Shown: positions 1-48,500 of the stretch, in pieces
Layout: each line of letters starts with the position of its first letter
How positions within the stretch are numbered: the stretch's first letter is position 1
DNA from: Anaerolineae bacterium
GTDB taxonomy: Bacteria > Chloroflexota > Anaerolineae > Aggregatilineales > J027
DNA length: 48,500 nt
Direction: 5' to 3'
Assembly (NCBI GenBank): GCA_019913005.1
Contig: JAIOHL010000333.1
Coordinates: 164,885-213,384 of the forward strand
Program-made: the position numbers and the translations under genes
Notes under the pieces: model-generated
The model's database searches: none
What the model was told of the DNA's origin: nothing
What the model saw: only the letters and a program-made list of their open reading frames with translations

Positions 1-1
1 G

Positions 2-3000
2 AACTTTACGGATGATCTGGGGGCAACCCAAGACTTCCGAGGGCAGTATATTGAAATCCGGTTTATCCTGATTACCGATTCCTCGGCCACCAATGCGGAC
101 GGATGGTATTTGGATGACATCACGGTAGACAACCGGATTGAGACCATCTACACACTTGGTTTCTCGGATGCAATGGATAATGATCTCAACTGGGTGAATC
201 GCGGTGGCTGGACACTATCCTCTGAAAATCCCCACAGCTCTCCCACCGGCTGGACTGACAGCGAAGCAGGACCCTATGCTGCCAGCAATAACAATATTTT
301 GGAACTGGACGGGCGCATTGATCTCAGCACGGCTGTACTGGACGAACCGCAGTTCGCTTTCTGGCACAGCTACGATCTTGCCTCTGGGGATGCGATCTAT
401 CTAGAAATTTCGCATGACCGCACCACTTGGCGGATGATTACGCCGAATGGAACGGCAACCTATCTAGCGCAAAATCAGACGCAAATGGCCTACAGTCAAA
501 TCGTTGTGCCCATTCCCGCCGATGTAGTGAATGATGCCGCACGCCGCAGCCGTATCTACTTACGGTTCCGGATTCAAAGTAACAACAGTGCGGAAGCCGA
601 TGGTTGGTACGTAGATGACTTCCAAATCCGCAATCGGCCCAGCGGGAGCATCCGTCCAAACTGGTGCGATAATGTTGAAGCCGGTGGCGGTAACTGGATC
701 GCAGGCGGCAATTGGGGCGTCACCAACAATACCGCCCATGCGGGTACTCAGTCATGGACTGACAGCCCTGCTGGCAATTACGCGCCAAACAGCGATAGCA
801 CGCTTGAATTGATCCCCAACATTGACCTCAGCAATCCACCACCGAGCGGCTTCCCAACCGTTGTCCGTCCCGTCTTGGAATTCTGGCACCGCTGGGAAAT
901 CGGCGTGGGTGATGCGATTCATGTCGAGGTCTCGACTGACGGCGGCGCGAACTGGACGAACACGAATCTTTGGTCGTTCACAAATGGACAAACCACTCTG
1001 CCACGCTGGGATATTCACTATTCGCCGAACTTCAACTACATGTACAGTTGGCAGCGCGATGTGATTGAACTTTCGCCGTGGCTTAATCAGACCGACCTCC
1101 GCCTTCGCTTCCGTTTGGATGCGCGTGTCAATTCAGACGTTCGTGACGGCTGGTATCTTGATGACATCTGCATTCGTGAGGCCAGCACCGACTTAACCAT
1201 CAACCTGCCATTTGCCGACGACTTTGAAGGCAACCTCAACAACTGGTATGTTGGTGGCACTTGGGCAGTCTCGACCAACGATAACCACAGTGGCGTGGCG
1301 GCGATTACCGAAAGTCCGGCGGGCAATTACACGACGGACACCAACTCCATCATCGAACTGCGCTACAACGTCAATCTTACGGGCACGGTTGAGCCAACCC
1401 TGTACTACTGGGAACACTACGAGATGGCTACCAATGACCGGGTAGTGGTCGAGTATATGCGGGTGAATAATCAAGGGGTTCCGCAAACGGGTTGGCAGCC
1501 CATTGGGTGGACAGCTTCCCAAACACTGGGGCCAACCACCCGCTTGAGCAGTACCAATCGGGGTTGGGTACGTCAACAGGTCAATCTGGTTCCTTACATC
1601 AATCAGATCATCCGTATCCGCTTCCGCGTAGATGCATTGTCTGGGTCTACCCCCGACGATGGTTGGTATCTTGATGACATCTCGGTGGTGGATCGTAATG
1701 GTATCGAAACCCAATATACCGCCGACCCCTATCTTGAAACGATGGAAACCCTCTCCCCCGGCGACTGGGTGTACGATCACAACTGGGGAACCGCACTGGA
1801 ACCGCGCAGCATCGGCAGCGGCAATGACACCGACGCCTTGGGGCCGGGCACATGGGACGCGACCTACATCCAACGTTTCCCAACCAGTGCCACCTGCTCA
1901 TTCCCGAATCTCAATCTCGGTTCCTTGCCATCGGGTTCGACCAATCGTGGCACCTATCCCGTTGCAGGTGGTCAAATCGCGTTCGACTGGAGCAATAACT
2001 CCGGGCCAGCCTATGTTTCACCGACCACCGACCTATTCGCCATTGAGTTCACACGAACCGTGAATTTCCCGGTAGATACCACACTGGTCATCAGCTATTT
2101 TGCCGATGACGGTATCCGGATGTACGATGGCACCACCCGTTTTGTCAATAACTGGGGATGTTCTGGGGGTTCAACGACCACAATAACGCGGCTTTTCACC
2201 GCTGGGGATCATACACTCAGAATTCAATATGTTGAAAACACCGGGGCGGCACGCATCCAAGTCAATTTCCGGCAGCAGTTCTCAACGGGTTCGTTAATCG
2301 GCCCCGGCCCATGGCTCGCCCGCTGGTACAACAACGTGACCGGTACCTGTTCAGCGAGTGCCACCCTCGGCACGGCCACAGCCACGACCACCTACCCAGA
2401 TCGTTTGGACTTCAACTGGGGCACCAACTATCCCGCCGGGGTTGGTATCAACGCTGGCGACACGTGGGGGGCACGCTTCCAGATGACGATCCAACTCGAC
2501 TATCCGACGACGTATCAGATCATGGGTTATCGAAGCGATGCTTTCCAAGTCACGAATCAGAATGGCACAGGGCCAGTAACACTGATTAGTCCTGCCGCCT
2601 ATTGGACAAGCTGCAATAGCGGGTCCAACCTTGACCCGTCTACCTTCTACAGTTTCGGCTACACGTTCCCGCAAGGGGCGAACACCATCACGGTTGACTA
2701 CTATGAAAATACCGGAAGTGCGCTCTTCCAACTGGGTCTCTACACGGGCAGCTTGGTCTTCCATGACAGCCCACCCAGCAACCGTCCGGGTGGTACGCCA
2801 GTTGACTATGAGGATTTGACCGACACCAGCGTAACGTTGGAAGGCCAAGTGAGTTTGGCAGGTACGGTCAACCCGGCCCTCATCTGGCAGGACAGTGTAT
2901 CGCTGGACTTGATTGACTACACCATCATCGAAGTCTCGACGGATGAAGGATTTACATGGACAGAGGTCTATCGCCGTGCCACCGACAACCCGGCATGGAC

Positions 3001-3127
3001 ACAGCGTACCGTTGACCTCACCTCCTTCGCTGGCAGTAATATCACCATCCGCTTCCGTTTGGATGCCATGTTAGACGCTCAAGTGGACGACGGGTGGTTC
3101 ATTGACAACATCAGTATCGTAGACTGA
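2..3127 (+). CDS. Large exported beta-sandwich / PA14 repeat protein (5' end outside window)
   Basis: The reading frame is open from the left edge (frame of position 2), so the 5' end and any signal peptide are missing; 1041 residues are visible. An apparent start at 110 is only a TTG inside a repeat. The protein is built of MAM/immune-inhibitor-A-like beta-sandwich units, each with an E-SPAGNY stretch, a W-H-Y strand and an ending close to DGWYLDDI. These endings lie near bases 98-118, 598-615, 1147-1167, 1660-1680 and 3088-3110. Between the fourth and last units are two PA14-like modules (about 1860-2280 and 2300-2760) with FADDGIRMYDG and the twice-seen VEN/YENTG motif. I see no catalytic motif and no C-terminal anchor. 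By family knowledge such modules bind carbohydrate or protein on the cell surface or in the medium. A secreted adhesin or the binding part of a larger enzyme is plausible. Confidence 0.8.
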   Translation, partial: NFTDDLGATQDFRGQYIEIRFILITDSSATNADGWYLDDITVDNRIETIYTLGFSDAMDNDLNWVNRGGWTLSSENPHSSPTGWTDSEAGPYAASNNNILELDGRIDLSTAVLDEPQFAFWHSYDLASGDAIYLEISHDRTTWRMITPNGTATYLAQNQTQMAYSQIVVPIPADVVNDAARRSRIYLRFRIQSNNSAEADGWYVDDFQIRNRPSGSIRPNWCDNVEAGGGNWIAGGNWGVTNNTAHAGTQSWTDSPAGNYAPNSDSTLELIPNIDLSNPPPSGFPTVVRPVLEFWHRWEIGVGDAIHVEVSTDGGANWTNTNLWSFTNGQTTLPRWDIHYSPNFNYMYSWQRDVIELSPWLNQTDLRLRFRLDARVNSDVRDGWYLDDICIREASTDLTINLPFADDFEGNLNNWYVGGTWAVSTNDNHSGVAAITESPAGNYTTDTNSIIELRYNVNLTGTVEPTLYYWEHYEMATNDRVVVEYMRVNNQGVPQTGWQPIGWTASQTLGPTTRLSSTNRGWVRQQVNLVPYINQIIRIRFRVDALSGSTPDDGWYLDDISVVDRNGIETQYTADPYLETMETLSPGDWVYDHNWGTALEPRSIGSGNDTDALGPGTWDATYIQRFPTSATCSFPNLNLGSLPSGSTNRGTYPVAGGQIAFDWSNNSGPAYVSPTTDLFAIEFTRTVNFPVDTTLVISYFADDGIRMYDGTTRFVNNWGCSGGSTTTITRLFTAGDHTLRIQYVENTGAARIQVNFRQQFSTGSLIGPGPWLARWYNNVTGTCSASATLGTATATTTYPDRLDFNWGTNYPAGVGINAGDTWGARFQMTIQLDYPTTYQIMGYRSDAFQVTNQNGTGPVTLISPAAYWTSCNSGSNLDPSTFYSFGYTFPQGANTITVDYYENTGSALFQLGLYTGSLVFHDSPPSNRPGGTPVDYEDLTDTSVTLEGQVSLAGTVNPALIWQDSVSLDLIDYTIIEVSTDEGFTWTEVYRRATDNPAWTQRTVDLTSFAGSNITIRFRLDAMLDAQVDDGWFIDNISIVD

Positions 3128-3151
3128 TGTTCACCCAACCTTAATTCTTGC

Positions 3152-3182
3152 AATAGGCCGTGTCACAGCGGCCTATTTTTTT
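3152..3182 (+). terminator. Rho-independent terminator after the beta-sandwich/PA14 protein
   Basis: A perfect 9-bp stem (AATAGGCCG at 3152-3160 with CGGCCTATT at 3169-3177) and an 8-base loop run into a T-tract ending at 3182. It starts 24 bases after the stop codon, so it closes the upstream gene and separates it from the guanylate kinase gene. Confidence 0.85.
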
Positions 3183-3309
3183 CGTTAACGAAAATGAAAC
3201 CTGTTTTCAGACAAATACACCATGCCGCCTAATAGACGCTCTGGTAAAATGGGATTAACCTAGTCCGCCAGTAAGCCATTGATGATTGGAAAGAGGATAC
3301 TGAACCCCC

Positions 3310-4329
3310 ATGCAGCCCTGTGGATTATTGTTTATCTTATCTGGCCCAGCGGGTGTTGGAAAAAACACAATCATGCGTGGTGTCCTAAAGGCGATGCCGC
3401 ACCTCAAGCAGTTACCCACCGCCACAACGCGCCCCCCACGTGCCGATGAGCAAGAAGGACGTGAACATGAATTCCTCTCCGCCGCCGAATTTCGCCGCCG
3501 TATCCTCGAAAAAGCCTTGATCGAATGGCAAATTATCCACGATGCCAGTGTCTATGGCGTGCCGCGTGCCACCATCCAAGACGCCATCCGCAGCGGCCAA
3601 CCGCTGATCGCTGATATAGATGTTTTAGGGGCGATGCAGTTAAAGCAGGAATTTGGCGAGCAGGTTGTTTTGGTTTTTATCGAGGCTGGCGACAAAAACC
3701 TATTGGCAAATCGGATGCGCAAACGCTCGGAGGTTTCGGACGAGGAGTTGAACACACGCCTGCGCAGGGCCGAATTTGAACATGAATTTGCCGATGAATA
3801 CGACTATGTGATTGTGAACCAAGAGGGCCAACTTGAGGCCAGCATCCAAGAGATGATCGAGATCGTCACTGGCGAGTGTGACAAAAATGCCCAAACCCGT
3901 TTCGCCGCCGATGCTGCCATAGGTTGGAACCCGACACTCATTCAGCAGTATGTCACTGGACTCGTCGTTCAAAACGGCTGCCTGCTGCAAGCACATGGCG
4001 AATTCCCCAAAATCAAAGTACCAACCGAGAAACTCCCTTTTGAGGCTATCCAAGCCCATCTGCGTGCCGAATTAGGGGTGGAGATTTATCCGACCCGACC
4101 CGATTCGCCGACCCGCAAAGTGGATATTGGATTTGAGCCAGCCCAATTGATTCGCGTCACACGCAAAGCCACCGCCATCGAGACCAATTTCATCTATGTG
4201 CTGCTGGTAGCACACGATCTCCACGAACTACCCGAAGGATGGGGGTTTATTCCCATCACCAATCTACATCTAGATGCCCATATCATGGAAATCTTGACGC
4301 AGACCGAGGCCATGCCGCAAACCGATTAA
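3310..4329 (+). CDS. gmk: Guanylate kinase with C-terminal degenerate Nudix-like domain
   Basis: Residues 1-190 are a full guanylate kinase, which phosphorylates GMP to GDP with ATP in the cytoplasm. The P-loop GPAGVGKNT lies near 12-20, followed by ATTRPPR, the lid region with YGVPRA, the ADIDVLGA strand and the EYDYVIVN ending. After the P-loop lysine there is Asn where Gly or Ser is usual. Ordinary Gmk ends near residue 200, but this protein has about 140 more residues. The tail (about 205-330) reads like a Nudix fold: a GLVVQNGCLLQAHG strand pair, then a helix ending in RAELGVEIY where the Nudix box should be. The catalytic RE and EE pairs of that box are not present, so the tail is probably non-hydrolytic. 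A weak RBS (AAGAGG) lies 13 bases upstream of the ATG. The stop overlaps that of the opposite-strand solute-binding gene. Confidence 0.85.
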   Translation: MQPCGLLFILSGPAGVGKNTIMRGVLKAMPHLKQLPTATTRPPRADEQEGREHEFLSAAEFRRRILEKALIEWQIIHDASVYGVPRATIQDAIRSGQPLIADIDVLGAMQLKQEFGEQVVLVFIEAGDKNLLANRMRKRSEVSDEELNTRLRRAEFEHEFADEYDYVIVNQEGQLEASIQEMIEIVTGECDKNAQTRFAADAAIGWNPTLIQQYVTGLVVQNGCLLQAHGEFPKIKVPTEKLPFEAIQAHLRAELGVEIYPTRPDSPTRKVDIGFEPAQLIRVTRKATAIETNFIYVLLVAHDLHELPEGWGFIPITNLHLDAHIMEILTQTEAMPQTD

Positions 4330-5150
4330 AGCCAGCGAGCAATGATCTCGTACAGTTGACCTGAGCGCCGGAGTGCATCAAGGGCTTGGCTGAGTTCCAG
4401 ATAGAGCCGCCAATCACTACGTCGCACCGCCATCACATAGGGATCGGATAGGAGGGGTATCGAACTGACCACCAATTCAGGGTGATCTTTGATAAACAGG
4501 CGGGCGCTAATCGCATCCACCAACGCCCAATCTGCTTGACCCGCCAAGATCGCTTGCATCGCGTCTTCGGAGGCCATCAAACGTTGTAATTCAAATGGCG
4601 GCTGCCCAAAATCCTCTAACCACTGTCGCGCTTGGCTATCGCCCTCTGACCCCAATTCAACCGCTAATGTTACGTCCGTCAAGCCGTCAAAATCTTCGGG
4701 CAGAGGGGTATCGGAATGGCCTACAAATACCTGCCCAGCGTCAAAATAAGGCTTGGTATACAGGACTACGCCTTTACGCCGCGCTTCGGGATGCAGGGCC
4801 GAAATCAAGACATCTACAAAACCAAGTGCCAGCGTATCATACAGACCGTCATAACCCAAGACTACCAAACGCACATGGGCCACGCCCATTTTTTCGGCAA
4901 GGGCCTGCGCCAAATCCGCATCAAGACCCTCAACGTGATCTTCGCCAAAAATGCCAAAGGGGGGAAAGCTGGGGTCTATGCCCACAACCAGCGTGTCATC
5001 GCGGTGAATGCGTTCCCATGTCGCATCGGTTGGGCCATTGCCGCCGCGTACTAAGGCCCACGTGCTGCTGGTCACAACTAAAAATGAGAGCAGGGCAACC
5101 CCCGACACGAATGCACGTTTAGTCGAAAGCCATTGAATTCGACGTCTCAT
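4326..5150 (-). CDS. Extracytoplasmic solute-binding protein, family 3 type
   Basis: This is a 274-residue protein with an N-terminal membrane segment or uncleaved signal (about residues 13-34) and a bacterial solute-binding domain of the amino-acid/mediator class. Recognisable parts are the opening strand LVVGIDPSFPPFG, GLDADLAQALAEKMG, and the second-lobe region VTLAVELGSEGD. I chose the ATG at 5150 because it overlaps the upstream stop as ATGA; another in-frame ATG lies at 5165. No ABC permease or ATPase is nearby, so it may act as a sensor or as an orphan binding protein rather than in a complete importer. It is the last gene of a minus-strand run whose reading frames overlap or nearly touch. 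Its TAA overlaps the stop of the convergent gmk by four bases, and no terminator hairpin is visible there. Confidence 0.75.
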   Translation of the reverse strand: MRRRIQWLSTKRAFVSGVALLSFLVVTSSTWALVRGGNGPTDATWERIHRDDTLVVGIDPSFPPFGIFGEDHVEGLDADLAQALAEKMGVAHVRLVVLGYDGLYDTLALGFVDVLISALHPEARRKGVVLYTKPYFDAGQVFVGHSDTPLPEDFDGLTDVTLAVELGSEGDSQARQWLEDFGQPPFELQRLMASEDAMQAILAGQADWALVDAISARLFIKDHPELVVSSIPLLSDPYVMAVRRSDWRLYLELSQALDALRRSGQLYEIIARWL

Positions 5151-6310
5151 TGCGGCTGTTCCCATCCACGCGCATAGGCTTGCACCGCGTCATAAATCGG
5201 CTTGGGTTCAAAATCACTGGAAACAAAGGTAAAGTAATCGGGGTAGCGATTGGTGGGGGCAGGGAATCGAAACACCCACAAGCAGATACCTTTCAGCCAT
5301 GTATACTGCTTGGTCATCTCCAACATTTCCAGCGTGTAGTTGATCCGCAAGGCCGGACGGATGCCGTACAACCAGCGTGGGTGGTCATTCCAGCCTGTTT
5401 CGGTGATATAAACGGGTTTATCCCCATCGCCATATTGCACCATCACCTCATACAGTAGCTCAATCCGCCGAAAATTGAGCACATCGGGAGCGGGATCAGC
5501 TTGGGGCGGAAACGTAAATCCGTAGGTATGCACCGCCAGTGCATCAAAATAATCACCTGCGCTTGCTTCGTACATGCGGGTCAAAAAATCGAGGTCGTCC
5601 CATCCGCCATTCATACCACCGGGCGGTGCGAGGGTTGGGGCAAGGGCCGCGTTCAAAATTATTACATCAGGGTTGGCGGCATGAGCGGCTTCATAAGCCA
5701 TTTTCAGCAGGCGGGTATAGCCTTCGGGGTCGGGCGGACGTTCACCCCATTCGAAATTGAGATTGGGTTCGTTCCAAATGATAATCTGATCCGCCCGGCC
5801 TTTGTAACGGGCCGCAAATGCGCCAATATATTTGGCAAAACTGGGGAATTCGCTTTCGGGTAAATAATTGAGCGTAGATTGGGTATCACTTGGGCGTGCC
5901 CACCCCGGTACAAAGCCAATCCGCGCAATCACTTTGAGGCCCTGATTTTCGGCGTATTCGATGATGCGATCAGGGTGATACCATTCGTAATGGCCGCGTT
6001 CACGTTCGACATAGGCCCACGGCAGGAACTCAACAATCGAACTGACACCCATTTCGCGTACCATGCGCAGGGTTTCTAAAATCTTGGCATCCTCTACCTC
6101 ATCGGTTAGGCGGGTATGGGCACACACGCGCGGGTCAGTAGTTTCAACTTGCTGCGGCGCACCTAAATGAAAAGGAGGGGCAGATTTTTTGGAGGCGGGG
6201 TCAAGAGGGTAATAGCGCGGGGCCGCCCAAAAATAGATGAGCAGGAACAGGACACCACAGCGCAGCGCCCATGTTCCATAGTTTAGCGTTCGCGGATGCC
6301 GGCGAAGCAT
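5147..6310 (-). CDS. Membrane-anchored clan-A glycoside hydrolase-like protein
   Basis: About 387 residues: a short basic N-terminus, one membrane segment (about residues 15-33) and then a TIM-barrel domain of the GH5/GH39 clan-A type facing outside the membrane. Expected catalytic positions are seen: IIIWNEPN carries the acid/base Glu, and VYITETGWND carries the nucleophile Glu. An intermediate strand ALAVHTYGF also fits the clan. By family knowledge such enzymes cleave beta-linked glycans; the substrate cannot be read from sequence. The ATG at 6310 is preferred. An in-frame TTG at 6331 would leave only three bases between an AAGG and the start. Its stop overlaps the start of the solute-binding gene (ATGA), so the two are probably translated together. 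Cleaving or remodelling a surface glycan is a reasonable inference. Confidence 0.75.
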   Translation of the reverse strand: MLRRHPRTLNYGTWALRCGVLFLLIYFWAAPRYYPLDPASKKSAPPFHLGAPQQVETTDPRVCAHTRLTDEVEDAKILETLRMVREMGVSSIVEFLPWAYVERERGHYEWYHPDRIIEYAENQGLKVIARIGFVPGWARPSDTQSTLNYLPESEFPSFAKYIGAFAARYKGRADQIIIWNEPNLNFEWGERPPDPEGYTRLLKMAYEAAHAANPDVIILNAALAPTLAPPGGMNGGWDDLDFLTRMYEASAGDYFDALAVHTYGFTFPPQADPAPDVLNFRRIELLYEVMVQYGDGDKPVYITETGWNDHPRWLYGIRPALRINYTLEMLEMTKQYTWLKGICLWVFRFPAPTNRYPDYFTFVSSDFEPKPIYDAVQAYARGWEQPQ

Positions 6311-6335
6311 TCGGTGGGCAGTTACCTGCAATACC

Positions 6336-6554
6336 TTATTTCTTGCCGGGGCCAGTGCCGAGTTCGGTCACTTGGCGCACAATACCCAGAATCGCCAAGC
6401 CGAGTTTCACAAAATCGCTAGAACTGATGCCTTTGTCATTGCCATTTTCGTCGGCGGCTTTGGCATAAAAGTAGGCGGCCAAAAGGCCAATAATTAGCCC
6501 CGCGATGCTGCCACGAATATACAAATCTGAGTTCGAATTTTTGTTATTGCTCAT
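6336..6554 (-). CDS. Small single-span membrane protein, unknown function
   Basis: A 72-residue protein not recognised as a named family. It has a polar Asn/Ser-rich start, one glycine-rich membrane segment (about residues 14-32, GSIAGLIIGLLAAYFYAK), an acidic linker and an amphipathic C-terminal helix. The glycine-rich span recalls YtxH-type small membrane proteins, but that is only a resemblance. Its ATG overlaps the stop of the upstream gene (ATGA at 6551-6554), which supports it being a real, co-translated gene. Confidence 0.65.
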   Translation of the reverse strand: MSNNKNSNSDLYIRGSIAGLIIGLLAAYFYAKAADENGNDKGISSSDFVKLGLAILGIVRQVTELGTGPGKK

Positions 6555-7042
6555 TTGTTTTCCCCGCTAGATGCAGCCTGACCCGTTTTGGACGGTTCTG
6601 TTTCTGATGGCTTTTTCGACAGTCCCAGCATATGACCGATGAAATATTCCCACCGCGCCACCCGTGTATTCAGTGCTACCATAGGCTGGTTGACTTTATC
6701 CGCTGCTTGGATAGTAATACTACTGACACGCTGTATCAAGCGCCGTACTGATTGCAGCGGTCCATAGATTTTAGCCGGAATTTGGGCCGAGCCATAGGCC
6801 AACATAATAAATAGCACATCTAATGCTAAAAATACAAGCACGAGGGGAATGAGTATACAGATCACCAACATAACGCTGGCAACGGTGGAAATTTGTCCCG
6901 CGCTAATCGTATCAGTTGAGACCAGCACAATCGGCAGCACAAACAGCAGCAAAATCATCCCCAATGCACTCAGGGCAATGGGCAGAATGATTTTGTATCG
7001 AAAATCGCGGCGATGTTTTATAACAGCAGGGTCAGACGCCAT
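6551..7042 (-). CDS. Two-span membrane protein, unknown function
   Basis: A 163-residue protein with two long hydrophobic segments (about residues 17-42 and 52-83) and a cytoplasmic-looking C-terminal half that is helical, amphipathic and ends in a polar Ser/Lys/Glu-rich tail. No named domain was recognised. It starts 10 bases after the stop of the NACHT/HEAT gene and overlaps the next small membrane gene by four bases. The three are therefore very probably one transcript, and this protein may be a membrane partner of the NTPase. Confidence 0.65.
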   Translation of the reverse strand: MASDPAVIKHRRDFRYKIILPIALSALGMILLLFVLPIVLVSTDTISAGQISTVASVMLVICILIPLVLVFLALDVLFIMLAYGSAQIPAKIYGPLQSVRRLIQRVSSITIQAADKVNQPMVALNTRVARWEYFIGHMLGLSKKPSETEPSKTGQAASSGENK

Positions 7043-7052
7043 TGATGATCCT

Positions 7053-9680
7053 TTAGGTCAAACCGGGTAGTGGCGCGGAGGCCCGCATTTGCACAATGCT
7101 GAGGGCTTCATAGGCCGCCGTCCGCACGCGCTCATCCTTGTCCATTAAAGCCAGATAGAGGGGTTTAATCCCTGTCAAGCCGCCAACCTGCCCTAATGTA
7201 TAGGCAGCCCGTTTGCGGCGTGGGGGTTGGGCTTCTTGCAGGGCACGTACCACCAATTGACGTGCTTTATCGCCTTCGGGGACACCCTCACCCATTTCCG
7301 CCGCATAGGTCGCCAACCACGAAAGTTGCTCGATACGGGGGAAGGAACGCGGGCCAGTCCGTTCAGGAGCGCGAGCCATCGCAAAAGCCCGTTCTGCTGC
7401 TGAACGCACATACCATTGCCCATCTTCCAACATGGCACGATACAGGCCGACCAATGCCCATGTGGTGGGAATACGGGCCAAACCAAAGGCTGCCGCCCGT
7501 CGCACCATCATGTCGTCGTGGTCAATCGCGTCCTGCAAAACATCATGTCCATGACCGGGAATAGCCGCCAACGCCTCAGCCACCGCCTGACGCAGGGGTT
7601 CTTCGCCTTGCAATAGGCCTTCAACCATATACTCCAATGCCGTATCGGTGGCGATTGCCCCTAATGCCAGCCCTGCCGCCAGTTGGACATCGGTATCATC
7701 ATCCACCAGCATCGGGCGCAAATCTTTAAGGGCATCCGTATCGCCAAATGCCCCCATGCCGATACAGGCCAGTTTACGAATCACAGGGTCAGCGTTGCGA
7801 ATGGCCTGCCGCAAAATAAAGAGAATATTTTTATCACGGGAGGCAATCAACGCCGCCAATGCCCGTTCGCGGATGGTTGGATATTGGCTGACAGCCATTA
7901 GCGCCGCCCCCAATCGCTTCAATATTTCAGCCCGCCAACTCGCCGATGGCGCTGCATCGGGCAACCAGCGCACCACTGCAAACAGATTGGAGAACAACAA
8001 ATCAGGTGGGGTCGAGAGTTTTTGATAGACGGCGGTTGTCAAATCCAGTTCGGCAGCGGCGAATCCAACCGACTGCTGCCAATTGGGGAGGGCTGCTACT
8101 TCGGCCAAGCGCTGACGCATATCCCGAATAAGCCGTTCCCCACCGAGATAGGCCATCATCAGCGGATGTCGAAAGCCATAGGCGTCGCCCGCCCGTTTGA
8201 CCATCAACTCGCTATTGATGATGCCCTTCACGAATTGGTCAATATTGGTAATCGGCTTGTCTTGGGCGTCCATCAAATGCATACTGGCAATCGAAGTGAG
8301 TTGGGCCTCATTCAACTGCACTCCTTTATCCTGCATAACCATAGCAATTTCACGCAGGATTAATGGGGCTGGGGCGATATCGGCAGGAATAAAATTACGC
8401 ACATAACGCTCAAACCACCCGCGCCGACCCAGTTCTTGTTCCTCGCCCGCCAGTGCAGCATAGGTTTTGAGGGTGATTTCGAGAGCGGTGCGGTTGCGAT
8501 TATCGGCTAACAGGCGGGTGCGGGTCTTGTCATCAATCTGGATAACCCCGGCCTTTTTCTTGTTGCGGCTTTCGCGTGCGCCGACGAGTGAAGGCCAAAT
8601 TTGGATCCAACGTTGAATCGAATTTTCGACATCACGCGGCGACCATGGCTTGATGAAAGTGGGGGTAAAACCCAATTGCAACAGAGGATCATAACCCGTC
8701 ACCGGGCCGGTAATGATAATGCGGTTGTGCCCATAGGCCTCCATGAAATTCCGCAGCCACATATAGGCTTTGGGCAGGTCGGCTGGGAACAAATCGTCAA
8801 ATCCATCAATCAAAACTAGGCAGTTGCCCTGCCCCAATTGTTGATAAACCACTGGCGGCGCGGCTTGCCCTGTCACCAATGTCATATATTGCTGGAAGGC
8901 ATGGATAATCGGCTCGGCGGGGTCAACTTCGATGCCATATAAATTCAAATCGAGGTCAATGTCGCCGATATGAAAAAACACCGGGAAGAATTTTTTCGGG
9001 TCGGCTTTGGGGGGATTTAAAACATCCGTCCCCTCGGTCTCGGATTTTTTCAGGATACGCAGTTGTTCAATAGCACGTTTTTGGGCTTCTTGGAATTCTT
9101 TCAGACGACGTTCCCGCTCGGAATCGGACAGGCCCTTAAATTGAGTCTCAATCGCTTCATCAATGCGATCTTGGTCGGATTGAAATTCTACCGCGCCAAC
9201 TGCCATCAACCCCAAAGTGGCGAGGGCCGTGCTTTTGCCGCTACCGGGAATACCGAGAATTGCCACATACGGGTCGCCAACAACCAAATCCGCCAATGGG
9301 ATGGTTTCCAGATTAAAGGGGGCATAAAGTTCCGGGAAATCATGGGTACGGGGGACGACCCGTGTTGGCCCACCGACCAGCGCATCCTCATCTTCTTCCA
9401 TCAGCACCGCATGATTCGACTCCGCCAAAACCAGCGGTTCAATCAACACGTCGGAGAGATTCACCTGACTCCCCATGATGTGATACTGCTGCAAATAGAT
9501 GGTCAAGTCCGTGATATAACGGGCATCGGCAGTCCGCTTGAGGAATTCACGGCCTCGTTCGGCTTGCCCTTCGGCGCTGGCCTGAACTTTGGCAATATGG
9601 GCGCGATAACGCCACAGGCCAAGGGATATGCCAGAAGCTGAGAGAAAGCCGAGGCCATATGAAATTGGGTCAAAATCCAT
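7053..9680 (-). CDS. Membrane-anchored NACHT-like NTPase with C-terminal HEAT repeats
   Basis: An 875-residue protein. A single hydrophobic segment (about residues 8-24) anchors the N-terminus. A STAND/NACHT-type NTPase follows, with P-loop GIPGSGKST at 143-151, a charged coiled-coil insertion (about 170-215), and Walker B CLVLIDGFDDL near 287-297, whose Asp-rich form is typical of NACHT. Residues from about 590 to the end are alpha-helical HEAT (PBS-lyase type) repeats with recurring LGAIA and AFGLARI-like turns. No N-terminal effector domain such as a nuclease, TIR or protease is visible. A good RBS (GGGGGA, 7-base spacer) precedes the ATG. It is second in a minus-strand run between the zinc-ribbon gene and two small membrane proteins. 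NACHT proteins generally switch between resting and oligomeric states on ligand binding. The ligand and output are unknown here. Confidence 0.75.
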   Translation of the reverse strand: MDFDPISYGLGFLSASGISLGLWRYRAHIAKVQASAEGQAERGREFLKRTADARYITDLTIYLQQYHIMGSQVNLSDVLIEPLVLAESNHAVLMEEDEDALVGGPTRVVPRTHDFPELYAPFNLETIPLADLVVGDPYVAILGIPGSGKSTALATLGLMAVGAVEFQSDQDRIDEAIETQFKGLSDSERERRLKEFQEAQKRAIEQLRILKKSETEGTDVLNPPKADPKKFFPVFFHIGDIDLDLNLYGIEVDPAEPIIHAFQQYMTLVTGQAAPPVVYQQLGQGNCLVLIDGFDDLFPADLPKAYMWLRNFMEAYGHNRIIITGPVTGYDPLLQLGFTPTFIKPWSPRDVENSIQRWIQIWPSLVGARESRNKKKAGVIQIDDKTRTRLLADNRNRTALEITLKTYAALAGEEQELGRRGWFERYVRNFIPADIAPAPLILREIAMVMQDKGVQLNEAQLTSIASMHLMDAQDKPITNIDQFVKGIINSELMVKRAGDAYGFRHPLMMAYLGGERLIRDMRQRLAEVAALPNWQQSVGFAAAELDLTTAVYQKLSTPPDLLFSNLFAVVRWLPDAAPSASWRAEILKRLGAALMAVSQYPTIRERALAALIASRDKNILFILRQAIRNADPVIRKLACIGMGAFGDTDALKDLRPMLVDDDTDVQLAAGLALGAIATDTALEYMVEGLLQGEEPLRQAVAEALAAIPGHGHDVLQDAIDHDDMMVRRAAAFGLARIPTTWALVGLYRAMLEDGQWYVRSAAERAFAMARAPERTGPRSFPRIEQLSWLATYAAEMGEGVPEGDKARQLVVRALQEAQPPRRKRAAYTLGQVGGLTGIKPLYLALMDKDERVRTAAYEALSIVQMRASAPLPGLT

Positions 9681-9702
9681 AGGAGCATCCCCCTTTAAAA
9701 TT

Positions 9703-10428
9703 CTAACGGCTGACTAAAATACGTCCACATCCCTCACAATAGATCAAACCTTCATTGGCATGGACATGTTGGGCGTGTGACCATGTCTGTTCAATACCAC
9801 AGGCACTACACTGACTATTTTGCATCAAAGCGACGGCTTGCCCATGTTTCTTCTTGCGGAGGACCTGATATTGTTTGTATATCGTTTCGGGAACTTCTTC
9901 GAGGGCGGCTTTGCGTTTGCGGAGGTTGGTTTTGATCTGGGTATCCAATTGATTGCGTTCAATAATAAGCTCCGCATGGTTTTTATCCCGCTGCGAGATC
10001 GCCACTGTTAAGGTCTCTTGATGGCCGCGATGTTCGGCCCGCAATTTCTCCAAATCTGCCGTCAATTCTTGGATATGGGCCTCTACATCGGACTGCCGAT
10101 TCTGGAGGGAGGTGATTTCATCTTGGCGTTCTTGCAGTTCTTTGGGATTACGAATGGAGCCGCCGTAGAGCAATTCATTCACCTCAGCAATTTTTAATTG
10201 TAACCGTTTTAAATCTTCCTCAAGATTTTTTATAGTGGTTTGACACTCTTGCACGGCTGTCTCACTGTTTTCGTGAGCCGACTGTGCAGATTTTAGGTCT
10301 TCATCGCCCGTCAGCGCGGCTTCAATCTCAGCAATCCGGGTACGGGCATGGTCTACTGCAAGTTCATAAGTTTGCAGGGTATACAAGGCGTTGGGTATGT
10401 TAGGCATCTTGATGTCCAGAGTTCGCAT
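9703..10428 (-). CDS. Coiled-coil hairpin protein with C4 zinc ribbon (zf-RING_7 / CT398-like)
   Basis: A 241-residue soluble protein. Residues of about 15-200 form a long antiparallel coiled coil with the family's signature tip NELLYGGSIRNPKELQ near the middle. The last 40 residues hold a four-cysteine zinc ribbon, CSAC and CEGC. This is the architecture of the zf-RING_7/CT398 group, common in bacteria and still poorly understood. It starts the minus-strand run ending in the solute-binding gene. The coordinates use the ATG at 10428. The ATG at 10407 is a real alternative: family members usually begin just before the LYxLQ motif, and it would give a leader of about 29 bases from the promoter at 10443-10472. 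Confidence 0.8.
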   Translation of the reverse strand: MRTLDIKMPNIPNALYTLQTYELAVDHARTRIAEIEAALTGDEDLKSAQSAHENSETAVQECQTTIKNLEEDLKRLQLKIAEVNELLYGGSIRNPKELQERQDEITSLQNRQSDVEAHIQELTADLEKLRAEHRGHQETLTVAISQRDKNHAELIIERNQLDTQIKTNLRKRKAALEEVPETIYKQYQVLRKKKHGQAVALMQNSQCSACGIEQTWSHAQHVHANEGLIYCEGCGRILVSR

Positions 10429-10442
10429 TTTGAATAGGCTTG

Positions 10443-10472
10443 ATTATACTACAGGGTGAATTCTGCGACCAA
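10443..10472 (-). promoter_or_regulatory. Sigma-70-type promoter for the zinc-ribbon/NACHT run
   Basis: On the minus strand there is a perfect -10 TATAAT (plus positions 10443-10448) and a -35 TTGGTC (10467-10472) separated by 18 bases. On the plus strand the same bases include TATACT at 10445-10450, which may serve the divergent gene at 10508, but no good -35 accompanies it. Confidence 0.55.
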
Positions 10473-10507
10473 AAGCGCACGGCACAGAAGAAAAGGGTTA
10501 AAAACAA

Positions 10508-12178
10508 ATGCAGCCGTTCAGGAAAGATGACATTTCGCGCCACGAATGGCGATGGGTAGCAATCTTTGCGGGTGTTCTCGTGACGTTGGCGCTGCTGCCC
10601 TATGCTTGGGCTTCGATTGCTTCAGACAATAAATGGCAATTTCTAGGTGTCCTCTCCAATCCGCAAGATGGGGCAACCTATTTTTCCAAAATCCGTCAGG
10701 GGCTAGACGGCTATTGGCTGTTTGAACTTATGCACACCCCCGAAGTCCATGACCGGGCCGGATTATTTACCTTTTATTTATTGCTAGGCCAAATTGCTCG
10801 TATTGTCGGGCTTTCTATTGTGGTGGTCTTTCATTTAGCACGGGTCGCCACCTCCATTTTTATGTTCAGCGCCCTCTACCAATTGGGGGCGGTTATTTGG
10901 AAACGTTTGCGCCCACGCCGCCTGTTTTTTATTTTCCTCGCCTTAGCCTCTGGATTAGGGTGGGTTGTATTGCTTTTCGACGACAAAGCCCTTGCACCAG
11001 ATTTGAATGTGCCGGAAGCCTTTCCTTTCTATGCGGCATTGGTCAACCCACACTTCCCGCTTTCGATTGGCCTATTGGCATTATTGGCCGGGATTTTTCT
11101 GCAAGTATTTCGCCCCGGTTATAACGAAGCCCCCAGTGTCGAAAATGGGGGACTAGCCGCGATTCTCTATTCTATTATTCTTGCGATCGTTCAGCCACCT
11201 GCACTGGTCAGTTTTGGCGGGGCATTGGTGCTGCTTATCCTCATTACAGCCTACAAACGGCGCGACATTCCCTGGCACGAGGTACGTTGGAGTTCAATGG
11301 TCTTGCTGCCGACCTTTCCATTTGCGCTCTACTACCTACTCGTGTTTGATTTCAACGAGACGATGGGTAAGTTTAATGAACAGAACATCACCCGTTCGCC
11401 GAATGTGTTTTTGACGCTGATGGCGTTTGGTCTGTTATTGCTGGTGGCAACCCCGGCAATTGTACGCGCCGTCCGCCTATTCGAGCGCGATGGCGACCAG
11501 TTGATGCTGTTGTGGCTAACCGTCAATATCATCTTGGTCTATATGCCCTTCAATTTGCAGCGCCGTCTATTTATTGGCCTCATCATTCCATTGGTGTATT
11601 TTTGCATCCGCGCCATCGAAGATTATTGGATGACCCATATCCCTGTTAAACGCCAGCGATTGGCCCTTATTCTACTGTTTGTGTTCCTCATGCCCAGTAA
11701 TTTTATAGTCTTATTTATTCCGCTGTTTGGGGCTGTCTCTAATCGAGAGGCCGGTGCAGACGCGGGTATTCTCATTGAGAAAAATTATATGGATGTCTTT
11801 GATTGGCTTGAAATCAATGCCAGAGAAGATGAGGTCGTCCTCAGCAGCCCGGATATTGGCAGGTGGATTCCGGCCCAAGCCAGTGTGCGGGTGGTTTATG
11901 GTCATCCTTATGAGACCGTGCCCGCCAAATTGCGCGAACGCCAAGTCAAAGACTTTTTTGAGGGTAAAGATTGTGAAACCCTATTTTCGGATGCGGTGGA
12001 TTTCAACATCCATTATGTTGTGTGGGGGCCACGCGAAGAAGAAATGGGCCTGCTCGACAAGAAAGCTGAAACCATTCGACCCGGCGTGGAAGAATGCCGC
12101 CAAGAGGTTGAAGATCGGGCCACGTTGACCGAGCAGTTTGGGGATGTGACCCTGTACGTCTTACGTGAACCACGTTAG
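10508..12178 (+). CDS. Polytopic GT-C-like membrane protein (paralogue of 14355-15998)
   Basis: A 556-residue protein with about ten to twelve membrane segments, followed by a soluble C-terminal domain from about residue 415. The N-terminal ISRHEWRWV motif and the first extracytoplasmic loop (ending DGATYFSKIRQG, with an Asp that could serve catalysis) match the gene at 14355 closely. The C-terminal domain, with GHPYETV and FEGKDCETL, is also shared. The layout is that of GT-C glycosyltransferases, which use polyprenyl-phosphate sugars outside the membrane. The exact reaction cannot be read. It opens a plus-strand block of envelope-polysaccharide genes. An AAGGG lies ten bases before the ATG. 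Confidence 0.65.
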   Translation: MQPFRKDDISRHEWRWVAIFAGVLVTLALLPYAWASIASDNKWQFLGVLSNPQDGATYFSKIRQGLDGYWLFELMHTPEVHDRAGLFTFYLLLGQIARIVGLSIVVVFHLARVATSIFMFSALYQLGAVIWKRLRPRRLFFIFLALASGLGWVVLLFDDKALAPDLNVPEAFPFYAALVNPHFPLSIGLLALLAGIFLQVFRPGYNEAPSVENGGLAAILYSIILAIVQPPALVSFGGALVLLILITAYKRRDIPWHEVRWSSMVLLPTFPFALYYLLVFDFNETMGKFNEQNITRSPNVFLTLMAFGLLLLVATPAIVRAVRLFERDGDQLMLLWLTVNIILVYMPFNLQRRLFIGLIIPLVYFCIRAIEDYWMTHIPVKRQRLALILLFVFLMPSNFIVLFIPLFGAVSNREAGADAGILIEKNYMDVFDWLEINAREDEVVLSSPDIGRWIPAQASVRVVYGHPYETVPAKLRERQVKDFFEGKDCETLFSDAVDFNIHYVVWGPREEEMGLLDKKAETIRPGVEECRQEVEDRATLTEQFGDVTLYVLREPR

Positions 12179-12196
12179 GAAGCCCAGTAGCAGGCT

Positions 12197-14362
12197 ATGC
12201 CAAAGGTACTTCCACTAATAATCGGGGGGTTAGCGCTGCTGACTGCTGCTTTTATGATAACAAGGGGTGTCAGCCCCAATGCAATGCCTTTTATCCCCGA
12301 CGCCAAATTTTCCGATGCCGTAACCAGTCATTGGCCCAATGCCCTCTTTTTACAACGATCCGTTCGGGAAGATGGCACCCTTCCGCTGTGGCGCAATCAG
12401 ATCATGAGTGGTCAGCCGTTTGCTGCGAACCCGCTGAATAAAGTGTGGTATCTGCCGCAGTGGTTGGTCATCATCCTGCCCGTGACCCTCAGCCTCAATT
12501 TGCTCATTTGGCTCACCTTAATCATGGCGGGTACGGGCGCGTGGCTATGGGCCAGACAAACGGGCCTCGAAAAAATCCCGGCGGCAGGGGTGGCTTTGGC
12601 TTATGTCCTTGCCCCGCGATTATCGGCAGCAATTGGCGCGGGTCACCTAGATGTATTGTATGCAGTAAGTTGGCAGGCATGGCTCTATTGGGCTGTGTGG
12701 CGTTTGATTCATCAACCCGAACACCGCCGCCGCAACAGCCTTCTACTGGCTATCTTCGCGGCCCTAATTTTTCTCAGCGATGTCCGGTTGGCAATCTATA
12801 TCTATCTATTTGCGCTGGCCTATGCGATCTATTTAATCACCCACTTGCCCGAAAAAAATTGGCGACCTATGTTTGGGTGGTCGGTTGTCGCGGGGGGGCT
12901 GGTGATTTTGCTCACCACCGTCCAATGGCTACCCCTCTTTGATATAACTCCCGACCTATCCCGCAATCGTATTGGCGAGGATGAAGCAGGGATTTCAAGT
13001 ATCGAGGTAGGCGAATTTCTGAGCCTCATGATTGCCAACCATGAAGCCGACCCTGAAAAGATGTTGTATGTCGGCGTGGGGGTCTTTGTACTAGCCTTCA
13101 TCGCGTTGATAATGCGTCCCCGTCCGATGGCTTTTTGGGTGCTCGTTATCATCATTGCAGCGTGGTGGGGCATGGGCCAAAACAGCCTACTATGGACATC
13201 GGCGGTACGACTTTTCCCGTCGCTCCTTTGGTTTCGAGTTCCGGCGCGGGCATGGCTGATTGTGGCGCTCATTTTGCCCTATATAGCGGGGTGGGGGTTG
13301 CAATGGTTAGGCGAAATTTCACCGGATGTGTTGAAAAAACGGGCCATTCGACTAGCCGCCGTTGGCGCACTAGGGTTTAGTACGGTGTGTTGGATAAGTA
13401 GCCTATTTGCCCTTGCCGAAGCTCTCCCCACTGAAGCTCTAATCGGTTTGATGGCCCTGCCCCTGAGTGTGGGGTTAATTCTATTAGGGGCATGGCGCTT
13501 AATTCCAATGCGTTTCTTTCAAACCGCCTTCTTGTTACTCATGCTGATGGATATTTTGTGGGTAGGGCGCTCGATGGTCGAATGGCGCAATCGGCGCGAA
13601 TGGCTGGACGAATATCGTCCGCTTGCCGAGATGCTCAAAGCAGATGGTGTCGAACGGGTCTATTCACCCAGTTACAGCCTGCCCCAACAGGCAGCGGCCT
13701 ATTGGCGTATCCCGCAATTTGATGGCATTGACCCCTTCCAATTGGAAAGTTATGTCGAAGAAGTCGAACGCATTACGGGTGTCAAAGCCAAAGGCTACAG
13801 TGTCACCATTCCGGCTTTTGATTTGCCCGACGATGCCGATGAGGACGACCTTGCTACCATCAATCAAAACGCGGTGATAGATGTGCAGGGACTAGCCAAT
13901 TGGCGTGTTACCCATGTCGTCTCGGCCTTTGAGATTCAGGCGGATGGCTTGGAACGGATAGGTAAGGTCGGGGATGTGTATGTATACCGGAATACTCTAG
14001 TGCAGCACGGAATTGACACGATTTGGGAAAACCCAAATCATGTTTATATCGCGGTTAGTTTTGGGGCAGTTGAACCTATCAATGTTACGGCAAACGCATT
14101 GGGTTGGGAAAACTCTATTGACCACCAACGGTTAAATAATGTGGGATTACCCGGAAATCTACGAACTGTTCCTTATGAACGAGATTGGAGGGAACATCCT
14201 GCTGTCTACCAGTTTAGATATTGGCCCAAATCTCAGGTTAATGGCTTTCTAGTCACCTCACTGGGCTTTTTTGTTATGGGGCTTACCGTCTTTTATCCGA
14301 GATTGCTCGCTACTCTAAAACTGGCAATGAGCAGCTATAGGAAAACAATCACGGATGTCTAA
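12197..14362 (+). CDS. Large polytopic YfhO/GT-C-like membrane protein
   Basis: A 721-residue protein with about twelve membrane segments spread to about residue 430, a soluble extracytoplasmic-type domain (about 440-675) and one last membrane segment near the C-terminus. The first loop (LPLWRNQIMSGQPFAANPLN) has the form seen in YfhO-type proteins, where wording close to PFWNP...G.P..AN is usual. It starts 18 bases after the preceding stop and overlaps the next gene by eight bases. YfhO-type proteins are implicated in glycosylating lipoteichoic acid or other envelope polymers. Applying that here is inference. Confidence 0.6.
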   Translation: MPKVLPLIIGGLALLTAAFMITRGVSPNAMPFIPDAKFSDAVTSHWPNALFLQRSVREDGTLPLWRNQIMSGQPFAANPLNKVWYLPQWLVIILPVTLSLNLLIWLTLIMAGTGAWLWARQTGLEKIPAAGVALAYVLAPRLSAAIGAGHLDVLYAVSWQAWLYWAVWRLIHQPEHRRRNSLLLAIFAALIFLSDVRLAIYIYLFALAYAIYLITHLPEKNWRPMFGWSVVAGGLVILLTTVQWLPLFDITPDLSRNRIGEDEAGISSIEVGEFLSLMIANHEADPEKMLYVGVGVFVLAFIALIMRPRPMAFWVLVIIIAAWWGMGQNSLLWTSAVRLFPSLLWFRVPARAWLIVALILPYIAGWGLQWLGEISPDVLKKRAIRLAAVGALGFSTVCWISSLFALAEALPTEALIGLMALPLSVGLILLGAWRLIPMRFFQTAFLLLMLMDILWVGRSMVEWRNRREWLDEYRPLAEMLKADGVERVYSPSYSLPQQAAAYWRIPQFDGIDPFQLESYVEEVERITGVKAKGYSVTIPAFDLPDDADEDDLATINQNAVIDVQGLANWRVTHVVSAFEIQADGLERIGKVGDVYVYRNTLVQHGIDTIWENPNHVYIAVSFGAVEPINVTANALGWENSIDHQRLNNVGLPGNLRTVPYERDWREHPAVYQFRYWPKSQVNGFLVTSLGFFVMGLTVFYPRLLATLKLAMSSYRKTITDV

Positions 14363-15998
14363 TTTAGTGAATACCCGATCTCACATTTCTCGACAAGAAT
14401 GGCGGCGCGTCAGTCTCTATGCCATCATCTTGATTGCGCTGACGGTCCTGCCGTATCTCATTGCGTGGCAGGGACAAGGCGACGATTGGCGATTTAGCGG
14501 ATCACTGTTCGGTGTCGAAGATGGCAATGCCTATTTGGGCAAAATGCGCTTGGGGGTGAGGGGCATCTGGGATTTTTACCTATTCTACTCCCCTGAGAAA
14601 CATGACAACGTAAGCCTGCTTTATTACCCGTATATCATCCCCGGTCAGGTCGTCGGCTTATTTATGGCAGAGGATGATCCGGCGCTGGTGGGAGCATTGA
14701 TTGTGGTGTTTCATGTTCTACGTATCATCTTCAATTTTGCGCTGATTTTGATGACCTACCGCTTTATCGCCCTATTTTTGCGTGCCCCCTCTACCCGTTT
14801 TCTCGCCCTAATTTTTGCGACCCTCGGCGGCGGGTTGGGGTGGTTGGTTGTGTTGACAGGCAGCCTGCCCCCTGAATTTTACATCCCGGAAGGTTTTTCA
14901 TGGTTGGTGTTGCTGGGTCTGCCCCATATCGTGCTGGCTCGTACCGCCCTGCTCGCTGGATTCATCGCCCTATTTAAGTCGTTGGCACTGGAAAAATGGC
15001 AGAACTGGTCAAAATGGGCACTCCTAGCCGGAGTATGTTGGCTCGTGGTGGGCCTATCTGTCACCTTTTATTTTGTGCTAATTGACGCCCTGCTAGGCGC
15101 ATGGGGGTTAGTGGTTTGGGCACGCACTAAGCGTTTCCCTATTCAACTTGCCCTGCGCTGTGCTGTCGCGGTAGCTGTGACGCTGCCATTCTTGGCCTAT
15201 TTCCTGATTTCATTTAATGACAATCCGGCCTTTGCCCAGTGGTCAAAACAAAATCTGCTGGAATCCCCTAATCCGTTGCAATACCTGTTCGCCTATTTGA
15301 TTTTGGGGTTGCTGGCGTGGATTGGTGGAAAGTGGGCATGGAAACACAGCCACGCTAATGAACTACGCCCCCTTTTATTGATTGGCTGGGTACTCATCGT
15401 ACCCATTCTGGTTTATCTACCGATTAACGTGCAGCGGCGTTTGGCAGAAGGGGTGCTCATCCCACTCGCAATTTTGGCAGCGGCAGGCTTGAAATTATGG
15501 GCCGGGGCGCACCCTGTAAAATGGCGGCGGTCAAAGTTAGCCGTCATTATCCTGACCTCCCTTAGCAGCCTGCTCTTTTTCATCGGCACATTTTTCAGCG
15601 CCCTCAATCATGACACACCTGTATTTGAACCAGTCGCACTGCTAGAGGCTTTCCGCTGGTTGGATGAACAAACACCCAATGAAACGGTTGTGTTGGGGGC
15701 CATGGAAACAGGCAATGCCCTGCCCGTATATACCAATTTGCGTCCTTTTTTGGGGCATGGCCCCGAAACCATCTATTCTGATCGCCGCAAACGCGAAGTA
15801 GAGCGTTTTTTCCGTGACGAAATGACCACCGAGCAGCGCCAATCCCTTTATCGTTCGGTGGGAATTCGTTATATTCTCTATGGCCCAACCGAACGCGCAT
15901 TGGCCGCAACTGAGCGTGATACACCGCCGCTGTGGACTGCTGATACACGGCTGATTTATGATGAGGCGGGTTATCAAATTTATGAGGTCTTGCCTTGA
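14355..15998 (+). CDS. Polytopic GT-C-like membrane protein (paralogue of 10508-12178)
   Basis: A 547-residue protein with about eleven membrane segments and a C-terminal soluble domain. It shares the ISRQEWRRV start, the loop VEDGNAYLGKMRLGVRG, a central VYLPINVQRRLAEG loop (compare VYMPFNLQRRLFIG in the gene at 10508) and the GHGPETIYSDRRKREV motif with its paralogue. It overlaps the previous gene by eight bases and the next by four (TTGA), so the block is translationally coupled. The likely role is polyprenyl-linked sugar transfer in making a surface polysaccharide or glycoprotein. Confidence 0.65.
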   Translation: MSNLVNTRSHISRQEWRRVSLYAIILIALTVLPYLIAWQGQGDDWRFSGSLFGVEDGNAYLGKMRLGVRGIWDFYLFYSPEKHDNVSLLYYPYIIPGQVVGLFMAEDDPALVGALIVVFHVLRIIFNFALILMTYRFIALFLRAPSTRFLALIFATLGGGLGWLVVLTGSLPPEFYIPEGFSWLVLLGLPHIVLARTALLAGFIALFKSLALEKWQNWSKWALLAGVCWLVVGLSVTFYFVLIDALLGAWGLVVWARTKRFPIQLALRCAVAVAVTLPFLAYFLISFNDNPAFAQWSKQNLLESPNPLQYLFAYLILGLLAWIGGKWAWKHSHANELRPLLLIGWVLIVPILVYLPINVQRRLAEGVLIPLAILAAAGLKLWAGAHPVKWRRSKLAVIILTSLSSLLFFIGTFFSALNHDTPVFEPVALLEAFRWLDEQTPNETVVLGAMETGNALPVYTNLRPFLGHGPETIYSDRRKREVERFFRDEMTTEQRQSLYRSVGIRYILYGPTERALAATERDTPPLWTADTRLIYDEAGYQIYEVLP

Positions 15999-18313
15999 CG
16001 AAACGACGTGAAATTACCCAATGGCTGCCGCTGGCGATTCTGGCAATCGCAACGGTGCTGCTGTTTTATCCCCTCATTTTTGGGCGGGCCTTGTTTTGGG
16101 GACTGCCCTCGCTGCAATTTTATCCTTGGCGACAGTTCGCTTTTGATGAAATCCGCGAGGGGCGGATACCGTTTTGGAATCCCTATGTTGGCGGCGGCGC
16201 CCCCCTGATCGCCAATTATCAAAGCGCCATTTTTTATCCCCCCAACTGGCTGCACTTTTTCCTCAGCGATTCTTACGCGATGGGCCTGATTGCCATTCTG
16301 CACGTGTTTTGGGCGGGCTTGGGCATGTGGTTATTTACGGGTCGCTTGGGGTTTTCCCCATTGGGTCGGGGAATCAGTGTACTCTCATTCGCGCTCGGCA
16401 ATTACTATATCGGGCGATTTGGTTCTTTCCCCTCTACCGACGCGGCAGCATGGATTCCTTGGATGTTTTGGATTACTCTGCGTATCCTAGAACAGCGGCG
16501 TCTGCGTGATATTGGCTTGATGGGGCTGATTACCGGAATGCAGTTGTTGGCGGGTCATGCCCAAACCACATGGTATGGCCTTGTCGCGTTGGGCCTATTT
16601 GCCTTGTGGTACACCCGCTGGCCTGTGCGTCCCGTTGCTAAAAAAGTGCGTTTCTTGGCCCTCGTTTTTTGCGGCACCGCACTGTTGTTGGGTCTAGGGG
16701 TCGCCGCTATTCAACTTGTATTGACCCAAGAATTCCTGCGTGAATCGCAGCGGTCAGGCGGGGTAGATTATGAGGTTCTTACCAATCTTTCATATGCCCC
16801 AGCACGCATTTTCACGATGTTTACACCCCATTTTTTTGGCACACCTGCCGACGGGTCGTATCTGACCAAAGGGCGGGGGGTCTATTTTGAGGATACCGCC
16901 TATATTGGCTTTTTGCCATTGATGGCGGCTATTGCTGCGATGATCGGGTGGCTTCAACGTCGCAAATTACTCAAACATCATCCCGTGTTTCGTTCCGTGC
17001 CCTTTTGGTCGGTGCTGAGTCTTGCCGGATTTATCTTGGCAACCGGACGCTTTGGGCCATTTTATCGTTTCCTCTATGACAACGTGCCGACCTTTGATAA
17101 TTTCCGTGAACCGGTGCGCTGGTTAATCTGGCCCGCCTTTGGACTTTCAATTCTGGCAGGCATCGGTGCGCATGGGTGGGGACGCAGTCCACGAGTCATT
17201 TTCTGGACACGGCTTTCGGCGGCGGCGGGTGCTGGCATTGTGGTGGTGTCATTGTTATCACTGGCCTTTTTGCAAGCGCCTGACAGTGATGCTTTGCAAG
17301 TGCTGTCCCGTGCCATGATTGTGTTGGGTATCGCCATTTTCGGCAGTGCTATCTTGACGCTAACACAGCCTCCCACTGGCATCAACAGCAGTTCATTTGC
17401 CCGTTGGCAGATCGCTGTTTTGATTTTTATCGCCGCTGATTTGATCTGGTCGGTCATTGGCCTCAATCCCACCGTTTCACGTGATTTTTACCAGCGTGAT
17501 TTCAGTGTTTCCAAACCCGTCGGGCGCTTGTATTGGTTTGAGAATTATGAGGAGGAGGTCAAATTTGATGATTACTTCGACCTCGACGACTACCGCGTGG
17601 CTAAAAGACGCTGGCTCTCAGCCCGTACCTCGTTGCTACCCAACCTCAATATGCTGGACGACATCCACCTATTCAACAATTTCGACCCGCTTCAACCCGC
17701 TGCCCATGTGCGTTATGTTGAGTTGATCGAAGATGCTGGCTCCAATGCGGGCAATTTGTTGTGGGCTGCCGGGGTGGGACAAACCTATGGCGAAATTCAG
17801 CCGGAGGGTTGGCAGGGCGAAGGGACGGAATTTGTCGCACAAATCGAACCCAGCACCGCATGGATGGTTCCAAATGTCATAGCCACCAGCAATCAAGATG
17901 AGGCTGTTCAACAACTGCTGAATCCCGCTTGGTTGCCTGAACAGACCGTGATTATCGAGGCCGCCGATTTTGAACCGATCACCAATGCTCCCTTCACCGA
18001 AGCCGAAGTTGAGGTGCTTTCCGAGCGTCCCAATGAACGCCGCTATCGTGTAACCAGTGATGGAATCGGCTATTTGGTACTTGCCAGTACATGGTATCCC
18101 GGTTGGGAAGTCGAGGTAGACGGGGAGGAAGCAACCCTCTATCAAGCCAACTTGACTTTCCAAGCCGTTGAAATTCCGGCGGGTGGGGCGGATGTGACAT
18201 TGCGTTATCGGCCTAATGGATTTGGAGCAGGTGTCATCGTCACGTTTGCGGCTGTGGTGCTTTGCCTAGTGCTGATTGCCATCGGGTTATTCCGAATGCC
18301 TGCCGAAAATTGA
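15995..18313 (+). CDS. YfhO-family polytopic membrane protein
   Basis: A 772-residue protein starting with TTG inside a TTGA overlap with the previous stop. It has about twelve to thirteen membrane segments, a soluble extracytoplasmic domain (about residues 500-730) and a final membrane anchor. The first loop carries the YfhO signature IPFWNPYVGGGAPLIAN. The C-terminal part has STWYPGWEVEVDGEEA, a beta-rich module typical of this family. YfhO proteins in Firmicutes take part in sugar decoration of cell-wall polymers. This one shares overall layout with the gene at 12197, and the two probably act in one pathway with the paralogous GT-C pair. Confidence 0.75.
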   Translation: MTKRREITQWLPLAILAIATVLLFYPLIFGRALFWGLPSLQFYPWRQFAFDEIREGRIPFWNPYVGGGAPLIANYQSAIFYPPNWLHFFLSDSYAMGLIAILHVFWAGLGMWLFTGRLGFSPLGRGISVLSFALGNYYIGRFGSFPSTDAAAWIPWMFWITLRILEQRRLRDIGLMGLITGMQLLAGHAQTTWYGLVALGLFALWYTRWPVRPVAKKVRFLALVFCGTALLLGLGVAAIQLVLTQEFLRESQRSGGVDYEVLTNLSYAPARIFTMFTPHFFGTPADGSYLTKGRGVYFEDTAYIGFLPLMAAIAAMIGWLQRRKLLKHHPVFRSVPFWSVLSLAGFILATGRFGPFYRFLYDNVPTFDNFREPVRWLIWPAFGLSILAGIGAHGWGRSPRVIFWTRLSAAAGAGIVVVSLLSLAFLQAPDSDALQVLSRAMIVLGIAIFGSAILTLTQPPTGINSSSFARWQIAVLIFIAADLIWSVIGLNPTVSRDFYQRDFSVSKPVGRLYWFENYEEEVKFDDYFDLDDYRVAKRRWLSARTSLLPNLNMLDDIHLFNNFDPLQPAAHVRYVELIEDAGSNAGNLLWAAGVGQTYGEIQPEGWQGEGTEFVAQIEPSTAWMVPNVIATSNQDEAVQQLLNPAWLPEQTVIIEAADFEPITNAPFTEAEVEVLSERPNERRYRVTSDGIGYLVLASTWYPGWEVEVDGEEATLYQANLTFQAVEIPAGGADVTLRYRPNGFGAGVIVTFAAVVLCLVLIAIGLFRMPAEN

Positions 18314-18382
18314 GGGTGGGAAGTGCGAATTTGAGAATGGCCTATAATGGGTAATATCCACTTCAGTAAAATGGGATGATTG

Positions 18383-19810
18383 ATGGAAAGTACCACTCGT
18401 CCAAGCACCCTGCAACTCAAAATTTCAGAGCGCCGTACTCTACTCAAAATCGGTGATGCCATAGCCATTTTGCTGTCGGTGGTCGGGGCATTGGCGATTT
18501 GGTCAGAAGTTGACCAGACCCGCCTTGAGTTTAATGCTGATTTTTTGCTGAACAACAGTTGGTGGTTTCCGGTATTGTGGGTGCTCTACCAAACCCTTGC
18601 CAGCGCGAGCGATTTTTATAACCTGCGGATTTCGGCAAACTTCTGGAATGGCTTTCGGCGGTTGCTGCTCATCGAATTACAACTGCTGATGGTCTATCTC
18701 GTCATCTTCTTCTTTTCGCCGCGTGAAACCCTACCGCGTTTGTTTATCCTGTATTACAGCGTCCTCTCCTTTGCCCTCATCTTACTATGGCGGGCCATCT
18801 GGTGGTCATTTTTTGCGCGGCGATTTGGCCTACAGCGACGTGCCCTCATTGTCGGGGCAGGATGGGCGGCCCGTACCATCATCAAAGTTCTGCGCGAAGA
18901 AGCCACTGATGAATATGAGGTAGTCGGCTTGGTCGCAGCTTTCGATCCCGACGACACCCTAAGCGAAAATTTTCCGATCTACGGTGTGGATGGTGAACCC
19001 CTGCCCAACATCGTCCAGCGGTTGGGAGTCTCTGAAATTGTGTTGGCTTATGGCAGCCAACTCCCCGGCACGATTTTTCAAGGCGTGCTGGATTGTTATG
19101 AACAGGGCGTGACGATTATCCCGATGGCCCTGCTGTATGAGCAAATTACCGGGCGCGTGCCGATTGAGCATGTCGGCATGGATGATTGGGCGGTGGTGCT
19201 GCCACTGGAATCCGAATCCATCTTTAACCCCTTCATCCCAATTAAACGGTTGCTGGATGTTGGCCTTTCACTGATTGGTCTTGTGGGTTTTGGCTTAATG
19301 CTACCCTTCATCGCCCTTGCTATTCGGCTCGAATCGCCCGGCAGCATTTTTTATACTCAAGAACGGGTGGGCAAGGGGGGGCAGCTATTCAGAATAATCA
19401 AGCTGCGTTCCATGCGCTCCGATGCTGAACGAGCAGGCCCGCAATGGGCCGATAAGAACGATGCCCGTGTCACCCGCATGGGCAAAATGATGCGTAAAAC
19501 CCGCATGGATGAACTGCCCCAATTTATCAATATCCTCAAAGGAGATATGAGTCTGGTCGGCCCACGCCCCGAACGGCCCTTTTTTGTGGAGCAGTTATCG
19601 GAGGAAATCCCGTTCTATCGCACCCGCCATCTGGTACGACCCGGCGCGACGGGCTGGGCACAGGTACGCTATCCTTATGGCAGCAGTGTTGAAGATGCCC
19701 TAATTAAGCTGCAATACGATCTTTATTACATTCGCCATCAATCGTTGGCGCTCGATTTACAAATTATGATTCGCACTATTGGCAAAATGCTTTCATTTGC
19801 AGGGACATAA
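18383..19810 (+). CDS. Polyprenyl-phosphate sugar-1-phosphate transferase (WbaP/WcaJ type)
   Basis: A 475-residue membrane enzyme that starts polysaccharide repeat-unit synthesis by moving a sugar phosphate from a nucleotide sugar onto undecaprenyl phosphate. Four membrane segments occupy about residues 20-145, and a Rossmann-like CoA_binding_3 domain with IVGAGWAART is at about 150-265. The bacterial sugar transferase domain (about 285-475) begins with the IKRLLDVGLSLIG hairpin and contains the hallmark strings IKLRSMR, TRMDELPQFINIL and SLVGPRPERP. I start it at the ATG at 18383, six bases after GGGA; the codon before it is TTG. Whether the sugar is glucose, galactose or another cannot be told. 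Confidence 0.88.
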   Translation: MESTTRPSTLQLKISERRTLLKIGDAIAILLSVVGALAIWSEVDQTRLEFNADFLLNNSWWFPVLWVLYQTLASASDFYNLRISANFWNGFRRLLLIELQLLMVYLVIFFFSPRETLPRLFILYYSVLSFALILLWRAIWWSFFARRFGLQRRALIVGAGWAARTIIKVLREEATDEYEVVGLVAAFDPDDTLSENFPIYGVDGEPLPNIVQRLGVSEIVLAYGSQLPGTIFQGVLDCYEQGVTIIPMALLYEQITGRVPIEHVGMDDWAVVLPLESESIFNPFIPIKRLLDVGLSLIGLVGFGLMLPFIALAIRLESPGSIFYTQERVGKGGQLFRIIKLRSMRSDAERAGPQWADKNDARVTRMGKMMRKTRMDELPQFINILKGDMSLVGPRPERPFFVEQLSEEIPFYRTRHLVRPGATGWAQVRYPYGSSVEDALIKLQYDLYYIRHQSLALDLQIMIRTIGKMLSFAGT

Positions 19811-19814
19811 CACG

Positions 19815-22349
19815 ATGCCCACCCTTAGTCGTTCCGAGCGATTTCAACGCCTCGGTGTCATTATCCTTGTTTTATATGTCAGCCTCATTGGAGGCACGTA
19901 TTATTCGGATTTCTATTTTTTCCTAAACATCATCTTCGAAATTGTGGTGACAGGGGTGCTGGCATGGTGGTTGATTGCATCCCTGCGAAAGGGTCACCAG
20001 TGGCCCAACACACCCCTTGATATGCCGCTTGCAGTTGGAGCAGGGTGGTTGATTGTTACATCGCTGCTCTCGCGGGATATACGGGTCAGCATGGAAGGGT
20101 TGTGGCGCTTTCTGGTGCATTTCATGACCTTCTATGCGTTGGTTGACCTCATGCGACGTGGACGCCAACGCTGGGTGATGGAGGCATTGGCCCTGACAGG
20201 CGGGGTGATTGTGCTGGTCAGCGCCCTTGAAATGATTTCATGGTATGTCGGGCTTGGCTTCGGTGGATTCACGCAGGGGTGGATTACCATTGATGGCGCG
20301 GGCCTCGTTCCCCCATATATCCATCGGCTGACACTGGCGCTCAATAACAGTACCGTTTTGGGTAATTGGGTCGCGCTCGTTTTACCCGTAACCTTTTGCT
20401 GGGGACTCACCGCTGCACAACGAGATAACCGTATCGGCCTAATGGCACTCTCAGCGGGTTTGCTCGGTGTTGAGATTTTGGCGCTGTCACGTGGCGGCTG
20501 GTTGGCGACATTGGCAGTCGGCGGTACATTAGGGGCTTTCTGGCTCTATCGCTGGTCGGCCCGTTCAACCAAATACCCACCCAAGTTAGTGATGCCAGTG
20601 GCGATTGGCGGTTTTCTAGTGGGCCTGATTTTACTACTGGTAGCTGCCAGTTTGGTGCGCGGCACAAATGTCATTGACCAAGACAAAGGCCGTCTCGATA
20701 TGTGGAACAGCGCTATTGAGATGACGGTTGATCGCCCGCTGACGGGTTTTGGTGTGCGAGAGTTTGGGGCCGTCTCACGAGAATACCGCGACCCCTCGAT
20801 TGATGACAATCAACTGGCAACCGCCCATAATGTGTTATTGAATGTCAGTTCAGAGACAGGCATCCCCGGCCTGCTGATTTTGCTGTGGCTTACGGCGGCC
20901 TATCTACAAGCATGGCGTAAAGAATGGCAGTCGGCTGACCCGGCCCGCCGCATCCGACTTGAGGGGATTCTCGCCGCGATGATCGGCATGGTGGTCAACA
21001 ACATGGTGGATGCGTTTATATTAACCACCTCCGTCCTACCCATCTTGATTCTGGCAGCCTATACCTTTGCCGGAAAATACACCCCCGACAACCCCGCTCC
21101 CATTCAGGCACCCACTTCGACAACCCGTTATTTGCGGCCTGTTGCGTTAGGAGTGGTAATTTTATATGCCGTATGGTTTGTGCCGATCAATATGGCAAAC
21201 GCCGAATTCTTTCGCAGCAGTATCGCCATTCAAAAAGATGATCTGGAGGCTGCCCTCGAACGTGCCGAAAATGCCCGTGACCTTGATCCGTCGTTAGGTC
21301 TCTATGATTTCCAAGTGGCCTATGTGTTGGGTCTGCTGGCGGAAGATCAGCCAGAGCAGTATCTGGATCAGGCTATCCAAGCGTATGAAGAGGCTCTCGC
21401 CGATTACCCGACCTTCGATATTGCCCAAGCCAATCTCGCCGCGTTGTACTGGCAAAAGGGCAACTTGCCAAAAGCTGCCGACCATCTCCAACTCGCCGTA
21501 GACAATAATTCCTACAAAGCCGAATATCACCTGCTGTTGGGGCAAGTTATTGAAGAAGGTGCCCTTGCCGCAGGACAAAACCCACTTGATACCGCCGCTG
21601 CGACTTCGTATCGGGAAGCCCTGCGGTTGGATACCCAGATCACCCAATCCGCCTTTTGGGAGCAGGGTCAACAATATACGGCCCGCAGTTCAGCCCTAAG
21701 TGTGTTTTATCGTCAGACCACTACCACCAATCAATTTCTGATAGCGGCCTATCGAGGATTCCAGCGTCCCTCTATGGCGGGCAGCCAAGCGGAAAACTCG
21801 ACTGATCCCAAAGAACTCAATGCGATGGGGGAATATGCACTGAGTCAGCAAGCATATGAAGAAGCCATTCAGTGGTTTAGCCGAGCGATTGAATTCGATG
21901 GCATACTCGCCAGAGCCTATGTGGGTCGAGCCGAGGCCAATTATCGCTTAGGCAATCTCGATGAAGCCGAAGCGGATGCCCAAAAAGCCTTATTTGTTTC
22001 ACCAGCCGACGCCGCCCGTGCCCATTACATCTTGGCATTGATAAAACTTGACCGCGAGGATGTACCCGCCGATGACGAGCTATTTAATCAGCAGTTAGCC
22101 GACAGCGTGCAGGTGCGAGGGCAGGTCGAGTATTTTGCCCAAGTGACGTTTTTGCGACCCGGCGCATTTGATTATTTGCCGCAACTGCCCGTGACTGGCC
22201 GCAATACGGATTATTATGCGGGGTGGTTCTTATTGGCCGAACGTTATGCCGCCGACGATGACCCCGATACTGATCCGAACGATGTGTATGAAGCTATTTT
22301 GGAACAAGACCCTTATATCCAAGCGGCTCGTGACAGGCTGAACCCATAA
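19815..22349 (+). CDS. O-antigen ligase/polymerase-like membrane protein with TPR tail
   Basis: About 844 residues. The first 440 hold ten to twelve membrane segments and a large periplasmic-type loop with the Wzy/O-antigen-ligase pattern: LSRGGW, DKGRLDMWNSAIEM, PLTGFGVREFG and ATAHNVLLNVSSETGIPG. Residues from about 460 onward are soluble with TPR units, for instance ALERAENARDLDPSLGLYDF and YEEAIQWFSRAIEFDG. The frame extends upstream into the preceding gene through a TTG at 19779, but the ATG at 19815, four bases past the preceding stop, is the natural start. It probably polymerises or ligates the polysaccharide begun by the preceding transferase. Confidence 0.8.
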   Translation: MPTLSRSERFQRLGVIILVLYVSLIGGTYYSDFYFFLNIIFEIVVTGVLAWWLIASLRKGHQWPNTPLDMPLAVGAGWLIVTSLLSRDIRVSMEGLWRFLVHFMTFYALVDLMRRGRQRWVMEALALTGGVIVLVSALEMISWYVGLGFGGFTQGWITIDGAGLVPPYIHRLTLALNNSTVLGNWVALVLPVTFCWGLTAAQRDNRIGLMALSAGLLGVEILALSRGGWLATLAVGGTLGAFWLYRWSARSTKYPPKLVMPVAIGGFLVGLILLLVAASLVRGTNVIDQDKGRLDMWNSAIEMTVDRPLTGFGVREFGAVSREYRDPSIDDNQLATAHNVLLNVSSETGIPGLLILLWLTAAYLQAWRKEWQSADPARRIRLEGILAAMIGMVVNNMVDAFILTTSVLPILILAAYTFAGKYTPDNPAPIQAPTSTTRYLRPVALGVVILYAVWFVPINMANAEFFRSSIAIQKDDLEAALERAENARDLDPSLGLYDFQVAYVLGLLAEDQPEQYLDQAIQAYEEALADYPTFDIAQANLAALYWQKGNLPKAADHLQLAVDNNSYKAEYHLLLGQVIEEGALAAGQNPLDTAAATSYREALRLDTQITQSAFWEQGQQYTARSSALSVFYRQTTTTNQFLIAAYRGFQRPSMAGSQAENSTDPKELNAMGEYALSQQAYEEAIQWFSRAIEFDGILARAYVGRAEANYRLGNLDEAEADAQKALFVSPADAARAHYILALIKLDREDVPADDELFNQQLADSVQVRGQVEYFAQVTFLRPGAFDYLPQLPVTGRNTDYYAGWFLLAERYAADDDPDTDPNDVYEAILEQDPYIQAARDRLNP

Positions 22350-22355
22350 ATAAAT

Positions 22356-22383
22356 AGGGCAGGTGAATGATCGCCCGCCCTTT
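22356..22383. terminator. Hairpin terminator between convergent genes
   Basis: AGGGCAGG (22356-22363) pairs with CCCGCCCT (22374-22381) with one mismatch. It is followed by only a short TTT on the plus strand, but on the minus strand it reads into a T-rich stretch. It lies between two convergent genes and can serve both. Confidence 0.6.
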
Positions 22384-22388
22384 AGTAC

Positions 22389-23048
22389 CTAGCTGGTTGG
22401 TTGTACAACCTTAAGTGCTTGCTGCGCTTCTTTAATGCGATCTTTGAAGCGGCGGCGTACATCCCCATGAAACCGCGTATCCTTCGAAAGTTTCTCTAGG
22501 GCGGTAATGGCGGCTTCGGGATTAATCTTGGTTAGATAGCGGGCATAATATTCGAGGCCGCTGACTTCGGGATCAATCCAACTCAGCAGGGTTTCAAAGG
22601 CTTTGTCATTACCCGTCCCAATTTCAACGATCAATGCAGCCGCTTTGGGGCGTCGCGTTCCGTCTTCGCCTGCCCATTCGATAATCTGATCCAACACTTC
22701 TGGCCCAAATTTTCCGACAGCATACGTACAGGCGCTTCGCATGGCAGGGCTAGTTGAGTCTGCGTACAGTTCTAAAATCTTGGGGAAGGTCTCATACACC
22801 TGATATTGCCCTAACAACCGGACAGCATTGGCAGGGGCAATCCCTTTGCCGGGAGAATCATTATCAAACAAGCTATCGTCCGCCAAAAGTTCATTTAAGA
22901 ACGGCACAACGGTCTCTTGGGCATCCTTCAGATGTTCGAAAGCCATCTCCGCCGAAATACGATCCGTAAAAACAAGCCATGCCGCCTTGTAAAGCGGGTG
23001 GTTATTATCCGCCAGCGCCTCACGCCAGCGAGTGGAAGTTTCAGTCAT
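22389..23048 (-). CDS. HEAT-repeat protein, unknown function
   Basis: A 219-residue soluble, alpha-helical protein. Short helix pairs such as PAMRSACTYAVGKFGPEVL and RPKAAALIVEIGTGND have the spacing of HEAT/PBS-lyase repeats, covering about residues 20-200. No catalytic motif is seen. HEAT repeats usually bind proteins. It stands alone on the minus strand, divergent from the membrane protein at 23187. Confidence 0.65.
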   Translation of the reverse strand: MTETSTRWREALADNNHPLYKAAWLVFTDRISAEMAFEHLKDAQETVVPFLNELLADDSLFDNDSPGKGIAPANAVRLLGQYQVYETFPKILELYADSTSPAMRSACTYAVGKFGPEVLDQIIEWAGEDGTRRPKAAALIVEIGTGNDKAFETLLSWIDPEVSGLEYYARYLTKINPEAAITALEKLSKDTRFHGDVRRRFKDRIKEAQQALKVVQPTS

Positions 23049-23186
23049 TGTTTAAATCTCCAGTATTTAATCTTGGGGAGCAGTGACCCGCAATCATATC
23101 ATTGTCCGCAATGCTTCGTAAATGGCCTTTTCCGGTTAATTCGAGTAGCATAGGAAAGAGTTTTTAGACCAAAGGAGTGTCTGCCT

Positions 23187-24677
23187 GTGCCATTTCGTCC
23201 CCTAACCATCGAACGACTTGCCGTGTGGATTCTGTTCATTCTCTTGTTTGCAATGGCGGTGCGTGTCCCGCTTGATACCGATACATGGTGGCATCTCCGC
23301 AGCGGCAAGGCGATTTTGGACGAGGGCAAAATCCCGACCCGCGACGAATTTTCCCATACCCTGCGCGGTGAGGATTGGATTGACCAGAGTTGGCTGGCCC
23401 AAATTGCCCTCTATGGTTCGTATAAGCTGACCGGGGGTGATGGCGACCCCGGCGACACTGGCACGATTGGCTTGGCGCTATTCACCGCGATTTTGGCGAC
23501 AGCAGGCATGGCGCTGATTTATCGCATGTGTGCGGGCAATGTGTACAGCAAAATGTTTGTTTTGGTGATTGGGGCCGCTACCGCCGCGATTTTTTGGACA
23601 CCCCGCCCCCAGATGTTCTCATTTTTGTTGAGTACCGTCGTGCTGTATTTGCTCTATCTCTATAAATACAAGCAGATAGATCGGCTGTGGCTCATTCCGG
23701 TCATGATGATTCTGTGGGCCAATCTACACGCGGGGTTTGCTATCGGCTTCATTTATTTATTCGGCTTTTTGGGGGGCGAGGTCGTTGGGAATATTTTAGA
23801 CAAAAAGGATGAACACGCCGTCAACTGGAAACGCCTGCAAAAAGTTGGCCTCATCACGCTGGTGAGCATTTTCGCGCTTAGTCTCAATCCCTATGGCCCA
23901 CAAATGATTTTGTACCCTTTCCGCACGGCTGGCATCCAAACCTTAAATCTGTTCATCCAAGAATGGCGCTCCCCTGATTTCAAAATGGTGCAAACATGGC
24001 CCTTTTTGATTTTGTTGGCGGCAGTGATTGTGTTTGGCAGCCGCACCCGTCACCGTTTGGCATGGAGTGACCTCGCCCTAACCGCTGGCACGGCATTATT
24101 GGCATTGTGGGCCTCGCGCAACATCGCTGTTTTCGCGGTGATTGCCACGCCTGTTCTCTCACGCCAAGTGGATGCGTGGCTAACCGAGCGTAAGTGGCAA
24201 TTAACACCTTCCCGCCAACCCACCGCCAGCCAAGTGCGCCTCAATTGGATTTTGTTGATTGTGGTGCTGTTTGCCGCCATCGCTAAAATTGGCTCGACCC
24301 TGACGACGGAACAGGTCAAAGAGAATCAGGAAGAATTTTTACCTGTCGAAGCCGCTGAATATTTACGTGAAAACAATCCAGCGGGGCCGATGTTTAACGA
24401 ATATAACTGGGGGGGCTATTTCATTTTTGCCGTGCCAGACATCCCCGTTTTTGTGGATGGGCGCACCGATTTATACGACGACTCATTCCTCAAGGATTAT
24501 TTCCGCGCCACGCTTGGCACCAAAGAATGGCGCAAACCACTGGACAAATATGATATTCGCTTGGTGGTGGTGGATAAAACCAGCGCCCTTGCTACTCTCC
24601 TGCGTGAAAAACCGGATGAGTGGGGACTTGTTCACGAAGATGACTTAGCGGCTATCTTTGAGCGTGTCGTGGAATGA
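23187..24677 (+). CDS. Polytopic membrane protein, GT-C-like, unknown substrate
   Basis: A 496-residue protein starting at GTG, with AAAGGAG nine bases upstream. About ten membrane segments fill residues 8-375, with a soluble C-terminal domain after that. The first loop (LDTDTWWHLRSGKAILDEG, then DEFSHT and DQSWLAQIALYG) and the C-terminal NEYNWGGYFIFAVPDIPVF recur in uncharacterised GT-C-like proteins of Chloroflexota and other phyla as I recall them. The acidic DTD in the first loop could be the catalytic/metal site. Its stop overlaps the start of the next gene (ATGA). Confidence 0.6.
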   Translation: MPFRPLTIERLAVWILFILLFAMAVRVPLDTDTWWHLRSGKAILDEGKIPTRDEFSHTLRGEDWIDQSWLAQIALYGSYKLTGGDGDPGDTGTIGLALFTAILATAGMALIYRMCAGNVYSKMFVLVIGAATAAIFWTPRPQMFSFLLSTVVLYLLYLYKYKQIDRLWLIPVMMILWANLHAGFAIGFIYLFGFLGGEVVGNILDKKDEHAVNWKRLQKVGLITLVSIFALSLNPYGPQMILYPFRTAGIQTLNLFIQEWRSPDFKMVQTWPFLILLAAVIVFGSRTRHRLAWSDLALTAGTALLALWASRNIAVFAVIATPVLSRQVDAWLTERKWQLTPSRQPTASQVRLNWILLIVVLFAAIAKIGSTLTTEQVKENQEEFLPVEAAEYLRENNPAGPMFNEYNWGGYFIFAVPDIPVFVDGRTDLYDDSFLKDYFRATLGTKEWRKPLDKYDIRLVVVDKTSALATLLREKPDEWGLVHEDDLAAIFERVVE

Positions 24678-25195
24678 GCGAGAACCCATATTCAATTGAC
24701 CTAGTCTTTATCGCCACCGAAGCCGCCAATCGTGCCGACGATTACGACGCCTTTTGCTATTTTGTCGAACTGGATGAGTGTACCGACGCCGAATTGGACG
24801 CCCTTGTCGAAAAAATCGCCGCCTCGATCATCACCACGATTGATTGTAAGCAGTGCGCCAACTGCTGCCGTTCGCTAGATGTCTATTTAACCGAATCCGA
24901 TGCCGAGCGCCTTGCCGCTGGTTCATTTATCTCGCTTGAGCAGTTATTAAACGATACGGTTGACTGTGACCGTGCCGCCGAAAATGGGGAATGGGGTGTT
25001 TTTCGACACAAGCCTTGTCAATTTTTAAAGGGTACATTATGCAGCGTCTATGAGCATCGGCCCGAAAGCTGCCGTATGTATCCTGTTTTTACACCGGATT
25101 TTCGCTGGATGATTGAGGAAATTTTGGGTGGGGTGGGGTTATGCCCGATTATTTACCACACGATTGAGCAATTGCAGCAGGAATTGGGCTGGTAA
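24674..25195 (+). CDS. YkgJ-family cysteine-cluster protein
   Basis: A 173-residue cytoplasmic protein with the CxxCC and later Cys pattern of the YkgJ/Fe-S oxidoreductase-like family: CKQCANCCRS near residues 58-67, then CQFLKGTLCSVYEHRPESCRMYP. By family knowledge these cysteines probably hold a zinc ion or an Fe-S cluster; no precise reaction is established. The ATG overlaps the preceding stop, suggesting co-translation with the membrane protein. Confidence 0.8.
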   Translation: MSENPYSIDLVFIATEAANRADDYDAFCYFVELDECTDAELDALVEKIAASIITTIDCKQCANCCRSLDVYLTESDAERLAAGSFISLEQLLNDTVDCDRAAENGEWGVFRHKPCQFLKGTLCSVYEHRPESCRMYPVFTPDFRWMIEEILGGVGLCPIIYHTIEQLQQELGW

Positions 25196-25202
25196 AATAC
25201 CC

Positions 25203-25697
25203 CTAATTGCCGGATTCCTCCGCACAATCTATCGGTGTCACTTTTAGTACCTTCATAAAATCTGCTACCGGGACACGCAAATTCATGCCCCGCTGTCCAG
25301 CACTCATATAAATATGAGTCAGTTGGGTGGCGCGTTGGTCAATGTAGACGGGCCAATTTTTGTGGGTCAAGGCTAACGACGAAATGCCACCAACTTTTAA
25401 TCCGGTCAATTTTTCGGCTTCATCATGGGCCGCCATACGCACTTTTTTATAGCCCGTTGCGCATGCCAATTTTTTCAGATCGAGGGATTGAGGAGCACTT
25501 AGCAACACCAACAGTGGTTTTTTGCTGCCCACATCTTCCGGTATGACGACCAATGTTTTATAAACCTCAGCGGCGGAAGCACCAATGAGATCGGCCACTT
25601 CGCTGGCACTGTGACGGCTATCATCATACTCGAACACCTCATAGGGAATTTTTTGCTGTTCGAGGAAACGCATGGAATTCAGTTTTTTGGACGACAT
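25203..25697 (-). CDS. YbaK/EbsC-type aminoacyl-tRNA deacylase
   Basis: A 164-residue single-domain protein of the YbaK/ProX superfamily, which hydrolyses mischarged tRNA such as Cys-tRNA(Pro) in the cytoplasm. Visible hallmarks are the ASAAEVYKTLVV strand with the conserved lysine, VLLSAPQSLDLKKLA, GGISSLALTHKNWPVYID and the late SAGQRGMNLRV segment. Length fits free-standing YbaK/EbsC. It follows the gene at 25707-26021 by nine bases and is probably co-transcribed with it. Substrate specificity cannot be settled by eye. Confidence 0.85.
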   Translation of the reverse strand: MSSKKLNSMRFLEQQKIPYEVFEYDDSRHSASEVADLIGASAAEVYKTLVVIPEDVGSKKPLLVLLSAPQSLDLKKLACATGYKKVRMAAHDEAEKLTGLKVGGISSLALTHKNWPVYIDQRATQLTHIYMSAGQRGMNLRVPVADFMKVLKVTPIDCAEESGN

Positions 25698-25706
25698 GCG
25701 GCACGC

Positions 25707-26021
25707 CTATTGACGGAAACTTTCGGCAATTTCGAGGCTAAAGACTTCCTCCCCACGCAGACAGCGTAGTAGATAGCGCAATTCAGCGGGGGTCGGTGCC
25801 CAACACGCCGGACGTTGAACCAGATGACGCATGGCCCAAAATGTATGACTTAGGAGTTCATCACCCATCCGGTCTACTTCTTCGGGAGTCGAAATTTGCT
25901 GGGCCAACTGCACCAACCCGCGACTGTTAATTTCGCCCCGCTCATAACTTTCAATAGCCGTAATGAATCCTTGTGCCAATACGTCATATGCTGCATCGTG
26001 ATTAGAATGAACACCCGTCAT
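25707..26021 (-). CDS. Small helical protein, unknown function
   Basis: A 104-residue soluble, mainly helical protein that I do not recognise. It contains HSNHDAAYDVLAQGFITAIE near the start and an Arg/Leu-rich end. The frame begins with TTG at 26027, but the ATG at 26021 sits nine bases from AGGAG, whereas the TTG is only three bases away, so 26021 is preferred. It precedes the YbaK-type gene in the same direction. Confidence 0.55.
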   Translation of the reverse strand: MTGVHSNHDAAYDVLAQGFITAIESYERGEINSRGLVQLAQQISTPEEVDRMGDELLSHTFWAMRHLVQRPACWAPTPAELRYLLRCLRGEEVFSLEIAESFRQ

Positions 26022-26109
26022 CAGCAACTACTCCTGAACCGTTTCGGATGATCCGAACACTTTTTCTTATTTTACCGCCAACTTGCTTATTTTCAATCAT
26101 CGGTATATT

Positions 26110-26138
26110 TTGCAAAGCCGTTCTTGGGGCGCTATACT
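26110..26138 (+). promoter_or_regulatory. Promoter of the succinate dehydrogenase operon
   Basis: A -35 TTGCAA (26110-26115), a 17-base spacer and a -10 TATACT (26133-26138) lie about 70 bases before the first sdh gene. This is a clean housekeeping-type promoter and the only good one in this 180-base gap. Confidence 0.6.
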
Positions 26139-26207
26139 GAGTCAGCATCTTTCTACTTTCAAACTAATCTTTAATTCTAACGCTTACAACAGCGAGGAAT
26201 TTGCCGC

Positions 26208-27239
26208 ATGGCAACTCTGGTCACAACTATTACAGAAACCCTCCGCTACAAAGGCAAACTCGGTCAGTGGAGCTGGATTTTGCACCGCGTCTCAGGGTTA
26301 GGAGTTCTGTTGTTTTTGGTTCTCCACGTTATTGACACCTCGTGGGCCGCGTTCTACCCAAGCCTCTATGCGAAAGCCATTGCCGAATATCAAAGCCCCA
26401 TTTTCACGCTGGGTGAATTCGCACTCACGGCTGCCGTTGTATATCACGCCCTCAATGGTCTACGTATTGTCATTTTTGACTTTAGACCGGAATGGTGGCA
26501 TCTACAACAAAAAGCGGCCATGATTGTCTTGGCATCAACCATTGTGCTGCTAATACCCATATTTGGCCTGATGTTCGGGCACGTATTGGATTATTACGAC
26601 ACCAATCCCGACTTCGTAACGATTAGTGAAATCATTAAAACCCAAGCGCAATTCTTGCTTGGCTTTGTCGTGATTTTGGCGTCAGCGCTGTTGCTATCAT
26701 TGGCCTATGCCCTTGTTACAGGCGAAACCCGCAATCCTGCCAAACCGAACCGTCGCCCCAGTCAATTTGATGCGTGGATGTGGCGTTTTATGCGCCTCTC
26801 TGGTGTATTGATTGTTCCATTGGTCTTTGGACACCTTTTGATGATTCATCTTATTCAAGGTGTGTTTGATATTACGACGGTGGGGCATACAGTCGTCGGT
26901 ACTGATCTGGTGAACGACAGTGGCCGCGCTGTTGAATTCGTAGGCCGCCGCTGGGATTATCTGGTGGCCGGAATTGCGATTTGGCGTATTTACGACGGAG
27001 CGCTCTTGGCATTGGTCGTCATACATGGTTTCAACGGCCTGCGTTATGTGGTGAATGATTACGCGCATGACCGCGTGATTAAGCGAGCACTCAACTGGGC
27101 GATTGCATTTGGGGCCGCCGCACTCATTATTCTCGGCTTTGCCGCACTATTAGCTGGCGTAGACGAAACCGCTTATAGCATTGCGAAGGACAGCCTTGAA
27201 ACATTTAGCCAGCGACCCACCACCCCATTTGGGGGCTGA
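26208..27239 (+). CDS. sdhCD: Fused succinate dehydrogenase membrane subunit (SdhC-SdhD fusion)
   Basis: A 343-residue membrane protein of complex II with six to seven spans, where a single SdhC or SdhD has three. Residues 1-175 are SdhC-like: the quinone-site HRVSG (26-30) and YHALNGLRIVIFD with a likely haem histidine near 80. Residues of about 185-343 are SdhD-like: FMRLSG, a histidine-bearing HLLMIHL span and a second VIHGFNGLRYVVNDYAHD. The two halves share the HxxNGLR motif and are joined by a hydrophilic linker near 175-190. It anchors SdhA/SdhB and passes electrons to quinone. It is first in an operon with the flavoprotein and iron-sulfur genes. No frame break separates the halves, so the fusion is real unless the assembly is wrong. 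Confidence 0.85.
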   Translation: MATLVTTITETLRYKGKLGQWSWILHRVSGLGVLLFLVLHVIDTSWAAFYPSLYAKAIAEYQSPIFTLGEFALTAAVVYHALNGLRIVIFDFRPEWWHLQQKAAMIVLASTIVLLIPIFGLMFGHVLDYYDTNPDFVTISEIIKTQAQFLLGFVVILASALLLSLAYALVTGETRNPAKPNRRPSQFDAWMWRFMRLSGVLIVPLVFGHLLMIHLIQGVFDITTVGHTVVGTDLVNDSGRAVEFVGRRWDYLVAGIAIWRIYDGALLALVVIHGFNGLRYVVNDYAHDRVIKRALNWAIAFGAAALIILGFAALLAGVDETAYSIAKDSLETFSQRPTTPFGG

Positions 27240-27284
27240 ATTGGGTTTAACGGTAGAGCATACCTAAAGGAGTTATAGAAGGTT

Positions 27285-29072
27285 ATGGATGTCAAAACCC
27301 ATCAATTTGATGTGGTCGTCATTGGTGCAGGCGGCGCTGGCATGATGGCAGCCCTCTATGCCAGTCGTGGAGCCAAAACCGCCGTGATCAGTAAACTCTA
27401 TCCCACGCGTAGCCATACCGGAACAGCACAGGGGGGTATCGGCGCGGCACTGGCAAATCTGGACGAAGACCATTGGGAATGGCACGCCTTTGATACCGTC
27501 AAGGGTGGTGACTATCTCACCGATCAGAATGCCGCCGAAACGCTGGCCCGTGAAGCGATTGATGCCGTTATCGAATTGGAACTAATGGGGCTACCCTTTG
27601 ACCGCAACCCCGATGGCACAATCTCCCAGCGTCGTTTTGGTGGTCACACCAACAATCAAACGAAAAAACCTGTCCGCCGTGCCTGCCATGCCGCTGACCG
27701 CACCGGGCATATGATTTTGCAGACCCTTTATCAAAACTGCATCAAAGAAAAAGTCACGTTTTTTGATGAATATCAGGCCATTGACCTCATTACCAATAAC
27801 GGCAAGGCCTGTGGGGTAGCGGCGGTCTGTATTGATGATGGCGAAATTCATGTCTTCCATGCGAAGGCCATCTGTTTTGCTACTGGGGGTTGGGGTCGCC
27901 TTTGGGAAACGACCAGCAATGCCCACAGCCTCACGGGTGATGGCCCCGCATTGGTCTGGCGGGCGGGATTACCCCTGCAAGATATGGAATTTTTCCAATT
28001 CCACCCTACCGGCCTCTACCCGGTTGGTTTGCTGATTACCGAAGCAGTGCGTGGCGAAGGCGGTGTTTTGATTAATGACAAGGGCGAACGCTTTATGGAA
28101 CGTTATGCCCCGACCATCAAAGACCTCGCCAGCCGTGACGTAGTGGCCCGTTCGATCTATTTAGAAGTGCAAGCCGGACGTGGTATCGGTGGCAAACGTT
28201 ATGTCCATCTGGATGTGCGCCCCGAAACCGTCAACCGCTATCTCGCCGAAGCTGGTGAAGATCGCCGGGTAGACGCGGATTATATCCTGTCCAAACTGCC
28301 CGACATTACCGATTTCTGCCATACCTATCTCGGCATTGACCCCACCAAGTCGCCTATTCCAATTCAACCCACTGCCCACTATGGCATGGGAGGTATCCCA
28401 ACCGATCTTAACGCAGCCGTCCTAAGCAGCGGGGCAGGAACCGTTGTCCCCGGCCTCTATGCGGCGGGTGAAGTCGCTTGCGTCAGCGTACATGGGGCGA
28501 ATCGTCTGGGGACAAATAGTCTAACCGACCTGATTGTGTTTGGTCGCAAAGCAGGTAAGGCAATGGCCGACTATGCACGTCAGGCGGATTTTGTGCCGCT
28601 GCCAACCAATCCAGCCGGCAAGATCATCGCGGAAATTGAACGGATTCGTAAGAGTTCCGGCAAGACCAAACCGTACATGATCCGCCAAGAAATGCAAAAG
28701 GTGATGATGGATCACGTCAGCGTGTTCCGTGAAGCCCCCGGCCTCCAAAAAGCATTGGATACCGTCCGCGAGTTGAAATCCCGCTATCAGGATGATTTGG
28801 CGGTTGATGATCGAGGGATGCGCTTCAATACTGACCTGTTGGAAGCATGGGAACTCGGCTGCATGTTGGATTTAGCCGAAATCACCACCCTTAGCGCAAT
28901 GGAACGTAAGGAAAGTCGTGGGGGTCACAGCCGCGAAGATTATCCCAAACGCGATGATGTGAATTTCTTGGTACACACGATGGCCTATCCCGAAAAAGGC
29001 GGCATTCGTATTGCTCATGACCGTGCGGTTGACCTCTCACTGGGTTATCAACCTGCCGAGCGCGTCTACTAA
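27285..29072 (+). CDS. sdhA: Succinate dehydrogenase flavoprotein subunit
   Basis: A 595-residue catalytic subunit of complex II, oxidising succinate to fumarate with covalent FAD. Hallmarks are all present: the N-terminal dinucleotide fold [30 protein letters not shown] with the FAD-linking histidine, [44 protein letters not shown] and [18 protein letters not shown]. The C-terminal helical domain ends YQPAERVY. Length is normal for the family. It lies between the fused membrane subunit and sdhB. Confidence 0.95.
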
Positions 29073-29101
29073 GTATAGGGAATCTAGGAGCAGAACCGTT
29101 C

Positions 29102-29821
29102 ATGAAAGTCAAATTCCGTATCCGGCGGTTTAACCCGGAAGTAGACAAAAAACCCTATTGGGGCGAATATACCCTTGATAACGTTGAACCCACTGACCGC
29201 ATTTTGGAACTGCTGCACCGGGTCAAATGGGAGCAGGACGGCACATTGACCCTGCGTCGCTCATGCGCTCACGGGGTTTGTGGTTCGGACGCCGTGCGTA
29301 TCAATGGGGTTAACAAACTGGCTTGTAAGGTGCTAGTCAAGACCCTAGACTTGAAAGATGGTGGACAGGTTCAGGTCGAGCCGATTTTGGGCTTGCCTGT
29401 GGTCAAAGATTTGGTCGTGGATTTTGAACCCTTCTTCGATCACTATCGCACCGTCATGCCCTACTTCATGCCTGCCACGCCGCGCCCCGGTGATGGTCGT
29501 GAGCGCCGTCAAAGCCCGGAAGATCGCGCCCGCTTTGACGACACAACCAAGTGTATTTTGTGCGCCTGCTGCACGACGAGTTGTCCTAGTTTTTGGGCCA
29601 GTGGTGAATATGTTGGCCCTGCTGCTATTGTCAACGCCCATCGGTTTATCTTCGACAGCCGCGATGGGGCAACCCAAGAACGCCTCAATATCTTGTCCGA
29701 GGAATCGGGTGTGTGGCGTTGCCGTACCATCTTTAACTGTACCCCGGCTTGCCCACGTGAAATCGAAGTCACCCGCGCCATTGGGGAAGTGAAATTAGCC
29801 ATTCAGCGGAATGGTCGCTAG
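29102..29821 (+). CDS. sdhB: Succinate dehydrogenase iron-sulfur subunit
   Basis: A 239-residue subunit carrying the 2Fe-2S, 4Fe-4S and 3Fe-4S clusters that move electrons from FAD to the membrane subunit. The 2Fe-2S site is SCAHGVCGSDAVRING...LAC; Asp stands where some homologues have the third Cys, as is also the case in E. coli SdhB. The other ligands are in CILCACCTTSCPSFW and CRTIFNCTPACPREI. An AGGAG precedes the ATG. It is the last gene of the operon and is followed by a terminator-like hairpin. Confidence 0.95.
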   Translation: MKVKFRIRRFNPEVDKKPYWGEYTLDNVEPTDRILELLHRVKWEQDGTLTLRRSCAHGVCGSDAVRINGVNKLACKVLVKTLDLKDGGQVQVEPILGLPVVKDLVVDFEPFFDHYRTVMPYFMPATPRPGDGRERRQSPEDRARFDDTTKCILCACCTTSCPSFWASGEYVGPAAIVNAHRFIFDSRDGATQERLNILSEESGVWRCRTIFNCTPACPREIEVTRAIGEVKLAIQRNGR

Positions 29822-29848
29822 GCTAAATCCGAAGAGGTTCTAACAATG

Positions 29849-29893
29849 GACGGCCTAGTCAGTGCAAGATTCGCGCTGCTAGGTCGTTTTTAT
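29849..29893 (+). terminator. Probable terminator of the sdh operon
   Basis: An imperfect stem (CCTAG..CAG..GC at 29854-29865 against GC..CTG..TAGG near 29873-29883) is followed by TTTTTATTT. The internal mismatches lower confidence, but position and T-tract fit the end of the sdh operon. Confidence 0.55.
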
Positions 29894-29941
29894 TTACAAT
29901 GATAAATGAATGATTATTGAAATTTATTCAAGGTAGTGTTC

Positions 29942-31060
29942 ATGAATCTGGCATCTACATCCCGTTCCTCGGAAATAAAGTATTCAACAACGGAAGTCCC
30001 CGCCTTTCGTGATGAGTATATTCTGGTGGTAGATGACGATTGGATGAACCGCGAAGTCATTGAGGCCTATTTGCAAACTGCTGGGTATCGGGTATTAACG
30101 GCCAACAGTGGGGCCAAGGCGCTCGAAATTGCCGCACAAGAAGTCCCTTCACTGGTCATTTTGGATGTCAATATGCCGGGGATGAATGGCTATGAATTGT
30201 GCTCACGCCTCAAAAGTGACCCCTTGACCCGCCTCACACCTGTCATGGTTGTGACTGCGCTCGAGGCCGACCCCGACAAACTCAAGGCGATTGAGGCCGG
30301 GGCGGATGCTTTTTTGACCAAGCCCTTTAATTCACTCATTATGATGACGCAGGTCAAGTCGCTTTTGCGTATACGACGACTACACGACGAAGTTGAAAGC
30401 CGTAATGTCCTACTGCGCAAAGTGCTTAATCGCTATGTCAATGAAGACATCACCGAGGTCATCTTGTCCGACCCAGACCGCCATCTGCAACTGGGTGGTG
30501 AATCGCGCATGATTACGGTGTTTTTTGCCGATATTCGCGGTTTCACCTCCTTTGCAGAGGCACAACCCGCTAAACAAGTGGTGTCCGTTTTAAATCGTAT
30601 TTTTTCGGAACTAACTCCCATCGTCTTTAAATATCGGGGCACACTCGATAAATATGTTGGCGATGAAATCATGGGTTTTTTTGGTGCGCCCGTCGCCAGC
30701 GAATATGATGCCATTAACGCCGTGCGGATGGCCGTCGAAATGCAGCAGGTCTTTGCTGAATTGCAGCGAGGTCTGACCGCCCCCAGCATCAATAATTTGG
30801 GTCTTGGTATTGGAATCCATACGGGTGAAGCGGCAGTAGGGAATGTTGGCTCACAACGCTTGATGAGCTACACCGTCATCGGCGATACCGTCAACACCGC
30901 CAGTCGATTGCAGCAGCAGGCACAGGGTGGGCATATCGTCATCACCGAAAGCACCTATCAACAAGTAGCAACTTATGTGGAAGTACAGGCATTAAGCTCT
31001 CTACACCTTGCCGGAAAAAGTGAACCCGTCCATGCCTATCGTTTGTTAAGATTGAAATAA
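29942..31060 (+). CDS. Response regulator with class III adenylate/guanylate cyclase output
   Basis: A 372-residue cytoplasmic signalling protein. Residues 26-145 are a receiver domain: acidic pocket DDD (31-33), phosphoacceptor D75 in LVILDVNMPG and K127 in LTKPF. A short coiled-coil linker (about 145-175) leads to a class III cyclase domain (about 185-370). Metal-binding aspartates lie in FFADIRGF (D197) and DKYVGDE (D241), with a substrate lysine near 237. In the SYTVIGDTVNTASR stretch the base-specifying position is Thr rather than Asp, the class IIIb form, which usually makes cAMP. The ATG at 29942 has AAGG eight bases upstream and is preferred to an in-frame GTG at 29936. No histidine kinase is adjacent. 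Confidence 0.88.
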   Translation: MNLASTSRSSEIKYSTTEVPAFRDEYILVVDDDWMNREVIEAYLQTAGYRVLTANSGAKALEIAAQEVPSLVILDVNMPGMNGYELCSRLKSDPLTRLTPVMVVTALEADPDKLKAIEAGADAFLTKPFNSLIMMTQVKSLLRIRRLHDEVESRNVLLRKVLNRYVNEDITEVILSDPDRHLQLGGESRMITVFFADIRGFTSFAEAQPAKQVVSVLNRIFSELTPIVFKYRGTLDKYVGDEIMGFFGAPVASEYDAINAVRMAVEMQQVFAELQRGLTAPSINNLGLGIGIHTGEAAVGNVGSQRLMSYTVIGDTVNTASRLQQQAQGGHIVITESTYQQVATYVEVQALSSLHLAGKSEPVHAYRLLRLK

Positions 31061-31132
31061 TTCGCTGGATTGTCAGGGAATTGTCAGGAACATATCAAGC
31101 ATTTTGGCAAGTCGGCGGTTAAAATAAGGAAT

Positions 31133-31768
31133 ATGAGCAAGTATTCCTATGGCCGCAACCGAGGCCCCGCCCCCATTACCGTGATGTTGATTGCCGCTAT
31201 CCTTGTGTTCGGTGGCTATATGTTGTGGACTGGTTTGGTAAATTTTTTAGAAGAGGGCGGGCGCAAAACGATTGCCGAAGCGACGGAGCAAGCACACGCC
31301 ACCAGTACCGCTGAAAATCGGCCTACCTTGATTATCTTCCCCAGCTATACGCCTTTACCCCCGTGCCAAATCTTTTTTGTGAGTGTCTCGTCCGCCAATG
31401 TCCGCGAGTGTCCCGAATTTAGCTGTCGAGGCAAGACCATCGTGCGTTACGAGGGTGAAGTTTGCGTGTATGGGCGGGCCAATCCAGCAGAATTCCCGAA
31501 CGCCGACGCGCCGGAGGAATGGTTTGTAGTGAACTTGACCCCCAACGACGCCTTCCCCGACTATGGCTACATGCACGAATCAGTACTCGAAGCGCGTTAT
31601 CCAACAGCACGTCCCACCCGCACCTTTACGCCTCTGCCAACGATTACTCTGACCCCCACGCCGCGTTACACCCAAACGCCAATTGCCTCGCCTGCCAATA
31701 CGGAAACCTTTACGCCGTCCCCGACCACCCCCGCGCCTCCGCCGACCTCTGCCGAGATTGAATTTTAA
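31133..31768 (+). CDS. Anchored SH3-like protein with Thr/Pro-rich tail
   Basis: A 211-residue protein with a short basic N-terminus, one membrane segment (about residues 14-36), an SH3-like domain containing SSANVRECPEFSC and ending GYMHESVLEA, and a Thr/Pro-rich C-terminal tail of about 50 residues. The SH3-like domain would lie outside the membrane, where such domains often bind peptidoglycan or proteins. I chose the ATG at 31133, directly before the typical basic-then-hydrophobic start. An upstream TTG extension to 31070 looks non-coding. Confidence 0.65.
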   Translation: MSKYSYGRNRGPAPITVMLIAAILVFGGYMLWTGLVNFLEEGGRKTIAEATEQAHATSTAENRPTLIIFPSYTPLPPCQIFFVSVSSANVRECPEFSCRGKTIVRYEGEVCVYGRANPAEFPNADAPEEWFVVNLTPNDAFPDYGYMHESVLEARYPTARPTRTFTPLPTITLTPTPRYTQTPIASPANTETFTPSPTTPAPPPTSAEIEF

Positions 31769-31772
31769 ACAA

Positions 31773-31803
31773 AAAACGCAGCCCGCTTGGACTACGTTTT
31801 TAG
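31773..31803. terminator. Hairpin terminator between convergent genes
   Basis: AAAACGCAG (31773-31781) pairs with CTACGTTTT (31792-31800) with one mismatch, and the A- and T-rich arms give a T-tract on either strand. It lies between the SH3-like gene and the thiolase gene. Confidence 0.65.
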
Positions 31804-31827
31804 ATTTCGATGATAGGAGAAACGAAA

Positions 31828-33009
31828 TTAATTCAAATTCTCAAAAATCCCTGCCGCGCCTTGACCACCACCGATGCACATGGTCACCATGCCGTACTTG
31901 CTCTTGCGGTGTTTCATTTCGTGAATTAACTGCACAGTCAATTTCGCGCCTGTACAGCCTAATGGATGCCCCAACGCAATGGCCCCACCGTTGACATTGA
32001 CGCGCTCCGGATCGAGTTCAACTTCACGGATGACCGCCAATGCTTGTGCCGCAAACGCTTCATTGAGTTCAATCACATCAATATCGGCCAGTTGCAATCC
32101 GGTGCGTTCCAGCAAACGTGGAATGGCGCGAATCGGTCCAACCCCCATGATTTCAGGACGCACCCCGGCCACATTAAACCCAACAAAGCGAGCCAACGGT
32201 TTGAGGCCTAATTTAGCGGCAGTGCTCGCTTCCATGATAATCACCCCGGCGGCCCCATCGCTGAGGGGAGATGAATTACCTGCCGTGACTGTACCGCCAT
32301 CTTTGAAAACGGGCTTTAATTTCGCCAGTCCTTCAAGCGTAGTATCGCGGCGTAGGTGTTCATCGGTGTCAAATTGGATGGCCCGTTCCACTCGTTCGCC
32401 TTTGATATACTCGGTCTCAATAATTTCCAATGGCACAATCTGCGATTTGAATTTCCCAGCATCAATTGCGGCGGCGGCCCGTTGGTGACTGCGAAGCGCA
32501 AAGGCATCTTGATCTTCACGCGAGACCCCAAATTCCACCGACACCTGTTCAGCCGTCAGCCCCATATTCATATACACTTCAGGGCCTTCGACTGCCAACG
32601 TGGGATTAGGACTGATGCGGAAGCCTGTCATCGGGACAAGGCTCATGGTTTCCGCCCCGCCTGCGATAATCACATCTGCGCCATTGGCAATAATGCGTTC
32701 CGCCGCCAACGCGATGGTTTGCAGTCCACTGGAACAAAACCGATTGACCGTTTGGGCCGGGACTTCGACAGGCAAGCCCGACAAAATGCCAATACTGCGG
32801 GCAAAATTCAACCCTTGTGCGCCTTCCGGCATGGCACAGCCGATAATCACATCATCAATCAGCATTGGGTCAAGTCTACCCTCTGTCTGGGCCATCAAAT
32901 CCTGAATAACCGCCGCCGCCATGTCATCCGAACGTAAATTGCGGGTCGTGCCGCGTTTAGACTTTCCAACGGCGGTGCGAGATGCAGCAACAATAACAGC
33001 TTCGCGCAT
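31828..33009 (-). CDS. Acetyl-CoA acetyltransferase / thiolase
   Basis: A 393-residue thiolase, which cleaves or forms 3-ketoacyl-CoA. The start MREAVIVAASRTAVGK is typical. The nucleophilic cysteine lies in VNRFCSSGLQTIALAAERI, the histidine in GGAIALGHPLGCTGAK and the second cysteine in MCIGGGQGAAGIFE. ELNEAFAAQAL is also present. The frame runs upstream to 33027, but the ATG at 33009 gives the family start. No other beta-oxidation gene is adjacent, so a degradative versus biosynthetic role is undecided. Confidence 0.92.
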   Translation of the reverse strand: MREAVIVAASRTAVGKSKRGTTRNLRSDDMAAAVIQDLMAQTEGRLDPMLIDDVIIGCAMPEGAQGLNFARSIGILSGLPVEVPAQTVNRFCSSGLQTIALAAERIIANGADVIIAGGAETMSLVPMTGFRISPNPTLAVEGPEVYMNMGLTAEQVSVEFGVSREDQDAFALRSHQRAAAAIDAGKFKSQIVPLEIIETEYIKGERVERAIQFDTDEHLRRDTTLEGLAKLKPVFKDGGTVTAGNSSPLSDGAAGVIIMEASTAAKLGLKPLARFVGFNVAGVRPEIMGVGPIRAIPRLLERTGLQLADIDVIELNEAFAAQALAVIREVELDPERVNVNGGAIALGHPLGCTGAKLTVQLIHEMKHRKSKYGMVTMCIGGGQGAAGIFENLN

Positions 33010-33055
33010 AATGTATTTTTCTCCCAAACTTCCTGCTCAATAGTGATAGGTTACG

Positions 33056-33084
33056 AGTATAACGCGAATCAAATCACCATTCAA
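33056..33084 (-). promoter_or_regulatory. Promoter of the thiolase gene
   Basis: On the minus strand a -35 TTGAAT (plus 33079-33084), a 17-base spacer and a -10 TATACT (plus 33056-33061) lie about 50 bases before the thiolase ATG. Confidence 0.55.
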
Positions 33085-33101
33085 TTTTTGGGCGAAAATA
33101 A

Positions 33102-33127
33102 AAATAGGGCCATGTTTAGCCCTATTT
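33102..33127 (-). terminator. Terminator of the pyrG operon
   Basis: A perfect 9-bp stem (AAATAGGGC at 33102-33110 with GCCCTATTT at 33119-33127) reads into TTTTATTTT on the minus strand. Its right arm contains the stop codon of the small gene at 33122-33328. Confidence 0.85.
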
Positions 33128-33328
33128 GTTGATGCCAAGCGCCTTTAATGCGGCTTCTGCTGAAATGCGCTGGGGTTCGAGCCATCCTTCTTCCGTCGCC
33201 ATGCACTGCAAATGGGCAATAATCGCCTCGCGTTCTTGGTCATCTTCAAGGCTGTCCATCGCCGCCAAAATGCGCTGGGGGTCACGGCTCAACACCTCTC
33301 CCCAGAATTTTTCCAGCCATTTATCCAT
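33122..33328 (-). CDS. Small acidic helical protein, unknown function
   Basis: A 68-residue soluble protein, probably helical throughout, with a Trp/Lys/Phe start and the phrase SLEDDQEREAIIAHL in the middle. I do not recognise a named domain. It begins ten bases after the pyrG stop, with GGGGG six bases before its ATG, and its stop lies inside the terminator stem. These points support a real gene co-transcribed with pyrG. Confidence 0.7.
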   Translation of the reverse strand: MDKWLEKFWGEVLSRDPQRILAAMDSLEDDQEREAIIAHLQCMATEEGWLEPQRISAEAALKALGINK

Positions 33329-33338
33329 CCGACACCCC

Positions 33339-34997
<1,659 letters not shown>

Positions 34998-35029
34998 TCA
35001 GAACTCCTTCACTTATTGGCTGGACTCTA

Positions 35030-35070
35030 TAAAAAAGAACAACGGGGAGCATTTTGGTTGCTCCCCGTTG
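35030..35070 (-). terminator. Strong terminator of the roadblock gene
   Basis: A perfect 12-bp stem (CAACGGGGAGCA at 35040-35051 with its complement at 35059-35070) and a 7-base loop are followed on the minus strand by TTCTTTTTTATA. It isolates the roadblock gene from pyrG, so pyrG needs its own promoter in the short remaining gap. Confidence 0.88.
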
Positions 35071-35162
35071 GTGCTTAAATGAACCGCCCGTTATGTAGAG
35101 TGTTCTCTTGGCGGAATCGTTGTGACTGTGGTACGGAAAATAAGTTCACTCGCAAAAAACCA

Positions 35163-35534
35163 TTAGACTAGACTCTTCAAGTCATCCGCCGCACGGCGCA
35201 TATCCAAAAAGATGAGGCCGAGACGAGCATTGGCGCGAACCAGAATCGTCAACACGGCTTCTTCACCTACCGCACTCAGCATTACATAGCCCTTGTCGCC
35301 TTGAACAAACACGCGCTCCAAAGAGCCACGCCCTAGTTCACTAGCGATACGTTCGCCCAGTGCCAGTAGGGCCGCCGACATCGCCGATACACGATCTTCC
35401 TCGACACCTGCGGGCAGCGCGGAGGCCATAATCAAGCCGTCTACGCTGACGACTGCCGATGCTTCGATATCCGGTGTACCCGATGCGAGGTCGCGCAGAC
35501 GATCCACCATCAATTCAGTCCGCGATTTCGCCAT
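35163..35534 (-). CDS. Roadblock/LC7 (MglB-like) domain protein
   Basis: A 123-residue single-domain roadblock/LC7 protein: an N-terminal helix, VSVDGLIMASALPAGVEEDRV, AALLALGERIASELGRG and VLTILVRANARLGLIFLDM. By family knowledge such proteins dimerise and regulate small Ras-like GTPases such as MglA, for polarity or motility. No GTPase gene is in the window. The ATG at 35534 lies nine bases from AAGGAG; an in-frame TTG at 35540 would be only three bases away. It has its own near-consensus promoter and its own terminator. Confidence 0.85.
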   Translation of the reverse strand: MAKSRTELMVDRLRDLASGTPDIEASAVVSVDGLIMASALPAGVEEDRVSAMSAALLALGERIASELGRGSLERVFVQGDKGYVMLSAVGEEAVLTILVRANARLGLIFLDMRRAADDLKSLV

Positions 35535-35564
35535 CTCCAAGCGCTCCTTTCAAGTGTTGCCATC

Positions 35565-35589
35565 CCAGACGAGTGCGCCTAACGTCTGG
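35565..35589. promoter_or_regulatory. Inverted repeat at the roadblock transcription start
   Basis: CCAGACG (35565-35571) and CGTCTGG (35583-35589) are a perfect 7-bp inverted repeat with an 11-base gap. It sits immediately downstream of the -10 element, about where transcription should start, so it is either an operator or a hairpin at the 5' end of the mRNA. Confidence 0.5.
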
Positions 35590-35591
35590 TG

Positions 35592-35621
35592 ATAATAGTT
35601 GAAATTCAGGGGTAATGTCAA
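35592..35621 (-). promoter_or_regulatory. Near-consensus promoter of the roadblock gene
   Basis: On the minus strand a perfect -35 TTGACA (plus 35616-35621), an 18-base spacer and a -10 TATTAT (plus 35592-35597) lie about 60 bases before the ATG. It is the best match to the housekeeping consensus in the window. Confidence 0.7.
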
Positions 35622-35728
35622 ATTTGCTAGAAGATAAAATCTACAATTGCGATTGGCACACACTATGTTACCAAACTACGCCGTTATCAATATACCACCG
35701 AAAATAAAGTGCGGCAAGACACCAACGT

Positions 35729-35755
35729 TGTCACAATGCTCATTTCTTAATCGTC
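35729..35755 (+). promoter_or_regulatory. ECF41-type promoter of the sigma factor gene (autoregulation)
   Basis: TGTCACA (35729-35735) and CGTC (35752-35755) are separated by 16 bases, about 40 bases before the sigma-factor ATG. As I recall it, this is the published ECF41 promoter pattern, and ECF41 factors commonly drive their own genes. A TATAAT lies further down at 35762-35767 without a matching -35. Confidence 0.7.
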
Positions 35756-35794
35756 CAATATTATAATGAGAAAAATTATCCGAGGGTCATCGTC

Positions 35795-36652
35795 ATGGAA
35801 CCATTTGAAAGCTATCGCCCGCTGCTTTTTTCAATCGCCTATCGCATGTTGGGCAGTGTTATGGAGGCCGAAGATATGGTGCAAGAAACCTATTTACGCT
35901 ACCAAGCCACCGCCGAAAATGTTCAATCCATAAAGCCATTTTTGACCACTGTCATTACCCGACTGTGCCTTGACCGTCTGAAATCCGCCCAAGAAAAACG
36001 CGAAATCTACTATGGACCGTGGCTGCCTGAACCTTTACCAACTCATTTAGACAACGCGGCTACGCTCGATCCCCTCAATATCGTGACGCAGCATGAATCT
36101 ATTTCGATGGCCTTTTTGATGCTGCTGGAAAATCTGACCCCGGTTGAACGGGCGGTGTTTTTGCTGCGCGAGGTTTTTGATTACGGCTATGATGAAATTT
36201 CACAAATCGTTGGCAAAGAGGAGGCCGCCTGTCGTCAATTATTCCATCGTGCCAAGCAGCATATCGCCGCTAACCGTCCACGTTTCAAGACCAGCAAGGA
36301 AGAACACGAACGCATTTTGCTTAAATTTCTGCAAGCTGTTGGCACAGGGGATTTGGACGAATTGATGGATGTCCTCGCCGAAAATGTTACGCTTTGGTCA
36401 GATGGGGGTGGGGTGGTTCAAGCCGCGCGTCTGCCGATTTACAACCATGACAAAGTTGCGAGATTTCTGTTAACGGTTCAGGGGCGTGAGCAGTATAGGG
36501 CGGAAATAGCCGAAATCAATGGGTGGGCCTCCGTGCTGGTTCGAGATGCTGCGGGAAACCTTATCGGGGTCATGTCGGTAGACGTGGGGGATTCGCAAAT
36601 CCAAGCCGTGCGTTTTGTGGTCAATCCAGAGAAATTGGGGCGATTGCAATGA
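35795..36652 (+). CDS. ECF41-type RNA polymerase sigma factor with fused SnoaL-like domain
   Basis: A 285-residue alternative sigma factor. Region 2 (about residues 5-65) has YRMLGSVMEAEDMVQETYLRY; region 4 (about 100-160) has LTPVERAVFLLREVFDYGY. Between them is WLPEPL (76-81), a linker hallmark of the ECF41/SigJ group. The C-terminal 115 residues form a SnoaL-like domain with WSDGGG and end with NPEKL, close to the NPDKL motif by which this domain controls sigma activity. There is no anti-sigma gene nearby; in this group the fused domain takes that role. The usual neighbour, a carboxymuconolactone decarboxylase/oxidoreductase/epimerase-type gene, is not found here. Confidence 0.9.
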   Translation: MEPFESYRPLLFSIAYRMLGSVMEAEDMVQETYLRYQATAENVQSIKPFLTTVITRLCLDRLKSAQEKREIYYGPWLPEPLPTHLDNAATLDPLNIVTQHESISMAFLMLLENLTPVERAVFLLREVFDYGYDEISQIVGKEEAACRQLFHRAKQHIAANRPRFKTSKEEHERILLKFLQAVGTGDLDELMDVLAENVTLWSDGGGVVQAARLPIYNHDKVARFLLTVQGREQYRAEIAEINGWASVLVRDAAGNLIGVMSVDVGDSQIQAVRFVVNPEKLGRLQ

Positions 36653-36657
36653 AACGC

Positions 36658-37671
36658 TTAGGGAATCTTTTTCAACAACCAGCCATAGCCCTCGGCAACT
36701 CCTTCTTTCAAAATTTCTTCTAATTGAGGGCGATTTTTGATTGCCTGCATCGCTTCAGGAGTTCGATAGCGGAGAAAAACATTCAAAGTAGCCCGATACA
36801 TGATCGATTTTGTGACGGTCTCATGCTTCCAATCAATTTGCTTCTCCAAAAAATTCGCCAAAATATTAGAGGTTTCAGGGTAGTTGATTTTGTCAAATAG
36901 ATAGGTGATATACACCCAAACTTCCAAAGAAGGCCCATGCCAGTCCATGTCGAGAATTTTTGACAATGAGCTAATCATCTCCTGCTTTCTGCATTGACTT
37001 ATATCGAGAGAAGCAAGTTTGACCTCGAAAGGCCAATATTTTGGGCGGTAGTAGAGAATAGGCAAGTCAGACTCGTCAAATGCTGGTTTATAGATGGGTC
37101 GGCCATCATACCAATGTTCCTTGTCCAAAATAATCCTATAGAGAATTTCCTCATCAGGAAAAGAGGATGACCAAAACTCACTCCACATTTGCATTCTATA
37201 GGGTAGCTTTTCCTTTTTCAGCTTCAAGCGTTGGCGTTCCCCAGCATAAACACCTTCGGAATAAGCATATAAACAAAAAGCGTTGATTTGGGTTATTGGC
37301 TTGTCAGAATCTAAAAGTGCCTTGACCTTCAGCCAGAATTGCTCATTCGCAACACGAGCCATTGTGAGGCACATCCACTTAAATTCCCGACTCATGGGCC
37401 GTTCAAGATATTGGAGTGCTATTTGCTGTATGGTTGAGAGTTGAGTCTCGGTTAGCGGATAGCGAGGCATATATCGCCAAATCATTTCTCTGATATAGCC
37501 TGATCCCATAGTACGGGGGTGATCCATTAGAAATTTTAGACACTCGTCAAAAATTGTTGGATCCGCTTGTTTCAGGGCATGTCTAAGGCTTTTCCAACTG
37601 AATTGTTCTATTTGAGGGTATTTAGAATCCATATTATTTGAGGGCGAACCATTTTGGCCCGCCCCATCCAT
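36658..37671 (-). CDS. AT-rich helical protein, unknown function
   Basis: A 337-residue soluble protein, alpha-helical throughout, rich in Trp, Tyr, Lys and Ile and clearly more AT-rich than its neighbours. The helix pairs could be HEAT/ARM-like repeats, but no motif was recognised. The start is uncertain: ATG at 37671, or an in-frame ATG at 37632 just before KYPQIEQFSW. It ends five bases from the stop of the convergent sigma-factor gene, with no hairpin between. Composition suggests recent transfer. Confidence 0.55.
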   Translation of the reverse strand: MDGAGQNGSPSNNMDSKYPQIEQFSWKSLRHALKQADPTIFDECLKFLMDHPRTMGSGYIREMIWRYMPRYPLTETQLSTIQQIALQYLERPMSREFKWMCLTMARVANEQFWLKVKALLDSDKPITQINAFCLYAYSEGVYAGERQRLKLKKEKLPYRMQMWSEFWSSSFPDEEILYRIILDKEHWYDGRPIYKPAFDESDLPILYYRPKYWPFEVKLASLDISQCRKQEMISSLSKILDMDWHGPSLEVWVYITYLFDKINYPETSNILANFLEKQIDWKHETVTKSIMYRATLNVFLRYRTPEAMQAIKNRPQLEEILKEGVAEGYGWLLKKIP

Positions 37672-37688
37672 AAGGTTTCAAATCGTGA

Positions 37689-38477
37689 CTACAAATCTTC
37701 CTCAGTCATTGGCATACCGAGAATGCTCAACCCGGCGTCTACATAAATCGTTTCGCCTGTGACCATACGGGCCAAGTGTGATCCCAACCATGCCGCGACA
37801 TCCCCCACATCATCCTGCGAGACCAATTCACGCAGCGGGGCAACATCTTCCGCCAGCCGATACATTTTCCGGAAACCCGCGATCCCAGCGGCGGATAGGG
37901 TCTTGATTGGGCCGGCGCTGATGGCATTGACGCGGATTTTCTTGGGGCCAAGATCGGCGGCAAGGTAACGCACGCTGGATTCCAATGCCGATTTCGCCAC
38001 TCCCATAACGTTGTAATGGGGTAATACTTTTTCCGCCCCATAATAACTCAAGGCCATAATACTGCCACCTTCAACCATCAAGGGTGCGGCGCGTTTGGAT
38101 AGAGCCACCAAGCTGTAGGCCGATGTTTCCAGTGCGGTGATAAATCCTTGACGGGAGGTATCTACAAATAACCCATCCAAGTCCTCACGGGTGGCATAGG
38201 CAATCGAGTGTACCAATACATCAACACGACCAAAACGCTCCTTAATCTTGGCAAATGTCGCGTCAAGTTCTTCATCGCTGTTGACATTGCACTGCACAAC
38301 AAAATCTACCCCTAAAGTTTCGGCAAGCGGAACCACACGCCTCTCTAACGCCTCTCCTGCATAGCTCAGGCCCAGCGTTGCCCCTTCTCGATGAAAGGCT
38401 TGGGTAATCCCCCATGCGATTGAATTTTTATTCGCTACCCCAAAAACAAGGGCAACTTTGCCCTCCAATAGGCCCAT
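37689..38477 (-). CDS. fabI: Enoyl-[acyl-carrier-protein] reductase (NADH)
   Basis: A 262-residue short-chain dehydrogenase of the FabI class, doing the last reduction in each cycle of fatty-acid synthesis. The FabI-specific nucleotide motif [14 protein letters not shown] is at the N-terminus. The catalytic Tyr-x6-Lys is YNVMGVAK, preceded by [11 protein letters not shown], and the C-terminal [16 protein letters not shown] is typical. The open frame extends upstream to 38585, but GGAGG five bases before the ATG at 38477 and the family's usual start fix the start there. Confidence 0.92.
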
Positions 38478-38550
38478 GCTTGCCTCCATGTCTGCACAAG
38501 TAAGTGGTTTTCTACAAGAATAACAGCAATGGCATAAAAAAGTCACGCTG

Positions 38551-38580
38551 ATTGTACCCACCTTAAACAACCCTACACAA
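38551..38580 (-). promoter_or_regulatory. Possible promoter of fabI
   Basis: On the minus strand TTGTGT (plus 38575-38580), an 18-base spacer and TACAAT (plus 38551-38556) lie about 75 bases before the fabI start. It lies back to back with the rpsO promoter. The -35 match is only partial. Confidence 0.4.
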
Positions 38581-38593
38581 CCCAAAATGCCTC

Positions 38594-38602
38594 TGCTATA
38601 AT
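38594..38602 (+). promoter_or_regulatory. Extended -10 promoter of rpsO-pnp
   Basis: TGCTATAAT: a perfect -10 (38597-38602) preceded by the TGn extension, with no good -35. Transcription from about 38609 would leave a leader of about 115 bases before rpsO. Confidence 0.55.
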
Positions 38603-38672
38603 GCCGACCACATTCCTGAGCAGGTTTTTATCTATGACAAGCCTTCTAATTATCAGGATGGAATCAATCGAA

Positions 38673-38705
38673 AATCAGCCTGCTGCCTTGAGCGGGTGTT
38701 TGATT
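38673..38705 (+). promoter_or_regulatory. Hairpin in the rpsO leader, candidate S15 autoregulatory site
   Basis: CCTGCT (38679-38684) pairs with AGCGGG (38691-38696) with one G-U pair around a six-base loop. AATCA (38673-38677) pairs with TGATT (38701-38705) below an internal bulge. The element ends directly before AAGGA and 18 bases before the rpsO ATG, where a protein-bound hairpin could block translation. S15 is known to control its own mRNA through varied leader structures in several phyla. Confidence 0.4.
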
Positions 38706-38723
38706 AAGGAATTTAACGAGATC

Positions 38724-38993
38724 ATGGCGCTTACTAAAGATAACAAGCAATCTATCATTCAAAGTTTTGCGACCCACGAAGGCGATACGGGTTCTCCACA
38801 GGTACAAATCGCCCTCTTGACCAGCCGCATCGAATATCTGACCGAACATCTGAAAGTCCACAAGCACGACGAACACAGCCGTCGCGGCCTACTCCAAATG
38901 GTAGGGCAGCGTCGTCGTTTATTGAAGTATTTGAAGAATAAAGATGCGGACGCCTATACGGAAATTCTCCAACGGTTAAATCTGCGTCGCTAA
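38724..38993 (+). CDS. rpsO: Ribosomal protein S15
   Basis: An 89-residue 30S subunit protein that binds 16S rRNA early in assembly. The whole family pattern is present: [39 protein letters not shown] and [17 protein letters not shown]. The open frame extends upstream to 38601, but that stretch is leader; the ATG at 38724 gives the normal S15 start and length. It is paired with pnp downstream, the usual bacterial order. Confidence 0.96.
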
Positions 38994-39149
38994 TCCAACC
39001 CATTGGATTTTCGCCATACTTCAAAAATCGGGCGCACGCCCCCGGTGCTGTGGGGTTTCGTGCGCTTGTTTGCGTTATAATAAGCTGATTTGCCTAGTAT
39101 TTAGGCAGCGCGAGAAATGTTCCGTTGAGGAGGAACTGATAAAAACGTT

Positions 39150-41486
39150 ATGGTTCATAGTGTAATGCCAGCCGACAAAGTTTTTTCAACATACATCGGC
39201 GATAAAGAGATCATTTTAAAAACAGGGAAGCTCGCGGAACAAGCCGGGGCAGCGGTCGTGGCCCAAATGGGGGACACGGTTCTTTTCTGCACGGCAACGA
39301 TGAGTGCAAATGCTCGTGAAGGCATTGATTTTCTGCCATTGAGCGTAGATTACGAAGAACGCCTTTATGCAGTCGGACGTATTCCGGGTTCTTTCCTGCG
39401 CCGCGAAGGTCGTCCCAGTGAACGCAGCATTCTGATTTCACGTGTGACAGACCGCCCTCTGCGCCCCTTGTTCCCCAAAGACTTGCACAACGAAGTACAA
39501 GTAATCGTGATGTCGCTGTCCCACGATCAGGTTGTAGATGTGGACATGTTAAGCATCATTGCTGCCAGCACCGCCCTTACCATTAGTGACATTCCTTGGA
39601 ATGGCCCAATTGCGGGGGCGCGTGTTGGCCTGATTAACGGGCAATTGGTCGTTAACCCCTCCATTCCAGATATGGAACATAGCGCCCTTGATCTACGTGT
39701 GGCAGGTACAGCCGAAGCCATTTTGATGGTCGAATGTGCCGCCAACGAAGTCCCCGAAGACACCATGCTGGAAGCGCTGCGTTTGGCCCATGAAAGTATG
39801 CAGCCCGTCATTGCCCTGCAAAAAGAAATGCAGGCGGCGGTGGGCAAACCCAAACGTGAAATGGTCTCTGTCGAAAAAGATGCCGCCCTACGTGATCGGG
39901 TCATGGCCCGTGTTGGGCAGGACATCGCCCAAATCATTGCGACCCGCGTTGAAAAAGGCGAACGCAATGACGCCCTCGGTGATTTGGAAGAACGAGTCGT
40001 CGCGGATTTGCTCGATGACGATGATCGAGGTCTGGTGTTGGCTGAAGAGGATGAACCGCGCGAAAAACCGACAACCTCCGCCTCCGAAATCCGGGGCTAT
40101 ATTTCTGAAGCGGTCAAGACTGAAGTGCGCCGTCGCATTGCCCAAGAAGGCGTTCGGCCTGATGGTCGCTCATTGACAGAAATCCGCCCGTTGGCCGCCG
40201 AAGTTAATCTGCTGCCACGTGTACATGGTTCGGGTTTGTTCAAACGCGGTCAAACCCAAGTGTTAGGCATCTGCACCTTGGGCACTTCGCGGGATTCCCA
40301 ATTGTTGGATGGTCTGTACCCCGAAGATAACAAACGCTTCATGCACCATTACAACTTCCCGCCCTATTCTACGGGTGAAGCAAACCCGCTGCGTGGGCCA
40401 AAGCGCCGTGAGATTGGACATGGGGCATTGGCAGAAAACGCCCTTCGCATCATCATCCCATCCGAAGAAGAATTTCCATACACCGTGCGTGTCGTCAGCG
40501 AAGTCATGTCGTCGAATGGCAGCACCAGTATGGGATCAGTCTGCGCCTCTACATTGGCTCTGATGGATGCGGGTGTTCCAATCAAACGTCCAGTAGCGGG
40601 TATTGCGATGGGCCTCATCCAAGATGGTGACCAATACCACGTTCTGACCGATATTCAGGGCATGGAAGACCATCTCGGCGACATGGATTTCAAAGTTGCC
40701 GGAACCCGCATGGGTATCACTGCCCTCCAAATGGACATCAAAATCGGTGGTATTCCACATGATGTCATGGGTCGCGCCCTTTCACAGGCCTTGGATGCCC
40801 GCCTCGAAATCCTTGATCTAATCGAGAGTGTCATTCCCGAACCTCGCGCCGAACTCAGCCCCTATGCCCCACGTATCATCACAGTCAAGATCAACGTGGA
40901 AAGCATTGGTGCGGTTATCGGTCAGGGAGGTAAGACTGTGCGTGGCATTCAAGAAGCCACCAACACGGTTATCGAAATTGCTGAAGACGGTTTGGTCTCG
41001 ATTGCCAGTGTGGACGCCGCCGGAGCCGAACGCGCCCGCGACATGATCTTGGGGTTGATTGAGGAACCCGAACCCGGACGGATTTACACCGGCAAGATCA
41101 CCCGTATCGAAGATTATGGTGCATGGGTTGAATTCCTCCCCGGCACCGATGGCATGGTTCACATCAGTCAGCTCTCCGATATGCGCGTCGAACGTATCCG
41201 CGATGAATTCCATGTCGGCGATGAAATCATGGTCATGGTCACGGATATTGACCGGGGTTCTGGTAAGGTACGCCTCAGCCGTCAAGCTGTCCTCGAAGGC
41301 TGGTCACTCGAAGAGGCCCGTCAAAATGACCGAGGCATCGGCGGTGGCGGTGGTCGCAGTGGCGGTGGTGGTGGCAATCGCGGCGGCTACGGCGGTGATC
41401 GTCGTGGCGGTGGCGGCGGTGGCAATCGCGGTGGCTACGCTGGCAATCGCAGCGGCGGTGGCGGTGATCGCGGCCCCCGTAACTAA
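39150..41486 (+). CDS. pnp: Polyribonucleotide nucleotidyltransferase with Gly/Arg-rich tail
   Basis: A 778-residue 3'-5' exoribonuclease that degrades RNA by phosphorolysis as a trimer. In order: first RNase PH domain, linker helices, second RNase PH domain with GRSLTEIRPLAAEVNLLPRVHGSGLF and ALMDAGVPIKRPVAGIAMG, KH domain with IGAVIGQGGKTVRGIQ (near 590) and S1 domain with YGAWVEFLPGTDGMVHISQL. After the S1 domain an unusual tail of about 50 residues (bases about 41330-41486) is almost wholly Gly, Arg, Asn, Ser and Asp with RGG/RGGY units. GAGGAGGAA lies 14 bases before the ATG, a rather long spacing. Confidence 0.95.
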   Translation: MVHSVMPADKVFSTYIGDKEIILKTGKLAEQAGAAVVAQMGDTVLFCTATMSANAREGIDFLPLSVDYEERLYAVGRIPGSFLRREGRPSERSILISRVTDRPLRPLFPKDLHNEVQVIVMSLSHDQVVDVDMLSIIAASTALTISDIPWNGPIAGARVGLINGQLVVNPSIPDMEHSALDLRVAGTAEAILMVECAANEVPEDTMLEALRLAHESMQPVIALQKEMQAAVGKPKREMVSVEKDAALRDRVMARVGQDIAQIIATRVEKGERNDALGDLEERVVADLLDDDDRGLVLAEEDEPREKPTTSASEIRGYISEAVKTEVRRRIAQEGVRPDGRSLTEIRPLAAEVNLLPRVHGSGLFKRGQTQVLGICTLGTSRDSQLLDGLYPEDNKRFMHHYNFPPYSTGEANPLRGPKRREIGHGALAENALRIIIPSEEEFPYTVRVVSEVMSSNGSTSMGSVCASTLALMDAGVPIKRPVAGIAMGLIQDGDQYHVLTDIQGMEDHLGDMDFKVAGTRMGITALQMDIKIGGIPHDVMGRALSQALDARLEILDLIESVIPEPRAELSPYAPRIITVKINVESIGAVIGQGGKTVRGIQEATNTVIEIAEDGLVSIASVDAAGAERARDMILGLIEEPEPGRIYTGKITRIEDYGAWVEFLPGTDGMVHISQLSDMRVERIRDEFHVGDEIMVMVTDIDRGSGKVRLSRQAVLEGWSLEEARQNDRGIGGGGGRSGGGGGNRGGYGGDRRGGGGGGNRGGYAGNRSGGGGDRGPRN

Positions 41487-41509
41487 TCATCCAAACAAAT
41501 CGAACTTAC

Positions 41510-41542
41510 AAAGAGGCCATTTTGAATCTGGTCTCTTTTTGT
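41510..41542 (+). terminator. Terminator of the rpsO-pnp operon
   Basis: AAAGAGGCCA (41510-41519) pairs with TGGTCTCTTT (41529-41538) with one G-T wobble, and a T-tract follows. It begins 24 bases after the pnp stop. Confidence 0.85.
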
Positions 41543-41617
41543 TTTCCCCGTCTACCGAAAATTGCCAGTGATAACAGCAAATTTCATCTACAGCAATCGG
41601 CGCCAGACGATTACCTA

Positions 41618-41651
41618 GTGATAATCCGTATTATCACGAATAAAAAATTCG
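41618..41651. promoter_or_regulatory. Palindrome pair in the 305-base gap after pnp
   Basis: GTGATAAT (41618-41625) and ATTATCAC (41630-41637) form a perfect 8-bp inverted repeat with a four-base spacer. The adjoining CGAAT-aaaaa-ATTCG (41637-41651) is a second one. They lie upstream of the sugar isomerase-like gene, outside any reading frame. They could be a repressor site. The rest of this gap holds the pnp terminator and a weak TATAAA near 41755; nothing else was seen. Confidence 0.45.
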
Positions 41652-41791
41652 TACTTTGAATCGGCGAAAAAGGGCGGGGAAATCATCACCGGGGCGTGTA
41701 AAATTCGTAGCACCAATTTCAGCCAAACTTTCTACACTTACGCCAAGTTGCATCGTATAAAATCAATCCACACAAAAAAAGGCATCCAAAA

Positions 41792-42634
41792 ATGTCCGCC
41801 GCACGTCTGATTTTTTCTACTGGGTCACTCTACACCCACGACATCGCCTATTGTTATGAAATTGCCGCCGAAGCAGGATGTGATGGCATGGAGGTCATGT
41901 GTGACGAGCGCTGGTGTACCCGCGACCCTAGCTACCTTAAAAAACTCAGCCAAACTTATAGCCTACCAACGCTTGTACTGCATACTCCGTTCAGTGTTCA
42001 TCTGATGGGTTGGCAAAATCGGGGCGATCATCTGGGTCGGATTCACCAAACCCTGAAGTTGGCTGAAGAGATTGGGGCAGAGGCGATTGTTATCCATAAC
42101 CCGCCGAGTATCTATCGTTCCGCGCTCGAAACACCAAGTCGTCGTTACTGGCTTCCGTGGAAAACCCCATTTAAGTCAGTCAAAAATTGGATCGAAAAAG
42201 AACTGCCCGCCTACCAGAAAACGACCCCGATCAAAATCGCAGTGGAAAATGTGCCAACGATCAAAATTATGGGCCTCAAAACCGACCCACACTATTGGAA
42301 AGGTATCGAGCAGTGGGCCAATTTGAATGAATATCTGACCCTCGACACCACACATTGGGCCACCCACGACGTAAAGCCACTCGAAGCCTATGAAGCAGCC
42401 AAGGGGCGTGTCTGGCATATCCACCTCAGCAATTACAAGGATGGGCGAGAACATCGGCTACCCCATCAAGGCGAACTGGATTTGGGGGGCTTCCTACAAA
42501 GGCTGTCACAGGATAATTTTGCGGGGACGGTGTGTTTGGAACTCTACCCTGATTCGCTTGGCTTCCAAAATGATGTGAGCATTCGCCAGAATCTGAAGGA
42601 TAGCGTGGACTTTTGCCGCCAGTATCTCAATTAA
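41792..42634 (+). CDS. Sugar phosphate isomerase/epimerase-like TIM barrel
   Basis: A 280-residue cytoplasmic TIM-barrel protein of the xylose-isomerase-like / AP-endonuclease-2 superfamily. Metal-binding positions are suggested by AAEAGCDGMEVM, VIHNPP, IAVENVPT, TLDTTHWATHD, VWHIHLSN and CLELYPD. These fit an enzyme with a divalent metal acting on a sugar or cyclitol, or on DNA; the family cannot be narrowed by eye. It stands alone between two terminators. The RBS is weak, AGG nine bases upstream. Confidence 0.7.
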   Translation: MSAARLIFSTGSLYTHDIAYCYEIAAEAGCDGMEVMCDERWCTRDPSYLKKLSQTYSLPTLVLHTPFSVHLMGWQNRGDHLGRIHQTLKLAEEIGAEAIVIHNPPSIYRSALETPSRRYWLPWKTPFKSVKNWIEKELPAYQKTTPIKIAVENVPTIKIMGLKTDPHYWKGIEQWANLNEYLTLDTTHWATHDVKPLEAYEAAKGRVWHIHLSNYKDGREHRLPHQGELDLGGFLQRLSQDNFAGTVCLELYPDSLGFQNDVSIRQNLKDSVDFCRQYLN

Positions 42635-42663
42635 AAAATAAGGAGGCTTCATCACCTCCTTAT
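42634..42663 (-). terminator. Terminator of the cytochrome/peroxidase operon
   Basis: A perfect 9-bp stem (ATAAGGAGG at 42638-42646 with CCTCCTTAT at 42655-42663) is followed on the minus strand by a TTTTTT run, which fits the minus-strand operon ending at 42736. On the plus strand no T-tract follows. Confidence 0.75.
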
Positions 42664-42735
42664 GGAGCACGGTAGATTCCTCTATCCTAAATTCAGCACG
42701 GCGGCTTTAGTCCCCCGTGTTTTAGTATCAACCCA

Positions 42736-45129
42736 CTATCCCAACAGCTTACCAAGATTATTCCAGACTTGGAAGATAATTCGCTGGGCAAATTCGGGCC
42801 AATTTTCACCGGGCAGGACAGGCGGGAACATCTTGGCCCCCGGCTGGTCAAACACATTGCCGTACCCTGTCGTATCCCACAGAATATCCGACCCCGGCAG
42901 GCCTGCGTCGGTCACTTCATCGCTGGGGTCATACCCGTTGTTTTTGAATTCGTTATCATATACACGATTGTATTCCGAATACGGCCCAATGTCCCCGATC
43001 TCATTTTCTTCATAAGCCTGATACAGTGACACAATCGCCAACCCGCCGCTTCGATTATTTTCGATGCGGTTGTTATAAAACTCGGAATGGTCGGTTGCCA
43101 TGATTAAGATTCCTGTTCCAACAGGTACATCCGCGACTATCGAACCGGGGGTGGCGTCGTCCTTGCCTCGATTGTTGTCATGCACATAGTTGTCGTGGAC
43201 TTTGATATTTTCCGACACCCGCGAATGGAGATTGGGTAGTAGGAACACTAAAATTCCACCCACGTTATTCCATGACTCATTATCATATACATCGGCATTC
43301 ACCGAATTTTCGATTTCAATACCGGTTAGGTTGTCATAAGCCAAATTATTGCGCACCACAATATCCTGCGACTGGCCCACATAAATTCCGGCGTCAGTAG
43401 CTTGGGTCACAACGGTACATTCCACCAAAACATCATTGCTGCGAACGGGGTACACGCCATACAATCCGGTATTGGCAGTGAATAAATGTCGCAACGTCAC
43501 ACCGCGCACCCCTTCAACCAACACCCCGTTGCCTGTGAAATTGCGTGCCACAAAATACTCCATGTGGAAATTGTTGCCAGATGCGATCACCCCGTCAGTT
43601 AAGTCGCGTACCCCATCGCCATCAATATCACCTTCCAAAATCGGCCAATTAGGGGCAGCGTCGCCTTCGGGCCACATCTTTTCGGGGGATTGAATGGGAC
43701 AGCTATCCGGTTCATCCACCATCCCTCGCAGGGTGATGTCGCTCAGATCAATCAACACGCGCTCTCGATAAATCCCCGGCGGAACCAAGATGGTATCACC
43801 CGGCACAGCGCAATCTACCGCCTGTTGAATGGTCTGGCCCTCTCGCACAGCCACCGTCTTAGCAACATCATCCCGTTCGCAGTTAGGTCGGTCATTCGGC
43901 TCAGATTGCACTTGGGCCAAGACCTCACGGGCCGGATTGTCCATCGGTTCGACCAGATTTTCCGCGCCGGAGGGTACGCTGGTCGGAATGATAACGCGCC
44001 CGTCTTCATCCACATAATTCAACCCTTCCTGCAAATTTTCTGGGATGGTCTCATCGGTGAGTGAATAAAGGAACGCGACAATATCGGCCTTTTCTTGATC
44101 GGACAGTGTGAACCCCGGTGCAACAAACCGATCTACCTCTGCGCCTTCAAAACCAACCCCGCGTCCTGCGCCCTTGCTGTAAAAATCAATAATGTCTGCC
44201 AGCGAGGTATAGTAACCGTTGTGCATATACGGGCCACTCAGTACCACATTACGCAGTGTCGGAATCTTGAAGGCATAGGGCTGACCATCCGGGAAAGCAT
44301 CCGCCACGCCCCGGTCATCCGTCCCATTATCCGGCACGCCAACTACTTTGAAATTTTCATCTACGAATACAGGCAAGGCATGACATTCAAAACAGCGTGT
44401 CCCCGCCGAACGGAAAATCCCCAAGCCGCGCCGCTGTTGGGTGGTCAGCGCATCAAAATTCCCGGACACGTATTGGTCAAAAGCCGAATCGTTGCTTACT
44501 AAGGTGCGCTCAAACGTCGCAAGGGCGGTAGCGACATTATCCGCCGTGATGCCATCCTCAAATAAGCTCTCAAATTGTGTCTGATAGGCCTCAATCGCCC
44601 CCAATTCGGACACCAATTCCTCAAGGTCTTGGTTCATCTCATTTTCAGCCGTCAGTGGCACAATCAACTGCTCCTCAAGGCTGCTAGCCCGGCCATCCCA
44701 GAAAAATGAGTCGCTATAGGCTACGTTCCACAGGGTCGGCACGTTGCGGGTCAGTGCTTGACCCTCTGGCCCGACTCCAGTCGTCTGCCCATTACTAAAG
44801 CCCAAATCAGGATGATGGCAATTGGCACACGCATAGTTGTCGTTGCCAGACAGCACCGGGTCAAAAAACAATTGATAACCCAGATTGGCAATCGCGGGGT
44901 CTACTTCACCGTTCGGCTGAGGCCATTCACGCTGCAACCCGGTCCACGACGGCTCAATATTATTGGCCCCTACGCCCCAATCAGCCTCGGCGATTTTGGC
45001 ATCTTCCTCAACTGGCAGAAGGGCTAACACGACGACAGATAAAATACAGAGGTCAACCAGAATAAATAAAACCCATGCCCAACAGGGTAGGCGGCGCTTT
45101 TTTAGAGTCGGTGATTCATTCGACATCAT
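42736..45129 (-). CDS. Di-heme cytochrome c peroxidase fused to a parallel beta-helix domain
   Basis: A 797-residue protein with one N-terminal membrane anchor (about residues 16-39) and the rest outside. Residues of about 75-395 are a di-heme cytochrome c peroxidase/MauG-type domain with CANCH (101-105) and CFECH (246-250) haem sites, RNVPTLWNVAYSDSFFWDGRASSLEEQ, and a later PTLRNVVLSGPYMHNGYYTSL. From about 430 a right-handed parallel beta-helix begins (TIQQAVDCAVPGDTILVPPG) and continues through many short Asn-rich turns such as YDNESWNNVGG and VHDNYVHDNNRG to near the end; an aspartate-rich DIDGDGVRD lies inside it. Classical enzymes of this family end near residue 350. It is last in an operon with a cytochrome c and a methyltransferase. 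Substrate unknown. Confidence 0.85.
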   Translation of the reverse strand: MMSNESPTLKKRRLPCWAWVLFILVDLCILSVVVLALLPVEEDAKIAEADWGVGANNIEPSWTGLQREWPQPNGEVDPAIANLGYQLFFDPVLSGNDNYACANCHHPDLGFSNGQTTGVGPEGQALTRNVPTLWNVAYSDSFFWDGRASSLEEQLIVPLTAENEMNQDLEELVSELGAIEAYQTQFESLFEDGITADNVATALATFERTLVSNDSAFDQYVSGNFDALTTQQRRGLGIFRSAGTRCFECHALPVFVDENFKVVGVPDNGTDDRGVADAFPDGQPYAFKIPTLRNVVLSGPYMHNGYYTSLADIIDFYSKGAGRGVGFEGAEVDRFVAPGFTLSDQEKADIVAFLYSLTDETIPENLQEGLNYVDEDGRVIIPTSVPSGAENLVEPMDNPAREVLAQVQSEPNDRPNCERDDVAKTVAVREGQTIQQAVDCAVPGDTILVPPGIYRERVLIDLSDITLRGMVDEPDSCPIQSPEKMWPEGDAAPNWPILEGDIDGDGVRDLTDGVIASGNNFHMEYFVARNFTGNGVLVEGVRGVTLRHLFTANTGLYGVYPVRSNDVLVECTVVTQATDAGIYVGQSQDIVVRNNLAYDNLTGIEIENSVNADVYDNESWNNVGGILVFLLPNLHSRVSENIKVHDNYVHDNNRGKDDATPGSIVADVPVGTGILIMATDHSEFYNNRIENNRSGGLAIVSLYQAYEENEIGDIGPYSEYNRVYDNEFKNNGYDPSDEVTDAGLPGSDILWDTTGYGNVFDQPGAKMFPPVLPGENWPEFAQRIIFQVWNNLGKLLG

Positions 45130-45159
45130 AAATTCAATTCCCCCTTATGTTTCAAAAAT

Positions 45160-45774
45160 TTATTTAATGGCAAAACCTGCAATATGCGGCGCAACCGGCC
45201 CTTCCGGCATATGGAAATGCTCGATTTGTACCTCACTAAACCCAGCCGCCTCAATCGCCGTCCATGTCTCACGGTTAAGATTACAACCATCCCCAAACCA
45301 CTTCCAAGCAAGGTTGAGAATTCCTTGATAGTGGCGCAAACCCGATCCACGTGGCGCGGCGACATGCTCGAAAAACACAAATCGCCCGCCCGGTTTTAGT
45401 ACCCGCACGATTTCGGCAAGGAGGCTGGTCTGATTCGGCACGGAACACAAAACTAACGTGCTGACCACATGATCCACACTGGCATCCTCAGCAGGTAATT
45501 GTTCGCCATGCAATTCCCGCAACTCTACCTGAAAGCCTAAACGTTCGGCCTGTTGACGCAGATAGGAATGCATATGCGGATTTGGCTCAACCCCGATCCA
45601 ACGAATGCCAGAAGGGAAATAGGCCAAGTTGGGGCCAGCGCCGGGGCCAATCTCCAAAACTGTTCCAGATATATCTTTAAATAAGCGGCGTTTGTGAGAA
45701 ATGGTCAGTTCATCGTCTTGGACTCGTGCCATAAAATAGGCAAACAGGCGTTTCTGTATTCCCGCCATCATCAT
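45160..45774 (-). CDS. Class I SAM-dependent methyltransferase, METTL7-like
   Basis: A 204-residue methyltransferase. The SAM-binding motif is VLEIGPGAGPNLAYF, with the acidic residue in GVEPN ending the next strand; STLVLCSVPNQ and RVLKPGGRFVFFEHVAAP follow. The wording EHVAAPRGS, then DGCNLNRETW with IEAAGF, is that of the METTL7 (thiol methyltransferase) group rather than UbiE. Methylating a thiol is therefore a reasonable guess, not a demonstrated role. The start has three ATGs in a row (45774, 45771, 45768); the last is best spaced from AAGGG. It lies six bases after the cytochrome c stop. Confidence 0.75.
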   Translation of the reverse strand: MMMAGIQKRLFAYFMARVQDDELTISHKRRLFKDISGTVLEIGPGAGPNLAYFPSGIRWIGVEPNPHMHSYLRQQAERLGFQVELRELHGEQLPAEDASVDHVVSTLVLCSVPNQTSLLAEIVRVLKPGGRFVFFEHVAAPRGSGLRHYQGILNLAWKWFGDGCNLNRETWTAIEAAGFSEVQIEHFHMPEGPVAPHIAGFAIK

Positions 45775-45779
45775 TTCCC

Positions 45780-46172
45780 TTAATCTAGTGTCATCAAATA
45801 AGCCACTAGATAATTGACTTCATCGGACGTTAATTGATTTGCAAAGTTTTGTTGCATCATCCCCTCCGCAAAATCTGGCACCGTGAAGTCGTTAGGATAG
45901 ATAATGGACTCGCGGATATAGTCCTCAGCAGAAAGCCCTTCGATACGAGTGCTGGCGCGAGTGGCTATCCCCTCCAATGATGGCCCAACGACCACACGAT
46001 CCCCCTTGATAGCATGGCAGGTCGCACAATGGGACATAAAAACCTGCTCCCCGCGTCCCGCATCTGTATTGGGATCTAGCCGTGATTCTGAATTTCCTCC
46101 ACTTTTTTTATCCCCGCCGCATCCCACCAGCAGGCTTAAACAAAAAACGGTAAGCAATAATAAGCTACGCAT
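45780..46172 (-). CDS. Lipoprotein monohaem cytochrome c
   Basis: A 130-residue exported electron carrier. Residues 1-17 are a lipoprotein signal ending LLVGC, so the mature protein starts at a lipidated cysteine. The haem site is CATCH, followed by GPSLEGIATR. A methionine of GMMQQNF is the likely sixth ligand, and YLVAYLMTLD closes the fold. It heads the operon and is the obvious electron donor for the peroxidase encoded two genes on. A strong AGGAGG-like RBS is present, but 12 bases away. Confidence 0.85.
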   Translation of the reverse strand: MRSLLLLTVFCLSLLVGCGGDKKSGGNSESRLDPNTDAGRGEQVFMSHCATCHAIKGDRVVVGPSLEGIATRASTRIEGLSAEDYIRESIIYPNDFTVPDFAEGMMQQNFANQLTSDEVNYLVAYLMTLD

Positions 46173-46209
46173 CTTTTCCAGATGCTCCCTCCTTTCCTTT
46201 GCGGTGGTT

Positions 46210-46237
46210 ATTGTACCGGAGTGTCCATGAGAAACAA
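46210..46237 (-). promoter_or_regulatory. Possible promoter of the cytochrome/peroxidase operon
   Basis: On the minus strand TTGTTT (plus 46232-46237), a 16-base spacer and TACAAT (plus 46210-46215). The -35 lies in the T-tract of the pilin terminator, so the match could be accidental. Confidence 0.35.
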
Positions 46238-46263
46238 AAACAGCCCCGGGGTTGCCGAGGCTG
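46232..46263 (-). terminator. Terminator of Flp pilin copy 1
   Basis: On the minus strand a 9-bp stem (CAGCCTCGG with CCGGGGCTG, one G-T pair, five-base loop; plus 46241-46263) is followed by TTTTTGTTT. The same hairpin and T-tract occur after copy 2 at 46548-46570. Confidence 0.85.
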
Positions 46264-46282
46264 CTTTCGAAAAGGACTGAAT

Positions 46283-46429
46283 TTACAGAGAGCGAATAAT
46301 GCTGGAGAACACGTTACCGATGGCGGGGCCGAGCACGACCAAGATGATGATCACAACGACGGCGACCAACACGAGGATCAACGCATATTCGACCAAGCCT
46401 TGACCTTTTTCACGCGGTAAATACAGCAT
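46283..46429 (-). CDS. Flp-type pilin, copy 1
   Basis: A 48-residue Flp/Tad-type prepilin. A basic nine-residue leader ends in Gly, and the GQGLVEY stretch gives the prepilin-peptidase site (G9/Q10) with Glu at mature position 5. The rest is a hydrophobic helix ending SSIIRSL. After processing and assembly such proteins form thin adhesive or motile fibres; the Tad machinery is not in this window. The frame extends upstream to 46501, but the ATG at 46429 with CAGGAG nine bases upstream is the true start. Its protein is identical to copy 2. Confidence 0.9.
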   Translation of the reverse strand: MLYLPREKGQGLVEYALILVLVAVVVIIILVVLGPAIGNVFSSIIRSL

Positions 46430-46471
46430 TGGATATGACTCCTGTTTCAATGAAATTGAATGATAGAATAA

Positions 46472-46501
46472 AGTATACCCTAGACAAAAATTAAAAATCA
46501 A
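46472..46501 (-). promoter_or_regulatory. Promoter of Flp pilin copy 1
   Basis: On the minus strand TTGATT (plus 46496-46501), an 18-base spacer and TATACT (plus 46472-46477). Copy 2 has the same two hexamers and the same spacing although the surrounding bases differ. Confidence 0.65.
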
Positions 46502-46537
46502 CGAATGTTGTGAATCCTAACGAATCTTTAACACCTC

Positions 46538-46570
46538 AAAACAAAAACAGCCCCGGGGTTGCCGAGGCTG
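46538..46570 (-). terminator. Terminator of Flp pilin copy 2
   Basis: The hairpin at plus 46548-46570 is identical to that of copy 1 and is followed by TTTTTGTTTT on the minus strand. It separates the two pilin units, so each is its own transcription unit. Confidence 0.85.
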
Positions 46571-46591
46571 CTTTTGATAAGATCGTCAGAA

Positions 46592-46738
46592 TTACAGTGA
46601 ACGGATGATGCTGGAGAACACGTTACCAATGGCTGGGCCGAGCACGACGAGAATGATAATCACGACGACGGCGACCAACACGAGGATCAACGCATACTCA
46701 ACCAGACCTTGACCTTTTTCACGTGGGAGATACAACAT
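46592..46738 (-). CDS. Flp-type pilin, copy 2 (identical protein to copy 1)
   Basis: Reading the minus strand from the ATG at 46738 gives a 48-residue Flp prepilin whose amino-acid sequence is the same as copy 1. By hand count about 19 of 147 bases differ, all synonymous. The leader ends at G9 before QGLVEY. TAGGAG lies nine bases before the ATG. It has its own promoter (plus 46779-46808) and terminator. Confidence 0.9.
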   Translation of the reverse strand: MLYLPREKGQGLVEYALILVLVAVVVIIILVVLGPAIGNVFSSIIRSL

Positions 46739-46778
46739 GTTGAAATGCTCCTATTGCATAATTGCTGATGATGAGTTG

Positions 46779-46808
46779 AGTATATCATCTAACTTGCGTA
46801 AAAATCAA
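46779..46808 (-). promoter_or_regulatory. Promoter of Flp pilin copy 2
   Basis: On the minus strand TTGATT (plus 46803-46808), an 18-base spacer and TATACT (plus 46779-46784), about 40 bases before the ATG; the same layout as the copy 1 promoter. Confidence 0.65.
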
Positions 46809-46827
46809 TACAATTTTCATGAATATC

Positions 46828-48468
46828 TTATGAATTTCTTTCGGGTTCAGAATTATCTTGGATATCCTCCAACCGTTTCTTCAGATGATGATTGATAGCC
46901 TGAGTAAGCATTTCCATTGAACCTTTATATTCACGCTCATTGGTAAAATCTATATCAGCACCTTTGGCAAGTCCATATAGGCGTTCTACCACAGTCGTAG
47001 GGCGGTAGAGGACTGAAACTATTGGGCGTTCATAGACTTCCGACCATCTAATTTCCTCTTCTATATGTTTGGACTCCATGGAATCTGGTGAAATGACGAT
47101 CAAAAACACTTTGGTATAATAAATAGCACTCTGAATTTCCTTACCAAATGGCAAACCGGGTGCATCTTTCGCATACCACCATACCAAAAACCCCAACTCT
47201 CCTAAATCTTTAACCAAAGTTTTGACCCATTCTTTGTCTTCATCTGCACTAGAGACAAAGACTTGATATTCATTCAACAAAGGTTCTGGTTTATTTTCTG
47301 AATCTTTGGACAAGTGTGCAGTTCGCCATTTGAAGCGATTACCTAAAACGCGATTTAAGGCGATTATCGTTAAAAATCCATTTAGGGCTATTAAACTTAT
47401 TATGATTCCCCAATATGTTATTGAATAGTCTTTATCTTGGTTACTGGCTTCAACCGCTAGTTGAGCAAGTTCCCCCGCCTCCTGTGGTGAAAGGCTATTT
47501 TCTTCGGTAGTTCTCATTACGAATAAAGTTGCGTCAACTCTTTGCTCCACACTGAGTGTGGGGGTGTTGGTATAGGTAGGAGTAGAGGTTCTCGAAATTG
47601 CAGTCAGGGTAAACCCAACACTTTCCACCGTTTCTTGGACTGCTTGGGCAATAGCAGTCCTAATATTGAGACTCTCTGTGGGTAGCGTCGGAGATAATGT
47701 GGTAGGAGAAACACTAGTGGCAAGCGTGTTTGTTGGTGTCACTGTATTAGTCGGTGTTTCAGTATCTGACAAAATTGCGGCTTGTGAGGCCGTCGGGGAT
47801 TCTTGGGTGTCAGATAAAAATTCAGGAGATACTATTATTATTGCAAGCGAAATAACTAAAGTCAGTAACAAGATAGCTCCAAAAAACCAAATTCCCCGTC
47901 GAGTTCGCGGTTCTATAGGCTCAAAAATATGAGCGGGCCTACTAGAAGGGCGAGGCATCACCGTTCCGGATCTGATCGGAGTGCTAGACAACTTAGGTTC
48001 AGTAAATAATTGTAATGCTGCAAGGAGTTGTTCTTTGGCACGCTCCCAATCGGCTCTCGCGTCAATATGTTGAACATCTATTAATATTGGAAGATATGTA
48101 CCGTCAATTTGAAACGGAATTATTGGCTTTGCCTCTCTGTTGGCAAGCAAAATCTCTCGTTCTACCCACTCTGACTTGGACGAACTTGAACTGACAATAA
48201 CAATAACAGCCGAACTTGTTCTGATGGCTTCCCCAATGGCAGCCAACCATCTTTCACCACTAGAAATTTGTGTGTCAATCCAAACATCAAAGCCATAGTC
48301 CCTAAGTTCACTGGCAAGCCTTGAAGCCACATCATTATCTTTACGGCTGTATGATATAAATACCTTGATTGCTAGTTGACGTTCATGCTGGCAACGCTCC
48401 ACAATCGTAGTCACCAAACACACGAGCGGAGCGCAGAACAGCATGAACGAGCATCTAATTGTAACCAT
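46828..48468 (-). CDS. Transmembrane protein with a TIR domain at each end
   Basis: A frame of 546 residues, AT-richer than most neighbours. TIR domain 1 (about residues 33-155) begins IKVFISYSRKDND and has SEWVEREI with the likely NADase glutamate at 105. A membrane segment (about 193-214) leads to a Ser/Thr/Pro-rich stretch (215-345) that would be outside the cell, then a second membrane segment (about 352-372) and TIR domain 2 (about 400-530) beginning YQVFVSSADEDKEW. Domain 2 has HIEEEI at the matching site but lacks the tryptophan. Both TIR domains would face the cytoplasm. TIR domains cleave NAD+ or act as scaffolds. The start is unsure: ATGs at 48468 and 48444, or GTG at 48402. Residues 1-32 do not look like TIR and lie against transposase-like sequence on the other strand. 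Confidence 0.75.
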   Translation of the reverse strand: MVTIRCSFMLFCAPLVCLVTTIVERCQHERQLAIKVFISYSRKDNDVASRLASELRDYGFDVWIDTQISSGERWLAAIGEAIRTSSAVIVIVSSSSSKSEWVEREILLANREAKPIIPFQIDGTYLPILIDVQHIDARADWERAKEQLLAALQLFTEPKLSSTPIRSGTVMPRPSSRPAHIFEPIEPRTRRGIWFFGAILLLTLVISLAIIIVSPEFLSDTQESPTASQAAILSDTETPTNTVTPTNTLATSVSPTTLSPTLPTESLNIRTAIAQAVQETVESVGFTLTAISRTSTPTYTNTPTLSVEQRVDATLFVMRTTEENSLSPQEAGELAQLAVEASNQDKDYSITYWGIIISLIALNGFLTIIALNRVLGNRFKWRTAHLSKDSENKPEPLLNEYQVFVSSADEDKEWVKTLVKDLGELGFLVWWYAKDAPGLPFGKEIQSAIYYTKVFLIVISPDSMESKHIEEEIRWSEVYERPIVSVLYRPTTVVERLYGLAKGADIDFTNEREYKGSMEMLTQAINHHLKKRLEDIQDNSEPERNS

Positions 48469-48500
48469 CTACACGGTGATTGACGACCTACTGCGGGCAT
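48443..48500 (+). mobile_element. Probable start of a transposase gene, cut by the window edge
   Basis: From the ATG at 48443 the plus strand reads MNEHLIVTIYTVIDDLLRA and runs off the window. This resembles the N-terminus of DDE transposases of the IS982/IS4-like kind as I recall them. Only 19 codons are visible, and no terminal inverted repeat could be placed, so family and boundary are open. It overlaps the 5' end of the TIR reading frame on the opposite strand. Confidence 0.45.

Follow-up and report, generated by a model that had tools for sequence, protein, structure and literature searches.

A guanylate kinase with a probably non-catalytic Nudix-homology domain at its C-terminus in a Chloroflexota bacterium

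Non-catalytic Nudix domains attached to unrelated enzymes are already known. MutY/MUTYH carry such a Nudix-homology domain at the C-terminus, where it has been described as dispensable for catalysis while changing specificity (PMC9266487), and regulators of the DBC1 type, among other non-catalytic Nudix-homology proteins, have been presented as multidomain proteins in which the Nudix fold lacks the hydrolase residues (PMC5389931). The joining of a putative nucleotide-sensing domain to a guanylate kinase domain has also been described, in the SLOG-guanylate kinase fusions of phages, which were characterized as sporadic (PMC9503650). The protein reported here shares features with each of these systems and differs from all of them. 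MutY is a DNA glycosylase whose Nudix domain recognises oxoG in DNA, a role for which there is no indication here; DBC1-type regulators have a different partner enzyme; and the phage fusions use SLOG, whereas the domain found in this study is Nudix-like. No paper describing a fusion of guanylate kinase (GMK) with a Nudix domain was found in the open-access literature. The protein adds a case to the non-catalytic Nudix domains borne by unrelated enzymes.

The end of the GMK chain is of particular relevance to such a fusion. In the GMKs of Bacillus subtilis and Escherichia coli the C-terminal helix of one subunit touches the lid of the other, and (p)ppGpp binds in the active site with a sensitivity tuned by the C-terminal helix of the neighbouring subunit (PMC6783271). 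Deletion of the last 10 residues weakened (p)ppGpp binding and inhibition in the B. subtilis enzyme and rendered the E. coli enzyme sensitive (PMC6783271). (p)ppGpp was described there as inhibiting GMK in several bacterial phyla, though not in Proteobacteria, and the main text of the same paper contains no occurrence of Chloroflexi (PMC6783271).

The window, that is, the whole stretch of 48,500 nucleotides analysed, encodes a GMK that continues well beyond this helix. The parts of the gene are as follows.

3310..4329, + strand: gmk-Nudix fusion gene, 339 amino acids with an ATG start (open reading frame list)
3322..3879, + strand: guanylate kinase domain, residues 5-190 (Pfam PF00625; structural alignment to solved GMKs)
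3832..3894, + strand: C-terminal helix of the kinase domain, residues 175-195 (DSSP on the model; relatives lacking the tail end not far past it)
3895..3930, + strand: linker, residues 196-207 (neither helix nor strand in the model)
3931..4308, + strand: putatively non-catalytic Nudix-homology domain, residues 208-333 (AlphaFold2 model, profile comparison with shuffled controls, Foldseek, VIA-align)

The reading preferred in this study, to which we give a probability of about 0.45, is that the Nudix-homology tail is a non-catalytic module acting through the C-terminal helix of the kinase and setting both how active the enzyme is and how strongly guanine nucleotides affect it.

The N-terminal part of the product matches PF00625 over residues 8-186 (E=1.5e-27, 96.9 bits), well above the Pfam gathering cut-off of 25.2. 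The best-scoring NCBIfam equivalog model, TIGR03263, gave 154.4 bits, slightly below its cut-off of 160.45, and the product is for that reason assigned from its sequence to the PF00625 guanylate kinase family rather than to the curated equivalog. The P-loop GPAGVGK occupies residues 12-18, and residues G12, G15, G17, K18, R41, R44, E47, E72, Y82, G83, D102, D104, R137 and R150, which we take to be P-loop, GMP-site and lid residues, are invariant in all eight family sequences. VIA-align comparisons of the full-length model with solved GMKs gave Z scores of up to 25.6, and the E. coli (2an9) and Staphylococcus aureus (4qrh) enzymes share the fold of the kinase through the C-terminal helix (Z of 23.8 over model residues 3-199 and 19.5 over residues 2-198, respectively). 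Since no second PF00625 match was found elsewhere in the assembly (completeness rating 96.34%), we infer that the fusion protein is the cell's guanylate kinase, phosphorylating GMP to GDP. Flux towards GDP and GTP is set at the GMK step (PMC6783271).

The earlier note on this DNA had called the kinase normal, which holds with one minor exception, residue 53 (3466-3468), a histidine here and a tyrosine in all 11 outgroups sampled from the class. The tyrosine at this position presumably contacts the GMP phosphate. His53 occurs in 58 of 67 tailed members of the order and also in 19 of 24 tail-less ones (G127 being counted as tail-less), so its presence is independent of the tail.

An artefact of the reading frame was rejected as the source of the fusion, the same open frame being conserved throughout the genus and family. 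An operon link was likewise set aside: in the window, as at the loci L014 and L018, gmk is followed downstream by a convergent gene that resembles those for solute-binding proteins and by one that resembles glycosidase genes, names that come from reading the sequences only. The 3' end of gmk overlaps the former (4326-5165, - strand) by four bases (4326-4329), as it does at L014 and L018.

Unlike 2an9 and 4qrh, the protein has a domain of about 130 residues after the C-terminal helix. In the full-length AlphaFold2 model, built from eight sequences (the window's and seven relatives; mean pLDDT 82.8, pTM 0.80, with the five models ranging from 66.4 to 82.8), a beta/alpha domain spans approximately residues 208-333. 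From residue 211 onwards, nine of 13 ten-residue blocks have a pLDDT of 85-92, the lower blocks being those at 261-280 (53 and 71) and at the end (76 and 59). The predicted elements are strands at 211-221, 224-228 and 234-236, a helix at 243-255, strands at 259-261, 280-285, 290-300 and 311-315, and a final helix at 323-333. A model of the tail alone was weaker, with a mean pLDDT of 69.2 and 29 of 140 residues below 50. Foldseek with this tail-only model nevertheless returned Nudix-family proteins, as judged from title or recall, in 48 of the best 50 rows (best E=3.1e-5), the other two being chains of 3rh7, titled oxidoreductase. VIA-align gave Z scores of 8.7-10.1 over its best 50 rows (rmsd 2.5-5.6), and the matches include isopentenyl-diphosphate isomerases and the C-terminal domains of MutY, of which residues 227-359 aligned at Z 9.2. 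Searches with the full-length model returned guanylate-kinase-type domains in their best 50 rows and were uninformative on the tail.

Sequence comparisons pointed the same way when many tails were taken together. The window tail alone (residues 201-339) had no Pfam or NCBIfam match up to E=10, and the family-only alignment of eight sequences reached a probability of just 25.3 for Nudix in hhalign. An alignment of 64 tails from the order, from which the different fusion L069 and tails shorter than 120 residues (L029, L095 and L104) were left out, was compared with 16 intact Nudix domains encoded in the same genome and gave a probability of 92.6 (score 42.8, 94 columns), against 0.1 for the reversed control and at most 1.3 (score 15.6) in 200 column shuffles. 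PF00293 was matched at E<=1 in 10 of the 64 tails (best 1.4e-5), and when five tails were rescanned one scored 25.0, above the cut-off of 21.1, one equalled it at 21.1, one fell just under it at 20.3 and two had no match. At the level of sequence profiles, similarity to Nudix is apparent for the order tails as a set, and not for the family alignment or the window tail alone. Across 301 genomes of the phylum the tail profile found 65 non-self places, and the best five of the 65 all have an intact Nudix box. In a PDB sequence search with this profile the one row below E=0.001 was a MutT/nudix protein (7.9e-4); restriction-endonuclease entries (3okg and 5ybb, E 0.0027-0.0035) rank among the Nudix rows through a GWRW segment only. 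Lone matches of single tails to unrelated Pfam families (for example L078, E=0.0037) found no support from any second member and were dismissed as chance. The window genome has 22 Nudix (PF00293) matches in all.

Taken as a model-based prediction of moderate confidence, a Nudix-homology fold of about 130 residues for the tail is well supported. The earlier note had described the tail as Nudix-like, and the matches of the tail model are to Nudix proteins rather than to some unrelated fold. Its further statement that the catalytic RE and EE residues are missing was borne out by the alignments, in which the degenerate box lies as follows.

4012..4080, + strand: degenerate Nudix box, residues 235-257 (alignment positions; A249 H250 ... 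A253 E254 L G256 at RE..EExG)

Relative to the hydrolase box GX5EX7REUXEEXGU, the window tail has A249 for the arginine, H250 for the glutamate following it and A253 for a further glutamate, with E254 and G256 retained; the glycine that starts the box is I235 and the glutamate of GE is K241. RE..EE was found in none of the 64 order tails. Of the three acidic box residues, 35 tails have none and 29 have one, although these counts depend on the alignment. The sole recognisable GMP-to-GDP enzyme of this Chloroflexota bacterium has a second, Nudix-shaped domain that lacks the catalytic residues; the loss of Nudix catalysis is read from the sequence and is likely rather than proven because hydrolases with a non-canonical box exist. 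E. coli NudD/Gmm, for instance, has been described with the box GX5EX7RLX2AEXGU (PMC5389931), and the tail could conceivably still be an enzyme in the manner of these GDP-mannose mannosyl hydrolases, with which the window tail has the A-E-x-G-U end in common. We regard this as very improbable, given that the window tail also lacks the glycine at the box start, the glutamate of GE and the arginine, and given the 35 tails without any of the three acidic residues.

Within the genus the tail is under purifying selection and is not decaying. The dN/dS of the tail was 0.058-0.107 among five genus members (nine of 10 pairs with finite dS) and that of the kinase 0.054-0.113 (10 pairs, same members), where the pairs are not independent and four of them, all involving L014, have dS above 1. 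Divergence is greater further out: three members of the family from beyond the genus have 31-41% identity to the window in the tail and 58-62% in the kinase, and mean column identity in the order-wide tail alignment is 24%. A non-functional remnant in decay might be suspected from such divergence and from the apparent losses of the tail described below, yet the genus dN/dS of 0.06-0.11, the order-wide conservation of P, Y and W positions and a fold that is for the most part confidently predicted make it a highly unlikely explanation. As many relatives retain the inactive domain, its role is probably to regulate or shape the kinase and not to carry out a reaction.

The tail is widespread in the order and patchy within it. 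While PF00625 was matched in 140 of the 151 order genomes, the tail profile was found directly downstream of gmk on the same contig (E<=1e-7) in 66, a count that is not independent of the profile, 63 of the 66 genomes having contributed rows to it. A single-sequence search found the tail in nine of 61 genomes, comprising all five genus members searched (the window's included), three of the five further members of the family and one genome from elsewhere in the order; the tail had thus not been lost in all close relatives, a possibility that the earlier note had weighed. The two left over from the family are G006, whose shorter and divergent tail was missed by the order profile, and G008, in which no gmk was detected. 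Of 298 class genomes searched, 277 lie outside the order, and in these the tail profile had no clear match (best 1.6e-6); weak matches between 1.6e-6 and 1e-3 occur in 26 of the 277, at a place different from that of the kinase wherever both are listed, the kinase place being unlisted for some. These genome searches scored the best first-look candidates (up to 26 per genome in the order and up to 13 in the class and phylum) and may have missed some tails.

In a FastTree phylogeny of the kinase domain (97 tips once partial genes were removed, 86 of them from the order) the tail label requires eight changes, compared with at least 21 in 500 shuffles; the 86 order tips came from loci chosen partly for long frames, and tailed genes are over-represented among them. 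With a costly gain, parsimony on this weakly resolved tree gave one gain and seven losses, G127, G055, G145, G148 and G045 being omitted for a run of X or partial genes. The tail has probably been lost in several lineages and on that account appears inessential to the kinase.

The Nudix-like domain starts just past the C-terminal GMK helix, and structural alignments to several bacterial GMKs extend to model residue 198-201. In genus g24 the tail-less members (G121, G126, G143 and G144) end no more than about 20 residues from the helix segment ERSxR, and in the tailed members the frame continues past it into the Nudix domain. The presence of the tail in some members of this genus and its absence from others offers natural pairs in which the evolution of GMK regulation could be followed. 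Because the C-terminal helix sets the partner lid and (p)ppGpp sensitivity in published GMKs, the junction after it is a plausible control point by analogy.

The preferred reading may be set out in three steps. A Nudix-homology domain, having lost its hydrolase residues, would have been retained as a non-catalytic module on the cell's guanylate kinase. By analogy with the published enzymes, this tail would cap the C-terminal helix and alter its contact with a lid, either the partner subunit's or the protein's own. The altered contact would in turn set kinase activity and the sensitivity to guanine nucleotides, (p)ppGpp among them. Given that (p)ppGpp binds the active site and the helix tunes this, the tail could affect an alarmone response without binding the alarmone itself.

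The conserved positions of the tail bear on how such a module might act. Two segments stand out besides the box.

4090..4164, + strand: loop and strand at residues 261-285, containing an F-x-x-P motif conserved across the order (F275, with alanine in place of P278 here) (alignments)
4231..4248, + strand: P-x-G-W-x-W/F motif at residues 308-313, which reads PEGWGF in the window (alignments)

Tail positions that rank among the best conserved in the order include P233, P278 (alanine in the window), Y296, W313 (phenylalanine in the window), P243, W311 and L226; the column of R263, second in rank, was left out of consideration, 90% of rows by weight having a gap there. This set, mostly hydrophobic or proline, looks more like a packing or structural surface than a nucleotide pocket. 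The tail may then be purely structural, stabilising the kinase or its oligomer or docking a partner protein without regulating activity, which would also agree with its several apparent losses. The stretch 271-290 adds a weak hint that the tail packs on the kinase, being better predicted in the whole protein (block means of 71 and 85) than in the tail-only model (below 50). The low dN/dS with which the tail is retained fits regulation equally, however, and we regard a structural role of this kind as improbable, if considerably less so than a surviving enzyme or a decaying remnant.

A slightly better chance, still well short of even, is given to a ligand sensor, in which the dead Nudix pocket would bind a nucleotide such as an alarmone, an ADP-ribose/NAD derivative or a dinucleoside polyphosphate and gate the kinase allosterically. 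R263, R269, F275, E276 and Q279 are invariant in the eight family sequences (five of them from one genus), the two arginines, E276 and Q279 counting in favour of this reading, and the genome encodes one RelA/SpoT homologue (rsh), which fits the preferred reading as well. Against the sensor stand the mostly hydrophobic or proline character of the order-wide set and the published finding that (p)ppGpp acts in the active site of GMK (PMC6783271). The earlier suggestion of an alarmone sensor is possible and found no support in the results obtained here.

In the most far-reaching reading, the dead Nudix domain, attached to the one helix that controls lid opening and alarmone sensitivity, would let its own ligand or partner gate the flux from GMP to GDP. 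The fusion would then be an allosteric switch built into the supply of guanine nucleotides and gained once in an order of the Anaerolineae, a speculative extension and rather doubtful.

Two further observations were made on gmk genes of the order. At L069:406-2040 (- strand; genome G057, genus g31) the gmk frame continues into an aminomethyltransferase folate-binding domain (PF01571, E=4.4e-32); the other listed gmk frames of genus g31 have 207-211 codons, and L069 would be either another kind of fusion involving gmk or a frame whose stop codon was lost. Among four close genus members (the window at positions 3310-4308, L012, L013 and L015), dS was 0.11-0.28 in the kinase half and 0.36-0.56 in the tail, a 1.6- to 3.2-fold gap that could possibly have arisen from local recombination or from constraint on the coding RNA.
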